Positions 1 through 64,000 of a stretch of DNA of 64,000 nucleotides are shown one piece after another; position 1 is the first letter of the stretch; each line of letters begins with the position of its first letter. The stretch comes from Gemmata palustris (GTDB taxonomy: Bacteria > Planctomycetota > Planctomycetia > Gemmatales > Gemmataceae), in assembly GCF_017939745.1 (NCBI RefSeq), contig NZ_JAGKQQ010000001.1:372001-436000 (forward strand), given 5' to 3'. The notes beneath the pieces are model-generated. The model had not been told where the DNA came from and searched no databases. It was given only the letters and a program-made list of their open reading frames with translations. Both the position numbers and the translations under genes were made by a program.

Positions 1-90
1 CAACTCGGTTTCTTCTTTGTTGACAACGGCCCCCGAAACTGCTTCCATCAACTTCCCACCACCGGTGCGCCCTCTTCCGACATTTGCGAC

Positions 91-3000
91 ATGAAACACC
101 TGTCACTGATCGCGCTTCTTTCGTGCCTCCTCACTGTGCGCGGCGCGGACCCCGTTCCAGCCCCACCAACACAGGAGGGGCCGAAACCGGCCGCTGGCTC
201 AGCACCACCCGAGCGCGTGATCGAGTTCAACCGCGACGTGCGCCCGATTCTCTCGGATGCGTGCTTCGCGTGTCACGGGTTCGATCCCAAGTCGCGCAAG
301 GCCAAACTGCGCCTGGACATCCCCGAAGGTGCGTTCGCGGAGCGCGAGGGCACGTTCCCGATCAAGCCCGGCGACCCGAAGAAGAGCGAGGTTTGGAAGC
401 GGATCGTGACCGATGATGCCGAAAGCGTGATGCCTCCTCCGCACAGCAACAAGAAACTCACTGACGCCCAAAAGGAGACGCTCCGCTTATGGATCTCCCA
501 GGGGGCGAAGTACCAGAAGCACTGGGCCTTTGAAACGATTCAGCGCCAGAAGGCGCCCGAAACGCGCAACCCGATCGATGCGTTTCTCCTCACGCGGCTT
601 CAGAAAGAGGGCCTGAAGCCGACCCCGGCAGCGGACCTCGAGACGCTGATTCGCCGCGTGTCGTTCGCGCTAACCGGGTTGCCGCCCACGATCAAGGAAC
701 TCGACGAGTTTCTCGCGGACAAGTCCCCGAATGCTTACGAAAAGATGGTGGACCGCTACCTCGCATCGCCGCGGTTCGGCGAGGAAATGGCGCGTCACTG
801 GCTCGATGTGGCCCGGTACGCCGACACGCACGGGCTGCACCTCGACAACGAACGGCTGATGTGGAAGTACCGCGACTGGGTGGTCAAGGCCTTCAACGAG
901 AATCTGCCGTTCGACAAGTTCACGGTTTACCAACTCGCAGGGGATCTGCTCCCGAACCCGACGAGCGACCAGCTCACCGCGACCGGGTTCAGCCGGTGTA
1001 ACGTGACGACGGGGGAGGGCGGGTCCATCGACGAGGAGTGGCTGTACCGCAACGCGGTCGATCGTGCCACCACCGCGACACAGGCGTTTCTCGGGCTCAC
1101 TGCGGGTTGTGCGGTCTGTCACGACCACAAGTTCGATCCGATCTCGACGAAAGAATACTACTCGCTGTATGCGTTCTTCTACTCGGGTGCGGACCCCGCT
1201 CTCGATAGCAACGTCAGTACAACCGGTCCGTTCGTAAAAGTGCCGTCTCCGACCCAAAAGACCTCGCTCGAAGTGGCAGCGAAAGCCGAGCAGGATGCCC
1301 GCGTCGCACTGGAAAAGGCGGCTGAGTCGGCGAAATATACCGACCCCGCAACGGCCACTTCCGCGAAGCCCGTTGAGGTCCGCGACGTCCTGTTCGATGA
1401 CGCACTTCCGCCCGGCGCAACGAACCGGAACACGACGCGCAATTCGGCCGATTGGGTGACCGATCCGTCGTTCCGGGCACATTCCGGGCGCCGGGTGTTG
1501 AGGCAGGCGAACACGTTCTTCCACGAAGACGTGATTCAGTTCCGAAACGCGATCCGAGTGCCTGGAACTGCGAATCTGGAAGCCTGGGTTTACATCGACC
1601 CCAAGCAGCCGCCCCGCGCGATCACGTTGCAACTTTCGGGCGGCAAGAAACTCTGGTGGGGGACCGACTCGACCCCTGGCAACCTCGGAACGCGAATCGG
1701 AGCACTCCCAAAGGCGGGTGAGTGGGTGAAATTGAGCATCACCCTCGCTGATCTCGGCCTGAAAGAGAGCCAATCTGTCTCGTCGCTCACGCTCCAGGAG
1801 CACAGTGGGGTCGTTTATTGGGATGCGGTGGCCTTTAAAGGGCAGAGCGTTCCTTCTACCGATGCCCTGGCGTCGTTCCAAGTGTGGTGGAAGTCGCTGA
1901 ACGGGAAGGCTCCGCCCGACCTACCCACGGATCTGAACGCGATTGCAGTCAACGGCCCGGCAAAGTCGCACACGCCGGCGGGTGCCGCGAAATTGCAGGC
2001 GTTTTACCTCGCGCACGTCGCGCGCCCCGCCACGGAAGAACTGAATCAGCGCCGCACGGAGTGGGAGAAGGCGCGGGCCGAACACTTCATCGCGGCCGAT
2101 GCGATTCCGGGCACGATGGTGTTCCGCGACTTGCCCGTACCGCGTGACTCGTTCGTGATGCTCCGCGGTCAGTACGACAAGAAGGGCGACAAGGTCGTTC
2201 CCGGTGTGCCGGGCGTGCTCCCACCGCTGAAACTGGCTGATCCCAAGAAGCGTGCGACTCGGCTCGATCTGGCGAACTGGATCGTCGCACCGGAGAACCC
2301 GCTCACGGCTCGTGTGGCAGCGAATCGGTTGTGGCAGCAGTTCTTCGGCACCGGACTCGTGAAGACGAGTTCCGATTTCGGTTCGCAGGGCGAACCGCCG
2401 AGTCACCCGGAATTGCTCGACTGGCTCGCGAGCGAGTATGCGTCCCATTGGGACACCAAGAAACTCGTGAAGCTCCTGGTGATGACCGATGCGTTCAAGC
2501 GCGACGCGAGTCAGCCCGCCGATGTGCGTGCGAAAGACCCGGCGAACCGGTTCCTGTCACGCGGACCGCGGTTCCGGCTCGACGCCGAGCAGCTCCGCGA
2601 CAACGCGCTGTTTGTAAGCGGGTTGATGAGCAACCAGATGGGCGGGCGCGGGGTGAACCCGTACCAACCGCCGAACATCTGGGAGCCGGTCGGCTACGCG
2701 GACAGCAACACGCGCTACTACCTCCAGGATCACGGCGAAGCGCTGTACCGGCGCAGCCTCTACGTCTTCATCAAGCGCACCGCGCCGGCACCGTTCCTCA
2801 CGAATTTCGATGCGACCAACCGCGAGCAACTCTGCGCTGGTCGCGACCGCACCAACACGCCGCTCCAGGCACTTCAACTGATGAACGACGTGCAGCACTT
2901 CGAGGCCGCTCGCGCACTCGCAGAACTGGCGCTGGCCGACGGTGGAAAGACAACCGAGGATCGCGTCACGTTCCTCTACCGAGCCGTGCTGAGCCGCAAG

Positions 3001-3204
3001 CCGGACGCGGACGAACTCAAGCTCGTCACCGCGGCGCTCACCACGCAACGCGAGCTATTTACGGCGAAGCCGGAGCTGGCCAAGAAGGTCGTGTTCGCGG
3101 GCGAATCGAAGCCGAAGGGTGTCGCGTCAGATGTGGATATCGCTGTGTGGACGATGATCGCGAACCTCGTGCTGAACTTGGACGAAGCCGTTACGCGGAA
3201 TTAG
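91..3204 (+). CDS. Planctomycete cytochrome C / DUF1549 / DUF1553 protein
   Basis: A 1037-residue exported protein. An N-terminal signal peptide (MKHLSLIALLSCLL) is followed by a planctomycete cytochrome domain with haem motif CFACH near residue 56, a DUF1549 domain (about 150-370) holding a second CxxCH (CAVCHDHKFDP), a central beta-rich sugar-binding-like segment (about 480-570) and a C-terminal DUF1553 domain (about 710-1000). The family is a hallmark of Planctomycetes. It is thought to act in the periplasm, possibly in redox steps of polysaccharide use, but no reaction is established. The next gene, 45 bp downstream, is DUF1501, the usual partner, so the two are probably co-transcribed. 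The start at 91 gives a clean signal peptide, though no strong ribosome binding site is visible. Confidence 0.93.
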   Translation: MKHLSLIALLSCLLTVRGADPVPAPPTQEGPKPAAGSAPPERVIEFNRDVRPILSDACFACHGFDPKSRKAKLRLDIPEGAFAEREGTFPIKPGDPKKSEVWKRIVTDDAESVMPPPHSNKKLTDAQKETLRLWISQGAKYQKHWAFETIQRQKAPETRNPIDAFLLTRLQKEGLKPTPAADLETLIRRVSFALTGLPPTIKELDEFLADKSPNAYEKMVDRYLASPRFGEEMARHWLDVARYADTHGLHLDNERLMWKYRDWVVKAFNENLPFDKFTVYQLAGDLLPNPTSDQLTATGFSRCNVTTGEGGSIDEEWLYRNAVDRATTATQAFLGLTAGCAVCHDHKFDPISTKEYYSLYAFFYSGADPALDSNVSTTGPFVKVPSPTQKTSLEVAAKAEQDARVALEKAAESAKYTDPATATSAKPVEVRDVLFDDALPPGATNRNTTRNSADWVTDPSFRAHSGRRVLRQANTFFHEDVIQFRNAIRVPGTANLEAWVYIDPKQPPRAITLQLSGGKKLWWGTDSTPGNLGTRIGALPKAGEWVKLSITLADLGLKESQSVSSLTLQEHSGVVYWDAVAFKGQSVPSTDALASFQVWWKSLNGKAPPDLPTDLNAIAVNGPAKSHTPAGAAKLQAFYLAHVARPATEELNQRRTEWEKARAEHFIAADAIPGTMVFRDLPVPRDSFVMLRGQYDKKGDKVVPGVPGVLPPLKLADPKKRATRLDLANWIVAPENPLTARVAANRLWQQFFGTGLVKTSSDFGSQGEPPSHPELLDWLASEYASHWDTKKLVKLLVMTDAFKRDASQPADVRAKDPANRFLSRGPRFRLDAEQLRDNALFVSGLMSNQMGGRGVNPYQPPNIWEPVGYADSNTRYYLQDHGEALYRRSLYVFIKRTAPAPFLTNFDATNREQLCAGRDRTNTPLQALQLMNDVQHFEAARALAELALADGGKTTEDRVTFLYRAVLSRKPDADELKLVTAALTTQRELFTAKPELAKKVVFAGESKPKGVASDVDIAVWTMIANLVLNLDEAVTRN

Positions 3205-3249
3205 TCGGTACGCCGTCGCTGTCCGCCTCACAAAACAAAGAGAACTCGA

Positions 3250-4704
3250 ATGCACTCTCTCGACCTTACGCGCCGGCAGTTCTTCGGTACCTCAGGGTTA
3301 CAGATCGGTGGGCTGGCGATGGCGCTACTCGCGGGGAACCGCGCGAACGGCGCTGCACCAAAGGCGGTTGCTCCCGTTCACCCGCCGCTACCGGGGTTCC
3401 CGCACCACGCGCCGAAGGCCAAGGCCGTTATTTACCTCCACCTGAACGGCGGACCGAGCCAGCTCGATACCTGGGACCACAAGCCCAAACTCATCGACCA
3501 GTTCGACAAGGACTTGCCGGAAAGCGTCCGCAAGGGCCAGCGCATCACCACCATGACCAGCGGGCAGTCGCGTCTGCCGGTCGCGCCCTCAATGTTCAAG
3601 TTTTCGCAGCACGGAAAGTGCGGGATGTGGGCAAGTGAGCTACTGCCGCACACCGCAAAGTGGGTCGACGAGATCGCACTCGTGAAGTCCGTTCACACGA
3701 ACGCGATCAACCACGACCCGGCCTGCACGTTCGTGATGACCGGGAGCGAAGTGCCCGGCAAGCCGAGCATCGGCTCGTGGCTGTCCTACGGGTTGGGGAG
3801 CGCGAGTAACGACCTGCCCGCGTTCGTGGTGTTTACGCCGTACTGGAGTTCCGGCGCTGCAGCACAAGCGCTGTTCTCGCGCATGTGGGCCAGCGGGTTC
3901 CTGCCGGGCAAGTACAGCGGCGTCGCACTTCGTAGCGTGGGCGACCCGGTTCTGTACGTCCAGAACCCCGACGGTGTCAGCGAAGCGAGCCGCCGCGCGA
4001 TGCTCGATACGCTCGGCGCGCTGAACAAGAAGAGTTTCGACAAGTACGGCGACCCGGAGACGCTCACGCGGACGTCCGCCTACGAGATGGCGTTCCGGAT
4101 GCAGACGAGCGTACCCGACCTCACCGACCTCTCGAAGGAACCGGCGAAGACGCTCGAAATGTACGGTCCGGATGTGAAGAAACCCGGGTCGTTCGCGGCC
4201 AGCGCGCTCCTCGCACGCCGACTGGTGGAGCGCGGGGTGCGCGCGGTGCAGATCCTTCACCGCGGGTGGGACCAGCACGGTAATTTGCCCGGCGAGATCC
4301 GTTCGCAGTGCAAGGACACGGACCAACCGACGGCCGCGCTGCTCGCGGATCTGAAGCAGAAGGGATTGCTCGACAGTACGCTCGTGGTCTGTGGCGGCGA
4401 GTTCGGGCGCACGGTATATAGCCAGGGCGGGCTGTCCAAGACGAACTACGGCCGCGACCACCACCCGCGGAACTTCTGTATGTGGCTCGCCGGTGGCGGG
4501 ATCAAGGGCGGGCAGGTCTACGGCGAGACTGACGACTTCAGTTACAACGTGACCGAGAAGCCGGCCCACGTGAACGACATCAACGCGACCGTTCTGCACC
4601 TGATGGGGATCGATCACGCGAAGTTCACGTACAAGTTCCAGGGGCTCGACCAGCGGCTCACGGGTGTCGAGGAGCAGCACGTTATCAAGGACTTGATCGC
4701 GTGA
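3250..4704 (+). CDS. DUF1501 family exported protein
   Basis: A 484-residue protein of the DUF1501 family, related to the alkaline phosphatase/sulfatase fold. The N-terminus contains [20 protein letters not shown], which resembles a twin-arginine leader, so export folded by Tat is likely. Family motifs visible are [20 protein letters not shown] (about residues 60-80), [12 protein letters not shown] and [10 protein letters not shown] (about 378-388). It directly follows the DUF1549/DUF1553 gene, the standard planctomycete arrangement, which suggests the two products work together at the cell envelope. Molecular activity is unknown. Confidence 0.93.
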
Positions 4705-5015
4705 GCGTGTCTGTGGGTGGTGGGATCGGTGCATCGGCGAAGGATGGCACGGAACGACCTTGATAAGGGTGCCGCTCGACGACATGGACGTGCGGCACCG
4801 GCTCGTCGCGTAAACGGCCGAGCGGTTCGCGCCGGTGCATTGGCGCGGGCGCCTATCTTGCGTTGCCAACCCGGTTCATCAGAGTCTTCTTAATCCGCGT
4901 GTTCACTGCAGTCCGTACAACTGTGAAAAGTCGGGTAGACAACGGACCGGCGCACCTTCTACACTTCCTCCCTTAAGCGGACTCGCCCGCCTGCCGCACG
5001 GATGCGCACGGGACA
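4705..5015. other. Intergenic region with one hairpin
   Basis: There is no convincing gene in these 311 bases. GGTGCCGC at 4768-4775 pairs with GCGGCACC at 4792-4799 around a 16-nt loop. This may end the DUF1501 transcript, but there is no T-run, so that is weak. The promoter of the following glycosyltransferase pair presumably lies in the AT-richer stretch 4890-4980. Confidence 0.4.
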
Positions 5016-6155
5016 ATGAACCTCGTTCACCTTACCGCCAGCACGTTCTTCGGTGGCCCGGAGCGCCAGATGCTCGGGCTGGCGCTCGCGCTCCCCGAAT
5101 TCGTGCGCACCACGTTCAGTACGTTCTCCGAGGGCGGGCGCGGTGGCGCGTTCCTCAGCGAAGTGCGCGCGCACGGTTTCGCGACCGCTCCGCTCAAGAA
5201 CGACTTTCCCAAGGTGTTCGCGGCCGTTCGTGAAGTGTCCGAACTGCTCCGCGCCACCGCGTGTGATGTGCTCATCTGTCACGGCTACAAGGCTCATGTA
5301 CTCGGTCGGCTCGCGGCGCGCCGCGTGGGGGTGCCCGCGGTCGCGGTGTCGCGCGGGTGGACCGGTGAAACGCGCAAAGTGCGGGCCTATGAGTGGATCG
5401 ACCGCCGGCACATGCAGTTCATGGACCACGTCGTATGCGTGTCGGAGGGGCAAGCGGAGAAGGTGCGGCGGTGGTGCCGCGTCCCCTCGAACCGCCTGAC
5501 CGTGATCCGTAACAGCGCGCGGCTCGGCGCGTTCGAGCGCGTGGACCCCGGTGCGCGTGCCCGTCTGGTCGGGTTCTTCGGGCACGACACGGGCGTGTCG
5601 CAGATCATTGTCGGTGCGGGTCGGTTCAGCCCCGAGAAGGGGTTCGGTGTACTGGTCGAAGCCGCGCGATCGATTATTGCCGAGAGCCCCTCGACCGGTG
5701 TGGTGCTGTTCGGCGAGGGCCAGTTGCGCGGGGAACTGGAGCACCGTATCGCGGAACTCGGGTTAACCGGCCGCGTCGTGCTCCCGGGCTTCCGCACCGA
5801 TCTCGATGCGCTCATCAGTAATGCCGACGTGGTCGTGCTGCCGTCGTACACCGAGGGCCTGCCCAACGTCGCGCTCGAGGCGAGCGCCGCGGGCGTGCCG
5901 GTCGTCGCGACCGCGGTCGGCGGTACCCCCGAAGCCATAGCTGATAACATCAATGGGTTCCTCGTCCCGCCGGGTTCCCCGGCGGACCTCGCGAACAAAG
6001 TCGGTGAACTGCTCCGCGACGCGCCCCTCCGCGCCCGCTTCGGCGCCGCCGGGCGCGCCCGAATGCGCGAGCTGTTCACCTTTGAGGCACAAGCGACGGC
6101 GTACCTTCGATTACTCAACACCTTGCGTCCCACACCCGCCGAAGTCGTCGCTTGA
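5016..6155 (+). CDS. Glycosyltransferase family 4 protein
   Basis: A 379-residue GT-B glycosyltransferase. The N-terminal Rossmann half starts at residue 1 (MNLVHLTASTFFGGPERQ). The C-terminal half carries VGAGRFSPEKGFGVLVEA (about 206-223) and the E-x7-E nucleotide-sugar motif EGLPNVALEAS (about 285-295) followed by GVPVVATAVGGTPE. There is no signal peptide, so it probably acts at the cytoplasmic face of the membrane. It is followed after 15 bp by a second GT4 gene, and the pair probably adds successive sugars to an exopolysaccharide, lipopolysaccharide or other glycoconjugate. Acceptor and sugar cannot be told from sequence. Confidence 0.92.
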   Translation: MNLVHLTASTFFGGPERQMLGLALALPEFVRTTFSTFSEGGRGGAFLSEVRAHGFATAPLKNDFPKVFAAVREVSELLRATACDVLICHGYKAHVLGRLAARRVGVPAVAVSRGWTGETRKVRAYEWIDRRHMQFMDHVVCVSEGQAEKVRRWCRVPSNRLTVIRNSARLGAFERVDPGARARLVGFFGHDTGVSQIIVGAGRFSPEKGFGVLVEAARSIIAESPSTGVVLFGEGQLRGELEHRIAELGLTGRVVLPGFRTDLDALISNADVVVLPSYTEGLPNVALEASAAGVPVVATAVGGTPEAIADNINGFLVPPGSPADLANKVGELLRDAPLRARFGAAGRARMRELFTFEAQATAYLRLLNTLRPTPAEVVA

Positions 6156-6170
6156 GGAAGGAAGGACAGG

Positions 6171-7328
6171 ATGTCCGCACTACTCGCACCGCGTCCCATG
6201 CTCCACGCACCCGCCCGGGTCACCGCGACCGACCCCGTTCGCGTCTGCTTCATGATCGACCGGCTGAGTCGCGCCGGGACCGAAACGCAGCTCCTCGCGC
6301 TCGTTCGCGAACTCGATCGCGCGCGCGTGCGGCCGACCCTCGTGTTGCTCGACGGTGAAGACGACCTCTCGCGCACGCTCGAGCCGGCCAACTGTTCCGT
6401 CATCAGACTCGGGGTGCGGAAGCTCTTCAGTGGGCGAGCTGTGACCGCGGCGAAACGGCTCCGCGCGTTCTGGCGCGAGCACCGGCCCGAGGTCCTCCAA
6501 ACGTACTTCCTCGACGCCGCGTACCTCGGCGCGCCGCTCGCCAAAATGTGCGGCATCCGAACCGTGCTCCGCGTGCGGAACAACCTCGGTTACTGGCTCA
6601 CGCGCAAGCACCGCGTGATGAACCGGATGCTGCGCCCGTTCGTGGACCTGACGCTCACGAACACGGACGCGGGTCGGGACGCGCTCGTTGAAGGGGACGG
6701 CGTCCCGCGCGCCCGCGTGGCCGTGCTCCCGAACGGCGTCGATACGGGGCGCTTCAAGCGGTTCCTGCTCCCGGACACCTCGAAGCGCGTCGTGCGCGTC
6801 GGGTGCGTCGCGAACCTGCGCCCGGTGAAGAACATCGACGGCCTGATGCGGACCGCGCGCGCCGCGCTCGAGCGGTTCCCGCAGTTGGTGTTCGAGGTGG
6901 CCGGGGACGGCGAGCAGCGCGCGGAACTCGCGGCCCTGCACGCGGAACTCGGGCTCGGGAACCGCTTCGTCCTGCGCGGCTCGGTGTCGGACGTACCCGG
7001 CTTCCTTCGGGGCGTGGACATCGCCGTTCTCCCGTCCCACTCCGAGGGCATGTCGAACGCGCTGCTCGAGTACATGGCCGCCGGGCGCGCGGTGATCGCG
7101 ACCGACGTCGGTGCGAACGCCCGCGTGCTCGACGGGGGCAAGTGCGGCGTGGTTGTTCCTGCGGGCGATTCGGCCGCAGTGGTGAGTGCCATTGGGGAAC
7201 TGCTCGCGAACCCGCTCCGCGCTGCGGGTTACGGGGCCGCGGCGCGCCGGCGCGTGGGGACCGAGTACAGTCGCGAGGCTATGACGAAGCGGTTCGAGGC
7301 CTTCTATGGTGAACTTGCTGGCCGGTGA
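6171..7328 (+). CDS. Glycosyltransferase family 4 protein
   Basis: A 385-residue GT-B enzyme, a paralogue of the gene before it. It has VCFMIDRLSRAGTETQ near the N-terminus, GCVANLRPVKNIDGLM (about 221-236) and the E-x7-E motif EGMSNALLEYMAAG (about 289-302). A purine-rich GAGGAAGGAAGGA ribosome binding site lies just before the ATG at 6171, and the 15-bp gap to the upstream gene indicates a two-gene operon. Its substrate is unknown. A strong inverted repeat follows the stop codon and probably ends the operon. Confidence 0.92.
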   Translation: MSALLAPRPMLHAPARVTATDPVRVCFMIDRLSRAGTETQLLALVRELDRARVRPTLVLLDGEDDLSRTLEPANCSVIRLGVRKLFSGRAVTAAKRLRAFWREHRPEVLQTYFLDAAYLGAPLAKMCGIRTVLRVRNNLGYWLTRKHRVMNRMLRPFVDLTLTNTDAGRDALVEGDGVPRARVAVLPNGVDTGRFKRFLLPDTSKRVVRVGCVANLRPVKNIDGLMRTARAALERFPQLVFEVAGDGEQRAELAALHAELGLGNRFVLRGSVSDVPGFLRGVDIAVLPSHSEGMSNALLEYMAAGRAVIATDVGANARVLDGGKCGVVVPAGDSAAVVSAIGELLANPLRAAGYGAAARRRVGTEYSREAMTKRFEAFYGELAGR

Positions 7329-7336
7329 TTCGACGT

Positions 7337-7388
7337 GAACGCGACCGAGGGTAGTGCCGGTCACCCCGCGATACCCTCGGTCGCGTTC
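7337..7388 (+). terminator. Strong hairpin after glycosyltransferase operon
   Basis: GAACGCGACCGAGGGTA (7337-7353) and its exact reverse complement (7372-7388) form a 17-bp perfect stem with an 18-nt loop, starting 8 bases after the stop codon. There is no following T-run, so termination may be non-canonical. The rest of the 307-bp gap to 7635 contains no supported gene. Confidence 0.55.
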
Positions 7389-7635
7389 GCACGTCTTCAG
7401 ACGATCTTCAACGAATGCTTGCGTCGACCCGGGGCAGAAGAACGGCAACCGGACGAGACCCGGCGCCGGGACTGCCGCCGTACACGAACTCGAACGCAGC
7501 CCAACGGGACTGGAAGCGGTACTGGGATCTCGTGGCCCGTGGGACAAGTGGTGAAACTGGCCGCCGCCCGCGAAGTGCGTTCGTGCGTCGCACCGGCCGT
7601 TCTCCTGTGACCGAGGGGCGCCTTTATCCGGCGCG

Positions 7636-8187
7636 TTACCGGGCCGCGTCGCGGAGTTGGCGAAAGAGCTTCACCAGATCTTTGCCCTGGTAGTGCGCGT
7701 TCAGCCCGCTGGGGTTCGGTAGCACCCAGACGCGGGTTCCGCCGATAGCATCCGGTTGAAGCCCAACGGTGGCTTTGAGCTGCGCGAACGCAGTGCGGTA
7801 GGCTCCGATGCCCAGGATCGCGAGGTACTGCGGAGCAAACTCTCGCACCTTTGCGCTCAGGATTTCGCCGCCCGCGATGATTTCCTTTTTCGCCAGTTCG
7901 TCCGCACCGACGGTGGCGCGCGCGACCACGTTTGTGATGCCGTAGCCGAGCGGTAGTAGTTCGAGTTCTTCGCTGGGATCGAGCAAACGCGACGTGAACC
8001 CGGCCGCGTGCAGTGTGGGCCAGAAGCGGTTGCCGGGGCGCCCGAAATGGTGGCCGATGGCGGCCGTGTAGAGGCCGGGGTTGATGCCGCAGAACAGCAC
8101 ACGCAACCCCGGTGCGATCACGTCCGGCACGGTTTTGTTTTTCGCGGCCCGCAGTTGTGCGGGCGTGGGCCGAGGCGCTGGAGTCAC
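7636..8187 (-). CDS. mug: G/U mismatch-specific DNA glycosylase (Mug/TDG family)
   Basis: A 183-residue cytosolic DNA repair enzyme that removes uracil or ethenocytosine opposite G to start base excision repair. Both family motifs are present: GINPGLYTAAIGHHFGRPGN (motif I, about residues 33-52) and NPSGLNAHYQ (motif II, about 157-166). The length fits the family. It starts with GTG at 8187, and this GTGA overlaps the TGA stop of the upstream di-haem cytochrome gene by 4 bp, indicating translational coupling. Function is confident from the motifs; why it is coupled to a cytochrome gene is unclear. Confidence 0.93.
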   Translation of the reverse strand: MTPAPRPTPAQLRAAKNKTVPDVIAPGLRVLFCGINPGLYTAAIGHHFGRPGNRFWPTLHAAGFTSRLLDPSEELELLPLGYGITNVVARATVGADELAKKEIIAGGEILSAKVREFAPQYLAILGIGAYRTAFAQLKATVGLQPDAIGGTRVWVLPNPSGLNAHYQGKDLVKLFRQLRDAAR

Positions 8188-9527
8188 TTCCGGTCCAATT
8201 TGGTAACGGCGGGGTTACTCAAGTGCGGCGCATCACCCGGGGCCTTGAGCGTTCCGAGGAACGCGAGCACCGCCGCCTGGTCGTCCGCGGCAAGGGTTTT
8301 GTACTTCTCGCTCACGCTCTTGGCGTCCCCGCGGTGCTTCATGACCGCGTCGCGCAGTGTCGGTGCGGAGCCGTCGTGCAGGTACGGCGCGGAATCCGCC
8401 ACCCCCCACAGAGCGGGAGTTTTCCACTCGTTCGGCTTCGGTTCGTGGTCCGGGCGCTCGGGGAGTTGTAATTGCGGGGGCGGACCGGAACTGTAATCGC
8501 CACTCCCGCCCGTCGGCGGCGGGTCTTCCAAAGTGTATAGCAAGAAGTCGCTGTACACGCCCTTCACGCCACCCATATCGGGAACGTGACAGACGGCGCA
8601 CCCGATTGTGGCGAAGACTTCCTTCCCGTGCTCGGCCGAAGCATCGCCGACTACCGCGACCGGCTTGGGCAACGTCTTCACGAACGCTAAAAGTGACCGG
8701 AACTGCTTTTTGTCGAGATCAGGGGTAGCAGGGGGACTGGCACCTGTGAGTGGTTTCACCTGTTCCGTTGAAGGTGTACCGAGGCCGAGTTCGTTCGCGC
8801 ACGCGGCCGCGACGAACTCTTCGAGCGTGGCGAACTGCGCCTTCCATCCGAACTTGCCGATCCCGCCCGCGACGCGGCGCGCCCGACCGACCGGGATGTT
8901 GTCGAAGTTCAGGCTCATTTCCTTCGCGGCCACGCGGAGCCCGCGGTTGCGCTCGTTCCGCAGAATGGCGCGATCGGAAATCATGTCGATCCAGCCCGCG
9001 CCGAACAGGGCCGTCGTTTGCACGGATTGCGTGTGAACCGGATCGAAATCGGGAATGGTGGTCGTGGTGAAGCACCCCGGGCTGCCCGTTTGAAACGTCC
9101 GGCCCTTGATAACGGGGTATAGCTGTCGTAGTTTCCGCTCGGTCTCCTTCAGAGTCGGTTCGGTACTGAAGTTGTGGACGGTACCGTTTATGAATGTGAG
9201 ATCGCCGGGCCTGGGGAGCACCTCGAAACTGGTCGCGTTGTGCTCGTTCCCGCCCGCGCCGCCCAACCCGCCCTGGAAGTGACACGAGGCACACGAGCGC
9301 GCGTTGAAGACCGGGCCGAGACCGTCTCCGTGTGCGAGCGGGTCGTTCGGGGTCCACTCGTGCTCGAACAGTTCGCGCCCCTGAGCCACTTCTGATGCGC
9401 GGGCCGATGGCCCCCAGATGATGGGGAGCCCGTCCGAGAAGAACCCCCAATACGTGCCGATTGTCGCGCTTCCGAGGACGATCGAATAAATCAGTCGGCG
9501 CTGGCCTGCGAGCGAAAGGCGGAGCAT
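8184..9527 (-). CDS. Di-haem oxidoreductase (DUF1111, peroxidase-like)
   Basis: A 447-residue exported c-type cytochrome of the DUF1111 family. The chosen ATG at 9527 has GGAGG 8 bp upstream and gives a signal anchor (RRLIYSIVLGSATIGTYW). Haem-binding motifs are CASCH (about residue 77) and CAVCH (about 335), the second in a MauG/CcpA-like C-terminal domain. It probably moves electrons in the periplasm, possibly to peroxide. A longer start at 9572 exists but has no clear ribosome binding site. It is the penultimate gene of a long minus-strand run. Confidence 0.88.
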   Translation of the reverse strand: MLRLSLAGQRRLIYSIVLGSATIGTYWGFFSDGLPIIWGPSARASEVAQGRELFEHEWTPNDPLAHGDGLGPVFNARSCASCHFQGGLGGAGGNEHNATSFEVLPRPGDLTFINGTVHNFSTEPTLKETERKLRQLYPVIKGRTFQTGSPGCFTTTTIPDFDPVHTQSVQTTALFGAGWIDMISDRAILRNERNRGLRVAAKEMSLNFDNIPVGRARRVAGGIGKFGWKAQFATLEEFVAAACANELGLGTPSTEQVKPLTGASPPATPDLDKKQFRSLLAFVKTLPKPVAVVGDASAEHGKEVFATIGCAVCHVPDMGGVKGVYSDFLLYTLEDPPPTGGSGDYSSGPPPQLQLPERPDHEPKPNEWKTPALWGVADSAPYLHDGSAPTLRDAVMKHRGDAKSVSEKYKTLAADDQAAVLAFLGTLKAPGDAPHLSNPAVTKLDRK

Positions 9528-9635
9528 AGAGGGCCTCCGAACTGCATGACGGTGGCGAAGTGACCGACTCAAGAACGTCGCCCCGTTGCTCGCGTTTCAC
9601 GCGGGCCGAAGAAACGCGCCGGTTCCAGTGATTGT

Positions 9636-10652
9636 CTATTCGGGGCTCAACTCTTGGCGCCCCCGGAGGAGCACAAGAGCGCCGTGCAACTCTCCGTTGC
9701 GGATGTACTTGACCGGTACTCGGTCGCCGGGTTTGTTATCGCGGATCGCATCACGGACGTGTTGAGTCGTCTGAATGCCCCAGCCGTTTACCGAGTGGAG
9801 CACGTCGCCCGTTCGGATGCCGGCGGCTCCGGCCCCGCTGTCCGGTGTGACGTGAGTGACGAGCATACCGTTTTCGTGGGGAGTGCCGTTTATGCCCAGC
9901 ACCGGTGGGTTCGGCGTCCATGTCGTCAAGAAGAAGACCGCGAACACGGTGGCGTTGTGCAACCCGTGACAGAAGATCGGCGTGAGGAGTGTTTTTCGGA
10001 GATCGTACACGAGTGCGAGCGCGAGCCCCATGACCCCGATCGTGACGACGTGCGTCGGGCCATACGACCAGTGGAAGAGCCCGAACACCGCAGCCTGTAT
10101 CACGAGCGCAATGAAGCGAACTGTTGAGCGGCAAAAAGCACGGTACACCATCCCGCGGAATAAAACCTCTTCGGTCACGGGGGCGGCAACAACCGCCAGC
10201 ACGGTGATCAGAAGCAAGAACATGGGGTGGGTCGTTCGACCCGCGCTTTCGAGCGGATTGGTCCCCTGGGGCGGCTCCCCGAACAGTGCGGACCACGCGA
10301 CGTAACCGAGCGCGAGGGACACCCACACGGCACACATAATCGGAACGGCAATGAGAGCTTCGATCACGATCCGGCGCGGCTGAACTGAGAACCGCGGGCG
10401 CCACCCGTAGCGCCGGGCCAGCGCGAGCGGGTACGCGACCGACCAGACCTGGGCGAATACAAGGGCGATCAAACGACCGACGAGCGGGACCGCCTGAGCC
10501 AGTGTACCGATTGAAGCCACAAGAATGATGGCGATGAGGGGGACGAGACCGACGAGGGCGTGATTGAGGTGCCACGGGACCGCGCGGAAGGCGATCCCAC
10601 TCGTGTTCGGGGTGGCCGAAATGTCGGCGTCTGGGCGTTCGACGGAGTTCAC
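9636..10652 (-). CDS. CPBP-family intramembrane protease with C-terminal PDZ domain
   Basis: A 338-residue polytopic membrane protein. All three motifs of the CPBP (CAAX protease / bacteriocin-processing; Rce1-like) glutamic endopeptidases are visible: EExxxR in VTEEVLFRGMVYRAF (about residue 160), FxxxH in FGLFHW (about 191), and HxxxN in CHGLHNATVF (about 230). After the last helix a PDZ domain follows (about 255-330) with AGIRTGDVLHSVNGWGI. Fusion of a CPBP core to a PDZ domain suggests substrate recognition by a C-terminal peptide, as in site-2 proteases. The substrate is unknown. Confidence 0.88.
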   Translation of the reverse strand: MNSVERPDADISATPNTSGIAFRAVPWHLNHALVGLVPLIAIILVASIGTLAQAVPLVGRLIALVFAQVWSVAYPLALARRYGWRPRFSVQPRRIVIEALIAVPIMCAVWVSLALGYVAWSALFGEPPQGTNPLESAGRTTHPMFLLLITVLAVVAAPVTEEVLFRGMVYRAFCRSTVRFIALVIQAAVFGLFHWSYGPTHVVTIGVMGLALALVYDLRKTLLTPIFCHGLHNATVFAVFFLTTWTPNPPVLGINGTPHENGMLVTHVTPDSGAGAAGIRTGDVLHSVNGWGIQTTQHVRDAIRDNKPGDRVPVKYIRNGELHGALVLLRGRQELSPE

Positions 10653-10724
10653 CTGTGTCCGATCCCGTGAGCAGGAGTGTCTGGCCTTCGCCGGTCAAAT
10701 CTTCCAATCGGGTTACTCCGCGGG

Positions 10725-11762
10725 TCACGCCTTCGCGCTGGCGATTCGTTCCAACCAGCGGGTCACTTCGGCTTCGGGTAGCACTTCGACGACCTCCGCA
10801 CGCGACTTCAAGGCGTCGTGGATGTTCGCGAAGAAGTTGCTGTCCCACCCGCGCCCGCCCAAGACGGGCGGCCCGACGATCACGATGCGCTGGCCATCGA
10901 GCCGCGGGATCGCCGCGGGAGTTTCTTCAACCGGTAGTGATATGAGAGTGCCCATAGGGTCTTCGAGTGACCCGGACCAGATGTCGAAGTGGAACCGTGC
11001 GTGATCGGTCAGGAGGCGCGGGTGAGCACTTTCACCGGTCGCGATGGCGATCACTTCGGGGTCGACGGGTTCGCCCGCGAGGTGCCCGCCGCCAATGAGC
11101 GCCCCCTGGAGCAGCGTGAAGAGGTGCGCGTTGGTGCTGACCGCGTCCAACGCGAGGCGAAACCCTTTGCGTTCCTTCGGGGCCAGGACGAATAGATCGA
11201 GGCCATCGGTGAGGCTGAGCACTTGTGCGACAAAATTGGCTTCGCTGTACTGCTCTTGCAGCGCGAAGATGTTCTCCACGATCTCCGGGTCCGCACGAAG
11301 GGCTTGCCGGTACTCGGCCGAGCGGCAAATTACCGTCATCGTCGCGAGCAGCAGGTACCGCAGCCCGCCCGCTGATTTCGCGGCGTCCGCGTCAGCATCA
11401 AACAGTGCGCTGGGGGCAGCTTCTTTCTCGTGTGCTCGTCGAGTCAGTGCAAGGTGGCGCGGCAACTCGGCGAGTACGTGTGGGAACACCAGTCCGGGGT
11501 CGCCGCCGATTTCCACGAGCGTACCGCAGTTGAGCGCGATCGTGCTGCCGCGGAACGGGTCCGCGGCGCGGACGAGCGGGGCGATTGCCGCGAGCAGGGC
11601 GTTTAGTTCCGTGCGTGACCCGAGCGTCTGCGTGAATTGCATTAGCGTCGAGAACGGCGGGCCGCCGAAGGTCTCGGCCGGCTCTGCGCGAACGTCGTGT
11701 GTGGTCGCGGGTTTCTGCGCATATTCGGTGAGTGCGTTGAGAACGGCGGCGCGGTCGGGCAT
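10725..11762 (-). CDS. Hypothetical protein, 345 residues
   Basis: I do not recognise a family. The protein looks soluble, with no signal peptide or membrane segment. The middle is alpha-helical, and a C-terminal segment reads LDGQRIVIVGPPVLGGRG, which resembles a nucleotide-binding or glycosyltransferase-like loop, but this is only suggestive. It begins 15 bp after the DoxX stop codon and is probably in the same transcript. Codon use and GC match its neighbours, so it is likely a genuine host gene. Confidence 0.75.
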   Translation of the reverse strand: MPDRAAVLNALTEYAQKPATTHDVRAEPAETFGGPPFSTLMQFTQTLGSRTELNALLAAIAPLVRAADPFRGSTIALNCGTLVEIGGDPGLVFPHVLAELPRHLALTRRAHEKEAAPSALFDADADAAKSAGGLRYLLLATMTVICRSAEYRQALRADPEIVENIFALQEQYSEANFVAQVLSLTDGLDLFVLAPKERKGFRLALDAVSTNAHLFTLLQGALIGGGHLAGEPVDPEVIAIATGESAHPRLLTDHARFHFDIWSGSLEDPMGTLISLPVEETPAAIPRLDGQRIVIVGPPVLGGRGWDSNFFANIHDALKSRAEVVEVLPEAEVTRWLERIASAKA

Positions 11763-11777
11763 AACGGTTTCCGAAAA

Positions 11778-12155
11778 TTACTTGCGCGTGAACCAGTACG
11801 CCCACGCGATAAACACGACTTGGAACGGTAACCGTACCCACCATACGGCGGGCGGCAAATTTGGGAACATCTCGGCGCCGACTTCCGGTTTCAGGGCCAT
11901 GTAGAGGTTCGCGGGGAACACCGCGACCAGTAACGCGACGAGCCCCCACGCGGCCGGAACCGTGAGGTACGGAACCAGGAGGCCGATCCCGCCGAGGATC
12001 TCGAACGCGCCGCTAATCAGCACGAGTTCATAGTGCCACGGCATGTATGGTGGCATGATCTTCACATAAAACTCGGGCTTCCAAAAGTGGTTCAGTCCCG
12101 CGGCGACGAACAACACGCCGAGTAACCACTTCAGCGCGATTTTGGTCGTGAGCAT
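11778..12155 (-). CDS. DoxX-family membrane protein
   Basis: A 125-residue integral membrane protein with four predicted helices (KWLLGVLFVAAGLNHFWK, YELVLISGAFEILGGIGLLV, AWGLVALLVAVFPANLYM and a C-terminal helix ending YWFTRK). The length and pattern fit the DoxX/DoxD-like family, which has been linked to membrane redox and thiol stress. Its ATG is only 3 bp after the stop of the carboxymuconolactone decarboxylase-like selenoprotein candidate, so the two are probably translated from one mRNA, suggesting a shared role in peroxide or thiol handling. Confidence 0.88.
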   Translation of the reverse strand: MLTTKIALKWLLGVLFVAAGLNHFWKPEFYVKIMPPYMPWHYELVLISGAFEILGGIGLLVPYLTVPAAWGLVALLVAVFPANLYMALKPEVGAEMFPNLPPAVWWVRLPFQVVFIAWAYWFTRK

Positions 12156-12158
12156 CGT

Positions 12159-13454
12159 TTACTTCTTGTCGTCCTTCTTCGGCGGCGGAGCGAACGGGTT
12201 CTCTTTTTCGAGCGGCAACTGGAACGCATCCGCGATCCGCGTCATGTAGTTGCACCACCCGATGTAGTAAATCAGATCGACCGTGCGCTCGCGGCCGAAC
12301 ACGTCGACCAGCGCGGCCCGGTCCGCGTCCGTGATCGATGAGGGCTCCTTGCTCATCTTGTACGCCAGCCCGAACGCCGATTGTTGCGCCTTCGGGAACG
12401 AGGACCAGTCCCCGCTCGCTAGCTTCTTCGTCAGGGCCTTCAGGTCTTCTTGCTTGACGCCCGCGACCGCGAGCAGCATTTCGCTGTGGCCCATTCAGTA
12501 GAAGCAGTCGTTGGTCCGCGTCACCACCCAGAACACGGAGTTGGTGAACACGCGATCGACCTTGGCCTCCTCGTAGTACGCCGAGAGGCACGCGAACCAC
12601 GCCCGCGTCAGTTCCGGCTGGTACCCGGCGCTGACGGTGTTCCAGAGAATTTTCTTCGCGGAATCGCGCTCGCGCGGCGGCAACTTCTCGATCACCGCGT
12701 CGTCGGGGAGCGGAACGCGGAGCGTGCGTTCTTTTTGCCGGTCCAGCGAGGCGTTGATCTCGTCGAAACCGTCCTTGCCCCACTCGACGCGGACCGAGAT
12801 CCCGTCGGCCTTCACCGATTTCAGGTCGTCCCAGGGCGGCCGGTCGGGTGCCTTGAGTTTCGCGGCATCGAGATCGAACTTTGTGGCGACCGGCAGCGCG
12901 ATCGGGTCTTCACCTCTCACTCCGAGCGCGAGTGTGACGCGATTTTGGAAGTTGGCACAGGCCACAGTGTGAACGATCGCGGTCACCTGCTCGGGAGTGA
13001 ATCGCTTGAGCAGTGCGGCGAACTCGTTGTCGGTGATCGCGTGGCCCGCGAGTGTTAGCTTTCTCGCAAAAGCGAGCGCCGCGACTTCGTCGTCGGTAAG
13101 AGGTTGTGGGACCGGTTCGGCGCGGTCGAGATCGGCCTTTGCTGTGTCGCGCCCGTACTTACTGTTGAGTGCGTCGGCGACAGTCCACCGGATTCGGGCC
13201 GCGAACCGCGAACCGAGCGGGTTCTTCTCGCGGTGCAGGTAATCGAGTTCGAGCATCTTCGCGGTCGTTTTCGGTAACGGACCCGCGAACCGCTTTGCCC
13301 ACTCTGGTAGTGAGGGCTTCTTTTGGGGTGGGAGTTTGTCCCACGCGGCCTCCTCGGGCAGCATCGGGAGCGGCGGTACGGTCTTCGTGGGCTGTGCCGA
13401 CGCGGACACCGCGCACGCGAATACGAGGAGACCGGGAACAATGAACCGGCGCAT
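12159..13454 (-). CDS. CMD/AhpD-superfamily protein, probable selenoprotein (in-frame TGA)
   Basis: The reading frame runs from an ATG at 13454 (signal peptide MRRFIVPGLLVFACAVSASA) to a TAA at 12159, and is interrupted once by TGA at 12497-12495. The TGA falls exactly at the second catalytic position of an AhpD-type motif: NDCFY-TGA-MGHSEML, i.e. CxxUxxH where relatives have CxxCxxH. The frame continues for 111 residues with no other stop and retains CMD-fold features (ALVDVFGRERTVDLIYYIGW). The product would be 431 residues with two CMD-like halves, the first lacking cysteines. A SECIS-like hairpin follows the TGA. Known family activity is thiol-based peroxide reduction. Alternatives are a nonsense mutation or a sequencing error in TGC. 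No sel genes are in the window. Confidence 0.82.
12459..12497 (-). promoter_or_regulatory. Candidate bacterial SECIS element
   Basis: Downstream of the TGA (12497-12495) the mRNA can form a 6-bp stem, GCUCGC (12474-12469) with GCGGGC (12464-12459), closed by the tetraloop GGUC. The loop begins 27 nt after the UGA. A G-containing apical loop with GGU, a short upper stem and a spacing of about 16-37 nt are what SelB-dependent bacterial SECIS elements show. An extra small CAGC/GCUG pairing precedes it. Confidence 0.72.
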
Positions 13455-13524
13455 GATGGACCCCTGTGTTGGGGCGGAATTGGCCAAAGTGAAGCATACC
13501 GGCAAGCGTGAAAAAGCGGAGCAA

Positions 13525-13620
13525 CAAATCCGCCACAGATGAACGCCGATAAACACGGATCAAGACAGCAGAATATTTTGACAGGATGAACAGGATCAAG
13601 ACAGAAGCGCGCTTGCTGTG
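13525..13620. repeat. Mosaic of dispersed intergenic repeat motifs
   Basis: This stretch holds CCACAGATGAACGCCGATAA (about 13531-13550) and a TTTTGACAGGATGAACAGGA stretch with its flank (about 13574-13596), with further copies of ATCAAGACAG. Such motifs recur in intergenic spacers of many planctomycete genomes; that is from general knowledge, not a search. No gene is present. Confidence 0.45.
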
Positions 13621-13667
13621 TTGAAAGCTTATGCCTTTTGTTTCGTGGCACAGGCCTCTGGCCTGTG
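13619..13667. repeat. Dispersed palindromic repeat, copy 1
   Basis: The core CACAGGCCTCTGGCCTGTG (within 13645-13667) is itself nearly palindromic. Its 25-base left flank (TGTTGAAAGCTTATGCC...) matches the flank of a second copy at 58117-58163 on the opposite strand, so the repeat unit is longer than the palindrome. It ends next to a transposase remnant. Confidence 0.7.
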
Positions 13668-13689
13668 TGGGTGCCTCCGGCTTGCGGTA

Positions 13690-13953
13690 CTGACGATTGG
13701 TCGAAGGCTTCCGAGCGAGTACGGCCTCAAACCCTTCGACCACGAGCAACCGGCGCGTGCGCCCGGCGGTCTGCACATCTACCCCGAAGGCGTCGGCGAT
13801 CTTCGCGTCGGCCCACGCCGGACCGCCCTCGCCCTCGTCGGCCTTCAGCAAAATCCGCGCCCGGTTGCGGATCGTTTTGGAGCCCTGACCCCGATCCACC
13901 ATCTCCGGCAATCGCCCGCGCTCCGACCCGTCCAACCGAACTACGAACTTCGC
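13690..13953 (-). pseudogene. IS630-family transposase remnant (N-terminal part)
   Basis: The minus strand encodes VVRLDGSERGRLPEMV, RNRARILLKADEGEGGPAWA and ADAFGVDVQTAGRTRRLLV, the N-terminal helix-turn-helix region of an IS630-type transposase. The similarity stops after about 90 residues at VLARKP, where sequence of the adjoining dispersed repeat begins. The catalytic DDE domain is absent and no terminal inverted repeats are seen, so this is a dead fragment. Confidence 0.72.
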
Positions 13954-14057
13954 GTTCTGCTCCGTGACAGCCCACCTGTATGGAACGCCATAAGACCAGA
14001 GCACCAATTACCCGTCAATCCAGTGCGGTTGTGCCACAAGTGGAACTGGCTCCCTTG

Positions 14058-14072
14058 TGAGAAATTGTCTCA
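14058..14072. promoter_or_regulatory. Dyad operator upstream of bfr
   Basis: TGAGAAATTGTCTCA is a TGAGA-N5-TCTCA dyad, flanked by CCCTTG and CAAGGG that extend the symmetry. A near-identical site (13 of 15 bases) lies at 14973-14987 just before the bfd-like gene. Two copies next to the two partner iron-storage genes and nowhere else noticed nearby suggest an iron- or redox-responsive regulator site. The TGA-N9-TCA spacing is compatible with an Rrf2/RirA-type site, but the regulator is unknown. Confidence 0.6.
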
Positions 14073-14238
14073 ACAAGGGGTTTTTCCCTTAGATACCCCT
14101 GCGACCCCGTCAAACAGAAATGTGCAGAGCTCCGGTACGGATTCGGAACCAGTTCCTGCAAATTTCGTGGGAGCGACCGCGAGCAGAAATCGCTATGACA
14201 ACTGCGACAACACTCTTGAACTCGCGAGGAGCACGACG

Positions 14239-14724
14239 ATGCAAGGCAACCAAACCGTTATTGACGCGCTAAACCGCGCACTCACCATCGAACTGACCGC
14301 GATCAACCAGTACTTCTGCCAGGCGAAGATGTGCAAGAACTGGGGCTTCATGAAGTTGGCACACAAACACTACGAGGAATCGATCGGCGAAATGAAGCAC
14401 GCCGAGAAGATCATCGATCGCGTGCTATTCCTGGAAGGAACTCCGGAAATTGCCCGGTACGATGTGATCCGCGTCGGGACCGATGTGAAAGAGCAGTTCG
14501 AGAACGACCTGAAGCTCGAGACCGGCGGCGTAACGGCTTACAACGAACTCGTTGACCTCTGCATTAAAGTGAAGGACAACGGGACGCACAAGCTCGCGCT
14601 CGAAATCCTGGCGGATTCCGAAGAGCACGTGGACTGGTTGGAAACGCAGTTGGGTCTGATCAAAGCGGTGAGTCTGGAGCGCTACTTGGCGGAGCAGATT
14701 GCCGGGGACGAAGACGGAGAGTAA
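14239..14724 (+). CDS. bfr: Bacterioferritin
   Basis: A 161-residue ferritin-fold protein that oxidises and stores iron in a 24-subunit shell. The ferroxidase ligands are visible: E in TIELTAINQYF (about residue 18), E and H in YEESIGEMKHAEKIIDRV (about 47-64), and E/H in DSEEHVDWLE (about 127-136). The haem methionine expected near residue 52 fits M in GEMKHA. The ATG at 14239 has GAGGA 8 bp upstream; a longer open frame upstream runs into a transposase remnant and is rejected. The gene overlaps the convergent bfd-like gene by 43 bp. Confidence 0.93.
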   Translation: MQGNQTVIDALNRALTIELTAINQYFCQAKMCKNWGFMKLAHKHYEESIGEMKHAEKIIDRVLFLEGTPEIARYDVIRVGTDVKEQFENDLKLETGGVTAYNELVDLCIKVKDNGTHKLALEILADSEEHVDWLETQLGLIKAVSLERYLAEQIAGDEDGE

Positions 14725-14954
14725 ACGGCGAGGTAGGCGTTCAGTTCGCGGTGGCAGCAGGTGCATCCGTCGCCGGCTTCGGTCGCCTGGCGCACCTCTT
14801 TAACCGTGCGCAGTCCGAGGGCAACGATGGCGGTAACGATCGCCTGCTCCGTTACTCCGAGGCAGCGGCATACGACCCGGTCGGGGCAACTCCCGACGGT
14901 CGCGCAACTGCGACACGAGCCGGCGCATTCCTCCGCCGTTTGGCTCAATTCCAT
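14682..14954 (-). CDS. bfd: Bacterioferritin-associated ferredoxin-like (2Fe-2S) protein
   Basis: A 90-residue protein with the Bfd-type BFD/Fer2_BFD motif: CRC at VVCRCLGVTEQAI (about residues 28-40) and CTCC at GDGCTCCHRELNAYL (about 62-76), giving the CxC-N31-36-CxxC [2Fe-2S] pattern. Bfd reduces bacterioferritin to release stored iron. The N-terminal extension has three more cysteines (ECAGSCRSC), unusual for Bfd. The last 14 residues are read from the antisense of bfr, a 43-bp tail-to-tail overlap. The shared operator sits 19 bp before the ATG, a position suited to repression. Confidence 0.82.
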   Translation of the reverse strand: MELSQTAEECAGSCRSCATVGSCPDRVVCRCLGVTEQAIVTAIVALGLRTVKEVRQATEAGDGCTCCHRELNAYLAVYSPSSSPAICSAK

Positions 14955-14972
14955 TGGCGTAACCCATCCTAT

Positions 14973-14987
14973 TGAGATACTGTCTCA
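14973..14987. promoter_or_regulatory. Dyad operator upstream of bfd
   Basis: TGAGATACTGTCTCA, extended by one base each side to TTGAGA-N5-TCTCAA. It differs from the bfr-side site at two central positions only. It lies 19 bp from the bfd ATG and would overlap its promoter. Confidence 0.6.
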
Positions 14988-15057
14988 AGGCATCATACTT
15001 ATGCCTCTCGATGCGTGCAACACCAGGGCGCGGGATTTCTCGTGCTCCCATGCACTT

Positions 15058-15076
15058 TTCCGATTCCAACCACGAA
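15058..15076. repeat. Putative attL (19-bp direct repeat)
   Basis: TTCCGATTCCAACCACGAA, identical to 32750-32768. It lies about 70 bp beyond the bfd operator. The sequence inside the element (TCGCTTGGG...) differs from the sequence outside the right copy, as expected for att sites. Confidence 0.62.
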
Positions 15077-15233
15077 TCGCTTGGGTAAGGTAGAAGTGGA
15101 TCTTAGAGCTTAAGTCGCAACAACTTACGTCGTCGGCACTCTTTATGATACTGGACAAGTTAGCACGTAAAAATCACCGGGAAATATCCGGTTCGCGCGT
15201 AAATGTGCGGGTGGATCCACACTTCACGAACGT

Positions 15234-15521
15234 TCAGCCGAGCAGTGCTTTTACGCGAGCGTGTTCTGCCGCGAGTCGCCGCTTTTCTGCCGATGGCGAC
15301 TCCGGCAGCGCGGCCCGCTCCGGGTTGCAGTCTTTGACGAACTGCTCGTACCAGTCCGCCTGGATACACCACTGCCGCCCGACGCGGACCGCGGTGAGTT
15401 TGACCTTTCGATTGCCGACCGTGATCCGTTTCGTGACCCAGTTGTAAACGGTCATGCGTGCCTTGCCGATCCGCTTCGCCAGCGCGGGCAAAGTCTCGGC
15501 ACTGCTGTCGATCCCGATCAT
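15234..15521 (-). CDS. DUF1580-like small DNA-binding protein
   Basis: A 95-residue protein with a predicted helix-turn-helix (ALAKRIGKARMTVYNWVTKR, about residues 13-32) followed by GNRKVKLTAVRVGRQWCIQA, the pattern of planctomycete DUF1580 proteins and of excisionase-like MerR-type domains. GAGGAG lies 8 bp before the ATG at 15521. Its place beside the putative left attachment site makes an excisionase or element regulator role possible. The C-terminus is charged and helical. Confidence 0.68.
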   Translation of the reverse strand: MIGIDSSAETLPALAKRIGKARMTVYNWVTKRITVGNRKVKLTAVRVGRQWCIQADWYEQFVKDCNPERAALPESPSAEKRRLAAEHARVKALLG

Positions 15522-15843
15522 GTAGCTGCTCCTCGGGGGATGTGAACGCGGTACGCCCGACGCGCGCCGCTGGGCGCGATCTTATACGAGCGTCGCGGGA
15601 GATGAAAGTGTGTGGTGGGCACAAAGAAAAGTCAGCTGGGGTGCCCTTGTGCCCGATTGAAATTCCGACAGGTGACTGGCCCTATTTTTGTTCGCACGGC
15701 GGGCTGGCCCAGTTAGGCCCACATCAATAACTTGTTACCTCTGACAGAAATTATAATCAGAGTTGCACCGGGTGCCACAGCGCGGATAAGTTGACCGCTA
15801 GGGACATTACATCTGTGCGGTAAGCCCTGCTGGTGCAACAACT
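15522..15843. other. Intergenic region inside the element
   Basis: No gene is supported. The right part has a TATAAT at 15752-15757 within an inverted repeat CTCTGA (15739-15744) / TCAGAG (15757-15762), a possible promoter-operator for the gene starting at 15844. No good -35 box is seen. Confidence 0.35.
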
Positions 15844-16263
15844 ATGAACGGACCCGAACCAGTTGTCCTGGCGGTAGTGCTCTGTGATGCGGTGCATACG
15901 GACCACGCGACGGGCAAGAGAACCTTGCTCGGTACGTTCTCCCGAATCAACGCATCTCATTTTCCCGTGACGCACCCGCGAATGGCGGTCTATGTTTGCT
16001 TAACCGAGTGCCACGGTGACCTACCCCTGACGTTCCGCATCGCCGACGCGAGCGACGACCGGGCGATATTCGAGGCATCGAACGTGATCGAGGTAGGCGA
16101 CCCGTTAGCGGTCGTTGAGCTGGACATCCAACTCGGGGCGCTCACGTTCCCCGAGCCCGGCGAGTACCGAGTTCAGATTCTCTCGAACGGGCCACCGCTC
16201 ATGGAACGGCGGCTGCTCGTGGTTCCCATAGCTATTCCGGATCACGCACCAGAGGGCGGGTAG
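15844..16263 (+). CDS. DUF6941-like protein
   Basis: A 139-residue all-beta protein with no signal peptide. The pattern VVLAVVLCDAVHTDHATGK, then LLGTFSRINASHFP and a terminal GEYRVQILSNGPPLMERRLL, fits DUF6941, a family of unknown function common in planctomycete and other bacterial genomes. The ATG at 15844 lacks a clear ribosome binding site. A possible promoter lies at about 15750. Confidence 0.7.
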   Translation: MNGPEPVVLAVVLCDAVHTDHATGKRTLLGTFSRINASHFPVTHPRMAVYVCLTECHGDLPLTFRIADASDDRAIFEASNVIEVGDPLAVVELDIQLGALTFPEPGEYRVQILSNGPPLMERRLLVVPIAIPDHAPEGG

Positions 16264-16419
16264 ATGTCGGACCAGTCGCCTCGATCCTTCACCGCGCCGG
16301 GTGTCAGCTTCAGCTTCGCCTACAACGTTCCCGTCGCCCCGTCATCTCCACCGACCCCGGTTCGCAAGACACCACCACCGGCACCCTGTGCCCCGAAGTC
16401 GTTCAGCTGTTGCGCATGA
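16264..16419 (+). CDS. Possible small protein, 51 residues
   Basis: An ATG directly follows the TAG of the DUF6941-like gene and opens a 51-codon frame ending TGA at 16417-16419. The product starts MSDQSPRSFTAPGVSFSF, is proline-rich in the middle and ends with three cysteines (CAPKSFSCCA). The zero-gap junction hints at coupled translation, but nothing else supports it. The following 200 bases to 16618 hold no gene I can support. Confidence 0.35.
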   Translation: MSDQSPRSFTAPGVSFSFAYNVPVAPSSPPTPVRKTPPPAPCAPKSFSCCA

Positions 16420-16618
16420 GCGGCGTGCGCATCCGTCCGCACCTCGTGGTTGACGAGCGCCCACGTAAACCGCGGTGAACACACCTGAGTAACCGCCGCG
16501 GGCCACGGGAGCCGAGTTGTTCCCTTTCTATCCGCCCTACTCCTTCCCCAGCGCCAGATCAACAACCCAGCACCCGCACGTGCGGCCCCGGTCCGCGGCA
16601 GTGATCGAAACGCGCAGT

Positions 16619-16831
16619 TCACGGGAACTCGACGGTCATGTTCAGGCGGTTCAGACGCTCCCATATGAACGACCAGTAGCCCGGGATGGACAGCGAATTC
16701 CGGTCTGCGTGAACGAGTCGCCACCCTTCGGCCGCCATCTCGGACATATGCACCTCACACCTGTTCGCGATCGTCTCGGCTGACGAGAAGCCCAGGCCGA
16801 ACTTAACGGTAGTCATACGGTACTCAAACAT
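16619..16831 (-). CDS. DUF4177-like small protein
   Basis: A 70-residue protein. FEYRMTTVKFGLG at the start and MSEMAAEGWRLVHAD in the middle match the DUF4177 pattern (YKVV ... LNxxGxEGWELV). GAGGGG lies 3 bp before the ATG. Function is unknown for this family. A second DUF4177-like gene with a signal peptide lies at 23926-24213 in the same element. Confidence 0.68.
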   Translation of the reverse strand: MFEYRMTTVKFGLGFSSAETIANRCEVHMSEMAAEGWRLVHADRNSLSIPGYWSFIWERLNRLNMTVEFP

Positions 16832-17137
16832 CGCCCCTCACTCGTTTGGAAGTCATTTATTAGAGCCGTCCCAGCATGACCGATCCGGCGCCCGGTGCAA
16901 GCGGGAAGGGATCTAGAGTCGGTCAGCGCGCGACGGGACAAACCAGAGAAACGAATTGACGGGCGCCTCATGCGCGGTCGAATGCGAACAGATCGGCGCC
17001 TTTGGGGACAGGATCGTGGGACCGGATTTTCGGAAGCTCTGAAGCAGCTGTGGCGCCGCATTCGGGGCGCGAAGAGTCGATTAGAGGTGACGCGGAGATA
17101 ATCGCGATCGCGAAAGAAGAGAGCCGAGCGTGGCGCC
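16832..17137. other. Intergenic region with gene-start echo
   Basis: TGACCGATCCGGCGCCC at 16877-16893 recurs at 19685-19701, each preceded by A so that both read ATGACCGATCCG. Here the frame stops after 27 codons; at 19684 it stops after 79. They may be remnants of a duplicated gene start. A basic 43-codon frame at 16970-17101 is open but unsupported. Confidence 0.35.
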
Positions 17138-17263
17138 GTGGACCCGATGCGGGCGCTGCTGCGGGAGATCAAGGGACGGAACTATTCGCGCGACGCCGAA
17201 ACCGATGTGGACCTCGACGCGATCGAGGTGATTATCAAGGGCGGGCTGCTGGACCGGGACTTA

Positions 17264-18032
17264 GAGCCTATCCCAAAACCCCGCGCCCTGGTGGGTGATC
17301 CCGGCGCAGGCGAAGTGGAGGAAGGCCTTGTAGTTCGAACCTTCTTCTCCCAGCGGATCAACAACCGCCGGAACCGATTCATCCAGCTATGCGTCCGCTC
17401 GACCACCCACCGCCGCGCCCGGTATCCGGGAACCTTCGCCCGCACGACGGGTTCGGCTCCCTTGGCCTTCTTGACCGGGATGTGGGCCGTGTACCCCCAC
17501 GCGGCGACCAACGCCCGGACCGACGGGTAGTCGTATCCCTTGTCCGCGCACAGGTGCTGCGGCTTCTTCTTCGTCGGCTCGGGGCGCTCGGCGGCGATAC
17601 CCTCCAGGGTCGCCCCGACCAGTCTCATGTCGGGCCGGTTGGCCCCGGCCACCTCCAGACCCACCGGAACCCCACGGCCGTCGGTCAGGACCGACCGCTT
17701 GGTGCCGATCTTGGCCCGATCCGTGGGGTTCTTGCCCGTCTTTTTCCCCCGAGGGGAGCCTTCGTCATGCTCCCGTCGAGGCTCTGCCACTCCCAGTCGA
17801 TGCCCATCTCATCGTCGTACTCGCGCAGGGCGTCCTGCCACAGTTTGCGGAACACGCCCCGCTTCTGCCAACGCCGGAAGTACCGGTGCAGGCTGCTCCC
17901 GGAGCCGAACTCGGGCGGGGCCGCCTTCCACTGGCACCCGGTCCGCAGGACGTAGAAAATGCCGTCGAGAACCTGTCGTTGGGGTAACGGCGGGCGCCCA
18001 CCCTTGCGAGATCGCCGGACCTTGGGAAGCAA
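17264..18032 (-). pseudogene. IS5-family transposase, orfA/orfB with disabled C-terminus
   Basis: OrfA (from about 18032) has RKGGRPPLPQRQVLDGIFYV and the first catalytic Asp at EWQSLDGS. At GGGGGAAAAAG (17750-17740 on the minus strand) a -1 shift joins orfB, which carries ADKGYDYPSVRALVAAWG (second Asp) and WVVERTHSWMNRFRRL (Glu). The orfA-orfB shift is likely programmed. A further 1-nt loss near 17335 garbles the end: restoring one base gives NYKAFLHFACAGITHQGAGF, the expected IS5 C-terminus, with the stop supplied by the target duplication. So this copy is probably inactive by itself. Confidence 0.75.
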
Positions 18033-18168
18033 CGGCTCGACCCGCTCCCACAGGGCGTCCGGAATGCGAAACGCTTCAACGACCGTGTGCCGTGGCCATG
18101 TCGATCCTCCCCAACGGGCGAATCGGTGGGCACTTACATTCTATCCCGCGAGGTTCTGGGATAGGCTC
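17264..18168 (-). mobile_element. IS5-family insertion sequence, 905 bp
   Basis: The ends are GAGCCTATCCCAAAACC (17264-17280) and its inverted copy with one mismatch (18152-18168). They are flanked by the target duplication TTA at 17261-17263 and 18169-18171. Size, two overlapping frames and short TA-centred duplication fit the IS5 family, IS427-like group. Confidence 0.88.
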
Positions 18169-18202
18169 TTAGCGCAGCATTATTTCGGGGCTTGAAACCT
18201 AA

Positions 18203-19587
18203 CTGTACTTTCCGCGAACTTATAGCGTTTAAGCAGCCAGATCCAGGCACCGGTGCGCGGGGCGCGGATTCTCGCGGGGTCGTGGTGCTCGCCCACAACG
18301 GCCTGAATTTCCTCGGCCAGCAGCTCCGTTGCCAGGCCCGGCGCTTGTCCGCGTGGCTCGGGCCGGTTCGGATCGTCCCACGGGGAGGCCGCCCGATGGG
18401 CCACCAGTTCATCCGCCTTCTGGTTCCAGGCCCACACCTCGGTGAGCGTGAGGGACCACGCACACAGGTGGAAGCATCCCACGTTCGACGCGACCCCGCG
18501 TACCTGCTGGTGACCGGCGCCCGCGACCTGTTTGAGATCTCGAAAACAGGTTTCCAACGAGAACCGGTCCGCGATCAGGCCCAGGATGTCGGCCACGGAG
18601 GCCGTGGGGTCCGTGCAGAAGAACGCGACCCACCCCTTGGGTTCGTCCACCAGGACGACCCGGATCGTGCCCCCGGCCGGCCGCCACGTGGCCTCGAACG
18701 TCTTGTACCGCTTCTCCACGGGCTTCCCATACAGGGTGAACGTGCCCGTGGTCCACCGCCCTTGTGCCCGGCCCGCTTGGCGAGCGACACCCGCTGCTCC
18801 CCGTACACGCGGGGCCGCCCGCGGGCGCTCGGATCGCGGGCCGGGGCACCGTCCACAGGGCCGCGTCCTTGCGGAGCCGGCTCACCATGGTCACCCGGGC
18901 GCGAGTAGGGCCTTGAGCACCGGGGCCTTGGCGCGCCCCGTCGGCCACCACCCACGGCCCGGCCCCACGTCTTCAGCCACCCGTGGGCCCACCGGACCAG
19001 GTCCACGGCCATCACCAACTTGGTTGCGAACTCGGGCCGGTCCGGCCCGGGATGGCCCTGAGATCTTTGCGGCGGATGTACAGGCGGGCCAACAGGGGAG
19101 GGCCACAATCCCCCGAGGGGGTGTCCCACCAACAACCCGAGGACCACCCACACGTGCCGTACACGAACGGGCCCCGGCCGGCCCGGGTGTCGGGTTGTGG
19201 TGCCCCGGCCCCTCGAACCTTGGGCCCGTACCGCTCCGTCGGGGTGTCGTCGAGGGCCAGCACCACCCGAGGCGCAACGGCCACCATGGGCTTGAGAACC
19301 TCGACCAACAACCGCATGGCGATACGCTCGGTGCGGCGCCCCACGGCCGCGGCCGTGGCGTAGCACCGGCGGTACTGGGGCGACAGCCCGGCGGCCCGGA
19401 TCCAACCCGCGAGGGTGCGGCGCCCGCGGGTCAGGATGATCCCGAGGAACAGGACCGCGAGCCGCCGCCCGGACCGCGGGTCCAGAGCCTTGGCCAGGGT
19501 TGAAAACCAGTGGCACCGAGGGGCCGGAGTATGCGAAGATGGCATGGCCGCGTCCGTTCGGGTCGGGAGGTCGTGTGGTAACGCCAT
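18203..19587 (-). pseudogene. DDE transposase (IS701-like), frameshifted
   Basis: The N-terminal part (19587 to about 19180) has GIILTRGRRTLAGWIRAAGL and the catalytic LALDDTPTERYGPKVRGAG. The expected next segment (HHNPTPGPA then VWVVLGLLVGHP) is found in other frames between about 19280 and 18750. The C-terminal part (18719-18203) again reads in one frame with IADRFSLETCFRDLKQVAG. At least two frameshifts break the gene, so it is inactive. Confidence 0.78.
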
Positions 19588-19665
19588 CCTCCCGGACGGG
19601 CCGGCACTCGTCTACCCCGACCCCACAACTTACGCCAACCGCCTATAACTTCGCGGAAAGTACAG
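18203..19665 (-). mobile_element. Degenerate IS701-like insertion sequence, 1463 bp
   Basis: Terminal inverted repeats start CTGTACTTTCCGCGAA at 18203 and are mirrored at the right end (19643-19665), matching at 22 of 23 positions. A 6-bp target duplication ACCTAA flanks both sides (18197-18202, 19666-19671). It lies only 34 bp from the IS5-type element. Confidence 0.82.
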
Positions 19666-19764
19666 ACCTAACAAGAACCCCGAATGACCGATCCGGCGCC
19701 CAGCGCAAGCCCAACGAAAACACCCGCCGATTGGCGGGTGTGGGGCGGCCGGTTCAATATACGC

Positions 19765-21201
19765 TCAGTCCGGACTAGTCCGGACGACATCACCCAGCGC
19801 CTGCATCGCGCGGTCGCGGTAAGCGTCAAGGACGGTCGCGTCCTCTGCCTCGCGCTCTTGCTCCGTCCGAAAGAGGGGCATATCGAGAACACTTTCTACA
19901 GCAGCGCGCAGAATGTTAGCTAACTGATCCGGCTCAACGGCTTCGAGTTCGTACACTGCGTCTCCGTGTTCTGCAACGAATCCAGCAGTGCGACTGGAAG
20001 ATTCTTTAGCCGTTAGCAGTGGGGGGAGTTTGAACCTAGCCACCTGATCGGGGGTCAACGCGACCTTCACCGCCGTGATGTCGTACACGCCGAATTCGTC
20101 TCGCATAGAACTAGCAAACGTATCAGGGATATTCTCTCCTTCGGGATCAAGATCGCTCAAAAACGACAAAACCATGCGGTCTTTCCCGGACGCCTGGAAC
20201 CGCTGCGCGAGCTGGTATCGAGTATCGATAGATGAATAGCCGCGACCGATAGTGTACGGGATGCAGTAGTCGACTACTGTTAGTATGATAAATGTTTGGA
20301 TTGTCATCTTCTCGCCGATCACCTCTATGTAGGCAGGTTGACTTTGGAGCAAGTCGCGGTGATAGGACCCCAAGAACTCGTCTACCTGAATCTTCACGAA
20401 CGGACGCGGGCTGCGCCAGCACTCCCATTGAGTCTGCGGCCGAGTCGGATCGTACACTGCGTTCCACGGCACGACGCAAGACAGCCGCGCGCGCGTGAGC
20501 AGGTCCGATAGATCCTTGTAAGATTTCTGGTTATTTGAGTACGTACTTTTTGAATCGCCAGCGTTCCTCAGCGGCGGGTGATTCAGTAGGCGGTAATGCA
20601 CCTGCCGAAGCGTCAGAGGCCAGTAATCGCGGTTCGCGTTCAGAACCCTCACGGCGGCGTCCAACATTGGTCGCTTTGCCGGGGAGATGCTTGCGCGCTT
20701 ACGGGCCGCGCCGGGTGCGAGGAGCTGCAGCCCCGCCTCCTCGCACCGTAATTCGACCCGATCGGCCTGCGCTCGGCGGTTGGCGAGGAGGTTAGCGTAA
20801 GCGGCGCCCTTGTCAGCGGTCGCCACCTTTTCGCGGATCACTTCAGGAATTGACTTGGCTCTTTGTTCATTAAAGTTTACGAGCAAATCTAGAAAGCCAG
20901 GGTCAGTTGAAAGGATCGATTGCCGCCGAACCTTCACTGTTTTCAGGCGGGCGAGCTGACACGCAACTCGCCGCCGGTGACCGGAGAGGATGACGTCATC
21001 CAGGGTGATAACGATCGGCTCAAGTAGTCCTTGTTGGCAAATCTTCTTAGCAAGGGCGCGGATGTCTGGGTCGGTCGGGTCCACCGTGCTGTAAACCACG
21101 TCGTTGATCGGCGCCGGGATTAGGCTATCAAGTGCAACCTCTTCGATAGCGGCGGCCGTCCGGACACGTCCGGACGGCCGCTTCTGTTCGGCGATTCTCA
21201 T
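19765..21201 (-). CDS. ParB-nuclease-like domain fused to Spo11/Topo VI-A-like Toprim protein
   Basis: A 478-residue protein. Residues about 18-130 form a ParB/Srx-type N-terminal domain (GLLEPIVITLDDVILSGHRRR, the GHRR taking the place of ParB GERR). After a linker, LTLRQVHYRLLNHP (about 205-218) matches the Y-containing winged-helix motif of Spo11/Topo VI-A. A Toprim domain follows: Glu in IEVIGEKMTIQTFI (about 315), GRGYSSIDTRYQL (about 340) and acidic DxD in FLSDLDPEGENIP (about 370). The ATG at 21201 has GGGAG 7 bp upstream; a longer frame to 21306 lacks one. It is the last gene of a five-gene operon of otherwise unknown small proteins. Function is unknown; DNA cleavage or relaxation for element maintenance is plausible. 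Confidence 0.78.
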   Translation of the reverse strand: MRIAEQKRPSGRVRTAAAIEEVALDSLIPAPINDVVYSTVDPTDPDIRALAKKICQQGLLEPIVITLDDVILSGHRRRVACQLARLKTVKVRRQSILSTDPGFLDLLVNFNEQRAKSIPEVIREKVATADKGAAYANLLANRRAQADRVELRCEEAGLQLLAPGAARKRASISPAKRPMLDAAVRVLNANRDYWPLTLRQVHYRLLNHPPLRNAGDSKSTYSNNQKSYKDLSDLLTRARLSCVVPWNAVYDPTRPQTQWECWRSPRPFVKIQVDEFLGSYHRDLLQSQPAYIEVIGEKMTIQTFIILTVVDYCIPYTIGRGYSSIDTRYQLAQRFQASGKDRMVLSFLSDLDPEGENIPDTFASSMRDEFGVYDITAVKVALTPDQVARFKLPPLLTAKESSSRTAGFVAEHGDAVYELEAVEPDQLANILRAAVESVLDMPLFRTEQEREAEDATVLDAYRDRAMQALGDVVRTSPD

Positions 21202-21305
21202 AGTAACTCCCAGGTGCGACACAGGACAGCAGACCTGCCGTCCTGCGAAGTGAACACGTATATAACGGGTGAAATGCGATGCCGTAAGGTCGGCACTTTC
21301 CGCCA

Positions 21306-21575
21306 CTAGTGATTGCCGCCTGAAGTCGTTGTGCGCGTGAGATTTGCACCGTGATTGGCCCGCGACTCTTCCCGCCCGTACTGCTGCGCCACGTCCTCAA
21401 AGAAGTCGATCCACGGGTGCGTGTGCCTGTCTTCTGGCATCTCTTTCTGCTCGATCAGATCGCCGTAGTCCTCGCGCACGCGCTCCATCTCGTCCACGAG
21501 GCGCCCCAGGGCAACCATCGCCTCGTACAGGCGCGCTCGCTTCGGTTGAGCCTTGCTGCTGTTCTTCGCGCTCAT
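21306..21575 (-). CDS. Hypothetical protein, 89 residues
   Basis: No family recognised. The protein is hydrophilic with an acidic helical centre (LGRLVDEMERVREDYGDLIE) and a histidine-containing middle (DRHTHPWIDFFEDVAQQYG). GAGGA lies 7 bp before the ATG. It is the gene before the ParB-Spo11-like fusion, 104 bp upstream of its start, in the same orientation. Confidence 0.6.
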   Translation of the reverse strand: MSAKNSSKAQPKRARLYEAMVALGRLVDEMERVREDYGDLIEQKEMPEDRHTHPWIDFFEDVAQQYGREESRANHGANLTRTTTSGGNH

Positions 21576-21607
21576 GATCGTCCTCGTGGTGGTTGTGGTC
21601 GTGTGGT

Positions 21608-21910
21608 TCAGCCGCGCCCGCAGGCACGGACGTAAGCGGCAGCAACTTCGGTGAACTCCTCCATCACGTCCGTGAACGCGCCGTCAACGTGCTCCCAGCC
21701 GCACACCCCGGCCCCGCGCATCTCGTCGCCCAGATCGTCGAGGCGGTTGGCGAACGTGCCCAGCGTGATCATTCGCGCGTGGAATTTGTCCTTGGCGGAT
21801 GGGGCCGGCGCGCTCGTGACCGCCGGCGCGGTCGGCTTCTGCTTCGGGGCGGCCTTCTTCGTGGCCTTGCTCTTCGTGGTCGCGATCGTCGTTGTCGTGT
21901 TCGTGGACAT
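21608..21910 (-). CDS. Hypothetical protein, 100 residues
   Basis: A low-complexity Thr/Lys/Ala/Pro-rich N-terminus (about residues 1-40) is followed by a helical domain DKFHARMITLGTFANRLDDL and WEHVDGAFTDVMEEFTEVAA. No family recognised. A GAGGAA ribosome binding site precedes the ATG. It is part of the operon leading to the ParB-Spo11-like gene. Confidence 0.6.
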   Translation of the reverse strand: MSTNTTTTIATTKSKATKKAAPKQKPTAPAVTSAPAPSAKDKFHARMITLGTFANRLDDLGDEMRGAGVCGWEHVDGAFTDVMEEFTEVAAAYVRACGRG

Positions 21911-22029
21911 CTCAGGTTCCTCGTTGGTGTTCGTTCAGGGCGTACCTTCGACGGGGCGGCCCGCGCTGGGTCGCCGGTTGTGCTTCGGGTTGTGCAGGGG
22001 ATGGGCCGGAACTCCCCGGCCCGGGTAGG

Positions 22030-22242
22030 CTACGCGACCTTCAGTTCACCCGCGTCAGGTTCGGCCGCCACGGTCGCGACCAGTTCGACGGGCTTCGGCG
22101 TCGGCACGTTGATCGTGACCTTCACCATCCGCGACGACAGCCCCGCGGCGGGCTGCAGTTCTTCGGAATCCTTCGAGACCTCGTAGTCGCCGTTTGAATC
22201 GACCAAAACCCAGACCTCGACTTCGACCAGTTCGGGTTCCAT
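22030..22242 (-). CDS. Hypothetical protein, 70 residues
   Basis: A small beta-rich acidic protein (VEVEVWVLVDSNGDYEVSKD). The ATG at 22242 with GAGGG upstream is preferred to a longer frame. No family recognised; part of the same minus-strand operon. Confidence 0.58.
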   Translation of the reverse strand: MEPELVEVEVWVLVDSNGDYEVSKDSEELQPAAGLSSRMVKVTINVPTPKPVELVATVAAEPDAGELKVA

Positions 22243-22303
22243 CTGTCGGCCCTCGTTCGATGTGGAAGAGGGACCGGGCGAAGTACCCGGCCCCGGTGTG
22301 TCG

Positions 22304-22495
22304 TCACTCCGGTTCGCCGGTGAGGTCCAGGTGCACCACGGCCCCGGTGCCCGTCTCGCTCTTCGGGTCATCGATCGCCTCTTTGTGGATCGAGAAGCCC
22401 CACTGCCCCTCGTCGTCGATCACCTTCACCTCGCACTCACCCCCGACCTGACCCTTCATCCATTCCAGCCGTTCGATCAGCTTCTGAAGCGTCAT
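22304..22495 (-). CDS. Hypothetical protein, 63 residues
   Basis: The first gene of the operon. MTLQKLIERLEWMKGQVGGE followed by CEVKVIDDEGQWGF is a short helix-then-strand pattern seen in small phage-associated proteins. The ATG at 22495 has GGAGGGG 7 bp upstream, the best ribosome binding site in the operon. It is divergent from the ribbon-helix-helix gene across the CTAGGGGC repeat region. Confidence 0.6.
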   Translation of the reverse strand: MTLQKLIERLEWMKGQVGGECEVKVIDDEGQWGFSIHKEAIDDPKSETGTGAVVHLDLTGEPE

Positions 22496-22558
22496 TGCAT
22501 CCCCTCCGTTCGTGCTGTTCGTTACCGCCGTTGCGACCTGCACTGATGCTAGATTTGA

Positions 22559-22637
22559 CCTAGGGGCATGTCAATGATGAAACTAGAAAAAGCCTAGGGG
22601 CGATCCAAATTGCCCAACCTAGTAAATAGCTAGGGGC
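22559..22637. promoter_or_regulatory. Three CTAGGGGC direct repeats in divergent promoter region
   Basis: CCTAGGGGC at 22559-22567 and 22593-22601 and GCTAGGGGC at 22629-22637 are spaced 34 and 36 bp apart in an AT-rich region between two divergent genes. A fourth partial CCTAG lies at 22618. This looks like an operator or centromere-like array, most simply for the adjacent ribbon-helix-helix protein. Confidence 0.62.
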
Positions 22638-22693
22638 GAGTTACGATACTCTCTGTAGTGTCGTTCGCGATCGTCCGGCGGATGGGGTGCCGA

Positions 22694-22936
22694 ATGCCTA
22701 AGAGACCGGTTGAGGGGGCGGCCCAGATCAACGCGGAACTACCCGTCCCTTTGCTAGATGAGTTGAAGAGGTTCGCGAAAGGCCGCGGGGAAAAGGTGCG
22801 AGATGTTCTCGCGCTCGCAATCCGCCGGCATTTGGACAATCCGCCGCCGCCGCCCCGCCCGGCTGAGGTCCCACCGTTGCCGCCGCTCACTAGTCCGCCA
22901 GAGAAGCCGGCCCCGAAGAAGGGGAAGAAGAAGTGA
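22694..22936 (+). CDS. Ribbon-helix-helix DNA-binding protein
   Basis: An 80-residue protein. AAQINAELPVPLLDELKRFA and GEKVRDVLALAIRRHL form a CopG/Arc-type strand-helix-helix. The tail is proline- and lysine-rich. It likely binds the CTAGGGGC repeats just upstream, autoregulating itself and controlling the divergent operon. Small RHH proteins also serve as centromere binders in partition systems. The stop overlaps the next small gene by GTGA. A longer start at 22658 is possible. Confidence 0.7.
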   Translation: MPKRPVEGAAQINAELPVPLLDELKRFAKGRGEKVRDVLALAIRRHLDNPPPPPRPAEVPPLPPLTSPPEKPAPKKGKKK

Positions 22937-23070
22937 CACCTGACGATCCGCCGGCCTCCAGTTCGACTCCCGCGGAGCGCCGATTCTGGCGACGCGCGGC
23001 CCCCGTCCGCCTTCTCGTTCTGCTCCTCGGTGCTGCGGTCGTGTACCTGATCTACACAGTCGTGCGCTGA
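22933..23070 (+). CDS. Small single-pass membrane protein, 45 residues
   Basis: A GTG at 22933 overlaps the TGA of the RHH gene (GTGA). The product is polar and basic at the N-terminus (AERRFWRRAAPVR) followed by one hydrophobic helix (LLVLLLGAAVVYLIYTVV) ending just before the stop. The coupling and sensible topology argue for a real gene. Confidence 0.62.
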   Translation: MTPDDPPASSSTPAERRFWRRAAPVRLLVLLLGAAVVYLIYTVVR

Positions 23071-23154
23071 TCCCTCTGAAGTGACTCACTAAATCGCTGT
23101 ACACTCAGGGCGCGTCAGGTAGAATCCGGGAACCACATTCCCGGAGAGCGCCCC

Positions 23155-23817
23155 ATGCGAATCACGATCCTGACCTCCGTTGCGTTCCTGAGTGGAGCGG
23201 TTGGTACGGGCGGTACGTTCGCGATTACGACCGGCAACACATCTCCGGTCGCTGACGAGAAGCCGGCCCCACCTAGCAAGGACAAACCCCAGAGCGGGGA
23301 CTGGCTACCTGAACTCAAACGCGGCCTCATCCCGCTGCCGCCGAGCGCGTTCCCAGATATCGTGCCACCCAAGCCAGCAAAGAACGAAGCAGACAGTAAA
23401 CGGTATCTCGAACAGCTCGCCAAATCGTGCCCGCGTCTTTGCGGCAAAATCCCGCTGAAGATCGAAGACGGAGACGACACCTTACGGAAGCTGATGAAGG
23501 CGCGGCTGCACCAAGGGATTCTGTCGCTGGGCGGCTACCAAGAGGGGCAAGCTATCGCCGGCATCGATCCCAGCGGTGTCGCCGAGTACCAAGCCTGCCT
23601 TGAGGATGTTCTTCAGGCGAGTAGGGAACTGTGGGGTAAGCAGCCGAAAGAGTTCGTCCCTTGGCTCGAAGAGTTGCTGGTCGAGGCGAAGGCATACGAG
23701 CAATACACCATACGGCGAGTGGAGGCCGGGGCGATAAGGTTCCAGAGCCAAAGTATTGCGACGCGAAACCGGCTTAAACTCGAAGCGGAGCTGTGGAAGG
23801 CCAAGAACCCGAAGTGA
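23155..23817 (+). CDS. Hypothetical exported protein, 220 residues
   Basis: A signal peptide (MRITILTSVAFLSGAVGTGG) precedes a proline-rich linker and a helical domain with LCGKIPLKIEDGDDTLRKLM and LEELLVEAKAYEQYTIRRVE. No family recognised. It lies downstream of the RHH and membrane-protein genes and is followed by a good terminator, so these three may form one transcript. Confidence 0.68.
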   Translation: MRITILTSVAFLSGAVGTGGTFAITTGNTSPVADEKPAPPSKDKPQSGDWLPELKRGLIPLPPSAFPDIVPPKPAKNEADSKRYLEQLAKSCPRLCGKIPLKIEDGDDTLRKLMKARLHQGILSLGGYQEGQAIAGIDPSGVAEYQACLEDVLQASRELWGKQPKEFVPWLEELLVEAKAYEQYTIRRVEAGAIRFQSQSIATRNRLKLEAELWKAKNPK

Positions 23818-23874
23818 GCCGCTCGCGATCCACAGCAACACGGAACGGATCGGGTCGGAGGTGACACCCCGTGG

Positions 23875-23905
23875 AAGCCTCTGGCAATTTGCCAGAGGCT
23901 TTTCA
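23875..23905 (+). terminator. Rho-independent terminator
   Basis: AAGCCTCTGGC (23875-23885) pairs with GCCAGAGGCTT (23891-23901) over a 5-nt loop, followed by TTTC. It lies 58 bp after the exported protein's stop. Confidence 0.78.
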
Positions 23906-23925
23906 GCAACACGGGCGGGATCGGC

Positions 23926-24213
23926 TCACTTTTTCGGCCGCTTGAGGATTACCCGCGCCCTACCCACCTCGTGCGGCGCCCCAGCGAGTTCCCATCCTTC
24001 ATCACCGAGCGCATTAAGCACCTTTTGATCCGGCTCGTTACCCCCACCCCCTCCCGGAAGGGTCACGACTTTGTATTCCCACTTCTGCACCGCGGGAGCC
24101 GCCTTCTCTTTCTCCTGCGCCGACGACGAACCCAACGTAGACCAGCACACCGCGCCGACAGCGAACAGGGCAACGGCGACGAACAGGCGGTAGGAAGGTT
24201 TCACGGACGGCAC
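23926..24213 (-). CDS. Exported DUF4177-like protein
   Basis: A 95-residue protein from a GTG at 24213. A signal or anchor helix (RLFVAVALFAVGAVCWSTL) is followed by KWEYKVVTLPGGGG and LNALGDEGWELAGAP, the DUF4177 pattern, ending with RVILKRPKK. Family function is unknown. It is transcribed away from, and ends close to, the terminator of the previous gene. The 240 bp upstream show nothing clear. Confidence 0.75.
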   Translation of the reverse strand: MPSVKPSYRLFVAVALFAVGAVCWSTLGSSSAQEKEKAAPAVQKWEYKVVTLPGGGGGNEPDQKVLNALGDEGWELAGAPHEVGRARVILKRPKK

Positions 24214-24456
24214 TCCGAATGTGGTGAGGGACCGCCGACATCATACCCGATTGTCTTGGCGCAAAGACAATTGCCCCTCCCAGCGCCCACCTTGCGCGCC
24301 CACGGCTTGAACGGGCGCCCGCGCGGAATGTGCCCCGAAGTGCGATCGGGCCGTATACGCGATCCTGTGCGATCTGGCGGGTGAGCCGTCAGTTTCGCCC
24401 GTTGGGGCGATAGTGTCTCACAGATAACCTCCGGACATTAGATCGTGTTGAACCCA

Positions 24457-24933
24457 TTATTCAGCCCCCTGAACCTCGGGAGAAGGTTCAGGGGGCCGGG
24501 GCACTTCTACAAGTGCCAAACTAACTAAATTAGTTCCCTTCTTGCTTTTGTATCGCAACACGAACCTCGTTCCCGGCACTGCCGCACTAACAGCAGACTC
24601 GATTTGCGTCCACAAATTAGCGATGGCGCCCGACTTCTCACTGGCTCTTTTTGAATGCAATGAGGGGCTTAGAACAATGTGCGTGATACCGAACGCTCTG
24701 CAAAGATCGGGCAGTTTATCCCCTCTTCCTGATTGCTTCGCACCGTCTGAGCTAATGACAACCCAACCGCCTTCGGCGGCCAGTTGAGGTATCCAATCAC
24801 CGTCTTTTATTCCCTGGCTAAAATAGTCACAGATGTGAACAAACTAACATTCCGGAGAGACCAATCGGTGAAGTGTCTGCATCACCGGCTTGCCGATGCA
24901 CTCATCGAACAGGAATCGGGCGGGGGTGCTCAC
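24457..24933 (-). pseudogene. PIN-like toxin with in-frame amber codon
   Basis: A GTG at 24933 overlaps the TGA of the antitoxin-like gene (GTGA). The frame begins with RFLFDECIGKPVMQ, stops at TAG (24846-24844) after 29 codons, then continues in the same frame with FSQGIKDGDWIPQLAAEGGW, VVISSDGA and further residues to TAA at 24457. The D-E-C and D-x-D/W-V-V-I-S-S-D pattern is that of PIN-like (DUF5615/Mut7-C-like) toxins. A single nonsense mutation, or suppression, is the simplest reading. Without the TAG it would be a full-length 158-residue protein. Confidence 0.68.
24465..24495 (-). terminator. Hairpin inside the end of the toxin gene
   Basis: CCCCCTGAACCT (24465-24476) and AGGTTCAGGGGG (24484-24495) form a 12-bp perfect stem with a 7-nt loop. 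On the minus strand it spans the last codons of the toxin frame and is followed by CTGAATAATGG, so it may end the toxin-antitoxin transcript. Confidence 0.5.
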
Positions 24934-25625
24934 GCGGCTGACTTACCAAGATGGTCAACGAATTGGTAAGCAGTCTCAACCTCCTCCTTCGAGATTCCGT
25001 AGACCTTCGCGGTCCGGTCGATTCCACCCTCTGTCTTGATCGCCTCCCAGATCGCCATTGCTGTGTAGCCACTTGGGAGCAGGGGCTCCCCGAAGCGCTT
25101 CTGAGGGTCCATTTTAACGGGTATGGGATGCAGGTGATGGCTGGAGAAGATCCGGTATGCATTCACCAACCCGTTCGGGTCGAAGGAAAGATCTTCGAGA
25201 TACATCTCCACGAACTCAATCAGCCTCTGCCCCTTATGCTTGCCGGACACCTCAATAAACTCGTCCACCGTCCCCGGCGGCCGAATCACCAACTCATCGC
25301 CCAAAAGATACGTGCAGTGCTGACGAGCGAAGGGGTAATCAAGTCCCAAATGCTCTTTCGCGACCTTGATCGCTTGGCGGAACTTGGGCAGCGGTACCTT
25401 TCGTTGAAGCCGAATCTCTCTGATGGCTAACGTTTGAACGAGATCGAGGAAGGTGACGAGCCGCTCCGAATCAGAGGGCGCAAATTGTGGCTCAATGACA
25501 GATTGACTGCTAACGCTGCCGAACAGCCAGCGCGACATGAGAGATGGGGATACGCGAGCGTACAAGGCCGCCTCAGCGACCGTGTACAACCCGTTGCCGA
25601 TAAACTTCTTAGCGGTGGTTACCAT
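24930..25625 (-). CDS. HTH/DUF433-type antitoxin of a PIN-like toxin module
   Basis: A 231-residue protein. An N-terminal MerR-like helix-turn-helix (LYTVAEAALYARVSPSLMSR, about residues 13-32) is followed by a middle helical region and a C-terminal DUF433-type domain (KTEGGIDRTAKVYGISKEEV, about 197-216). Such proteins pair with PIN-like toxins as antitoxins that repress their own operon. The stop overlaps the toxin start by 4 bp. The 5' end is clear at ATG 25625. The toxin now carries a stop, so the module may be inert. Confidence 0.72.
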   Translation of the reverse strand: MVTTAKKFIGNGLYTVAEAALYARVSPSLMSRWLFGSVSSQSVIEPQFAPSDSERLVTFLDLVQTLAIREIRLQRKVPLPKFRQAIKVAKEHLGLDYPFARQHCTYLLGDELVIRPPGTVDEFIEVSGKHKGQRLIEFVEMYLEDLSFDPNGLVNAYRIFSSHHLHPIPVKMDPQKRFGEPLLPSGYTAMAIWEAIKTEGGIDRTAKVYGISKEEVETAYQFVDHLGKSAA

Positions 25626-25772
25626 TACTCGTCCCTGTCCAAAACAACAGGGCGTGGGTGATTGTGCAATGGGCGCAGTACGGACCGCGCGCCAAAATCG
25701 AGCTTACCCACACAACTATACACTCGTCAAGCAGAATCGAAAATGGTTCACACGTACACCCTCCAGTGTCGC

Positions 25773-26093
25773 TTACGCTGATGTCGCCCTGCGCAGCCGT
25801 TGCCCACAGTTCCGATGGCAGAACCGGTTCCTTCGCTTCTCCCCAACGAACCCATCCCCGCACCCCTCGCAGGTGAGCGCGGAACGCTCCCTCTGGCGCC
25901 GGTCCGAGTCCCGCTTGTGCCCGGCCGCCCACCTGCACGCGGAGCAACAGTAACTCGGAAGCGGACCGCGGGCAGGAACCCGGACGATCGGCCCCGCGCA
26001 GTGGGCACACACACGATTCTCGACTGAGCGAACCACAGATCCCCCCTCCTCTTGGTTCCAATACGTGCGGGAGTTTTTTGAGCAGGGGCACAC
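25773..26093 (-). CDS. Small protein with two zinc-ribbon motifs
   Basis: A 106-residue protein starting GTG at 26093 with AAGGAAG upstream. Two Cys4 motifs are seen: CAHC with CCSAC (about residues 29-53), and CEGC with CHRNC (about 74-98). Flanks are rich in Arg. This fits a nucleic-acid-binding zinc ribbon of the kind found beside phage genes. The family is not recognised. Confidence 0.62.
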   Translation of the reverse strand: MCPCSKNSRTYWNQEEGGSVVRSVENRVCAHCAGPIVRVPARGPLPSYCCSACRWAAGHKRDSDRRQRERSALTCEGCGDGFVGEKRRNRFCHRNCGQRLRRATSA

Positions 26094-26157
26094 GGTCTTC
26101 CTTACCCCACCTCTGAGAATCCAGGGGGATACCCCCGCCCCGACACTTTGACGGATG

Positions 26158-26529
26158 TCACTTTGACTTTTGTGCCGGTATCGGCGCGAGGGGCGTGAGC
26201 TTGTTGATGATCGCGACCTGATCGGCGATGGCCACCGCGGTCAGGTACGGCAGGTCGCGAGCCTCGTCGATCGTGAGCAGCGGTTGCCCCTCCGCGTCGC
26301 ACAGACCGAACGCGACCACGCGAACCATGCGACCGCTCACGTCGCCGGGGTTCTGCTCCTCGTACTTGCACAACGCGGCCCACTGTTCGGCGGTTAAGGT
26401 GCGCGCGTGCAACCGAATCCCCGTGACCTCAACCGGCGTGACGCGCACCGCGTCGGGTAGTCCCAGGTGGTTCATCCCGCGGCGGATGTACGCGAGGTAC
26501 GCCGGACCATCTCGTGCTCCCGCGCTCAT
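26158..26529 (-). CDS. Phage tail assembly chaperone-like protein
   Basis: A 123-residue protein. GIRLHARTLTAEQWAALCKY and VVAFGLCDAEGQPLLTIDEA, then a helix ending INKLTPLAPI, resemble tail assembly chaperones that bind tape measure proteins. Its ATGA overlaps the stop of the tape measure gene. In most phages the chaperone precedes the tape measure, so the order here is unusual and the call is tentative. Confidence 0.5.
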   Translation of the reverse strand: MSAGARDGPAYLAYIRRGMNHLGLPDAVRVTPVEVTGIRLHARTLTAEQWAALCKYEEQNPGDVSGRMVRVVAFGLCDAEGQPLLTIDEARDLPYLTAVAIADQVAIINKLTPLAPIPAQKSK

Positions 26530-27862
26530 GTGACCACCTTGAGGGTTGGACCGCTCTTGAGGATGTCGATCAACTGCCGGATGTTGCGGTCTTGGTTCTT
26601 CAGCACCTTCAACACTTCACGCTGGATCTGCACCGGGTTGTCCCCGATCGACCCGCCCGCGATGGCGTTGCTGGCGCGGAAGTTCGCGACCGCGGTGTGG
26701 GCCTCGAATGACCCGCCCAGCGCGGCGCCCGACAAGAACGGGCCACTCACGTCCGGCTTCGCGTCCTTTACCCCGGTCGCGATTGCGGACGCGAGGTTGT
26801 ACGTGTTGACTAGCGCTTCCGTCTTGTCCTGTAGCTTCTCGATCTCTTTGAGTTGGCGATCCGCAAACCCCTGCACCTTTAGCTCGTAAAGCTGGAGTTG
26901 GTTCGCGCTGAACCCCAACGTCTCGCCCTGTTTGCGGATCGCGTCCGTGACCTCTTTGAACTTGTCCGCGTCGGCACCGAACACGATCCCCGCGCCCATC
27001 CCGACCGCGTTCGCGACATACTCAAATCCTTCCGTGGTCTTCTTCAGTTTTTCGCCGTAGAACTCGAAGCTCGCGATCTGGCTTTTGCTGTACCCGTCGG
27101 CCGCCATCTCGAGCGCTTTGATTTGGTGCTCGGCTTTCCCCATCGCCGCGATCTGGCGTTCTGTGTTCTCGATCAGGCGGTTAAGCTCGCCGACCTTGAC
27201 CGGGTCGCGCTCCGGGTTGAGGATGCGCCCGCGTCGCTCCGATATGTCGAGCAGTCGGGTATTCAGTTTGTTGAGTTGGTCGCGGTACGTGTCAACGACG
27301 GCGTCGGCCGCGCCTTGGAAACGGTCCAGGTTGCCCGCGATCCGCAAGCCCTGAGTGCGGAAGTTGAAGTCGTTGAGCTTGTCCCGCTCCTCTTCCGCGA
27401 GCTTGATACTTTCGAGCAGCGCGGATCGCTCCTTCTCGCCGCGAGTGATCTCAACATCCAAGCCCCCAACCACGTCCTTCGGGCGCGCCCAGGATTCGAC
27501 CCACTCCATGCGGATGTTCGCGAGCCGGTCCGTCGTCGCCGTAATGTTTTGCAGATGCCGCTCGGTCTCTTCGAGAAACCGGTTCAGCCGCTCGGTGCCC
27601 GTGTACCACCGAATGATCGCGCGCCCTCGGTGGCGAAGTCGGTCGCCATCTGTTTCGCTTTATCCTTCGCGACACCGAAAACCTCGCTCGCACCGCCGCC
27701 GAGCTTTCCGCCGATCGCGGACGCCGTTTTCCCGGCCGCCACTCGGGTGCGCGCCGCCCAACTTTCAGTCGCGGCTTCGGCCTTTTTCAAGCCAACCAGC
27801 AGTTGGTCCGCGTTCGCCGTGAGAACCACCGCGCCGGTCCCGATCGCGTTCCCGCCCGCCAT
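26526..27862 (-). pseudogene. Phage tail tape measure-like protein, frameshifted
   Basis: The N-terminal part (27862 to about 27610) begins GTGAVVLTANADQLLVGLKK and a Gly/Ala-rich helix typical of tape measure starts. The frame then breaks near 27610, and the sequence resumes in the -1 frame with YTGTERLNRFLEETERHLQN and continues as a long coiled-coil-like helical protein (ALLESIKLAEEERDKLNDFN, EKLQDKTEALVNTYNLASAI) to the TGA at 26526. The joined product is about 445 residues, short for a tape measure. No slippery sequence is at the junction, so a 1-nt deletion or an assembly error is likely. Confidence 0.65.
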
Positions 27863-27930
27863 TGGAACACCTTCAGTTGGATGTGCAGAAGAACCGCGCC
27901 GACGAGTGCCGGCGCGGGAGGGAGCCGGAA

Positions 27931-28659
27931 TCAGCCCGTGGGCAGGTCACTTACGTCCGCGGACGTGAGTGCGCCCGCGTTGAGCAGCTCGCGAATCAGG
28001 GCTTGTGCGTCGTATGGATTCGTTCCGACCGACATACCCGGGCGGAACACGATGTTGGGCATCGAATGGCCCCAGCCATGCCGCTCGAACCGCGCGATTT
28101 GCTCGCTAAATTCCATACCCGCGCGGATCATAGTGACCAGCCCCAGGGCGAAGTCGCGGGCTGCAGGCGCGAGTGCCTTTTCGATCGCGGGAACCGCGCG
28201 CCGCTTCGCGGACTCGATCGCAGGCCACACCGCGGCGGCCGCCTGCTTCGCGGCCTCGTAGGAACAGCGCTCGGTTGTGGTGAGTGCCTGCAGGCGCTGC
28301 ACGTCGGCCTCTTCGATGGGCGCGCGGCCCGCGAGCATGGCCGCGACAATCAGTTCGTCGAGTTGACCCGGTTCGGGGCGCTGCCCCGGCTGCAGTCCGG
28401 TTCGCTCCGTGAGGTCCGCGAGTTCGTCACAGACTCCAAGCCAACGTTCGCGCAGGTCCGCCGCCTTCTGGCGCGCCGCGATCACGGCGGGGTCGGTTTC
28501 CACGTCCACACCGGCCACCGCGGGCACCGTTGCGGGCTGATCGATTCGCTCGCGCTTCAGCGCCATCCCACGCGGCTTCGGAGCCCCCTTTTCGACTTGA
28601 GAGAGAACCGCCTGAACCGCCGCGAGGTCGCGGGCCGCATCCGTACTCTGATTCGCCAT
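27931..28659 (-). CDS. Hypothetical phage-associated protein, 242 residues
   Basis: A helical protein with no signal peptide. It has a repeated start LAAVQAVLSQVEKG, shared in form with the next gene upstream (VAAINALLRNDP, LMAIQATLARGN), and ends GTNPYDAQALIRELLNAGAL. No family recognised. The ATG at 28659 has TAGGGTG upstream. It lies just before the tape measure gene and may be a structural or chaperone-like protein. Confidence 0.58.
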   Translation of the reverse strand: MANQSTDAARDLAAVQAVLSQVEKGAPKPRGMALKRERIDQPATVPAVAGVDVETDPAVIAARQKAADLRERWLGVCDELADLTERTGLQPGQRPEPGQLDELIVAAMLAGRAPIEEADVQRLQALTTTERCSYEAAKQAAAAVWPAIESAKRRAVPAIEKALAPAARDFALGLVTMIRAGMEFSEQIARFERHGWGHSMPNIVFRPGMSVGTNPYDAQALIRELLNAGALTSADVSDLPTG

Positions 28660-28721
28660 GCTAAGCACCCTAATTGCATTTGAATGGAACCAACCGGCGA
28701 CGTGCCGGCCGGTGGAAATTC

Positions 28722-29084
28722 TCAGCCGTCAAAATCGGTGTCACAGAAGCCGTTGAGGGCAAGGTCGATCTCGTCCTCTGGGTCAAGCTGGCGCCGCGCC
28801 CCAGGCCGTTGGTTGCCACGCGCGAGAGTCGCCTGAATCGCCATGAGGTCCGCCGCCATACTTCCGCCCGGCCGCCCGACGGCGGGAACCGGGTCGTTGC
28901 GGAGCAGCGCGTTGATCGCCGCCACGTCCGCCGCCATCGTCCCGCCGGCCCGCACGAGGGGCTTCCCGAACGCCACCCGCTCGTGCAGCGCCATCGCCGC
29001 CCGGTCACCCTTCTCTCGCGCCTCGAAGTAGCGCTTCTCGGCTTCAAACCGCGCGTTCGTTGTGTGCCCAATCGCGTACCGCAT
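28722..29084 (-). CDS. Hypothetical phage-associated protein, 120 residues
   Basis: A helical protein with internal repeats: MAADVAAINALLRNDP and MAADLMAIQATLARGN. The end is acidic (DPEDEIDLALNGFCDTDFDG). No family recognised. It lies in the phage-like operon between the small HTH gene and the 242-residue protein and resembles the start of the latter. Confidence 0.55.
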   Translation of the reverse strand: MRYAIGHTTNARFEAEKRYFEAREKGDRAAMALHERVAFGKPLVRAGGTMAADVAAINALLRNDPVPAVGRPGGSMAADLMAIQATLARGNQRPGARRQLDPEDEIDLALNGFCDTDFDG

Positions 29085-29099
29085 TCATCACCCTTGGAG

Positions 29100-29312
29100 T
29101 TAACGTGCCTGAACCGTCTGGCCGCCGGTCCGCTCGCCCAGCAGTTGCCGCGGGAACCGAACCAGCCGCCCGAACTTCACGAACGGCACCGCGCCGTTCC
29201 GCATACCCCGGCGAACGCTCGCCTCACTGCATTGCCACGCCGCGCACAGTTGGGCGAACGTGATGTACTTCGCCTCACCCGGAACCGTGGTCGTGTTCAC
29301 CTCGTCGTGCAT
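29100..29312 (-). CDS. Small helix-turn-helix (excisionase-like) protein
   Basis: A 70-residue protein. ITFAQLCAAWQCSEASVRRG followed by VPFVKFGRLVRFPRQLL is the winged HTH pattern of excisionase/HTH_17 proteins. GGGAGAG precedes the ATG at 29312. It may direct excision by the recombinase at 31338-32627 or act as a repressor. Confidence 0.68.
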   Translation of the reverse strand: MHDEVNTTTVPGEAKYITFAQLCAAWQCSEASVRRGMRNGAVPFVKFGRLVRFPRQLLGERTGGQTVQAR

Positions 29313-29396
29313 CTCGATCTCTCCCGGCGGTTCGTGAAACCTTCCGCCCGCCAGTACCCTGTCTTGTTGGTTTGCCCCATGTCCTGTTAACGCAAA

Positions 29397-29423
29397 CAGC
29401 CCGCGGGAAAAATCCGCGGGCTG
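29397..29423. terminator. GC-rich hairpin after prohead protease gene
   Basis: CAGCCCGCGG (29397-29406) pairs with CCGCGGGCTG (29414-29423) across GAAAAAT. It lies 28 bp after the minus-strand protease stop; the following run is weak (TGTTTGCG). Confidence 0.55.
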
Positions 29424-29450
29424 TCAGGTGGTTCGTGGTCGGGTACGCGG

Positions 29451-29963
29451 TCAGAGTTGCTCCCCCTCGATCGGCTCGAACGGGTGCCCGCCGCGGACCC
29501 CCACCGTCGTCGCGGTGTACGCGGGACTGCTCACCGGGGAGAACGCTTCGAGGTGGACTTCGGTGTGTTCCAAAATGCGCCGGCCGCCCTCGGTGAAGAC
29601 GCGGTACTCGCGCGGGATGAACCGGACCGACGCGCCGCGGAGCGACCGGGACGCGATCAGTTCGCGCAGTTGGTGCGCCCCGGTGCAACGAGACAGGTCC
29701 GCGGCGTACCACAAGCCGACCTCATCGACCCAGAGCCGGACCACGCCGTCCTCGGTGTAGCCGATCCGAATCTCACCGTTGTGGAGGAGATCGCACCGCA
29801 CATTTCGCCGGAGCCGGAGCACGCGATCGAACGCGGTCGGGGCGAACCGCTCGTACAGGGGTTCGGCGCCGTACTGTTCCCACTGCCCGGTCGGTAGCTC
29901 GTATTCGGTGCCCGGAGCGTCCGGCCGGTAGAACGGGCACGCGAGGCCGTAAAGTTCGCCCAT
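29451..29963 (-). CDS. HK97-family prohead protease
   Basis: A 170-residue protein with FAPTAFDRVLRLRRNVRCDL, LLHNGEIRIG, SRSLRGASVRFIPREYRV and HLEAFSPVSSPAYTATTV, the family's catalytic His and Ser region. The enzyme matures phage capsids by cutting scaffold and coat protein. The ATG at 29963 has GAGG 10 bp upstream and is preferred to 30008. No capsid, portal or terminase gene is found in the element, which is odd for a prohead protease. Confidence 0.78.
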   Translation of the reverse strand: MGELYGLACPFYRPDAPGTEYELPTGQWEQYGAEPLYERFAPTAFDRVLRLRRNVRCDLLHNGEIRIGYTEDGVVRLWVDEVGLWYAADLSRCTGAHQLRELIASRSLRGASVRFIPREYRVFTEGGRRILEHTEVHLEAFSPVSSPAYTATTVGVRGGHPFEPIEGEQL

Positions 29964-29989
29964 GATCGTGTACCTCGTGTTGTTCGCGA

Positions 29990-30538
29990 TCACCCCGCAC
30001 TCAAACACTTTTCGCCGTTGCGACGCTCCGGCTTGATCCGTCCGGGCGCCAACAATTCGGCCGCGCGATGGAGCATGCGGTTCACCGTGTCGTGAGAGCG
30101 CCCCGTGAGCAGGCCGATTTCGCGGCAGGTGTAGGAGTCGATCATGTACAACCTCACGACGAACGCGAGGTCTTCGGGAAGCTCATCAATCAGCACGGGC
30201 TTCGCGGGCTGCTCAACCCGCCGGCGCGCCACCTCGTGTGTGAGCGACACTACCGCCGGCCGGTTCGAGCGCCGGAGCTTCAACCGGTGCAACGAGCGTC
30301 CGAACCAGCGCCGAATCGCCGTCTTCGCGAACGGGATGAACGTGCCCGGGTTGGTGCAGTTGTCGCGCGCCCAGAGGATCGCGTCGGCGGCCGCGTCGAT
30401 CAGCACTTGTTCGGTTTCGTCGTTCCCGCCGGCGCGCTTGTGGGCGAAGCCCAACGCCCATCGGTACACGGCCGAGTAGTCCGCATCCGCGATCGTCAGG
30501 GGCGCGCCCACGAGTACCTCGTTGTTCTCGGTTAGCAT
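29990..30538 (-). CDS. ECF-like RNA polymerase sigma factor
   Basis: A 182-residue protein with a sigma region 2-like helix near the N-terminus (DAAADAILWARDNC, FIPFAKTAIRRWFGRSLHRL) and a region 4 helix-turn-helix (LYMIDSYTCREIGLLTGRSH, DTVNRMLHRAAELL, about 130-165). GAGG lies 6 bp before the ATG at 30538. It heads the phage-like operon and may direct its own late or accessory promoters. The 800-bp region upstream holds the phased repeats. Confidence 0.74.
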   Translation of the reverse strand: MLTENNEVLVGAPLTIADADYSAVYRWALGFAHKRAGGNDETEQVLIDAAADAILWARDNCTNPGTFIPFAKTAIRRWFGRSLHRLKLRRSNRPAVVSLTHEVARRRVEQPAKPVLIDELPEDLAFVVRLYMIDSYTCREIGLLTGRSHDTVNRMLHRAAELLAPGRIKPERRNGEKCLSAG

Positions 30539-31337
30539 TTCGACCTCGCGGTTGTTGGTTGGTCCGGCGGATGCGGCTCGTCTTCCTAATCTGTCGGGAT
30601 GGCGCGGGTTGGTGCGTACCGACCCCTGCGATGGAGTTGGTACAGTCAAAACCCTGTCGTACATGGACGGGAAGTTTGACCGGCCCGGGTATTTGGTTCG
30701 CGCATCCCGGGCTTCCACCCTGCGCGCCGAACAGTGGTGGGTCGCTGGCAGGGTGTCGGTACGCACACCAGCGCTGTTCGGTACGGCCACCCGCGCCCGG
30801 GTCGCCTTCACTCCTGGCTCATCGCCCTCACGTTCCCGGAGTAGGGAACCGATCCGTCGGCCGCAGCCACGCACGGAACAACGCGCTCGCCCAACCGGGG
30901 GCTATGTCGAGGTGAAGTGTACACGATGGCATATGGTGAACACAAGGTCGGTGCGCGGCGAGGTCTGCCCCTTGCTCTTGCCCGCCGGAATTACGACGCG
31001 AGCGCGACGAAAACGCGACGGGGCTGCGACAAAAGCGAGACCTTTAAAGGTCACCCCAAAGGTGGGTCCAAAGGTGGTTGACGTGTGGTGCGGACTATGG
31101 AGATTTGGGAACCACACCACCCTTAAGGGTCAACCCAAGGGTGGTGTCAAGGGTCACGACGTGGGGCAGAAAAGCGGCTCGATTTTGGAACCCCGAACCA
31201 AGATACCGAACACGACAAAAACGACCGTTCTTACCGAACCCGAACAAATCCGTTAGAGCCGAGTGGTCGCCTTACGTCTGCGCGCAGATGTTTGCACCCG
31301 CACGCAGATGCATTCCGGGCGGTCGCGCCCCAGCTCG
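30539..31337. other. Non-coding region between recombinase and sigma factor
   Basis: No supported gene lies in these 800 bases. The left part is GC-rich with imperfect inverted repeats; the right part contains the phased repeat blocks at 31041-31163. It is the likely control region for the sigma factor gene, and perhaps for replication or excision. Confidence 0.5.
31041..31163. repeat. Two blocks of three 12-bp-phased AARGGT repeats
   Basis: Block 1 has AAAGGT at 31046, 31058 and 31070. Block 2 has AAGGGT at 31125, 31137 and 31149. Each block opens with a palindrome (CCTTTAAAGG, CCCTTAAGGG) and ends in GACGTG. In block 2 all three half sites and the palindrome share the same A-to-G change. 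ACACCACCCTT (31114-31124) and AAGGGTGGTGT (31137-31147) also form an 11-bp inverted repeat. Confidence 0.72.
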
Positions 31338-32627
31338 CTACCCCATCGCGCGCGCGATCTCGATCTTCGCGCGCATCTGCGGGTCCAGGTGAACGTAAAC
31401 GGCCGACGCCACCGCGTTCGTGTCGCCGATGGCCGCCGCCGCGTAGTCGAGGCTCCTGAACTTCTCCGCGACCTCCGTTGCGAGCGCGTGCCGGAGTTGG
31501 TGCGGTGACCACCGTGACCCGGCCTTCACGCTTGCGCGCGAGATGGCATGGCTGTAGTCTTCTGTGCCCTCTCCAAAAATCGGCCCGACCGGGTTACCTT
31601 CGAGGTAAGGCGTCAGGAGCGCGATCGACTTCGGCCCCAGGTAATACGTCTGTGCCTTGCCCCGGTGCCGGTTCTTGTTGGCCTTCCCCACGCGGTAGAT
31701 CCACACGTCCGTAGTGTGCTCCAAGTCGCCCACTTCGAGCGCGCACACCTCGCCGGACCTCATTCCGGTCAACCGCTGCAGCCGCACCATCGCCGCGATC
31801 TTCACCCGGCGCTCCGGATCGGACGGGGTCAGGTGCGGAATTGTAGCTTTGATCTGCGCGTCCGTTGCCGGGCGCTTTTTCGGACGATCAGGTGCCGCCG
31901 ATCGTCCGGCCTTGAGCTTCTCGACGAGCCGCAGCGCGCCGTGAACACCGGGAGGAACGAGCGATTGCCCGGCCCCCCAGCCGAACATTCTAACCACCCT
32001 ATTGATGTAGGCGTTGACGGTGGATCGCGCGGTGCCCCAGTCGATAAGGATCTGACGGCAGGCCCGGAGTGCGGCGGGATCGAAGTCCGTAGCGAGGCGG
32101 TTCTCAACGCCTTCAAGCACGAGGCGAACGGCCGCCAAACACGTCTTCACCTCCGATGTGGGCTTCCCGTCTTTTGTGTAGTAGTCGCGGACATGCACCA
32201 TCCACTGCTCCGCGAGGGACGCGACCGACACCCCGCCCGCGTTTTTCATCCCCGAACCGGTCGCCGCGTCGTACTTGCCCGCGACCCAATCGGTCGCGAA
32301 CTTCCGGTACGCGGTGTTCGCCTCCGCGCTCCCGTGCTTTCCGAAGTACCTTTCGTTGATCTTCCCCGTCATCCGCCAGCGCGAGTACGCGCGCCCGGAC
32401 GGGTGCCGTTTCAACTTCGGCACCGGGCGCGGAACGCCGGCCGCGGGGCGCCCGCCGTAGAGGGATGCCCTCCGAACCGGCACCGTCGCCGCTTCTTCGA
32501 CGGTTTTGCCGTATGTGAAGATTCGGGCGTAGAGCGTCTTCACGCTGATCCCGCACCGCTTCGACAGCTCGACGAGATTCATTTTCTCGCCGCGGTACTC
32601 GACCACTGTTTCATCGCCTTGTGCCAT
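31338..32627 (-). CDS. Tyrosine recombinase (integrase)
   Basis: A 429-residue site-specific recombinase. An N-terminal HTH-like segment (VELSKRCGISVKTLYARI) precedes a core-binding domain and the catalytic domain with Arg in RLTGMRSGEVCALE (about residue 295), HxxR in WSPHQLRHALATEV (about 382-388) and nucleophile Tyr in NAVASAVYVHLDPQM (about 415). The ATG at 32627 has AGGGG 5 bp upstream. It lies next to the right direct repeat and transcribes inward, as integrases of integrated elements usually do. It should integrate and excise the element. Confidence 0.88.
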   Translation of the reverse strand: MAQGDETVVEYRGEKMNLVELSKRCGISVKTLYARIFTYGKTVEEAATVPVRRASLYGGRPAAGVPRPVPKLKRHPSGRAYSRWRMTGKINERYFGKHGSAEANTAYRKFATDWVAGKYDAATGSGMKNAGGVSVASLAEQWMVHVRDYYTKDGKPTSEVKTCLAAVRLVLEGVENRLATDFDPAALRACRQILIDWGTARSTVNAYINRVVRMFGWGAGQSLVPPGVHGALRLVEKLKAGRSAAPDRPKKRPATDAQIKATIPHLTPSDPERRVKIAAMVRLQRLTGMRSGEVCALEVGDLEHTTDVWIYRVGKANKNRHRGKAQTYYLGPKSIALLTPYLEGNPVGPIFGEGTEDYSHAISRASVKAGSRWSPHQLRHALATEVAEKFRSLDYAAAAIGDTNAVASAVYVHLDPQMRAKIEIARAMG

Positions 32628-32749
32628 TGCATCCCCTAAAATAATGTTCGTATTGGCCACACGTCCACTATTTACTGTCCCCTATGAAAAGATTCAAATC
32701 GCTTGAAATCACAGCGACTTCAAGGGCTCGATCCGTGGTCGTTGAAAAC

Positions 32750-32768
32750 TTCCGATTCCAACCACGAA
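32750..32768. repeat. Putative attR (19-bp direct repeat)
   Basis: TTCCGATTCCAACCACGAA, identical to 15058-15076, 122 bp upstream of the recombinase start. An inverted pair CTTGAA (32702-32707) / TTCAAG (32719-32724) lies beside it. Confidence 0.62.
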
Positions 32769-32829
32769 GTGGAACAAAACCGGCGGTAAAATCACATAAC
32801 GCATCGCTCGCACAGCGCCAGACCGTGTC

Positions 32830-34452
32830 ATGAATTCGCGTATGCCCACACCACCTGCTGCACCTGGAGGCGGTCGCGGCTTTGTTACTTCGCCGGTCGC
32901 GGAACGCGCCGCGGTGCTATTGGCCGTCGCACAGGCCGTCGCCGCACACACCGACCTCGGTGCCCTGCTCCGCGACCTCGCCGCCGCGTTGAGCGCCCAC
33001 CTCCCACGTGGTTACCTCAGTTTCGCTCTACTCGAACTCCACTCTCATGCGGGAAAGTTACAGTTCCTCGAACCGCTTGGAGGGACCGCGCCGCCCAAAC
33101 CCGCCGATACGCCGACCGAACTCCCAGCTGCGGAGTCACCGACCGCGCATGTCTGGGGCACTCAAGAACCGTTCTGGCTCGACATTAATGCCGACGGCCG
33201 GTTCCGGATGCTCCGCGCCGCGTTCGCGAAGCAGGGCGTTCGGTGCGCATGCTTCGTACCGCTCACCACCCCGCGGCGCAAACTCGGCGCTATGGGCTTC
33301 ACGAGTTATGTTCCCGTTACGCCTGCCCCGGGAGACATCGATTTCGCGGTTCAAGTCGGCCGACTTGTGGCGCTCGCGGTGGAAGGCGCGCTCACGCGCC
33401 AGGAACTGGAACGCGCCAACGCGCGGCTCGCGGCGGAAAAGCTCTACCTCGAAGAAGAAATTCGCACCGACCGGCGAATGGGCGAGGTCGTCGGCGCGAG
33501 CTTGGCGCTACACGAAGTGCTCCAACAAGTGGGGGTCGTTGCGCCGACCGATTCCGCGGTGCTCATTACGGGCGAGACGGGTACGGGAAAGGAACTCGTC
33601 GCGCGGGCCGTTCACCGATTGAGCGCGCGCCGCGATCGGACCTTCGTGAAGCTCAATTGCGCCGCGATCCCGACGGGCCTGCTCGAAAGCGAACTCTTCG
33701 GGCACGAGAAGGGCGCGTTTACCGGGGCCGTTGAGCGCCGGCTCGGGCGCTTTGAACTAGCGGACGGGGGAACGCTGTTCCTCGACGAAGTGGGTGACAT
33801 TCCCCCGGAACTTCAGCCGAAGTTGCTCCGGGTGCTCCAAGAGCAGGAGTTCGAGCGCCTCGGCAGTGCGAAAACACTCAAAGTGAACGTGCGGTTGGTC
33901 GCCGCCACGCACCGGAACCTCGGGAAGCTAGTCGCGGAGGGGAAGTTCCGGTCGGACCTGTACTACCGGCTACACGTGTTCCCGGTCCACATCCCCGCGC
34001 TCCGGGAACGGCGCGAAGATGTCCCCGAGCTCGTCCGACACTTCGTGGCGCTGTTTGCCCAGCGCTTCGGCAAGAAAATCGAGCGGATCCCGCCCGAGAC
34101 CATGACCGCGCTCGAACGGTACCCCTGGCCGGGGAACGTCCGCGAACTGGAACACTTGATCGAGCGTGCGGTGATCCTCAGCGCGCCCGGGGGTGAACTC
34201 CGCGTCCCACTGAATGATATTATTTTGTCTGATTCGGCTATCGATCATATAGACATGTCTCCTGCCCTTGCGCCGCGAGCGACACTGCTCGAAAGCGAGC
34301 GCGAGTTGATTCGCCGCGCGCTCGACGGGTGCGGGTGGATCATCGGCGGGCCGAACGGCGCCGCGACACAACTCGGTCTGAAGCGCACGACACTTCTTTC
34401 TCGCATGAAAAAAATGGGTTTGACCCGCCCGAAACGTGCGAGTGTCGAATAG
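32830..34452 (+). CDS. GAF-domain sigma-54-dependent transcriptional activator
   Basis: A 540-residue NtrC/FhlA-type activator. Residues about 25-185 form a GAF-like sensory domain. The AAA+ core follows with Walker [15 protein letters not shown] (about 240), the sigma-54-contacting loop [17 protein letters not shown] (about 285-300) and Walker [14 protein letters not shown]. The C-terminus has a Fis-type helix-turn-helix ([20 protein letters not shown]). It has no receiver domain, so a small ligand or redox state is sensed. The last codons overlap a large hairpin. Confidence 0.9.
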
Positions 34453-34489
34453 TCGGCACTCGCGCGCCGAAGTGCCGACTATTCGACAC
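34442..34489. terminator. 19-bp perfect hairpin spanning the activator's stop codon
   Basis: GTGTCGAATAGTCGGCACT (34442-34460) and its exact complement (34471-34489) form a long stem with a 10-nt loop. The stop TAG (34450-34452) lies in the left arm. It could end transcription, though no T-run follows. Confidence 0.6.
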
Positions 34490-34670
34490 CGGCATCGACA
34501 CGAACCCTCCAATCCGATCCGACGCCCCGACACTCGTTGTCTCATCGCAACACTTCGCGCTCCAGTTCCTCAAAACGCCCGCGTGTTTCCGATCGGCGGC
34601 CCCGTTGGTATGCGACGTGCAATGAAAGCGCAATGAGCCTCTCGAATTACTTCCTTCATCCGAGGTCGCC

Positions 34671-35717
34671 ATGTCGAGCGTGCGTCGCGGGTTCACGCTG
34701 ATCGAGCTACTGGTGGTGATCGCCATCATCGCGATCCTGATCGGGCTGTTGCTCCCGGCCGTCCAAAAGGTGCGCGAAGCGGCCGCGCGCATGAAGTGCC
34801 AGAACAATCTGAAACAGTTCGGGCTGGCCGCACACAACTACGAATCGACAAACAGCACGCTGCCGCCGACTCAGCACACGACCGTGATCGCGGGCAGCAC
34901 GGTGTCATCCGGGGCGCCGCTCCAGGCACTACTGCTGCCGTACTTTGAACAGGGGAACAAGTTCAATCAGTTCAACATGAACTACAACGTGAACAGCGAC
35001 GCCCCGATTCACGCCTCGATCCCGGCGCTCGCCGGGGCCAACGCCGCGGCCCGCGCCGGCGACGTGCCCGTGTACCTGTGCCCGTCGGACGCTTCGAGCG
35101 AGACCTATTTCGGGGCCGGGCGCCAGAACTACTTCGGGTCCCTCGGCACCTACGCCCAATACCGCGGCAGCGGCGGCACGAACGACGGCATCTTCTCGGT
35201 CCCGTACCCCGCCGCCGGTCAGACCATGAAGGGGATCTCGATCCTGGGCGTCTCCGACGGCACCAGTAACACGGTCATGTTCGCCGAGGTGATGCGATCG
35301 ACGACCGTGTACAACGCGGGCAGCGGCCTGCGCGACCACGCCACCATCATCATCAACAGCAGCAACACCGGGTACAACGAGACCGACGGTACGGCGATCA
35401 GCATGTGCGCCGACGGCAGCAACTGGAGCAGCTCCATCAAGTACGTCGGTTACCAGTATTACCGGAACCTGCCGTCGAACTTCCTGTTCACACACACACT
35501 CCCGGTCAACTGGAACAAGAAGTCGCCGGCCAACCAACGGTACAGTTGCGGCAGCACGTCATTCGCGTCCATGCACATCGCGGCCAGTAGCTACCACACC
35601 GGCGGGGCGAACGCGTGCATGGCCGACGGGAGCGTGCGGTTCGTAAACGACTCGATCGCGTTCACGAACTGGCGCGCAATGGGCACGCGGGCCGGCGGCG
35701 AAGTTATCTCGGAGTGA
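34671..35717 (+). CDS. DUF1559 pseudopilin-like protein
   Basis: A 348-residue protein with a type IV pilin-like leader [20 protein letters not shown]: basic residues, G/F cleavage point, Glu at position 5 of the mature protein and a hydrophobic helix. The C-terminal H-X9-DG domain reads [18 protein letters not shown], standard for DUF1559, a very large planctomycete family. It is probably a minor pseudopilin or surface protein. CGAGG precedes the ATG. Confidence 0.93.
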
Positions 35718-35735
35718 GTCCCCCAAACACCACAC

Positions 35736-35768
35736 GCCCGCGGCACGTGCCGCGGGCGGTTTTATTTC
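35736..35768 (+). terminator. Rho-independent terminator
   Basis: CGCCCGCGGCA (35736-35746) pairs with TGCCGCGGGCG (35749-35759), followed by GTTTTATTT. It lies 18 bp after the DUF1559 stop. Confidence 0.85.
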
Positions 35769-35792
35769 CTTACCCCTCTGGGTGCGTCCCAA

Positions 35793-36200
35793 ATGAACCG
35801 CTTCGCGCTTTTCTTCCTCGGCACACTCGCCCTCGCCGGTTGCTCGTCGAGTCAAAGTCAATCTACGTCGCAAAGCCCGGGAACGGACGCGGTCCTGCAC
35901 GAGGTGGGCGGCCTCATCCAGATGTGCAGTGGCGAGACCGGTAAGGGGCCGAAAAAGGCCGCGGACTTGGCGAAGTACCAGAACGGCTACCCGCTGGGGT
36001 TCCAAGCCGTGCAATCCGGTGAAGTCGTCGTCGTGTGGGGCGCGAAGATCGGCGGTGAAGGCGAGGCCGCGTCCGGCCCCGCGCATGTAATCGCATACGA
36101 AAAGAAAACACCCACCGAAGGCGGGTGGGTGCTGTTCCAGAACGCGACAACCAAGCAAATGTCGGCCGGTGATTTCGCTTCCGCACCGAAAGCACAATAA
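35793..36200 (+). CDS. Small lipoprotein next to DUF1559
   Basis: A 135-residue protein with a lipobox signal: MNRFALFFLGTLALAGCSSS, cleavage before Cys16. The rest is a compact domain with HEVGGLIQMCSGETGKGPKK and YPLGFQAVQSGEVVVVWGAK. Genes of this type commonly follow DUF1559 genes in planctomycetes. It may pair with the pseudopilin at the envelope. A strong terminator separates the two, so it may have its own promoter. Confidence 0.82.
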   Translation: MNRFALFFLGTLALAGCSSSQSQSTSQSPGTDAVLHEVGGLIQMCSGETGKGPKKAADLAKYQNGYPLGFQAVQSGEVVVVWGAKIGGEGEAASGPAHVIAYEKKTPTEGGWVLFQNATTKQMSAGDFASAPKAQ

Positions 36201-36202
36201 GG

Positions 36203-37666
36203 CTACTTCACTTCCATCACTTCGCTCGCGCGTTCGGTGCGGTCGAGAATGCTGACCATCACGCGAGTCTTCTCCGCGATGGGAAGAATCGCCGTGCCAT
36301 CCGCAGCCAAACCGTGAACACTCGTGGTCCACGCATCGCCTGTGAGTGTTCGCACAACAACGAACCGCGTGCCGGCCCCCGCCTTGACGCGAAGCACGGG
36401 CTTGCCGTCAATCGTGTCGCGAGTGACTTCGGGCTTCACGGGTGGCTTCCCCTGTGCGAGCCAGGGTGTTTCCGGGACGAGTGCGGGTTCCGAATAGGTT
36501 TTCTTCAATTCGTCTGCGACCCCGCCGGAATTGCGTACAAGGGCCTTCATGCTGAAGTGAATCGTACCGTCCGTGTTCTTCTGCTTTCGCGTGATCGCGA
36601 TCTGATCGGCGACTTCCTTCGAGGGCCACCCTTTCTCCAGCCCCGTAACGCGGCTCGTGTACAATCCCGGCCACAGGTGCCGGTTCTTGGTGTTCTCACC
36701 CGCCCACCAGTTGAGCAACTTCGGAAAGCTCTGCTTTTCCTGGGCAATTGGCCAGTAGAGTTGTGGCGTGAAATAGTCTACCCACCCCTCGTTGAGCCAC
36801 AATTTAGCGTCCGCGTAGAGGTCCGCGAACTGGTCCAAACCCGCAATGCCTGTGGGATACCCCGGGCGCCAGACCCCGAACGGGCTGATCCCCACTTTCA
36901 CCCACGGCTTCGCCTTCTTCGTCTCGGTGTACATCCTCTGTACGAAAGTGTTTACGGCATCGCGACGCCAGTCGTCGCGGTTCAGTTTTCCGCCGGCCTT
37001 TTGGTACACCTCCCAGGTGTCGTCGTCGGGAAACGCGATGATCTTCCCGTCCGTGCCTTTCTCCTTGTACGGGTAGAAGTAATCGTCGATGTGAATGCCG
37101 TCGATGTCGTATCGCTTCACCACATCAAGGACGACGGCGACCGAACGGTCCTGCACTTCGGTGTTCGTCGGGTTCATCCAGAAGTGCGTGCCGTAAGGCT
37201 TCGCAAGGTCCGGTCTCGTTTTGGTAATGTGGTCGGCGGGCGCTGGGGACTTCGCCGACGGGTGCCGCGCCCGGTACGGGTTGAACCACGCATGCAGTTC
37301 TAAACCGCGTTTGTGGGCCTCTTCGACCACGAACGCGAGTGGGTCGTACCCCGGTGATTTGCCCAGCGAACCCGTCAGGTACTCGCTCCACGGCTCCAGT
37401 TTCGATTCGTAGAGCGAATCAGCCATCGGCCGGACCTGGAATATGACCGCGTTGAGCTTCAGTTCCACTGCTTTGTCGAGAATCGCGAGCAGTTCGGCTT
37501 TCTGCTTCTCGGCAGGAAGGCCCGGCTTGCTCGGCCAGTCGATGTTCGAGACAGTAGCGACCCAGACCCCACGGAACTCGCGTTTCAGCGGTGGTGGCCC
37601 GTCTACAGCCCCAGAAATGGGCGCGCCAAGGCCGAGGGCAATGAGCCCGACCAAAAACCGGCACAT
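36203..37666 (-). CDS. GHL10 glycosyl-hydrolase-like protein
   Basis: A 487-residue exported protein with a signal peptide and a TIM-barrel of the GHL10 (DUF187, family-10-like glycosidase) type: FRGVWVATVSNIDWPSKPGL, AVIFQVRPMADSLYESKLEP and LELHAWFNPYRA. A C-terminal beta domain follows after about residue 370. The gene starts 10 bp after the MurQ-fusion stop, so it is part of the same operon. Family members hydrolyse glycans including denuded peptidoglycan strands, which fits the MurNAc-phosphate context. Confidence 0.86.
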   Translation of the reverse strand: MCRFLVGLIALGLGAPISGAVDGPPPLKREFRGVWVATVSNIDWPSKPGLPAEKQKAELLAILDKAVELKLNAVIFQVRPMADSLYESKLEPWSEYLTGSLGKSPGYDPLAFVVEEAHKRGLELHAWFNPYRARHPSAKSPAPADHITKTRPDLAKPYGTHFWMNPTNTEVQDRSVAVVLDVVKRYDIDGIHIDDYFYPYKEKGTDGKIIAFPDDDTWEVYQKAGGKLNRDDWRRDAVNTFVQRMYTETKKAKPWVKVGISPFGVWRPGYPTGIAGLDQFADLYADAKLWLNEGWVDYFTPQLYWPIAQEKQSFPKLLNWWAGENTKNRHLWPGLYTSRVTGLEKGWPSKEVADQIAITRKQKNTDGTIHFSMKALVRNSGGVADELKKTYSEPALVPETPWLAQGKPPVKPEVTRDTIDGKPVLRVKAGAGTRFVVVRTLTGDAWTTSVHGLAADGTAILPIAEKTRVMVSILDRTERASEVMEVK

Positions 37667-37676
37667 AACGAATCTC

Positions 37677-39545
37677 TCAAGAGGGAACGGAAATGCGGTC
37701 GAGAGCGAGACGAACCGCGCCTTCGGCCGGTTCGCGAACGAGTGTTACGGGAGCTGCGGTCAACCCGCGCTCCGAAAGGGCAGCCAGGAACCGCTCGCGG
37801 TAGCCGGGGCCGGAAACGAGTAACCCGCCCGCAAGCGCGACCGGGAACGAGGCCCCCAAATCGAGCGCGCGTGCGGCAGCAGCGGCAGCGGCCGCGAGTT
37901 CGCTCGCGGCTTCGCGAACGATGCTGTCCGCGACCGGATCGCCACTCTCGGCCGCTTCCAACACGACTGGCGCGAGTGCAGCAAGCGACGCCCGGTCGCC
38001 CCCACGGTAAACCACACCAACAAGTTCTTGCGGGCGTTTCAATCCGAGGGCCGCGAGCAAGCGGTCGGTGAGCGGCGTGACGGGTGCCCGACCGTCGGCC
38101 GAGCGCGCTGCGGCACGAAGACCGGCGAGCGCGATCGCGTAGCCGCTCCCTTCGTCACCGAGGAGCGGCCCCCACCCGCCCGAACGCGCGGTCCGGCCGT
38201 CAGCACAGCGGGCAAACGCCATCGACCCGGTGCCCGCGACGATCGCGACCCCGGCACCGTTCGGCGTACCCGCCGCCAGGAGCAGCGCCGCATCTTCAAT
38301 TACATCAACGGCTTCAGCTAATTTGGCTCGGGCTGCCCATTCCCGCACGATTTCCTGGTCCCCGGGACGCCCGGCCCCGGCCAACCCGAGACACGCAGCC
38401 CGAACCGGTTGGCGCGACCGCCCGGCCGCCGTGAACGCCCGCGTGGTGGCTTCGTCGAGCGCGGCGAGCGCGCTGGAAGTGCCGACCGCGTGGCGGTTCG
38501 ATGGGCCGGCTTCCCCGCGCCCCAGTGCCTTCCAACCGTCTGCCGTGCGTGCCGCAAGCAACACGATGGTGCTGGTTCCACCGCCGTCGATGCCGAGAAC
38601 AAGTTGTTCCGCGCCCGTCTTGGTGTACCCGTTACCGTGATGTTTGCCGTTTTTGCCGTTCGCCCCCACCGCGGCGCGTACCAAACCGTTCGCTTTTCGC
38701 AACCGTTCGCGGGCCTCTTCCGCAGAAACGCCGGCCAATTGCGAAACGAGGGCCGTTTTGAGTTCGCGCCCGCAGTTATTGAGAAGCACGTCCGCCGCAG
38801 ATTGGTCGAGTCCAGTCGCTTCGCGCACGATGCGATTCGTGCGGACCTTCAGCTTCTCATTGGTGGCGCGCAGGTCCACCATCAAGTTGCCGTAAGTCTT
38901 GCCGAGTCGGACCATTGCGCCCGTGCTAAGGATGTTCAGCACGAGCTTCGTCGCGGTGCCGGCTTTCAACCGTGTGGAGCCACTCAGGATCTCGGGGCCG
39001 ACAACGGGTGCAATCGCGAGATCGGCACACGAACTGACTTCCGAATCGTGATTGCAGGAAAGCCCAATGGTAAACGCGCCAAGTTTGCGCGCACAGCTAA
39101 TTGCAGCTAGAGCATACGGCGTGCGCCCGCTACTCGCGATTCCGACCAGCACGTCAGCGGACGTCAGGGCAATAGCCGCGAGGTCACTCTCCGCGAGGTC
39201 GGCGCGGTCCTCGGCCCCCTCGATCGCACGTGTGAGAGCGCTTGGCCCGCCCGCAATGAGCCCAACTACAAGCCCCTGAGGTGCGTTAAATGTTGGGGGG
39301 CACTCGCTTGCGTCAAGAACCCCGAGCCGCCCGGAAGTGCCCGCACCAATATAGATGAGGCGCCCGCCGGCGCGCAAACGGTCGGTAATCACCTCCACCG
39401 CGCGGGCGATCGGTTCCGCCTGCGAAGCAACGGCCGGGATGATCTTCGCGTCCTCTGTACACATCAACCGAACGAACTGAAGCGCGGAGAGTTCGTCCAG
39501 TTCAGACGAGGCCGGGTTCCGTGCTTCGGTTTGAAGGTGATCCAT
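37677..39545 (-). CDS. murQ: MurQ etherase fused to BadF/BcrA-type amino-sugar kinase
   Basis: A 622-residue two-domain enzyme. Residues about 1-295 are N-acetylmuramic acid 6-phosphate etherase (SIS fold) with YIGAGTSGRLGVLDASECPP, catalytic Glu in the SEC motif, and ITDRLRAGGRLIYIGAG. After a glycine/asparagine linker, residues about 318-622 are an ASKHA kinase (ATPase BadF/BcrA family, GlcNAc or MurNAc kinase-like): VLGIDGGGTSTIVLLA, GLAGAGRPG and AIVAGTGSMAF. Fusion would phosphorylate and then cleave MurNAc sugars. It sits between a sodium symporter and a glycosidase. Confidence 0.9.
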   Translation of the reverse strand: MDHLQTEARNPASSELDELSALQFVRLMCTEDAKIIPAVASQAEPIARAVEVITDRLRAGGRLIYIGAGTSGRLGVLDASECPPTFNAPQGLVVGLIAGGPSALTRAIEGAEDRADLAESDLAAIALTSADVLVGIASSGRTPYALAAISCARKLGAFTIGLSCNHDSEVSSCADLAIAPVVGPEILSGSTRLKAGTATKLVLNILSTGAMVRLGKTYGNLMVDLRATNEKLKVRTNRIVREATGLDQSAADVLLNNCGRELKTALVSQLAGVSAEEARERLRKANGLVRAAVGANGKNGKHHGNGYTKTGAEQLVLGIDGGGTSTIVLLAARTADGWKALGRGEAGPSNRHAVGTSSALAALDEATTRAFTAAGRSRQPVRAACLGLAGAGRPGDQEIVREWAARAKLAEAVDVIEDAALLLAAGTPNGAGVAIVAGTGSMAFARCADGRTARSGGWGPLLGDEGSGYAIALAGLRAAARSADGRAPVTPLTDRLLAALGLKRPQELVGVVYRGGDRASLAALAPVVLEAAESGDPVADSIVREAASELAAAAAAAARALDLGASFPVALAGGLLVSGPGYRERFLAALSERGLTAAPVTLVREPAEGAVRLALDRISVPS

Positions 39546-39811
39546 TGATTAAACCGACCACCGAAATGGTCGCCGCAGCTCGTTCGAGTTACCTAATTCG
39601 TTGTGTTTCGGCTATGCAACAGACATGCCGCACCGGGCAATCTTGTGGAGTGCTTGATACTCATGAGTGAATCACAGATCCGCCACCGCAATTGACGCAA
39701 ACGGCAGACTTTCATCTCGCAGCTTGAGAGCTTCTGCGGGTGTCACGTCCCTCACTACAGCCGTTGACATTAATAGTGAGTTCGCATCTGTGCGACAGAC
39801 TCAATCTGCTA
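39546..39811. other. Intergenic region
   Basis: No gene, hairpin or repeat of note is seen in these 266 bases between the symporter and the MurQ-fusion gene. Confidence 0.4.
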
Positions 39812-41332
39812 TTACGATTTCACCTCGCGCGGCACGAACACGTTCCAGATAAGGGCCGTCAGAATCGTCGTTCCGGCCCCGATAGGGGCGAACCACGGAA
39901 ACGCGAGCAGCCGCTCCTTATAGAACACCGGCACCCACGTCGGAAGATCGGTCGTTAATCCGGTGGACGGTAACCAGAGCGCGAGGACGGTCAGGAACCC
40001 GCACACCAACCCGGCGAGCGCGGCCCGCGACGCAACCAGCGTTCGCATGGTGCCGAGGAGGAACAATCCGAGCAGCAAACCCATCGTAAGGCCCGCGACC
40101 TCGAGCACCCGCTCGACCACGCTCTTGTTCCCACCGAGTTTGTACGCGGCGTAAGCCACTCCCATTTGTGCCACGCCCCACACGGCCGTCATCACGCGCG
40201 ACAGCGTCACGTACCGCCGCTCCGAGTGCCCCGGGCGCAGCGGCCGGTAGAAATCAGTAATAACTGCGTTCGCGGAACTGTTCAGCGACGACGACAGCGT
40301 AGACATCGCCGCCGCCAGCACCGCGGCGACCAGCACCCCGACCACACCGATCGGCAACTTCGTCACGATGAACAGGCCGAACACTTCGTCGTTGCGCACT
40401 TTCTCGGGCAAATCGAACCCGCCGGCGCGATTCAGCAGGAACATCCCGACGCCGACGGACAGGAAGAGCAGGAACTGCGCGAAGACAACGAACCCGCTCA
40501 GTACGAGCGCGAACCGCGCTTGCTTTAGTGACTTCGCGCAGAGGTAGCGCTGCACCATGAGTTGATCGGCCCCGTGACTCGCCATCGAGAACACCGAGCC
40601 GCCGATGATTCCGGCCCAGATGTTCAGCGCGACCGTTGGCTCGAAGACCGTGTCAATCACTTTGAATTTGCCCGCGGCTTCGCCCTCAATGAGAAACTGG
40701 TCCCACCCACCTGGGAGCAACTTCAGTACGAAAATTCCCGCGAGAACCGCGCCTGCGATCTTGATGACGAACTGGATCAGGTCGGTCCAGATGACGGCCT
40801 TCATGCCGCCGAGGTAGGTGTAAACGATGGTGACCGCCCCCACGACCACGATCGCCGGAACGATGCCGCCCAACACGAATTGCAGGAGCATCGCGGTGAG
40901 GAAAATGCGCAGCCCGTCCGCTACCGTCCGCGTCAGGAGGAACAGACCGCTCGCGACGCGCTGCACGGACGGATCGAACCGCTGCTTCAACACCTCATAC
41001 GCACTGAACAGTTCGCCGTTCATGTACTGCGGGAGCAGCAGCCACGCGACGATGCACCGACCGATGATGTAACCGAACGAGAGTTGCAGGAAAGTGAGGT
41101 TTCCGCCCTTCGGGTCGAACGCGACCCCGGGCACGCTCAAGAACGTGACCGCACTCGTCTCGGTCGCCACGATCGAGACCAGGATCATGAACCAGCCGAC
41201 GTTGCGCCCGCCGACAAAGTAGGTACGCAGATCCTTCTGCGCGCGGGTGAACCACACACCGAGGAGCGTCATCCCGAGAATGTAAACCGCAATAATGGTC
41301 AGATCGAGCGCGGAAAGTTGGGGCATCGGCAA
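39812..41332 (-). CDS. Sodium:solute symporter (SSS family)
   Basis: A 506-residue integral membrane transporter with about 13 hydrophobic helices. Family signatures include FVGGRNVGWFMILVSIVATE and GVAFDPKGGNLTFLQLSFGY near helices 2-3, and ADQLMVQRYLCAKSLKQAR in the middle. It would import a solute with Na+, most probably the MurNAc or anhydro-sugar handled by the downstream MurQ-kinase enzyme. Transcribed in the same direction as that gene but 266 bp apart. Confidence 0.9.
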   Translation of the reverse strand: MPMPQLSALDLTIIAVYILGMTLLGVWFTRAQKDLRTYFVGGRNVGWFMILVSIVATETSAVTFLSVPGVAFDPKGGNLTFLQLSFGYIIGRCIVAWLLLPQYMNGELFSAYEVLKQRFDPSVQRVASGLFLLTRTVADGLRIFLTAMLLQFVLGGIVPAIVVVGAVTIVYTYLGGMKAVIWTDLIQFVIKIAGAVLAGIFVLKLLPGGWDQFLIEGEAAGKFKVIDTVFEPTVALNIWAGIIGGSVFSMASHGADQLMVQRYLCAKSLKQARFALVLSGFVVFAQFLLFLSVGVGMFLLNRAGGFDLPEKVRNDEVFGLFIVTKLPIGVVGVLVAAVLAAAMSTLSSSLNSSANAVITDFYRPLRPGHSERRYVTLSRVMTAVWGVAQMGVAYAAYKLGGNKSVVERVLEVAGLTMGLLLGLFLLGTMRTLVASRAALAGLVCGFLTVLALWLPSTGLTTDLPTWVPVFYKERLLAFPWFAPIGAGTTILTALIWNVFVPREVKS

Positions 41333-41948
41333 TCCCGGGCGTGAGCGGCATTAACCCACTCACCGCGTCGAACAACTGGGTATGATTTCGCAATTCTCAA
41401 TGCGAACCGCGTGCCGAAGCAAACTACGACTCGCGCAGGAACTTGTTTGCGTCAGAAGCGCGTGCGACTCGAGGTGTTCGCAGTTCAGCAGCTTATTGGC
41501 GGCTCTGCGGTTCGTCCGAGATCGTTCTTCGTACCCGTCACGTCACTCGCTCTCCCGGTCTTGGCTCAGCCCCGACCACAAGGGATAGCCCAAACCGTCA
41601 CCCGCGACATTAGCGACGTGTACCAAGATCGGCCGAACCAAACTGGGTTCGGAACTGCCTCGTCCGGCTCGTCGCTAAAAAGTAACCGATAATTTGCCCC
41701 GAGGAGCACATCCATCAACAAGAGCAATCGTTCGGAGCGCTCCAAAATAAAGGGCCAAGTTCCCTGTACTATCGCCGCCGCCGCGCTCGCGCTGAAAAAA
41801 ATGCTATCTTCCTGCCGTACCTCTTGCGACCAGTCGTTCGCCCGCAAACGTGCGTACCCATCGGGTTCGGCCGCTCCGACCGATCGGGTATGAAGTCACT
41901 GTCGCGGAAGATCGTTCGACCCGGTCCTCAATCTTCCGCGAGGGCGCG
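41333..41948. other. Intergenic region
   Basis: About 600 bases with no supported gene. A 93-codon minus-strand frame (41566-41847) is open but has no recognisable content. The region probably holds the promoter of the operon starting at 41949. Confidence 0.4.
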
Positions 41949-44135
41949 ATGCGTCGGTGGCGTGTCCTGAACCAACTCTGGCGCGATGCTCACCCGCGTG
42001 ACCGGGTTCGAGTCGTGCTGTTGGTGGAAGAGTTGGAAGGGCGCGAGGTGCTCTCGCCGGTCGTGACGTTTCCGGTATTCTCCGTTGCCCCGGTGACGCT
42101 CGAGGGCGTCGCGCGCACCTTCAGTGGCAATCCCGCGCTGAGCGGCGAGTCGTTCGCCATTTCCGATGTCGGCGGCCACACGGTCGCGGCGACGCTGAGC
42201 AGCCCGCGCGGTACGTTCTCGGTCGATCCGCTCTCCGCGCAAAGTTTCGGCGTGACAGTAACCAACAACGGTACTGCGGGCGTTACCCTCACTGGCCAAA
42301 TCGACCAGGTGAGCGGCTTCCTTCAGTCGTCCGGCTTCGCGTTCACCCCGACCGCGTTATACAGCGGCGACGCACCGATCAGCCTGTCGGTCGTTGATCT
42401 CCAGGCGCCCGGCTCCGGGGCGGGAGCGTTCACCCTTCGGGTGCTGCCGGATGCGTCGCCCGCTTCCCTCAACTGGTCCGCAACGAGCGAACTTGATTTG
42501 CGGACGGCGCCGTTCGCGTTCCCGCCCAACTTCCTGTCGGTGACTCAGTGGCCCGATACGGACGGGTCGGAGACCCTCGACGTCGTATTGTTGCTCGACG
42601 CCGATGACCCGTCGGTGATCGAGCGATTCACCCTCACCGGCGCCGGCGCGGTAACTCAAGTCGAACCGGGCCAGTGGGTGATTTCTGGAACGAGCCGCGG
42701 CGCGCTCCAGGCGCTACTCAATTCGCTGGTTCTCACGCCCCCGAATAACTACAGCGGGCGCATCAGCATCACCGCGCTCGGTGGGGTGCAGGACACGGCG
42801 TCCTTTAGCAGTCCCAGTTCGACGATAACCGATCAGAAGCCCTTGTTCGCCGGGTCGGTCGATCTGCGGTTCTTCGAGCAAGCGATAATTGCCACACCGC
42901 CGGTGCTCACGCAGGCCGGTTCTGGGCCAATCGACCTCGGCGGGCGCTACACATTGGCGGACCCGGCAGAACAGCCCGAAGACTACCACTCGCTCACGAT
43001 CTCCGCGCCGCGCGGGTCACTGACGTTCGCCCCCAATCTGGTGCCCCAACTGCTGACTGTGGGTCGCGACGGAAACACGCTCCTGCTGACGGGCGAACTG
43101 GCCGCCATCAACGCCTTTCTCGCCACCCCGGGCAGTTTAACGTATTCGATCGACGACCCGGCCTTCACGGGTCCAGTGGGGCTGACGTTCACGCTCGTGA
43201 ACCACCCCGGCGGTTCACCGCTCTCGAGCGGGCAGACCTATGCTCCTGCGCTGGCGAACAACGGTCCCCCGGCCACGGTCGCGATCGCGATGCTCTCGTT
43301 CGCACCAGCCGCCCCTGCGGGCGGCCCCGGACCGGGAGGAACCGGTGCCCCTGCACCCAGCACTTCAAAGACAACAAGTTCAAACGTCTTCGGCCAACCC
43401 GGACAGAACGGTGGACCCGGTGGTCCAGGTGGTCCAGGCGGACCCGGTGGACCCGGTGGTGAACCTGGCGGACCTGGCGGACCCGGTGGACCCGGTGGAC
43501 CTGGCGGCCTGGGCACGCCCAATGGTCCTGGTGGCCCCGGTAGGCCTGGTGGCCCCGGCGGGCCGCGAACACCACCCGGGGGGTTCCCGGGCGCGGGCGG
43601 TCCCGGCGGCGGGCCGCACGGCCCCGGTGGGCGCGGCGGGCCGCCGCCGGGACCGCAACACCAGCCCTTCGCGCGCCTCGATACGCAACCACTGTTTACA
43701 GGTGAAGCGGGTCGGCACCCGCTCCCCCCGGTTCTCCCGCTCGATCAAACGTCGCCCGTGGCCGGGTTCAGCGAGTCCGCCGGGGACAGCCTCGCGCTGA
43801 TCGACCTGATCTACCGCGACGCGAACGGCGCCGAGTTGAACCCGATTGTGCTGCTGGTCGGTACCGCACCGACCGGTCCTTCGACCGCACCGCAAAGCCC
43901 CGCGCCCAACGTGGCCAACACCGTGGCCGTGAGCGCCCCCACCGAAGTGAGCGAAGCCCCGGCCCCCGCCCCGGAAAGTGCCAGTGAAATGAGCTGGTAC
44001 CCTCTCGCGGCCACCGCCGCAGTCGCGGGCGCACTGGGTGTGTGGCTCGCACGCGGCCGGGTCGCCGCACTCGCACGCTCCGCCCTCCGCCTGTTCCGCA
44101 CCCCGAACCACCCACGCACCCAGGGGACCACATGA
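41949..44135 (+). CDS. Large secreted protein with collagen-like Gly-Pro repeats
   Basis: A 728-residue protein. The N-terminus has the planctomycete export motif [11 protein letters not shown] (about residues 26-36) with no standard signal peptide. Residues about 40-470 are beta-rich repeats ([30 protein letters not shown]), cadherin-like. Residues about 488-570 are a collagen-like stretch of GGP/GPG triplets, and a C-terminal hydrophobic helix ([20 protein letters not shown]) anchors it to a membrane. The stop overlaps the kinase gene's ATG. ATG 41949 has GAGGG upstream and is preferred to 41850. Likely a surface or matrix protein. Confidence 0.78.
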
Positions 44136-45976
44136 CCCCGCACCAAGACGACCAGACCGTGCACAGCCAACGGGTTCCCACTTCCGCGCTCAGCCGCACC
44201 GAACCGGACGTGGGGCCGGACACGAGTTCCCCGAGCCAGGCGCACGACGCGACCATCGTCCGAGTCGCGCCGTCGGCCGTCACCGTGAACGAGATGGCCG
44301 ACGCCGCCAATTTCGGCCGGTACGAACTGGTCGGCGAACTCGCGCGCGGGGGCATGGGAGTCGTGTACCGCGCCCGACAGCACGGGCTGGACCGGCTCGT
44401 CGCGCTGAAGATGATCCTCGACACCGGCACCGATAAGGAAGCCGCGCAGCGGTTCCTTCAAGAAGCGCGGGCCGCGGCCGCGCTCGACCACCCGAACGTG
44501 GTCCCCATTTACGACATCGACGAGATCGGCGGGCGCCCCTACTTCACGATGGCGCTCATCGAGGGGCCGAACCTGCGCGGGTACGTGGACGCGAACGGGC
44601 TCCCCTCGATACCGGTGCTCGTGTCGCTGTTCGCGCAGATCGTCTCGGGCGTGGCCCACGCTCACAAGCACGGCATCGTTCACCGCGACCTGAAGCCCGC
44701 GAACGTACTGATTGACAAGGACGGGCGCCCGCGCGTGACCGACTTCGGTCTCGCGAAGCGCTCCTCGGTCGACTCGAACCTGACCGCCACGGGACAGGTC
44801 GTGGGCACGCCCGCGTACATGGCGCCGGAACAGGCCCGCGACAGCAAGGACGTCGGCCCCCCCGCCGACGTGTACGCCCTCGGCGCGATCCTGTACTTCA
44901 TGCTCACCGGTCAGGCGCCGTTCCACGCGGAAAGCGTGACGGACCTGCTCATCAAGGTGGTGATGGAGCCGCCGGTGCCCCCCCGTCAACTCCAACCAGA
45001 AGTGCCGCCCGACGTCGAGGCCCTGTGTTTACGGTGCCTCGCGAAGGCGCCCGCCGACCGGTTCGCGGACGCACAAGAGCTGATGATGGCTCTCGCGCCG
45101 ATCACCGACCAGTACCTCACACCCTCGGCAAACCTCACACCCTCGGCGGCCCAGATCGCGTTCCCCAAGGCACGAACGACTCCCTCGATCGGGAGCATCC
45201 CGTTCACCAACGCTGTGGATTCCGTGCCGTCGCTCGGGGCCGCGCTTCCCAAACTCAGTGCCGCCGCACCCGCGACTGAACCCGTATCCGCTGTCGACAC
45301 AACAACCAAGGCCCCGAACCGCAAGCCGCAGTTGATCGCGCTCGGAGCGATCGCGGTCGCGCTGTTGGGTGCGGCCGGGTACCTCGTGACCCGCGACAAG
45401 ACAAGGCCCGATGCGCCGGTAGCCGAGAACGGCACGGCCCCGGATGCGAAGTCGGCGGACCAGTTCACGTGGCCCGTGGTCGCGCGAGCCGATTTCGGAC
45501 TGAAAGTCGAACTCGTTGCCCCCGCCGCCGCGAAGAGCGCGGACGGGATCATCCAGCTCACCGCGGGAACCGCGATGAACGTCCACCTGAAGGCGGACCG
45601 GGACTGCCGGGTGTCGGTCTGGGTGCTCGATCCCGCCGGGCACGCGATGCGCCTTTTCCCCAACGACGACGAGCCCGACGACCGGCTGACCGCGAACCGC
45701 GAGCGCGTGGTGCCGGGTAACGCCAAGTACACGCTCGAAACCACTCCGACCGAGGGCACGGGCGCCGACCGACTCCGGGTGATCGCGACCACGGGCGCAC
45801 AACCCGCGTTCCCGGAGGGCGTGAAGAACGGCCGGTTCACGGTGTATTCCGCCGAGAAGGACCGCGAGAAACTCGCCTCCACGGTGCGCGGCGTCGTGGT
45901 CAAGAAGTCCGGCACGCCCGACACGACCATTGGGTCGGTGACGGAAGCCGAGCTCCAGTTCCGTGTGAAAAAGTAA
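44132..45976 (+). CDS. Ser/Thr protein kinase with TM helix and extracytoplasmic DUF4384 domain
   Basis: A 614-residue receptor kinase. The kinase domain (about 61-320) is complete: [20 protein letters not shown] (P-loop), VALKMIL (Lys), [15 protein letters not shown] (catalytic loop), DFGLAKR and APEQ. A single helix ([18 protein letters not shown], about 420) separates it from a C-terminal DUF4384 domain with [20 protein letters not shown]. The ATGA overlap with the upstream gene and the 18-bp gap to the CHAT gene indicate one operon. It likely phosphorylates proteins in response to a periplasmic cue. Confidence 0.9.
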
Positions 45977-45994
45977 GACCGCCAGAGGTGCCCC

Positions 45995-48900
45995 ATGTTC
46001 CCCACCGCGGTCGTTCTCCTCCTGGTCGCAGCGCCGCCCACTGTGACCGACCCCGCCGTCGACTTCCGAAGCGCCGAGCGCCTCTACACCGCCGAGCGCT
46101 TCGGCGAAGCGGAACCGCTCTACCGGAACGCGCTCGAAACCGACGACCGATTCCTCAAGCGCGAGGCTTACAACCGGCTGATGAACCTCTACGTGCGCAC
46201 CGGGCGCCCGGACAAAGGGCTGGCGATCGTCACCGCCTTCCGCACCTGGTTGCGGCAAGTCGGCGACACGGACCCCGCCGGGACGGAACTCGTCGCCGCG
46301 CAGTGCCACCTCGAACTCGGGTACGTTGACGCGGCCGAAAAGAGCCTCGCTGTCGCGCTGGGCGGAGCACTGACGCCGGAGCGCCGGCTGGACGCACTGC
46401 GACTCCGTGCCGAGATCGCGCTCCAGAAGAAAGACGCCAGCGAGAAACCGCACTGGGCCGAACTGGAAAAGGCCGCCGCAAAAATGCTGGCGGGCGCGGA
46501 GCGCGCGAACGACGGCCCGCTCCGCGTGACCGCCGGGCGCGCCCTCGCGGAAGCGCGGTTCCGGCTCGGCGACACTGACGGCGCGCTGGCGGTACTCGCC
46601 GCGTTCCCGGAACTGCACGATAAACTCGAAGACCAACTCGGCCGGCGCGACACGCAGCGCCAGCGCGCGAAGCTCCTCGCGGCGAAGGGCCAGTTCGCGG
46701 ACGCGGCCAAGCTGTTCCAAGAATCACTTGACCTCCACCGCAAGCACCAAGCCAAGCGCCGGCTCTTGGCGGGCGATGTCCTCGCGGAATGGTCCGCGGC
46801 GGCACTCGCGGCCGGTAGATCCGCGGACGCGGTGAAGCTCCGCGACGCGGCCGCGGTCGAGTACCGGGCCGCACTCGATGCCCCCGCGGACAACCCGGAC
46901 GCGGACGGAACTCTTGCTGCGTTCGTGCGACTCCAGGCACTCACGCGCAGCGCGAAGCAATTCGCACAGGCGCTCGAAGTGTCCCGGAGCGCGGGGGAGC
47001 GCTGGGCCGGCGACCCGCTCCTCGACGCGCGGTTGAAAGCCGATCGCGGTGGCCTGGAACTGATGGCGTCCGCGTACCAGACCGCCCGCAAGCTGCTAAC
47101 CGAGGCGCTCGCCGATCTTGAAACAGCCGAGCCGCCGAACCTGCGCGCGCTGCCCAAAGTCCTCGTAAACCTCGCGACCGCGGAACTCGCGTGCGATGCC
47201 CCGGAGCGCGCCGAACCGCTGCTCACGCGCTGCGCCGAACTGTACCGCAAGTACAAGCTCCCGACCGATGCCGTGCGCGTCGAGTGCGACTACCTCTCCG
47301 GCGTGGCGGCGGGCCGCAAGGGGGCGTTCGCCGACGCGATCGGCCACTTCCGCGCCGGGCTCGCACTCTGCGACGCGGTCGGGGCCAGCGCCGAGCCGGT
47401 GCGTTTCAATCTGTGGCTCAACATCGCGCTCATTCACAAAGAACAGGGCGATACGGACGCGGCGAGCGAATCGCTCAAGAGCGCGGCCGCGGTACTCGCG
47501 CGCTACGCGGAGCCGGACGACCTGAGCGCGGCACTCATCGATGCGGTGCGCGCCGACCTGTTCCTGTCGCAGGGGTTGATCGGCCCGGCACTCAAACTGG
47601 TCCCGCACCTCGAAGCCGTGAGCGCCAAGCACGCCCGGAGCGCCGGGTACCTCGGGGCAACGGCGCGGCACGTTCGCGCGCTCGATTTGCTCTCGCGGAA
47701 GGACATCGCCGCGGCGGAAGCGATTTGGACCGAACTCGCCGACGCCCAGCGCAAGGACGGGCACATTTTGCTCGCCCGCACGCTGAACTTTCTGGGTATC
47801 TGCGCAGAACTCCGCGGTTCCCCCACGGACGCCACCAAGCGCTTCGAGGAAGCCCGCGCGTTCCAGGGCAATCGACCGCGGTGCCCGCCGGCCACGCGCG
47901 CGATCACCCTCTGGCGCCTCGCGGTCCTCGCGGACAAGGCCGGCAAGCGGGACCAAGCGAAGAAGCTCCTCACCGAAGTCTTCGATGTCGCCGACCGCGC
48001 GCGGCTCAACACCTTCGGCGAAGCGGCGCAGCGCGCGCAGTTCTTCGCCCAGTTCGCGCCCGCGTTCGAGATGCTTGCCGCGTGGTGCGCCCGCGACAAC
48101 GACGGCGAGGGCGTGCTGCGCGTGGTCGCGCGGAGCCGGAGCCGGACGCTGCTCGACCAGATGCTCGCGGCCGGGGTGGACCCGCGCGACCGCCTCACCG
48201 GGGACAACCGAACAGCGCTCCTAGCACGCGAAGCGGACGCCCGCCGCACGGTGTCGCGCTTGCGGACCCAGGCGATGCAACTAACCAGCGATCAGGCCGA
48301 AGACCCGGCCGCGAAGAAGCTCCTCGCGGAACTCGAAACGGCCCAAAAAGAGTACGCCGAGTCGTGGCGCGAGATTGCGAACGCGGACCCGCTCACGCGC
48401 GTGCTGACCGACCCTGCGTTCGCGGAAACGTCGCTCGCACAGGTGCGGAAGGAGGCCCACAAGTCCGGCGGGGTGCTGCTCACGTACATGGTCGGGCGCG
48501 ACGCGAGTTTCGCGGTCCTCTGCACCGACCCGGCGACCGCCCCGCAAGTGTTCCGACTGTTCGCGCCGCGCGCGGTGGCGAGCGACATCGGCGACGCACC
48601 CGCGGGCGATCTGGTAGCCCGCGCCGGGTTCCGCGGGATCTCGCTCAAGTCGAACACGCAGCAGCCGGAGCGCCCGGCCACGCCCGCAACGGTTGAGAAC
48701 GTGCAGCTCACGGACACGGTCGTCGCGCGCCTGGTCAACCACTACCTCCAGCAGATCGCGGACCCGTCGTTCAACCCCACGCGGGGCATCGCGCTCGTTT
48801 CGCGCACCCCGGGCGCCGGCACCCGGGCCACAGTATCAGAAACCCTCGGCGACGCGGTGCTCCCGCCCGCACTGCGCGAGAAAATCCGCGCGAGCCGGGC

Positions 48901-49753
48901 GAAGCGGATCGTACTCGTTCCCGACGGCGCGCTTCACAAGTTACCGTTCGAGGCACTGACGCTCTCGGCCGAACCCACGACGGTGTACGCACTCGATGAA
49001 CTCCCGGCCGTGTGCTACGCTCCGTCGCTCGCGGTCCTCGCGGTGGTGCTGAACCGGCCGCGTGTTACCGAGGGCGAACCGGCACTCCTCACGGTCGGCG
49101 ACCCGGCGTACCACGAATCCGAACCCACGGCCGGTCCGCTCTCGCGGGGCGGCGCGCTCCCGCGCCTGCCGTACACCGCGACCGAGAGCAAGAAGGTGCG
49201 CCAATACTTTGCACCCGACCGCGTGACGGCTCTGGAACAGGCCGACGCGACCGAGGTGAAGGTGGTGGCCGCGCTGCCCGGCAAGCGGTTCATTCACCTC
49301 GCGGCCCACGGCTTCGCGGACGAAGCGTTCGGCAATGCGTTCGCCGCGGTCGCCCTCACGCCGCCCCCGCGCGGGCGCGAGGACTCGAACAACGACGGCT
49401 TCCTGACGCTGCACGAGATCTCGCGCCTCAAACTGACCGGGTGCGAACTCACGGTACTCAGCGCGTGCGTTACGAACGTCGGCCCGCAGCGCCCGCTCGA
49501 AGCGGGAGTCACGCTCGCGGGCGCGTTCCTCGGCGCCGGGTCGCGCGGGGTCATGGCGAGTTGCTGGTCGGTAGACGACCGCGCAACGGCCGAGATGATG
49601 GCCGCGTTCTTCGGCGCGGTTCGGCCCGAGAGGGGTAAAGGCGCTGCGTACCCGGAGGCACTCAAGAATGCCCGCCTCGCGGTTCGCGGAAAGCCGGGTT
49701 GGGAAGCCCCGTTCTTCTGGGCGCCGTTTGTCTACCTCGGCCCACCGGATTAG
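45995..49753 (+). CDS. TPR-containing CHAT-domain peptidase
   Basis: A 1252-residue protein. A signal peptide-like start (MFPTAVVLLLVAAPP) is followed by about 800 residues of alpha-helical TPR-like repeats. The C-terminal CHAT domain (about 880-1250) has the caspase-like dyad: His in FIHLAAHGFADEAFG and Cys in LTVLSACVTNVGPQ. AGAFLGAGSRGVMASCWSVD and the terminal WAPFVYLG are family signatures. AGAGG precedes the ATG. It shares an operon with the kinase. CHAT enzymes are cysteine peptidases, often activated by a partner. Confidence 0.9.
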   Translation: MFPTAVVLLLVAAPPTVTDPAVDFRSAERLYTAERFGEAEPLYRNALETDDRFLKREAYNRLMNLYVRTGRPDKGLAIVTAFRTWLRQVGDTDPAGTELVAAQCHLELGYVDAAEKSLAVALGGALTPERRLDALRLRAEIALQKKDASEKPHWAELEKAAAKMLAGAERANDGPLRVTAGRALAEARFRLGDTDGALAVLAAFPELHDKLEDQLGRRDTQRQRAKLLAAKGQFADAAKLFQESLDLHRKHQAKRRLLAGDVLAEWSAAALAAGRSADAVKLRDAAAVEYRAALDAPADNPDADGTLAAFVRLQALTRSAKQFAQALEVSRSAGERWAGDPLLDARLKADRGGLELMASAYQTARKLLTEALADLETAEPPNLRALPKVLVNLATAELACDAPERAEPLLTRCAELYRKYKLPTDAVRVECDYLSGVAAGRKGAFADAIGHFRAGLALCDAVGASAEPVRFNLWLNIALIHKEQGDTDAASESLKSAAAVLARYAEPDDLSAALIDAVRADLFLSQGLIGPALKLVPHLEAVSAKHARSAGYLGATARHVRALDLLSRKDIAAAEAIWTELADAQRKDGHILLARTLNFLGICAELRGSPTDATKRFEEARAFQGNRPRCPPATRAITLWRLAVLADKAGKRDQAKKLLTEVFDVADRARLNTFGEAAQRAQFFAQFAPAFEMLAAWCARDNDGEGVLRVVARSRSRTLLDQMLAAGVDPRDRLTGDNRTALLAREADARRTVSRLRTQAMQLTSDQAEDPAAKKLLAELETAQKEYAESWREIANADPLTRVLTDPAFAETSLAQVRKEAHKSGGVLLTYMVGRDASFAVLCTDPATAPQVFRLFAPRAVASDIGDAPAGDLVARAGFRGISLKSNTQQPERPATPATVENVQLTDTVVARLVNHYLQQIADPSFNPTRGIALVSRTPGAGTRATVSETLGDAVLPPALREKIRASRAKRIVLVPDGALHKLPFEALTLSAEPTTVYALDELPAVCYAPSLAVLAVVLNRPRVTEGEPALLTVGDPAYHESEPTAGPLSRGGALPRLPYTATESKKVRQYFAPDRVTALEQADATEVKVVAALPGKRFIHLAAHGFADEAFGNAFAAVALTPPPRGREDSNNDGFLTLHEISRLKLTGCELTVLSACVTNVGPQRPLEAGVTLAGAFLGAGSRGVMASCWSVDDRATAEMMAAFFGAVRPERGKGAAYPEALKNARLAVRGKPGWEAPFFWAPFVYLGPPD

Positions 49754-49789
49754 TGTGGCCTACCCGAACCGGATGACCACGCGGGTAAC

Positions 49790-49827
49790 ATTTGCTAACA
49801 TTTTCGGATCGCCGATTGTTAGCAAAT
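49790..49827. terminator. 11-bp inverted repeat after CHAT gene
   Basis: ATTTGCTAACA (49790-49800) and TGTTAGCAAAT (49817-49827) are exact complements with a 16-nt spacer. AT-rich arms suggest an operator rather than a terminator. The rest of the gap to 50180 shows nothing clear. Confidence 0.4.
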
Positions 49828-50180
49828 CGCCGCAATCGACTTCGTATCAACCAGTTGCGCGGACAATCGCCAACTGAATCTGGCAGCATTGTTACCTGCC
49901 TCGATCTTGCTCTCGGGCCGTTGTGCCGGCTCGAGAGCGAGGCGGACACTCGGATCTATAATTCCATTCACTATTGTGCACAATTCAACTATCGGGCGGG
50001 GAAAAAATCCAATTTCTCGCACTTCCAGCCGGCCCCTCTTCATCAACCAATTCTTAGTCATTGAAAGGGCCACGAGACGCGCCGCATAAAGTGCGTTCAC
50101 CAACGGGGCGCAATCCGCGCCAACGGTTGACGTGGCAATTCGCAACAGCTACTATCTCCTTTCAACCCAGCTTCTAACCC

Positions 50181-50385
50181 ACCGAGACATCAGCCCTCTC
50201 GGTGGTCGATATCTCGGCTGATCGACGTGTAGTAACTTACCCAACAACCCTCAGCAACGATCTCGCGCGCACTTCGCGCGCGGGCTTTGTAGCCCGTCCG
50301 CGTATTGGCGGCTCGGGTGCCATTAGACCCGCCGGGCCACGAGCCGCTCCCGGCGGCACCGTCGCGCATTTGCGCGACGAACCGG
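50181..50385 (+). ncRNA. Series of hairpins upstream of a zinc-ribbon gene
   Basis: At least five stems occur in 205 bases: ACCGAGA/TCTCGGT (50181-50203), CGCGCGC/GCGCGCG (50264-50282), CGGGCT/AGCCCG (50281-50296), GCGGCTCG/CGAGCCGC (50308-50347) and GTCGCGC/GCGCGAC (50361-50378). The last ends 16 bp before the ATG at 50394. This may be a structured leader or a repeat cluster; no known family was recognised. Confidence 0.4.
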
Positions 50386-50393
50386 CTCTCGCG

Positions 50394-50636
50394 ATGTTCG
50401 TCTGTCAGCTCTGCGGCGCGACCGTTCCGCCGCGCACTCGTGCCGCCCGCGTGGTCGTCCACCGGCGGACCAAGCAGTACCCGTTCCGGCCGAACGCGAA
50501 CGTGTTTTACCGGCCGGCCCTTGATGGCAAGATCAAGGAACACAAGTCCAACGACCCTGGCGGGGTTGGGTGGGAAATCGCGTCGGAGGCGTTCGTCTGC
50601 CCCACCTGCGCCGCGACTGGTCCACCGGACACCTGA
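50394..50636 (+). CDS. Small zinc-ribbon protein, 80 residues
   Basis: The protein begins MFVCQLCGATVPPRTRAARV and ends FVCPTCAATG, so two CxxC pairs frame a basic middle (VVHRRTKQYPFRPNANVFYR). It looks like a split zinc-ribbon. ATG 50394 is chosen because it places CxxC at the N-terminus; a longer frame to 50202 runs through the hairpin cluster. Function unknown. Confidence 0.6.
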   Translation: MFVCQLCGATVPPRTRAARVVVHRRTKQYPFRPNANVFYRPALDGKIKEHKSNDPGGVGWEIASEAFVCPTCAATGPPDT

Positions 50637-50819
50637 CCCGCTACCGGTTGGAATTCGCCCCGCGCCCGCGGATGCAGTCTGCGGGGCGATCTCTGAAAGC
50701 TTCAAGATAAAAGTGCGTGTGAAACGAGCTGTGGCTACCCCTGTGGAACGACGACTGCGAGGGTGTAGCGCCTCCCGCTCCCTGGCGGTCGCGTCTCGTT
50801 ATCCCGGACAACGAGCACG

Positions 50820-51467
50820 TCACGTCTTGCGGTCGAGAAGTGCCAGAGCCGATGGGTGCAGTTCGGGCGAATATCCGTCCCGAATTGCACCCACGGTGAG
50901 TTCCGGGGTCAGTACTTGTGCTTCGATCCCGTGCGGCCGATCGATCCGTTCCGTGTACCCACCGGCCGACCAGGACAACAGCGCGTTTCCCTGAACCAAG
51001 AGCGGAGTTACTCCCCGCGCCGGGAGGAGAACGAACGTGCCGTCCGGCAAGTCATCGAGTCGTGCGGGGTAGGTTCGCTTCGCGCGGTCGGGTGTGATCC
51101 GCTCTGCGTGGAGTTGGTCGTCGATCTCGACCGCGGACCACGGCGCGCTTTTGTCAATGCGGTCGAGTGCCAGCGCGTGCCGGAAGGCGTTGAAGCGCTC
51201 GCGCTGGCACTCGGCACAGGGGCGGTGCCCAGCGGTCAGCGCGGTAGCTTCGTCGAGGAAGAACAGTTCGGTGTAGTGCCCCGGTTTCATCACCTCGCGC
51301 TGCCGCCCTTTGAACTCCAAAACGCAAACGATCCAGCGCTTCAATTGCCACGAGCGCAAAATGCGCCCGTCGACGGAGTGCAAGCACCCGCGGTTGCCCA
51401 TGAGCGTTCCGCGCTCGGGAACGGCGACGATCTCTCCGGTCGGCGCCACCCGGTTCTGTCTCGGCAC
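50820..51467 (-). CDS. Conserved hypothetical protein, 215 residues
   Basis: The protein starts with GTG 51467 and reads NRVAPTGEIVAVPERGTLMG and LFFLDEATALTAGHRPCAEC, a pattern I recall from uncharacterised bacterial proteins that contain an Ada-like CxxC (HRPCAECQRERF, about 96-107). It is soluble. Its start is 8 bp after the stop of the propeller protein, so they may be co-transcribed. Function unknown. Confidence 0.7.
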   Translation of the reverse strand: MPRQNRVAPTGEIVAVPERGTLMGNRGCLHSVDGRILRSWQLKRWIVCVLEFKGRQREVMKPGHYTELFFLDEATALTAGHRPCAECQRERFNAFRHALALDRIDKSAPWSAVEIDDQLHAERITPDRAKRTYPARLDDLPDGTFVLLPARGVTPLLVQGNALLSWSAGGYTERIDRPHGIEAQVLTPELTVGAIRDGYSPELHPSALALLDRKT

Positions 51468-51474
51468 AGTGCCC

Positions 51475-54400
51475 CTACTCCTTCTTCGGCGCTTCCTTCT
51501 TGGGCAATTCGGTCACAACGGCCGAACCGTCCGACAGTGGCGTGAGCGCGGTGTGCGCTGCGACACCGCTCGCGGCCGTCGGAACCGCACCGGGCAGCCC
51601 GACGGCCGGGCGCGCCAGCACTTCACCCGTCGTTCCGTCGATTAACACGATACGGCCCGCGAGGTCGGTGACGACCCACCGGTTGTCGCCCGCCGGTTGT
51701 GGCGCGCCCATGATGGTGTTACTGGCGTCCGTCGCCGTTTGTAGCACCCACAGGGGGTCTTCGTGGTCCGGGTTGAGTGCCGCTACCGATTTACCATCGA
51801 CCACGTAGGTGACCACGAACCGGGCCGCGTCAACGGGTTGAGCTACGAGCGCGGAACTCGGGCGCCCGGTCGGGAGCCCACCCCCACCCCCGCGCCAGCG
51901 GCGTAAGTGTTGGCCGGCTTTGTCGGCCGCGAACAGCCACACGCTCCCGCTCGTGTCCGCGACCACGAACCGCGGCGGCGCGCCCGGTTCGGTCGGCGGC
52001 AGCACGACCCCCGGCCCCGCGACCCGTTCTTGCAGTTCCCAACTACCGGCCGGGCTCCAGCGCGCGTTGGCCGCGTTCCCCCACTCCCACCGGCTCAACT
52101 TCTTCCCGCCATCCGAGGTGGCGAAACTCGAGTCCGAGAGAGCTGTGATGGAACACACCGCGTTCGCGGGCGGGCGGTCGCTCCGCCACGACGGTCCCGG
52201 GGTGAGCGAAGCCGGGTTCGCGACTCCCGTACTGGGTGTGAACCGGTTCACGAACCCGTCGGCGGTCGGGAGGTAGAGAATCCCCCCCACAACGGCCGGT
52301 TGACCCGCGAGTGCGGCCGGCGCGTTCACTTCGTCCTGTTGAACCAACTTCCCGCCCGCGACCTGTCGCACGACGAACTTCGGCCCGTCGGCACCCGTGA
52401 TCGGTGTTACCGCGAACACGAGTTTCCCGTCCGCGGCCGCCGATACCACCGTTGAACCGGTCGCGTTCGGGGGCGCGGACGCGATCACCCACCCGTCCGG
52501 CGCGGGGAGCGCCTCTCCCGTCCGAACGCCGCTCGCGGCCGGCACCACCACGATGCCCCCGTCCTCGTCCACCAGCACGAAGTTATCTCCCTGCGGGATC
52601 GGGGCCGCGAACTGCTCGGCCGACGACACCTTCGCGGGCACCAAACCGAGTTGCCGCTGCCAGCGCACTTCGCCGGTGCGCAAGTCGAACGCGACCGCCC
52701 GGCACCCCGACGAGTTCGGCGACCGCACGACCAAGCAAGCCGTGTCTTTGCGCACGTTGACTTGTGCTGCGTGGACCGGCTCGCCGACGTTGATCCGCGG
52801 CCCCGCGAGCACAACTTCCTGCCCCTTACTCGGCACCAGGGCCAACCGCGCTTTCTGAAGGTACCCGCCCGCGAGCAGCCAGTACTCGGACTCCTCCAGA
52901 GGAATCACGAGCCCGCGCAGCGGCCGGTCGTCCACCAGTCCCGGTTGTACGGGACCGGGGAGTGGGAACAGCGGTTTGTCCAAATTCCCCGCTTGGTTCA
53001 CTCCGAAGAGCCGGAGGTGGCCGGTATCGGACGCCACCGCGAGGCGCTCGCCGTCACTGGCCGGCGGGAACCACACCCACCCCGGCACCGGCAGTGCGAC
53101 GACCGGCACCGCGGGCGTTTCGGGCACCGTCGAACCGTCGGCGGGCGGGGGGCTTAAGGCCCCGACCGAGAACACTCGCAATTTCGTGACGGCGGTCCCG
53201 TCGGTCTGCGACAGGACCATCCACCGTTCGGCCGGCTCGGTGCCTTCCGGCCCGATGAACAGCGGGGGGATCTTCAGGGTGCCCGCGAGGTGCCCGGTCG
53301 CGATGACCTGCACGCACCGCGGGTTCAACCGGTTACCCGCGTCGTCCTTTCCACTGGCGTCGAGCACGTACAGCCGGCGCGCTTCGGCCGCGACGTACAG
53401 GAGACTGGTCCCGGGCCGCAGCACCGCCCCCTTCTCCGCGACCGGCTGACCGAGCCGGATGTACCCGATGCGCTGACCCGTCTTCAGGTCGAACTCGTAC
53501 ACGCTCCCGAGCGCGTCGCGCAGGGGAACGAAGGCGCGGCTCCCGACCACGACGGCCGGCCCCGCCGGGGCCGCGATGAGCGGCTGGTACCACAACAACT
53601 TTCCCGCCCGCAGCTCGTGCCCGGATACGGCCGGCGCGTTACCCACGCTCGACGTGACCACGGCAATATCGGTCGGGCCGGTATCGAGGTCCACGCGCGC
53701 AATGGCCGGCGGATCGGTCACGTCGGGGCCGACCCGCGTGGCCCACACGAGCGCCCCGGTGCCCTCGTTGAAGGCGTACAGAATGCCGCGCGCGACGCAC
53801 AAGAACACCGTGGTCGGATCGCCCGGCCCGGACTCGCGGATCTTGGTCTTCCCCACGGGCGTGACGAACAGCAGCGACGCGGCAGCGGTCGGCGGGGGCG
53901 GTTGCCGCTCGGCCGGATCGGGGACGTACTGGACGAGGTCGAGGAGCTTGCCCTTCGCGTCGGCGATGATCTTTTGCGCCTCGGCGTCTTCGAGGAACCC
54001 CGCGGATCTGAGGTCCGCTTCCGCACTCTGAATCAGCGCGTCGGTGGGTTTTTCGAGTTGCCCCCGCGCCTTGGCGATTGCGGCCGACCGGTCGCGCTCG
54101 CGCTTGACGCCCTTCTCGACCTGATCGAGCGCCCCACGGATCTTGTCGAGCGGGGGATCATCGGGTCCGCGGAACTGGTCGAGTACCGGCAGCAGCTCGC
54201 GCCCGGCGGCAATAGCCTTGTCCGCGAGTTCCAACTCGTCCGACTTCGTGCGGTTCGCGACAAACGCTTTGACGCGGTCCTCCGCGAACCCGGCGACGTC
54301 CTCACCGAGTTTCTTCCCCGCTTCGAGCACGTCGCGGCCGTACCCGGACGTCGGCTTGGCGAGCGGCGACTCCTTCTGCGCCTCGATGAACGCATTGAGC

Positions 54401-55119
54401 CGCGTTACCGCGGGGGCGTAATCGTTGCGGTTCGTAACCGAGCGCACCACCGTCTGCATTTCGGAGAGGTCGGCGAAGAACTTGTACTCGTCGATCCGCT
54501 TGCTATCGGAATATTCTTTGGTGAGTTTGGTGTAGGTCTTCGCGGAGGTTCCGTAGTCGCCCCGCCCGTACTCCTCCTTCGCTTGGGTCGCCAGTTGCTC
54601 CTCCTTCAAACCCACATAACGGAGAAGGTAGAGCCCGGTGAACCCGAGAAGCGCGAGGATGAAGATCGCCATCCCCGCGAGGATCATCGGCCGGCGATTG
54701 CTCTTCTTCTTGCGCTTCACCAAGAAATCGTCGTCAACGTCCTCGGTCGCCTCGGGTTTGAGCGGCTTCTTTCCCTTCTTCGGCGCCGTGGGCGGAGGAA
54801 CGTCGGTCCCCTCGGACCACACGACCTCCTTCATCTTCGGGGGCGCGACCACGGCGTCCACAATGGTCGCCTCGACCACAGCCGGCTGCGCGGATTTCGC
54901 GGACCTGACCCGTGTCGGCTTCGGTGGCGGCGATTTGGGGGGCAGCTTCGGTTCGGGCGGGAGTTCCGGGATCGGTTCGGGTGGCGCAGTGGCTTGCAGG
55001 GCCCGAACCGTGAACACCTGTCGGCATTCCAGGTTCGGGCACCGCATCGACTTCCCGTTCATATCCGACTGAAGGTTGAAGCGCGTTTCGCAGTGTGGGC
55101 ACTGTGCAACGATCGACAC
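51475..55119 (-). CDS. Membrane-anchored PQQ-like beta-propeller protein with N-terminal zinc ribbon
   Basis: A 1214-residue protein. The chosen GTG at 55119 has GAGG 6 bp upstream and starts SIVAQCPHCETRFNLQS, a zinc-ribbon with CPHC and CPNLEC. A Pro/Lys-rich linker and a transmembrane helix (LAGMAIFILALLGFTGLYLL, about 147-166) follow, then a helical stalk (about 170-410) and PQQ-enzyme-like propeller repeats (TGALVWATRVGPDVTDPPAI, GKLLWYQPLIAAPAGPAVV). The propeller is extracytoplasmic. No catalytic residues were identified; a binding role is likely. Confidence 0.8.
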   Translation of the reverse strand: MSIVAQCPHCETRFNLQSDMNGKSMRCPNLECRQVFTVRALQATAPPEPIPELPPEPKLPPKSPPPKPTRVRSAKSAQPAVVEATIVDAVVAPPKMKEVVWSEGTDVPPPTAPKKGKKPLKPEATEDVDDDFLVKRKKKSNRRPMILAGMAIFILALLGFTGLYLLRYVGLKEEQLATQAKEEYGRGDYGTSAKTYTKLTKEYSDSKRIDEYKFFADLSEMQTVVRSVTNRNDYAPAVTRLNAFIEAQKESPLAKPTSGYGRDVLEAGKKLGEDVAGFAEDRVKAFVANRTKSDELELADKAIAAGRELLPVLDQFRGPDDPPLDKIRGALDQVEKGVKRERDRSAAIAKARGQLEKPTDALIQSAEADLRSAGFLEDAEAQKIIADAKGKLLDLVQYVPDPAERQPPPPTAAASLLFVTPVGKTKIRESGPGDPTTVFLCVARGILYAFNEGTGALVWATRVGPDVTDPPAIARVDLDTGPTDIAVVTSSVGNAPAVSGHELRAGKLLWYQPLIAAPAGPAVVVGSRAFVPLRDALGSVYEFDLKTGQRIGYIRLGQPVAEKGAVLRPGTSLLYVAAEARRLYVLDASGKDDAGNRLNPRCVQVIATGHLAGTLKIPPLFIGPEGTEPAERWMVLSQTDGTAVTKLRVFSVGALSPPPADGSTVPETPAVPVVALPVPGWVWFPPASDGERLAVASDTGHLRLFGVNQAGNLDKPLFPLPGPVQPGLVDDRPLRGLVIPLEESEYWLLAGGYLQKARLALVPSKGQEVVLAGPRINVGEPVHAAQVNVRKDTACLVVRSPNSSGCRAVAFDLRTGEVRWQRQLGLVPAKVSSAEQFAAPIPQGDNFVLVDEDGGIVVVPAASGVRTGEALPAPDGWVIASAPPNATGSTVVSAAADGKLVFAVTPITGADGPKFVVRQVAGGKLVQQDEVNAPAALAGQPAVVGGILYLPTADGFVNRFTPSTGVANPASLTPGPSWRSDRPPANAVCSITALSDSSFATSDGGKKLSRWEWGNAANARWSPAGSWELQERVAGPGVVLPPTEPGAPPRFVVADTSGSVWLFAADKAGQHLRRWRGGGGGLPTGRPSSALVAQPVDAARFVVTYVVDGKSVAALNPDHEDPLWVLQTATDASNTIMGAPQPAGDNRWVVTDLAGRIVLIDGTTGEVLARPAVGLPGAVPTAASGVAAHTALTPLSDGSAVVTELPKKEAPKKE

Positions 55120-55316
55120 GGTGAACCTCGGGAAGCAAAGACAGGTGATCGGGGCCCGCGAAGGACCGAACCCCTTCCCTGAAACGGGAGGGAGTTTACC
55201 CGGCCGACCCCGCACCTCATCAGATAAAGAGGTGGGATCAGCTCCGGGGCTTCAGCCATTCTAATCTAATTGCGAAACGCGCGCGAAGCGAATGAGGTTT
55301 GCGCGAGGATAAAGTC

Positions 55317-55342
55317 GAACGGACGGCCGAAGCCGTCCGTTC
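55317..55342 (-). terminator. Hairpin terminator after secretin-like gene
   Basis: GAACGGACGGC (55317-55327) pairs with GCCGTCCGTTC (55332-55342); on the minus strand the loop is TTCG, a stable tetraloop. It lies 25 bp after the stop and is followed by GACTTTATCC. Confidence 0.7.
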
Positions 55343-55367
55343 CCTGCAACCGGTTTTCACGGGTGAG

Positions 55368-57935
55368 TCACTTCGTGAACCACCCCGCGGGCCGTACCTC
55401 TTGTGCCGGGGCGACGCGCTCCGGCGTGAGAATCACGAGCGTCTCGAACTGCGCGCCGCAGAGCCAGCTCACGGCGCCGGTGAGCGAGTGGTCCGGGTTG
55501 GAACGTGAGGGACTCGCGACAACGAGCGTGTCCCCGAAAGCGACGGCCACCGTCGCTTCCAGTGTTTGGGTGTCGAACGACGGAGTGGTACGGCCGGGAC
55601 CATCCGCCGTCGTCACCTGCACCGCGTTGCCCACGGAAGTGATCTGCAGATTCGTGCGCAGGAGCACCGTCTTACCGTCCGGGGCAACCCGCGGCGTCAC
55701 GCGGAGCGCGATCCCGGTCGGCACGAACTCGACCCGCTGGCCGGTGCTTCCGCCCGCGGGCGCCACGGCAACTGGCACCGACTGACCGACCCGGGCGTAC
55801 CCCGTCTGGTTGTCGCAGACGCACATCTGCGGGCGCGACAGTACGTCGCACTCGCCGCGCTCCTTGGCGGCCCGAAAGAGCCCGGTCAGCATCTGGGCCT
55901 CGCGCGGCGACAGCGCCCAGGCGTTCCCACCGGCCGCACTGTCGGCACGCAGCCCGGATTGTGCCACGAACCCGCGGGGTACCTGCACCACCATCGCGTG
56001 CACGATCACCTGCTGCTGCTCTTTGTCAAGGGCCGCGAGCGCGGTCGCAATCAACCGACACGTTGCCGGCTGAGCGGAAACGAGCACGGCGTTGGAAACC
56101 GGATCGGCCACAACCGTCGCGCTCTGCTTCTTCTCCCTCAAGTGTGTACTGATGGCACTCACCGCGTCTGCGGCGGCGATGTTCCTCAGTTTGTAGACGG
56201 CGCTGATGTTATTCACCGCGGGCGCGGCCACGGGTTGGGGCAGCGGCGCGGCCCTAAGTGCCGCGCCCAGGGCCGATTTGACGTCCTTCACCACGCGCAC
56301 CGTCGCAAACGCAACGACCTCGAACTCCCGGCTCGACTTCGGATTCTTGCCCTGCAACTCCTCGATCTCTTTCCACCCGCCGATCACGAGAGTCTCACCG
56401 GTCGGAACGATGGCCGATTTTTCGACGTGCTCTTTCCGCACGTCCGGCACCTGAATGAATTGCGTGAACGGAACCGGCTGGCCCTGGCTCCCGCCCTCGA
56501 AAACCGGAGTGATTCGCGTGGCGACCGGGATCAGTTCGACCGGGCCGACCAGGTGCGTGCGCGCGAGCCCGGCTTGAACGTGAACGTAGTTGGCGTCGGC
56601 CGAGACGCATCCCCGGAGCGTGAGTGCGTCGCCGAGGAAGATCGCCACGTTCTTCGGGACGTAAACGATCTGGCCCTTGACCTTGATGATTTCGAGGCCG
56701 GTCACAAAGGACTGCTCCTCGCCGACCTTCTTGGTCGCCGTCTGGCCGTTGACCGCGGTGATCTTCGGGAACAGCGTCACACTCGCGGTGCGGTCCCCCT
56801 GGGCCGCTTCGAGGAGCTTTTGGAACTGGGCGGGCGTCAGCGTCGTGTCGCGTGCGACCTTCACCCCCACTCGCTCACAAAAACCGGCGGGCACCTTCAG
56901 CACCCGGACCTCGTAGGCCACCGAAACGGCCGCCGGCGCCAACCGGTGCAGCACTTCGATCACGTCGCTGACCTGCTCGAGAACGGCGGGCGTATTTTGC
57001 ACCACCAGTGCGGTCCCGATGTCGAAGTATTCGACGCTGCCGCGCCCGCCATGCTCCTTCCACGTGTACGGCTGGACCATTCCGGTCACGAGTTGAACGA
57101 GTTCCTCGATGCTCTTCCGGTACGCGGTCGTCGCGGCCTCACCCGCGAGTGGCGCGGGCGGTGCGACCAAATCACCGACGGTGTAAACCTTCGTGACCAG
57201 CTCGGGGAGGGCGCGCGGCGCGGGAGCAACCGCGACGCCTTCGATTTGGCTCAGGAGATTGCGGGCCGGGGTGAAGGTCGGATCGGCTTTCACGGCGAGC
57301 CGCAACTGTGTCTTGCTCGCGTCGGTGTGCCCGGTGCGGTTGAGTAGCCCACCGAGATTGTGCCGGGCTTGAGCTTCCGGCATGACCTGGGACAGCACCG
57401 CGAACGCCTCGTCCCACTTCCCGGCGCTGGCGAGGCAGAACCCGTGCGTCTTCTTGGCCTTGTGGTTCTCCGGGTTGATCTTCAGGGCGAACTCGCACCA
57501 CGAGCACGCACCGGCCCAGTCCTTCCAGCGCGCGTGGGTGACCGCGAGTTCGCAGGCCGCGTCCGCGTCGGACGGGTTGAGAGTCAGGTACGTCTTGTAC
57601 GCTTCGACGGTTTTTTCCTTCTCGTCGGTGCGCGCGTAGAACCGGGCGATGCCGAGCAGCGCGTTCTTGTTCTTCGGTTCCTGCTTCAGCGCCTTCTGGT
57701 ACCCCTCGCGGGCCAGATCGAGTAGCGTGTCCTTGCTCCCGGGCGCGGTCTTGTCATCGAGTGCCGCGTCGAGGCGCACGTCCGAGATCGCGACCAGTGC
57801 GTCCGCGGACGGCTGTTTGTCAGAGACTTTGGGCAGCGCCTCCGGTGGGGGCGATGCGGGCTGGGTTTTCGCGCGCGAGAAGGCCGGCAGCGCGAACAGG
57901 ACCGCCACAATAGCGAGCAGGGTGCGCAACCGCAT
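55368..57935 (-). CDS. TPR protein with secretin-like domain
   Basis: An 855-residue exported protein. ATG 57935 has GGAGG 8 bp upstream and gives signal peptide RLRTLLAIVAVLFALPAFSR. TPR-like repeats fill residues about 70-230 (ALKQEPKNKNALLGIARFYA). Next come NolW/secretin-N type repeats (YKLRNIAAADAVSAISTHLR, about 598) and a C-terminal secretin-like beta domain (LSRPQMCVCDNQTGYARVGQ, VEFVPTGIALRVTPRVAPDG). It may form or assist an outer-membrane pore of a type II-like system. No other secretion genes are nearby. Confidence 0.78.
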   Translation of the reverse strand: MRLRTLLAIVAVLFALPAFSRAKTQPASPPPEALPKVSDKQPSADALVAISDVRLDAALDDKTAPGSKDTLLDLAREGYQKALKQEPKNKNALLGIARFYARTDEKEKTVEAYKTYLTLNPSDADAACELAVTHARWKDWAGACSWCEFALKINPENHKAKKTHGFCLASAGKWDEAFAVLSQVMPEAQARHNLGGLLNRTGHTDASKTQLRLAVKADPTFTPARNLLSQIEGVAVAPAPRALPELVTKVYTVGDLVAPPAPLAGEAATTAYRKSIEELVQLVTGMVQPYTWKEHGGRGSVEYFDIGTALVVQNTPAVLEQVSDVIEVLHRLAPAAVSVAYEVRVLKVPAGFCERVGVKVARDTTLTPAQFQKLLEAAQGDRTASVTLFPKITAVNGQTATKKVGEEQSFVTGLEIIKVKGQIVYVPKNVAIFLGDALTLRGCVSADANYVHVQAGLARTHLVGPVELIPVATRITPVFEGGSQGQPVPFTQFIQVPDVRKEHVEKSAIVPTGETLVIGGWKEIEELQGKNPKSSREFEVVAFATVRVVKDVKSALGAALRAAPLPQPVAAPAVNNISAVYKLRNIAAADAVSAISTHLREKKQSATVVADPVSNAVLVSAQPATCRLIATALAALDKEQQQVIVHAMVVQVPRGFVAQSGLRADSAAGGNAWALSPREAQMLTGLFRAAKERGECDVLSRPQMCVCDNQTGYARVGQSVPVAVAPAGGSTGQRVEFVPTGIALRVTPRVAPDGKTVLLRTNLQITSVGNAVQVTTADGPGRTTPSFDTQTLEATVAVAFGDTLVVASPSRSNPDHSLTGAVSWLCGAQFETLVILTPERVAPAQEVRPAGWFTK

Positions 57936-58084
57936 GGAACCTCCGGGAACGAGGTGGAATCGTCCGCGGAGTAATAGCAAGAGATGGTCGCACAACAAGG
58001 CGAACTGCGTTGCGGGGGGTTATGGTTGTTGGGTTCTCGTGGAAGATTGTGGTGCTGAAGTGACGCCGAGTGCCCTTATTTTCC

Positions 58085-58139
58085 GTGGCACAGGCCTCTG
58101 GCCTGTGGAGACATAACACAGGCCAGAGGCCTGTGCCAC
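58085..58139. repeat. Dispersed palindromic repeat, paired inverted copies
   Basis: Two inverted 23-bp copies of GTGGCACAGGCC...TGTG (58085-58107 and 58117-58139) form a perfect hairpin with a 9-nt loop. The right copy plus its flank to 58163 matches the single copy at 13619-13667. It lies between the secretin-like and AsmA-like genes. Confidence 0.75.
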
Positions 58140-58192
58140 GAGCAAAATGCACAAGCTTCAACACAGCAACGAATGAGGCCGGCGCCGGCTCG

Positions 58193-61100
58193 TTACGGCT
58201 TCTTCCCGAACGGCAGGGGGAACGGGAGAATCCCGCCCCCGGTTTTCGGGTTCGCACCGGGCGCGGGCATTCCGGGGAACAGCTTGCGGAGTTCGCTCTC
58301 GAGCAGATCCTTGCCCACGTCCTTCGCGCCCTCGCGGGCCAGTGCGACGACGGCCTCGTTAAACGCCTTCGGGTCCAGCGCGGGCTTCGTAAGTGTTCCC
58401 TTCACCGGCACTTTTACGACTTTCCCGGCGACCGCCTTCATCAAGACCGGGTTGTTCTTGAGCAGCGGCAAGTCCTTCGGGAGCGGCACATCGACAACGA
58501 GATCCAACGTGTCGTCGAAACCGACGGAGCCGTTCGTGTGGAACGTGGTGCCGGAAATGCGGATCGCGAAGTTCTGGTGGTGTACGCGCCCGTTAGCCAC
58601 TTGCACCGGTACGGTCGAATCGTTCACGAGTGTCATCGTGGTCGCCTTCGCGCCGAGCAGACCCGCGAGTTGCGCGGCCACCGGGCTCAGGCCCACCGTG
58701 GCCTTGTGAATCACGAGACTTCCCTTCACGTTCGTCTGATTGACGTCGGAGAGTGAAATACGGGCTTCGTCGATGGTCGCGGAGATTTCGCCCGCGGCCT
58801 CCCCGGTGTTCGCGATCGCGGGGAGCGCGTACCCGAGCGCCCCGGCCGTCGCTTTCGGCGTGAGCCGGGCGTGGTCGACCACGGTCCCCTTCGCGAGTGT
58901 CATTACCCCCGGCGAAGTACCGAGTTCCAGAGTCGGTGCGAGCTTCACCTTCCCGTCACCGAAGGTCGCCTCCAGCGGCGCAACCGTCACCACTCCGCGG
59001 GCCATTTTTGCGTTCAGTTCGCCGGTACCGACGTCGAAGCCGTATGCCTGCACCGCGTGCCAGCCAATTGCCACCTCGCCGTCGAGCGTCGCGAAGATCG
59101 TCGGTCCGCTCGGCCCCGCGGGTGCTTTAGGGGCGGGCGGGTTCGCGGTCGGTGCCTTCAGAACGATCGGCCCGCCGGCCTTCGGTTCCGGCACCGGAGG
59201 GGCCGCGGCCACCTTCTGGCCGTTGGGTTCGAGTTGCCCGGTGACGAGGAACCCGCGCGAGCCGGTGCCGGTCGCGGTGAAACTCGGGCCGACGAACCCG
59301 CGCACGAGCGGCGTCAGTTTCTCCCAGTCGTAGCGCAGGGTGCCGGTAAAATTCACGTCGCGCGTGGCGCTGAGTTTGGCGAGCTTTCCCTTCGCATCGA
59401 ACGTCAAACCGGGGCGCTCGGCCCGCGCGGTCGTGATACTGACGGCGTCCGCCGAATCGCTGTACGAGCCGTCCGTTTCCAGGTGCAGTGCCGGCTCGAA
59501 CCAGACGAAGTTGTTTTTCGGCCCGTAGCCGAAGTTGGTCACGTCCAGCGAACCGCCGAAGGTCGTAGCGTCACCGGCCGAACGGAACCGGAGCGGGCCG
59601 ACGCCGCGCCCGCTCAGCGCGTCCGGGCCGTTCGGGTCGGCGTACAGTCGCACCAATTTGCCGAGCGCATTCAGATCACTGGTACACTCGCCGTTACCGC
59701 TCACGGCGACGTCGCCATTTGCCTGCGGCTCGAAACTGAGCGTGCCCCCCGCAACCGACAGCGGCGCGGAATTGATCGTCAGTCTGCTGATGGTCGCAGT
59801 GCTGGTCGCGCGCGTGAACGTGAGGTCGCCGACCGCGTCCATTTTCGGCTCATCGAACGCGATCCAGCGGGACAGTTTCGCCCGGGTGAGAGCAACCGTG
59901 AGTCGATCTATGGTCACGTTGTCGGTCGCAAATTTCGCCCGACCACCGGCTTCGATCGATCCTGCGAGCGGGAAATCCGGTAGTTTGACGATCGCCGCGA
60001 CGCGGGCCTTCCAGCGCGCGAGATCGCCGGTGAGTTTCACATCAAGGCTACCGTTGGCGAGCTTGTGAACGTCGCTGACCGCTTCGTTGAGGGACAATCG
60101 CAGTTCGTCCCCCGAGGAAGTAAGCACGGCCGACGCGGTCGCGAGTTGGACCGTTCCGGTGTCGGGTGCCTGACCGCTCACGAGGAGTCGGAAGTCCAGC
60201 GCCGGCTCCTTCAGCCCCCGGCCCTGCTGGTCGTGAACCGCGAAATTCTTGAGTGCGACCGTGGCCTCCGCATTGAACTTCCCGTCGCGCGTGCGCCGAC
60301 CGCCCAGCGTCGCGTCCGCGACACCATCGAGCGTGAAGCCCTTCAAGTCAATGAAATCCGCGAGCCGGGTGCTCAGCTTTTGGAGGTAGACGGTCGCCGC
60401 CGCCCGAACCGTTTCGGGCATGATCTCCGCGTTCACCGCGACGCAATCCGAGATGCAAATGAGCCGGTCGAACGTCGGGAGCCCGCCCTTCGCGTACCGC
60501 GCGGCGAACTCGACCTTCAGTGGCTGCTCCCACGCGATCGGCTTCCCGTCGCGCACGCCCTTGAGCGTGGACGTGTCGATTTTCCCGTCCCACACAGTGG
60601 CGCCCGCGTCCAGCTTGCTCACGAGCTCGAGATCGAGTTTGCCCTCGCGCAGTTCGGTGCCTTCCTTCAGCCGGAGCAACTTCGGGAGCTTGGCCGCGAG
60701 CTTCGCGATATCGACCTTCGCGCTCACCGATGCACCGGCCCGCGTGAGCAGCGCCTCCGTCGATTCGTCTGGGTCGAAGGTACCGTTTACGGAGACCGTA
60801 CCCACATCGCACGTGAGGTCGAACGCACGCACACGCAGCCCGCGCCCCGCGCGTTCGATATCGAATGGCAGTTCGGCGGAATCGAGTTCGAGCCGGTCGC
60901 CGTTCAACCACGGCGCGGAAACCGCGAGGTGCTCCCCGCTCGCCTTCCCGGAAATCGCGAACGTGGTGCGGCCGGTCGAGTCCTTGCCCCACGTCACGCG
61001 GAGATCGGTCCCGATCGTTCCGGAGAGACTCAGGCCCGGGTCAACTCGTTTCAAGAGCGGTGCGAACGTATCGAGTGGCAAACCCGCGGTCACGAGTTTC

Positions 61101-61780
61101 GCGGAGCCCGCGTCGCCGATTGTTGCTTCCGCGTTGATGCCCCCCGTGGCCGCGGTCGCGGTGATGGTAATCGGCTCGGAGCGGTTCGCCGGGATTCGGG
61201 CGCTCGCGTTGATGTCCTCGACGCTCGTGGTCTTTTCCGTCTCCGCGTCGATGATGGTGAGTGTTCCGCCGATGATTTTGACGCTCACTGGCGTCCGCGT
61301 CGGGGCGGGTTCGGGCTTCTCTTTGAGGTACTCCGCGAAGGCACCTTCGATATTGGTGCTGTTCTTCTGGCACACGACGGTGATCGTCGCCTTCTCGATT
61401 GTGAACTCGCCCGGGTCGTCTTGGTTACGTGCGAGTGCGAGCAGCGATTTTTGCGACAGGATCTTCGGGACACTTGCGATGGGCCGGCCGGCTTCGTCCT
61501 TAATCACCACGTCGCGCAATTCGACCGGGGAGAACCAGCCGAGTGACGCGCCGCCGACTTCAACGGACCCGCGCACGTCGGCGAGGGCCTTTCGCGCGAA
61601 CCGGTTGCGCAGATCGGTCTTCGCAACGATTGTCGGCGCGAACCACGTCCCGATTAGCAACAGTGTCACGAGCGGGAGGAGTCGCACGAACCACCGCCTG
61701 CGGCGCGGCTTAGGGGGGGCCGGGCGCGACCGGGGCGGAAGCGGCTTGCGTGGGAGCGGGGTAACGGGCTCAGCGGACAT
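58193..61780 (-). CDS. AsmA/TamB-like membrane-anchored protein
   Basis: A 1195-residue protein. ATG 61780 has AGGAGG upstream. A basic N-terminus and a single helix (FVRLLPLVTLLLIGTWFAPT, about 31-50) are followed by a very long beta-rich region with repeated patterns such as VEVGGASLGWFSPVELRDV and ITVVCQKNSTNIEGAFAEYL, typical of AsmA/TamB-like bridges that carry lipids between membranes. It ends with a short proline-rich tail. Exact subfamily is uncertain, and a DUF748-like assignment is possible. Confidence 0.8.
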   Translation of the reverse strand: MSAEPVTPLPRKPLPPRSRPAPPKPRRRRWFVRLLPLVTLLLIGTWFAPTIVAKTDLRNRFARKALADVRGSVEVGGASLGWFSPVELRDVVIKDEAGRPIASVPKILSQKSLLALARNQDDPGEFTIEKATITVVCQKNSTNIEGAFAEYLKEKPEPAPTRTPVSVKIIGGTLTIIDAETEKTTSVEDINASARIPANRSEPITITATAATGGINAEATIGDAGSAKLVTAGLPLDTFAPLLKRVDPGLSLSGTIGTDLRVTWGKDSTGRTTFAISGKASGEHLAVSAPWLNGDRLELDSAELPFDIERAGRGLRVRAFDLTCDVGTVSVNGTFDPDESTEALLTRAGASVSAKVDIAKLAAKLPKLLRLKEGTELREGKLDLELVSKLDAGATVWDGKIDTSTLKGVRDGKPIAWEQPLKVEFAARYAKGGLPTFDRLICISDCVAVNAEIMPETVRAAATVYLQKLSTRLADFIDLKGFTLDGVADATLGGRRTRDGKFNAEATVALKNFAVHDQQGRGLKEPALDFRLLVSGQAPDTGTVQLATASAVLTSSGDELRLSLNEAVSDVHKLANGSLDVKLTGDLARWKARVAAIVKLPDFPLAGSIEAGGRAKFATDNVTIDRLTVALTRAKLSRWIAFDEPKMDAVGDLTFTRATSTATISRLTINSAPLSVAGGTLSFEPQANGDVAVSGNGECTSDLNALGKLVRLYADPNGPDALSGRGVGPLRFRSAGDATTFGGSLDVTNFGYGPKNNFVWFEPALHLETDGSYSDSADAVSITTARAERPGLTFDAKGKLAKLSATRDVNFTGTLRYDWEKLTPLVRGFVGPSFTATGTGSRGFLVTGQLEPNGQKVAAAPPVPEPKAGGPIVLKAPTANPPAPKAPAGPSGPTIFATLDGEVAIGWHAVQAYGFDVGTGELNAKMARGVVTVAPLEATFGDGKVKLAPTLELGTSPGVMTLAKGTVVDHARLTPKATAGALGYALPAIANTGEAAGEISATIDEARISLSDVNQTNVKGSLVIHKATVGLSPVAAQLAGLLGAKATTMTLVNDSTVPVQVANGRVHHQNFAIRISGTTFHTNGSVGFDDTLDLVVDVPLPKDLPLLKNNPVLMKAVAGKVVKVPVKGTLTKPALDPKAFNEAVVALAREGAKDVGKDLLESELRKLFPGMPAPGANPKTGGGILPFPLPFGKKP

Positions 61781-61960
61781 GCGGTGCCTCCTGCGCGAGC
61801 GGGCGCAACCGTGCGCATTCGACTCCATCGGCCAATACCAGGATAAGTCAAAATATGAAAGTGAGAAAGTGCGAAATGTGCGGAAAATAGGCCGACATAA
61901 TCCAAAAATCCCGGCGCCGCGATTCGTTGAGCGCGGCACCGGGTGAGAACCTCACTCCAA

Positions 61961-62743
61961 TTAGCGCCCGAGCGTGTCCTTGAACAGCGCGAGCATCTTC
62001 TTCCACGAGTCCTCGTCAGCGGCCTTATCGTACTTCATGCCCTTGATGTTCACCGCGTCCGCGCCCGGCACGGTGAAACTGTGAACCACGTCCTTGTACG
62101 CAACGAAATCGTACTTGGTACCGGCCTTATCGAGCGGTTCGCGGAACGCCTTGATCGAGTCTTCCGAAATGAAGGTGTCCGCGGCGCCGTGGCAGACCAG
62201 GATCTTCGGCTTGATCGCCTTTGCCTCCCCCTCGGTCGGCTTCGGGAACGCCGCGTGGAACGTGGCGACCGCCTTCAGGTCGGCCCCGGTGTACGCGAGC
62301 TGCAAACACGTACTGCCCCCGAAGCAGTAGCCGATGGCCGCGATCTTGTCGCCGTCCACGTTCGGCTGGCCCTTGAGTTGCTTCAACCCGGCCTCCGCGC
62401 GCCCGCGCCACACCTTCACGTTCTCGCGGACCAGCCCGGTCATCTTGCGAGCGTCGTCCGGGTGCTCGGTCGTCTTGCCGTCGCCGTACATGTCTACCGC
62501 GAATGCCACGTAGCCGAGTTCCGCGAGCTTCTTGCACCGGTCCTTCGCGTAGTCGTTTAGCCCCCACCACTCGTGAACGACGAGCACGCCGGGGCGCTTC
62601 TCCTTCACCGCGTCGTCGTAGGCCAAGAAGCCCTTCAGTTTCACGCCATCGAACTCGTAGTCGATCACCTTCGTGACGACCGCGGCTTGAGAAGCCCCCG
62701 CGGTCAGTACGATGGCCGCCATCGCGATCAGGCTCCGAAACAT
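61961..62743 (-). CDS. Dienelactone hydrolase family protein
   Basis: A 260-residue exported alpha/beta hydrolase. Signal peptide MFRSLIAMAAIVLTAGASQA. The catalytic triad is visible: Cys in IGYCFGGSTCLQLA (about residue 134), Asp in CHGAADTFISEDSI (about 184) and His in DVVHSFTVPGAD (about 216). It also has LVVHEWWGLNDYAKDRCK. DLH enzymes open lactone rings; the periplasmic forms in this family have unknown substrates. Confidence 0.88.
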   Translation of the reverse strand: MFRSLIAMAAIVLTAGASQAAVVTKVIDYEFDGVKLKGFLAYDDAVKEKRPGVLVVHEWWGLNDYAKDRCKKLAELGYVAFAVDMYGDGKTTEHPDDARKMTGLVRENVKVWRGRAEAGLKQLKGQPNVDGDKIAAIGYCFGGSTCLQLAYTGADLKAVATFHAAFPKPTEGEAKAIKPKILVCHGAADTFISEDSIKAFREPLDKAGTKYDFVAYKDVVHSFTVPGADAVNIKGMKYDKAADEDSWKKMLALFKDTLGR

Positions 62744-62791
62744 GGTGCGCTACTCCGTTGGGAAATGGGCCGGATCATTGTACGCGATAGG

Positions 62792-64000
62792 TCAGACCCG
62801 CCAGCGCGGACCCAAAAGCGCACTTCGCCAGACCCTCACGCACCCTTCACACGCGCGCAAAGCGAGCACGCGCACCACCGGCCCCGCGAGGTACATGAAC
62901 CCCAGCGCGAAAGCAGCGAGTCGCGCGTAGTCCTGCCAGACCAGCGCTTTATGCACCACGAACGGGAGCCACAGCGCCGAGCACTCGGGGACGTACCACG
63001 TCAGGTACTCGAACTCGAACTCGTTCGCCCAGTACCGTTCCATCCCGTAGCCCTGAAAAACAATCCCGTTCACCCCGACCCAGCACGACAGCGCGACCGC
63101 GAGCAGTACGAAGACATTGGCCCATGTGGACCGCGTTTCCGCGCGCGCGGTCCAGCGCGCGAGCACGAGGGAAGCGGGCAGCGCGGCGAACAGAAAGAAC
63201 CGCGGCCCCCACACCGCACCGCCGTACCAGGCCCACCAGCGCGAATAGACCAGCACCAATCCCAACACGACCGCGACCCACGTGCGGTACACGAGCCGCG
63301 CGCGATCTTCCTGCGCGCCCCTCGGCCCCTCCTCGGGGTACCGCGCGAACAAACCCGGCGCGAAAAACACTAACCCCTTACCGAACGAGAACAGGATCGA
63401 GAGCAGCCCGAAAAAGAACGGGTAGCTGAAATCCGGGAGCCCGGAGTACGGCAGCACGGTACGGTTCCCCGCCTCGGTCACGTACCCGCCGTCGAGCGGG
63501 TCACCGCGCCGGAGGTAGTTTTCGAGCACGATCAGTGCGGCGGCGAGTGCCGGCACCGCGAAGTACCGCAACCGGCGCTCGTACCAGACCAGCACGCACG
63601 CGGCCGACCCGAGCCCGACCGCGGACGCGGGCACGTTCGCCGTACCCACCGCGCACAGCGCAGCGCCCAACCACGCGCGCCACCCGCGCCGCGTCGCGAG
63701 GAGTGCCAGCCCCGCCCCCACGCAGACCACGTGAAACACTTCCGCGAAGAAACCCATTACGTGCCAGGGAAACATGCTGCCGAACAACAGCAGCGCGGCG
63801 AACCGCGGCCGTTCGCGAGGTGACAAAATGGGGCGCAACACGAACCACAGCCCCCCCCCCCCCGCGAGGAACACGATGCGGTTGAACATCCACACCGTTT
63901 CCGCCGGCGCGCCGAGGGCTTCGCCCAGGTACCAAAGGGGAGTTGCCAGGACCGGGCCGACGAGCGAGTACCGTCCCCGATCGAGTGTTTCGTGGCGCAG
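62792..64000 (-). CDS. Polytopic membrane protein (partial)
   Basis: At least 402 residues, running past the window's right edge: the frame is open from 64000. It has about nine hydrophobic helices (YFAVPALAAALIVLENYLRR, AWLGAALCAVGTANVPAS, LYTWY-type loops) and the general form of a glycosyltransferase-family-C or DUF2029-like mannosyltransferase membrane protein, but no motif fixes the family. It contains a run of 13 G at 63851-63863 coding for four glycines, a slippage-prone site. The 5' end lies outside the window. Confidence 0.72.
   Translation of the reverse strand: MRHETLDRGRYSLVGPVLATPLWYLGEALGAPAETVWMFNRIVFLAGGGGLWFVLRPILSPRERPRFAALLLFGSMFPWHVMGFFAEVFHVVCVGAGLALLATRRGWRAWLGAALCAVGTANVPASAVGLGSAACVLVWYERRLRYFAVPALAAALIVLENYLRRGDPLDGGYVTEAGNRTVLPYSGLPDFSYPFFFGLLSILFSFGKGLVFFAPGLFARYPEEGPRGAQEDRARLVYRTWVAVVLGLVLVYSRWWAWYGGAVWGPRFFLFAALPASLVLARWTARAETRSTWANVFVLLAVALSCWVGVNGIVFQGYGMERYWANEFEFEYLTWYVPECSALWLPFVVHKALVWQDYARLAAFALGFMYLAGPVVRVLALRACEGCVRVWRSALLGPRWRV

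Follow-up and report, generated by a model that had tools for sequence, protein, structure and literature searches.

A probable AhpD-like selenoprotein gene with a conserved hairpin downstream of its in-frame UGA codon in Gemmata palustris

The question posed by this locus is whether an in-frame UGA codon in an AhpD-like gene of Gemmata palustris terminates translation or specifies selenocysteine (Sec). The gene resides in a 64,000-nucleotide stretch of DNA, here termed the window, that corresponds to C1:372001-436000 of the 9.2 Mb genome (G000). The minus-strand frame 13454-12159 comprises 431 codons with a sole in-frame UGA at codon 320, and it reads MRRFIVPG...TRTNDCFY-UGA-MGHSEMLLAVAG...DDKK. 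The UGA (12497-12495) is the second position of a CxxC-type motif (C317-F-Y-U320); as a preliminary description of this DNA had claimed, it stands in frame and in place of the second catalytic cysteine. The N-terminus, MRRFIVPGLLVFACAVSASAQ (13392-13454, minus strand), is a probable Sec-type signal peptide as judged by eye, and hydrophobic N-termini are common to many relatives as well. The gene very probably encodes a secreted AhpD-like selenoenzyme in which UGA 320 would be decoded as Sec in the active site. This reading is preferred because dozens of relatives keep both the UGA and a near-unchanged hairpin, while Cys-containing relatives lack the hairpin. Sec insertion had already been proposed, and all of the suggested checks that can be made in silico support it.

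Homologues were gathered from 99 genomes (the organism's own and those of relatives) with the read-through protein as the query, and a second search, with an alignment as the query, covered 84,980 species genomes. In both cases the homologues are almost all from Planctomycetota, with two records labelled otherwise (one “bacterium” and one MAG named Byssovorax); within the two genome sets searched, the family is tentatively restricted to this phylum. After removal of copies, 49 distinct homologous sites in Planctomycetota carry UGA and 96 carry TGC at the Sec320 column, as counted with a motif pattern that demands C or U at the column and to which a third residue is invisible. Direct alignments of whole-length homologues contain no third residue at this position. 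The alignment with relatives that had been suggested for reading the column thus returns Cys or UGA, in keeping with the proposed CxxU variant of an AhpD-like motif.

The UGA forms fall in two deep families, designated MGH and LGH. The window protein belongs to the former, in which the UGA domain is C-terminal, while in the LGH family (CFYULGHQE) it is N-terminal. A tree of Sec and Cys forms, built on few columns and midpoint-rooted, requires at least three to four changes between the two. The LGH proteins (L054-L058 and L123, 3017-4441) have a reversed domain order with the active half first, as in sestrins, and in three LGH UGA forms the 14-nt hairpin and its spacing are shared with the MGH forms. 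The genome of G. palustris also contains a Cys paralogue (CNYCMGH; C1:3561077-3562888; L042, L199) that shares 43% identity with the window protein.

TGC and TGA differ by one base, and a pseudogene or a sequencing error, with TGC mutated to or misread as TGA, could in principle account for the codon. A misread base is excluded because independent genomes have the same UGA, and decay of the gene is hard to reconcile with 49 distinct UGA homologues from many genera, with a hairpin that occurs only together with UGA, and with the pattern of substitution after the codon. The frame stays open for 111 sense codons 3′ of the UGA, the number given in the preliminary description, and the dN/dS ratio over 105 of these codons is 0.03-0.25 in 11 of 12 pairs tested, the twelfth being saturated. 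These values indicate that purifying selection persists beyond the UGA. A pseudogene or an error is vanishingly improbable.

Another possibility is that the UGA is a true stop, such that a 319-amino acid protein ends there and the adjoining ATG initiates a second one by coupled translation (UGAAUG). An ATG does directly follow the UGA in 43 of the 49 UGA forms. However, CTG, CTA, or CTC takes its place in the other six, and Met follows the column in the continuous Cys forms, too. The Cys homologues run through this column in one frame with TGC, and two genes would split the catalytic motif and leave the conserved hairpin without an explanation. We therefore consider a two-gene arrangement very unlikely and favor a single frame with Sec at position 320.

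The 14-nt hairpin element CUCGC-GGUC-GCGGG lies at 12473-12460 (minus strand), starting 21 nt after the UGA, where a hairpin with a GGUC loop had been noticed. A sixth pair between 12474 and 12459 completes a 6-bp stem (GCUCGC/GCGGGC; 12459-12474). The published bSECIS model calls for G in the first two loop positions and a UGA-to-loop distance of 16-37 nt (PMC13188914); with its GGUC loop, a distance of 26 nt, six base pairs, conservation, and covariation, this candidate fits the model. The hairpin alone folds at −5.3 kcal/mol. The surrounding 61-nt stretch, evaluated as a single sequence, is no more stable than its shuffles (z +0.8), which counts against the Sec reading, and an Rfam search of the region yielded chance matches only. 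It is conservation rather than folding energy that places the hairpin above chance.

This conservation is pronounced. The hairpin sits exactly 21 nt 3′ of the UGA in 47 of the 49 UGA forms, 46 of which have the core UCGCGGUCGCGG; the remaining one (L123, site 1497, CUGGCGGUCGCCGG) is a compensated variant with the inner C-G pair exchanged for G-C. By comparison, the core occurs in none of the 96 Cys forms. The two UGA forms without the shared hairpin (L054 and L055, both LGH-family members, from two genomes of a single genus) count against the Sec reading. Formed between the third positions of two codons, the outermost pair takes all four Watson-Crick types across UGA forms (G-C 38, C-G 3, U-A 2, A-U 2, U-G 1, and G-U 1 in the 47 hairpin forms), while the same two positions can pair in 26 of the 96 Cys forms. 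In an alignment of 18 sequences every hairpin cell pairs, and the covariation score, the number of further pair types, and the number of cells changed on both sides all exceed those of 500 shuffles and of all slid controls.

The codons beneath the hairpin tell the same UGA and Cys forms apart. Choice of GTC (p 1.7e-9), GCG (p 3e-17), and CTC (p 3e-18) differs between Sec and Cys forms in Fisher tests; both these tests and the shuffles ignore relatedness, which makes the p-values too small, and the UGA/Cys contrast in the hairpin does not hang on them alone. At the protein level, this segment reads LAVAG in UGA forms and mostly LEVAG in Cys forms: all 47 hairpin forms have Ala before Val, whereas 74 of the 96 Cys forms have Glu there. 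From this difference, the RNA signal appears to override the residue preference of the protein.

A search of the 99 genomes for TGA followed by the 14-mer at gaps of 14-28 nt returned 68 matches; 31 of these have a gap of exactly 21 nt, and 29 of the 31 belong to this enzyme superfamily, while a gap of 22 nt, taken as the negative control, gave zero matches. The exact 14-mer has five copies in the G. palustris genome, and only the one in the selenoprotein gene has an in-frame UGA 21 nt before it. A further match in this genome (C1:1378396, gap 17) was rejected as an out-of-frame TGA within a coding stretch, as judged by eye.

The search for selA, selB, selC, and selD that had been recommended, with their absence named as grounds for refutation, found all four genes. 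SelA (546.6 bits) and SelD (390 bits) have clear matches; the SelD frame is uninterrupted, so SelD is not itself UGA-coded. SelB has a match over the cut-off with its neighbours in frame. The tRNA-Sec scores 67.6 bits, above the gathering score, and ARAGORN calls it a tRNA-SeC with anticodon tca; the call rests on the two together because in control genomes the tRNA-Sec model also matches other tRNAs weakly. Gemmata obscuriglobus was reported earlier to have full Sec gene sets (PMC4807772).

Across genomes, selA and/or selB score over the curated cut-off in 25 of 25 genomes with UGA forms versus 49 of 74 others (p 3e-4). Four of the 25 have no over-cut-off match for one of the two genes, and all four are multi-contig assemblies; in one of them (G068), selA is split in two pieces. 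Among the seven genomes with only Cys forms of the full-length homologue, five are missing both genes. UGA read-through is generally known to occur in bacteria, and the codon might be read as another residue (e.g., Trp) or bypassed by non-specific read-through. Yet the column alternates with Cys, a specific hairpin is conserved downstream, and every one of the UGA-form genomes has selA and/or selB, which renders this alternative more improbable still than two coupled genes. Insertion of Sec at position 320 remains the best explanation.

The protein is predicted to adopt an AhpD-like fold in duplicate. An AlphaFold2 model based on 28 sequences (pLDDT 91.3, pTM 0.90) contains two all-helical halves, both also delimited by profile match and alignment: (i) a degenerate first half without CxxC (12924-13274, minus strand) and (ii) a second, catalytic half that carries CxxU and the invariant His323 (12222-12617, minus strand). 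In the model, the CxxC(U) motif is found at a helix start with Tyr and His present, as is characteristic of the AhpD-like fold. C317, Y319, residue 320, G322, and H323 are invariant in two alignments. The active-site residues of Mycobacterium tuberculosis AhpD are Glu118, Cys130, His132, Cys133, and His137 (PMC3141380); the window protein has Tyr and His, but its His is at +3 from U instead of +4, a point against the preferred reading. Compared one half at a time with Foldseek, the model hits AhpD-like proteins, including 2oyo and 2prr. The AhpD-like identity advanced earlier therefore stands for the fold but not for a single-domain protein: the fold is double with a degenerate first half, and the match to Pfam CMD (PF02627) is sub-threshold, at 13.8 bits against a gathering score of 23, although this model matches 16 of the 28 aligned members at E ≤ 0.01.

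The best full-length Foldseek match is human Sestrin2 (E 1.8e-5, TM 0.51/0.59, 12% identity), which itself consists of two AhpD-like copies, one of them active (PMC4674687). Since prokaryotic double-AhpD analogues have also been described (PMC11429811), the double-AhpD architecture is not new. Like the window protein, sestrins possess two AhpD-like halves, one of them degenerate (about 12% identity, TM 0.5-0.6); in contrast, their active half is N-terminal and has one Cys, whereas that of the window protein is C-terminal and has CxxU. Membership in the sestrins is not claimed.

No NCBIfam or Pfam family takes the window protein at its cut-off. Its best NCBIfam match is the peroxidase-related enzyme family TIGR01926, a single 178-position unit that it matches in two stretches with 56.5 bits, below the cut-off of 81.8. 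NF041238 (AhpD_rel_CFYUT, “hypothetical protein 1” of the Sargasso Sea set) shares the CFYU motif and an AhpD-like catalytic region, aligned at residues 311-418, at 36.7 bits relative to a cut-off of 175. Judged by sequence, the family belongs to a known kind, the CMD-like/AhpD-like CxxU selenoproteins (Zhang et al. 2005, PMC1088965; table in PMC13188914), which have the AhpD/CMD fold and the same Sec at the second CxxC position. Unlike these, it is double-domain, apparently secreted, and found here only in Planctomycetota. A description of this particular family was not found in one open-access literature library, and novelty at the subfamily level is likely.

By analogy with AhpD, the enzyme would function as a secreted hydroperoxide/disulfide reductase. 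SelB with Sec-tRNA(Sec) would bind the GGUC-loop hairpin and decode the UGA. Sec320, the counterpart of the second AhpD Cys, may then attack a hydroperoxide or disulfide, with Cys317 resolving the intermediate as a selenenylsulfide and His323 and Tyr319 aiding proton transfer. Electrons would be exchanged with a thioredoxin-fold partner, and the first half may be a structural pseudo-copy, like one half in sestrins. Alternatively, Sec could be inserted as proposed into an enzyme that is a disulfide reductase/oxidase, a dehalogenase, or a sensor instead of a peroxide reductase. AhpD-like folds include the debrominase Bmp8, and a secreted location along with deiodinase-like fusion partners would allow dehalogenation or disulfide exchange; the AhpD relay residues (CxxC, Tyr, and His) are conserved, though with the His displaced by one residue, which speaks against it. 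We regard such a function as less likely than not, albeit deserving of weight.

Many relatives have an N-terminal extension composed of an EF-hand and a deiodinase-like domain (PF00837; NF038285, 518 bits). This family has a thioredoxin fold, is fused to or located beside many relatives, and is missing from the window protein; in many relatives, this fused domain is probably the partner. Within the G. palustris genome, a Cys copy without UGA, immediately preceding the Cys paralogue, is the sole strong deiodinase-like match; the window protein would accordingly need separate partners, with at least one separate protein predicted to fill this role.

Deiodinase-like domains were seen in 16 UGA and 55 Cys forms. 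A separate hairpin, GGUCCCA-GUU-UGGGACC with covarying variants, accompanies the UGA of this domain; it starts 10 nt after the UGA and places the loop at 17 nt. This hairpin is near-invariant with a loop of mostly GUU in the deiodinase-like UGA forms L025, L115, L119, L133, L135, L181, L183, L192, L196, and L202, and one of its pairs shows a compensatory change (A-U 5, G-C 11). In five genomes (L023/L122, L026/L127, L027/L126, L037, and L143; L023 and L026 on the minus strand, L027, L037, and L143 on the plus strand), one frame contains a UGA in FGSFTUGP and another in CFYU, each followed by a different hairpin. These deiodinase-like/CMD frames are likely double selenoproteins.

Planctomycetota may possess an ancient Sec AhpD-like module whose SECIS is near-frozen across two deep families of opposite domain order, with the RNA dictating LAVAG. 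Paired with a deiodinase-like selenoprotein domain, in some cases within a single polypeptide that has two different SECIS elements, the module would make up a self-contained system for peroxide reduction outside the cytoplasm. We offer this broader proposal as possible, though somewhat less likely than not. Standard gene calling would cut or split such genes at the UGA, so mis-annotation probably affects a sizeable set of redox enzymes in Planctomycetota. Together with the matched Cys set that lacks it, the near-invariant hairpin constitutes a clean natural experiment on bacterial SECIS requirements and on how an RNA signal within a coding region constrains the protein. The double selenoproteins predict a two-component peroxidase in one chain, which is testable.

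Within the window, a DoxX-like membrane protein gene (11778-12155, minus strand) starts 3 nt after the selenoprotein stop, and the two genes are probably co-transcribed. DoxX was rejected as a conserved functional partner, as it adjoins the gene in only three close Gemmata. Upstream, the minus-strand ORF at 13650-14007 resembles a truncated transposase with weak HTH_23/HTH_29 matches below the cut-off. In the region 14200-14954, a ferritin-like gene (plus strand, inside the ORF 13618-14724) faces a BFD-like [2Fe-2S] gene (minus strand, 14682-14954), and the two ORFs overlap as called. The minus-strand gene at 8184-9572 encodes a di-haem oxidoreductase/cytochrome c family protein (DHOR, 64.7 bits).
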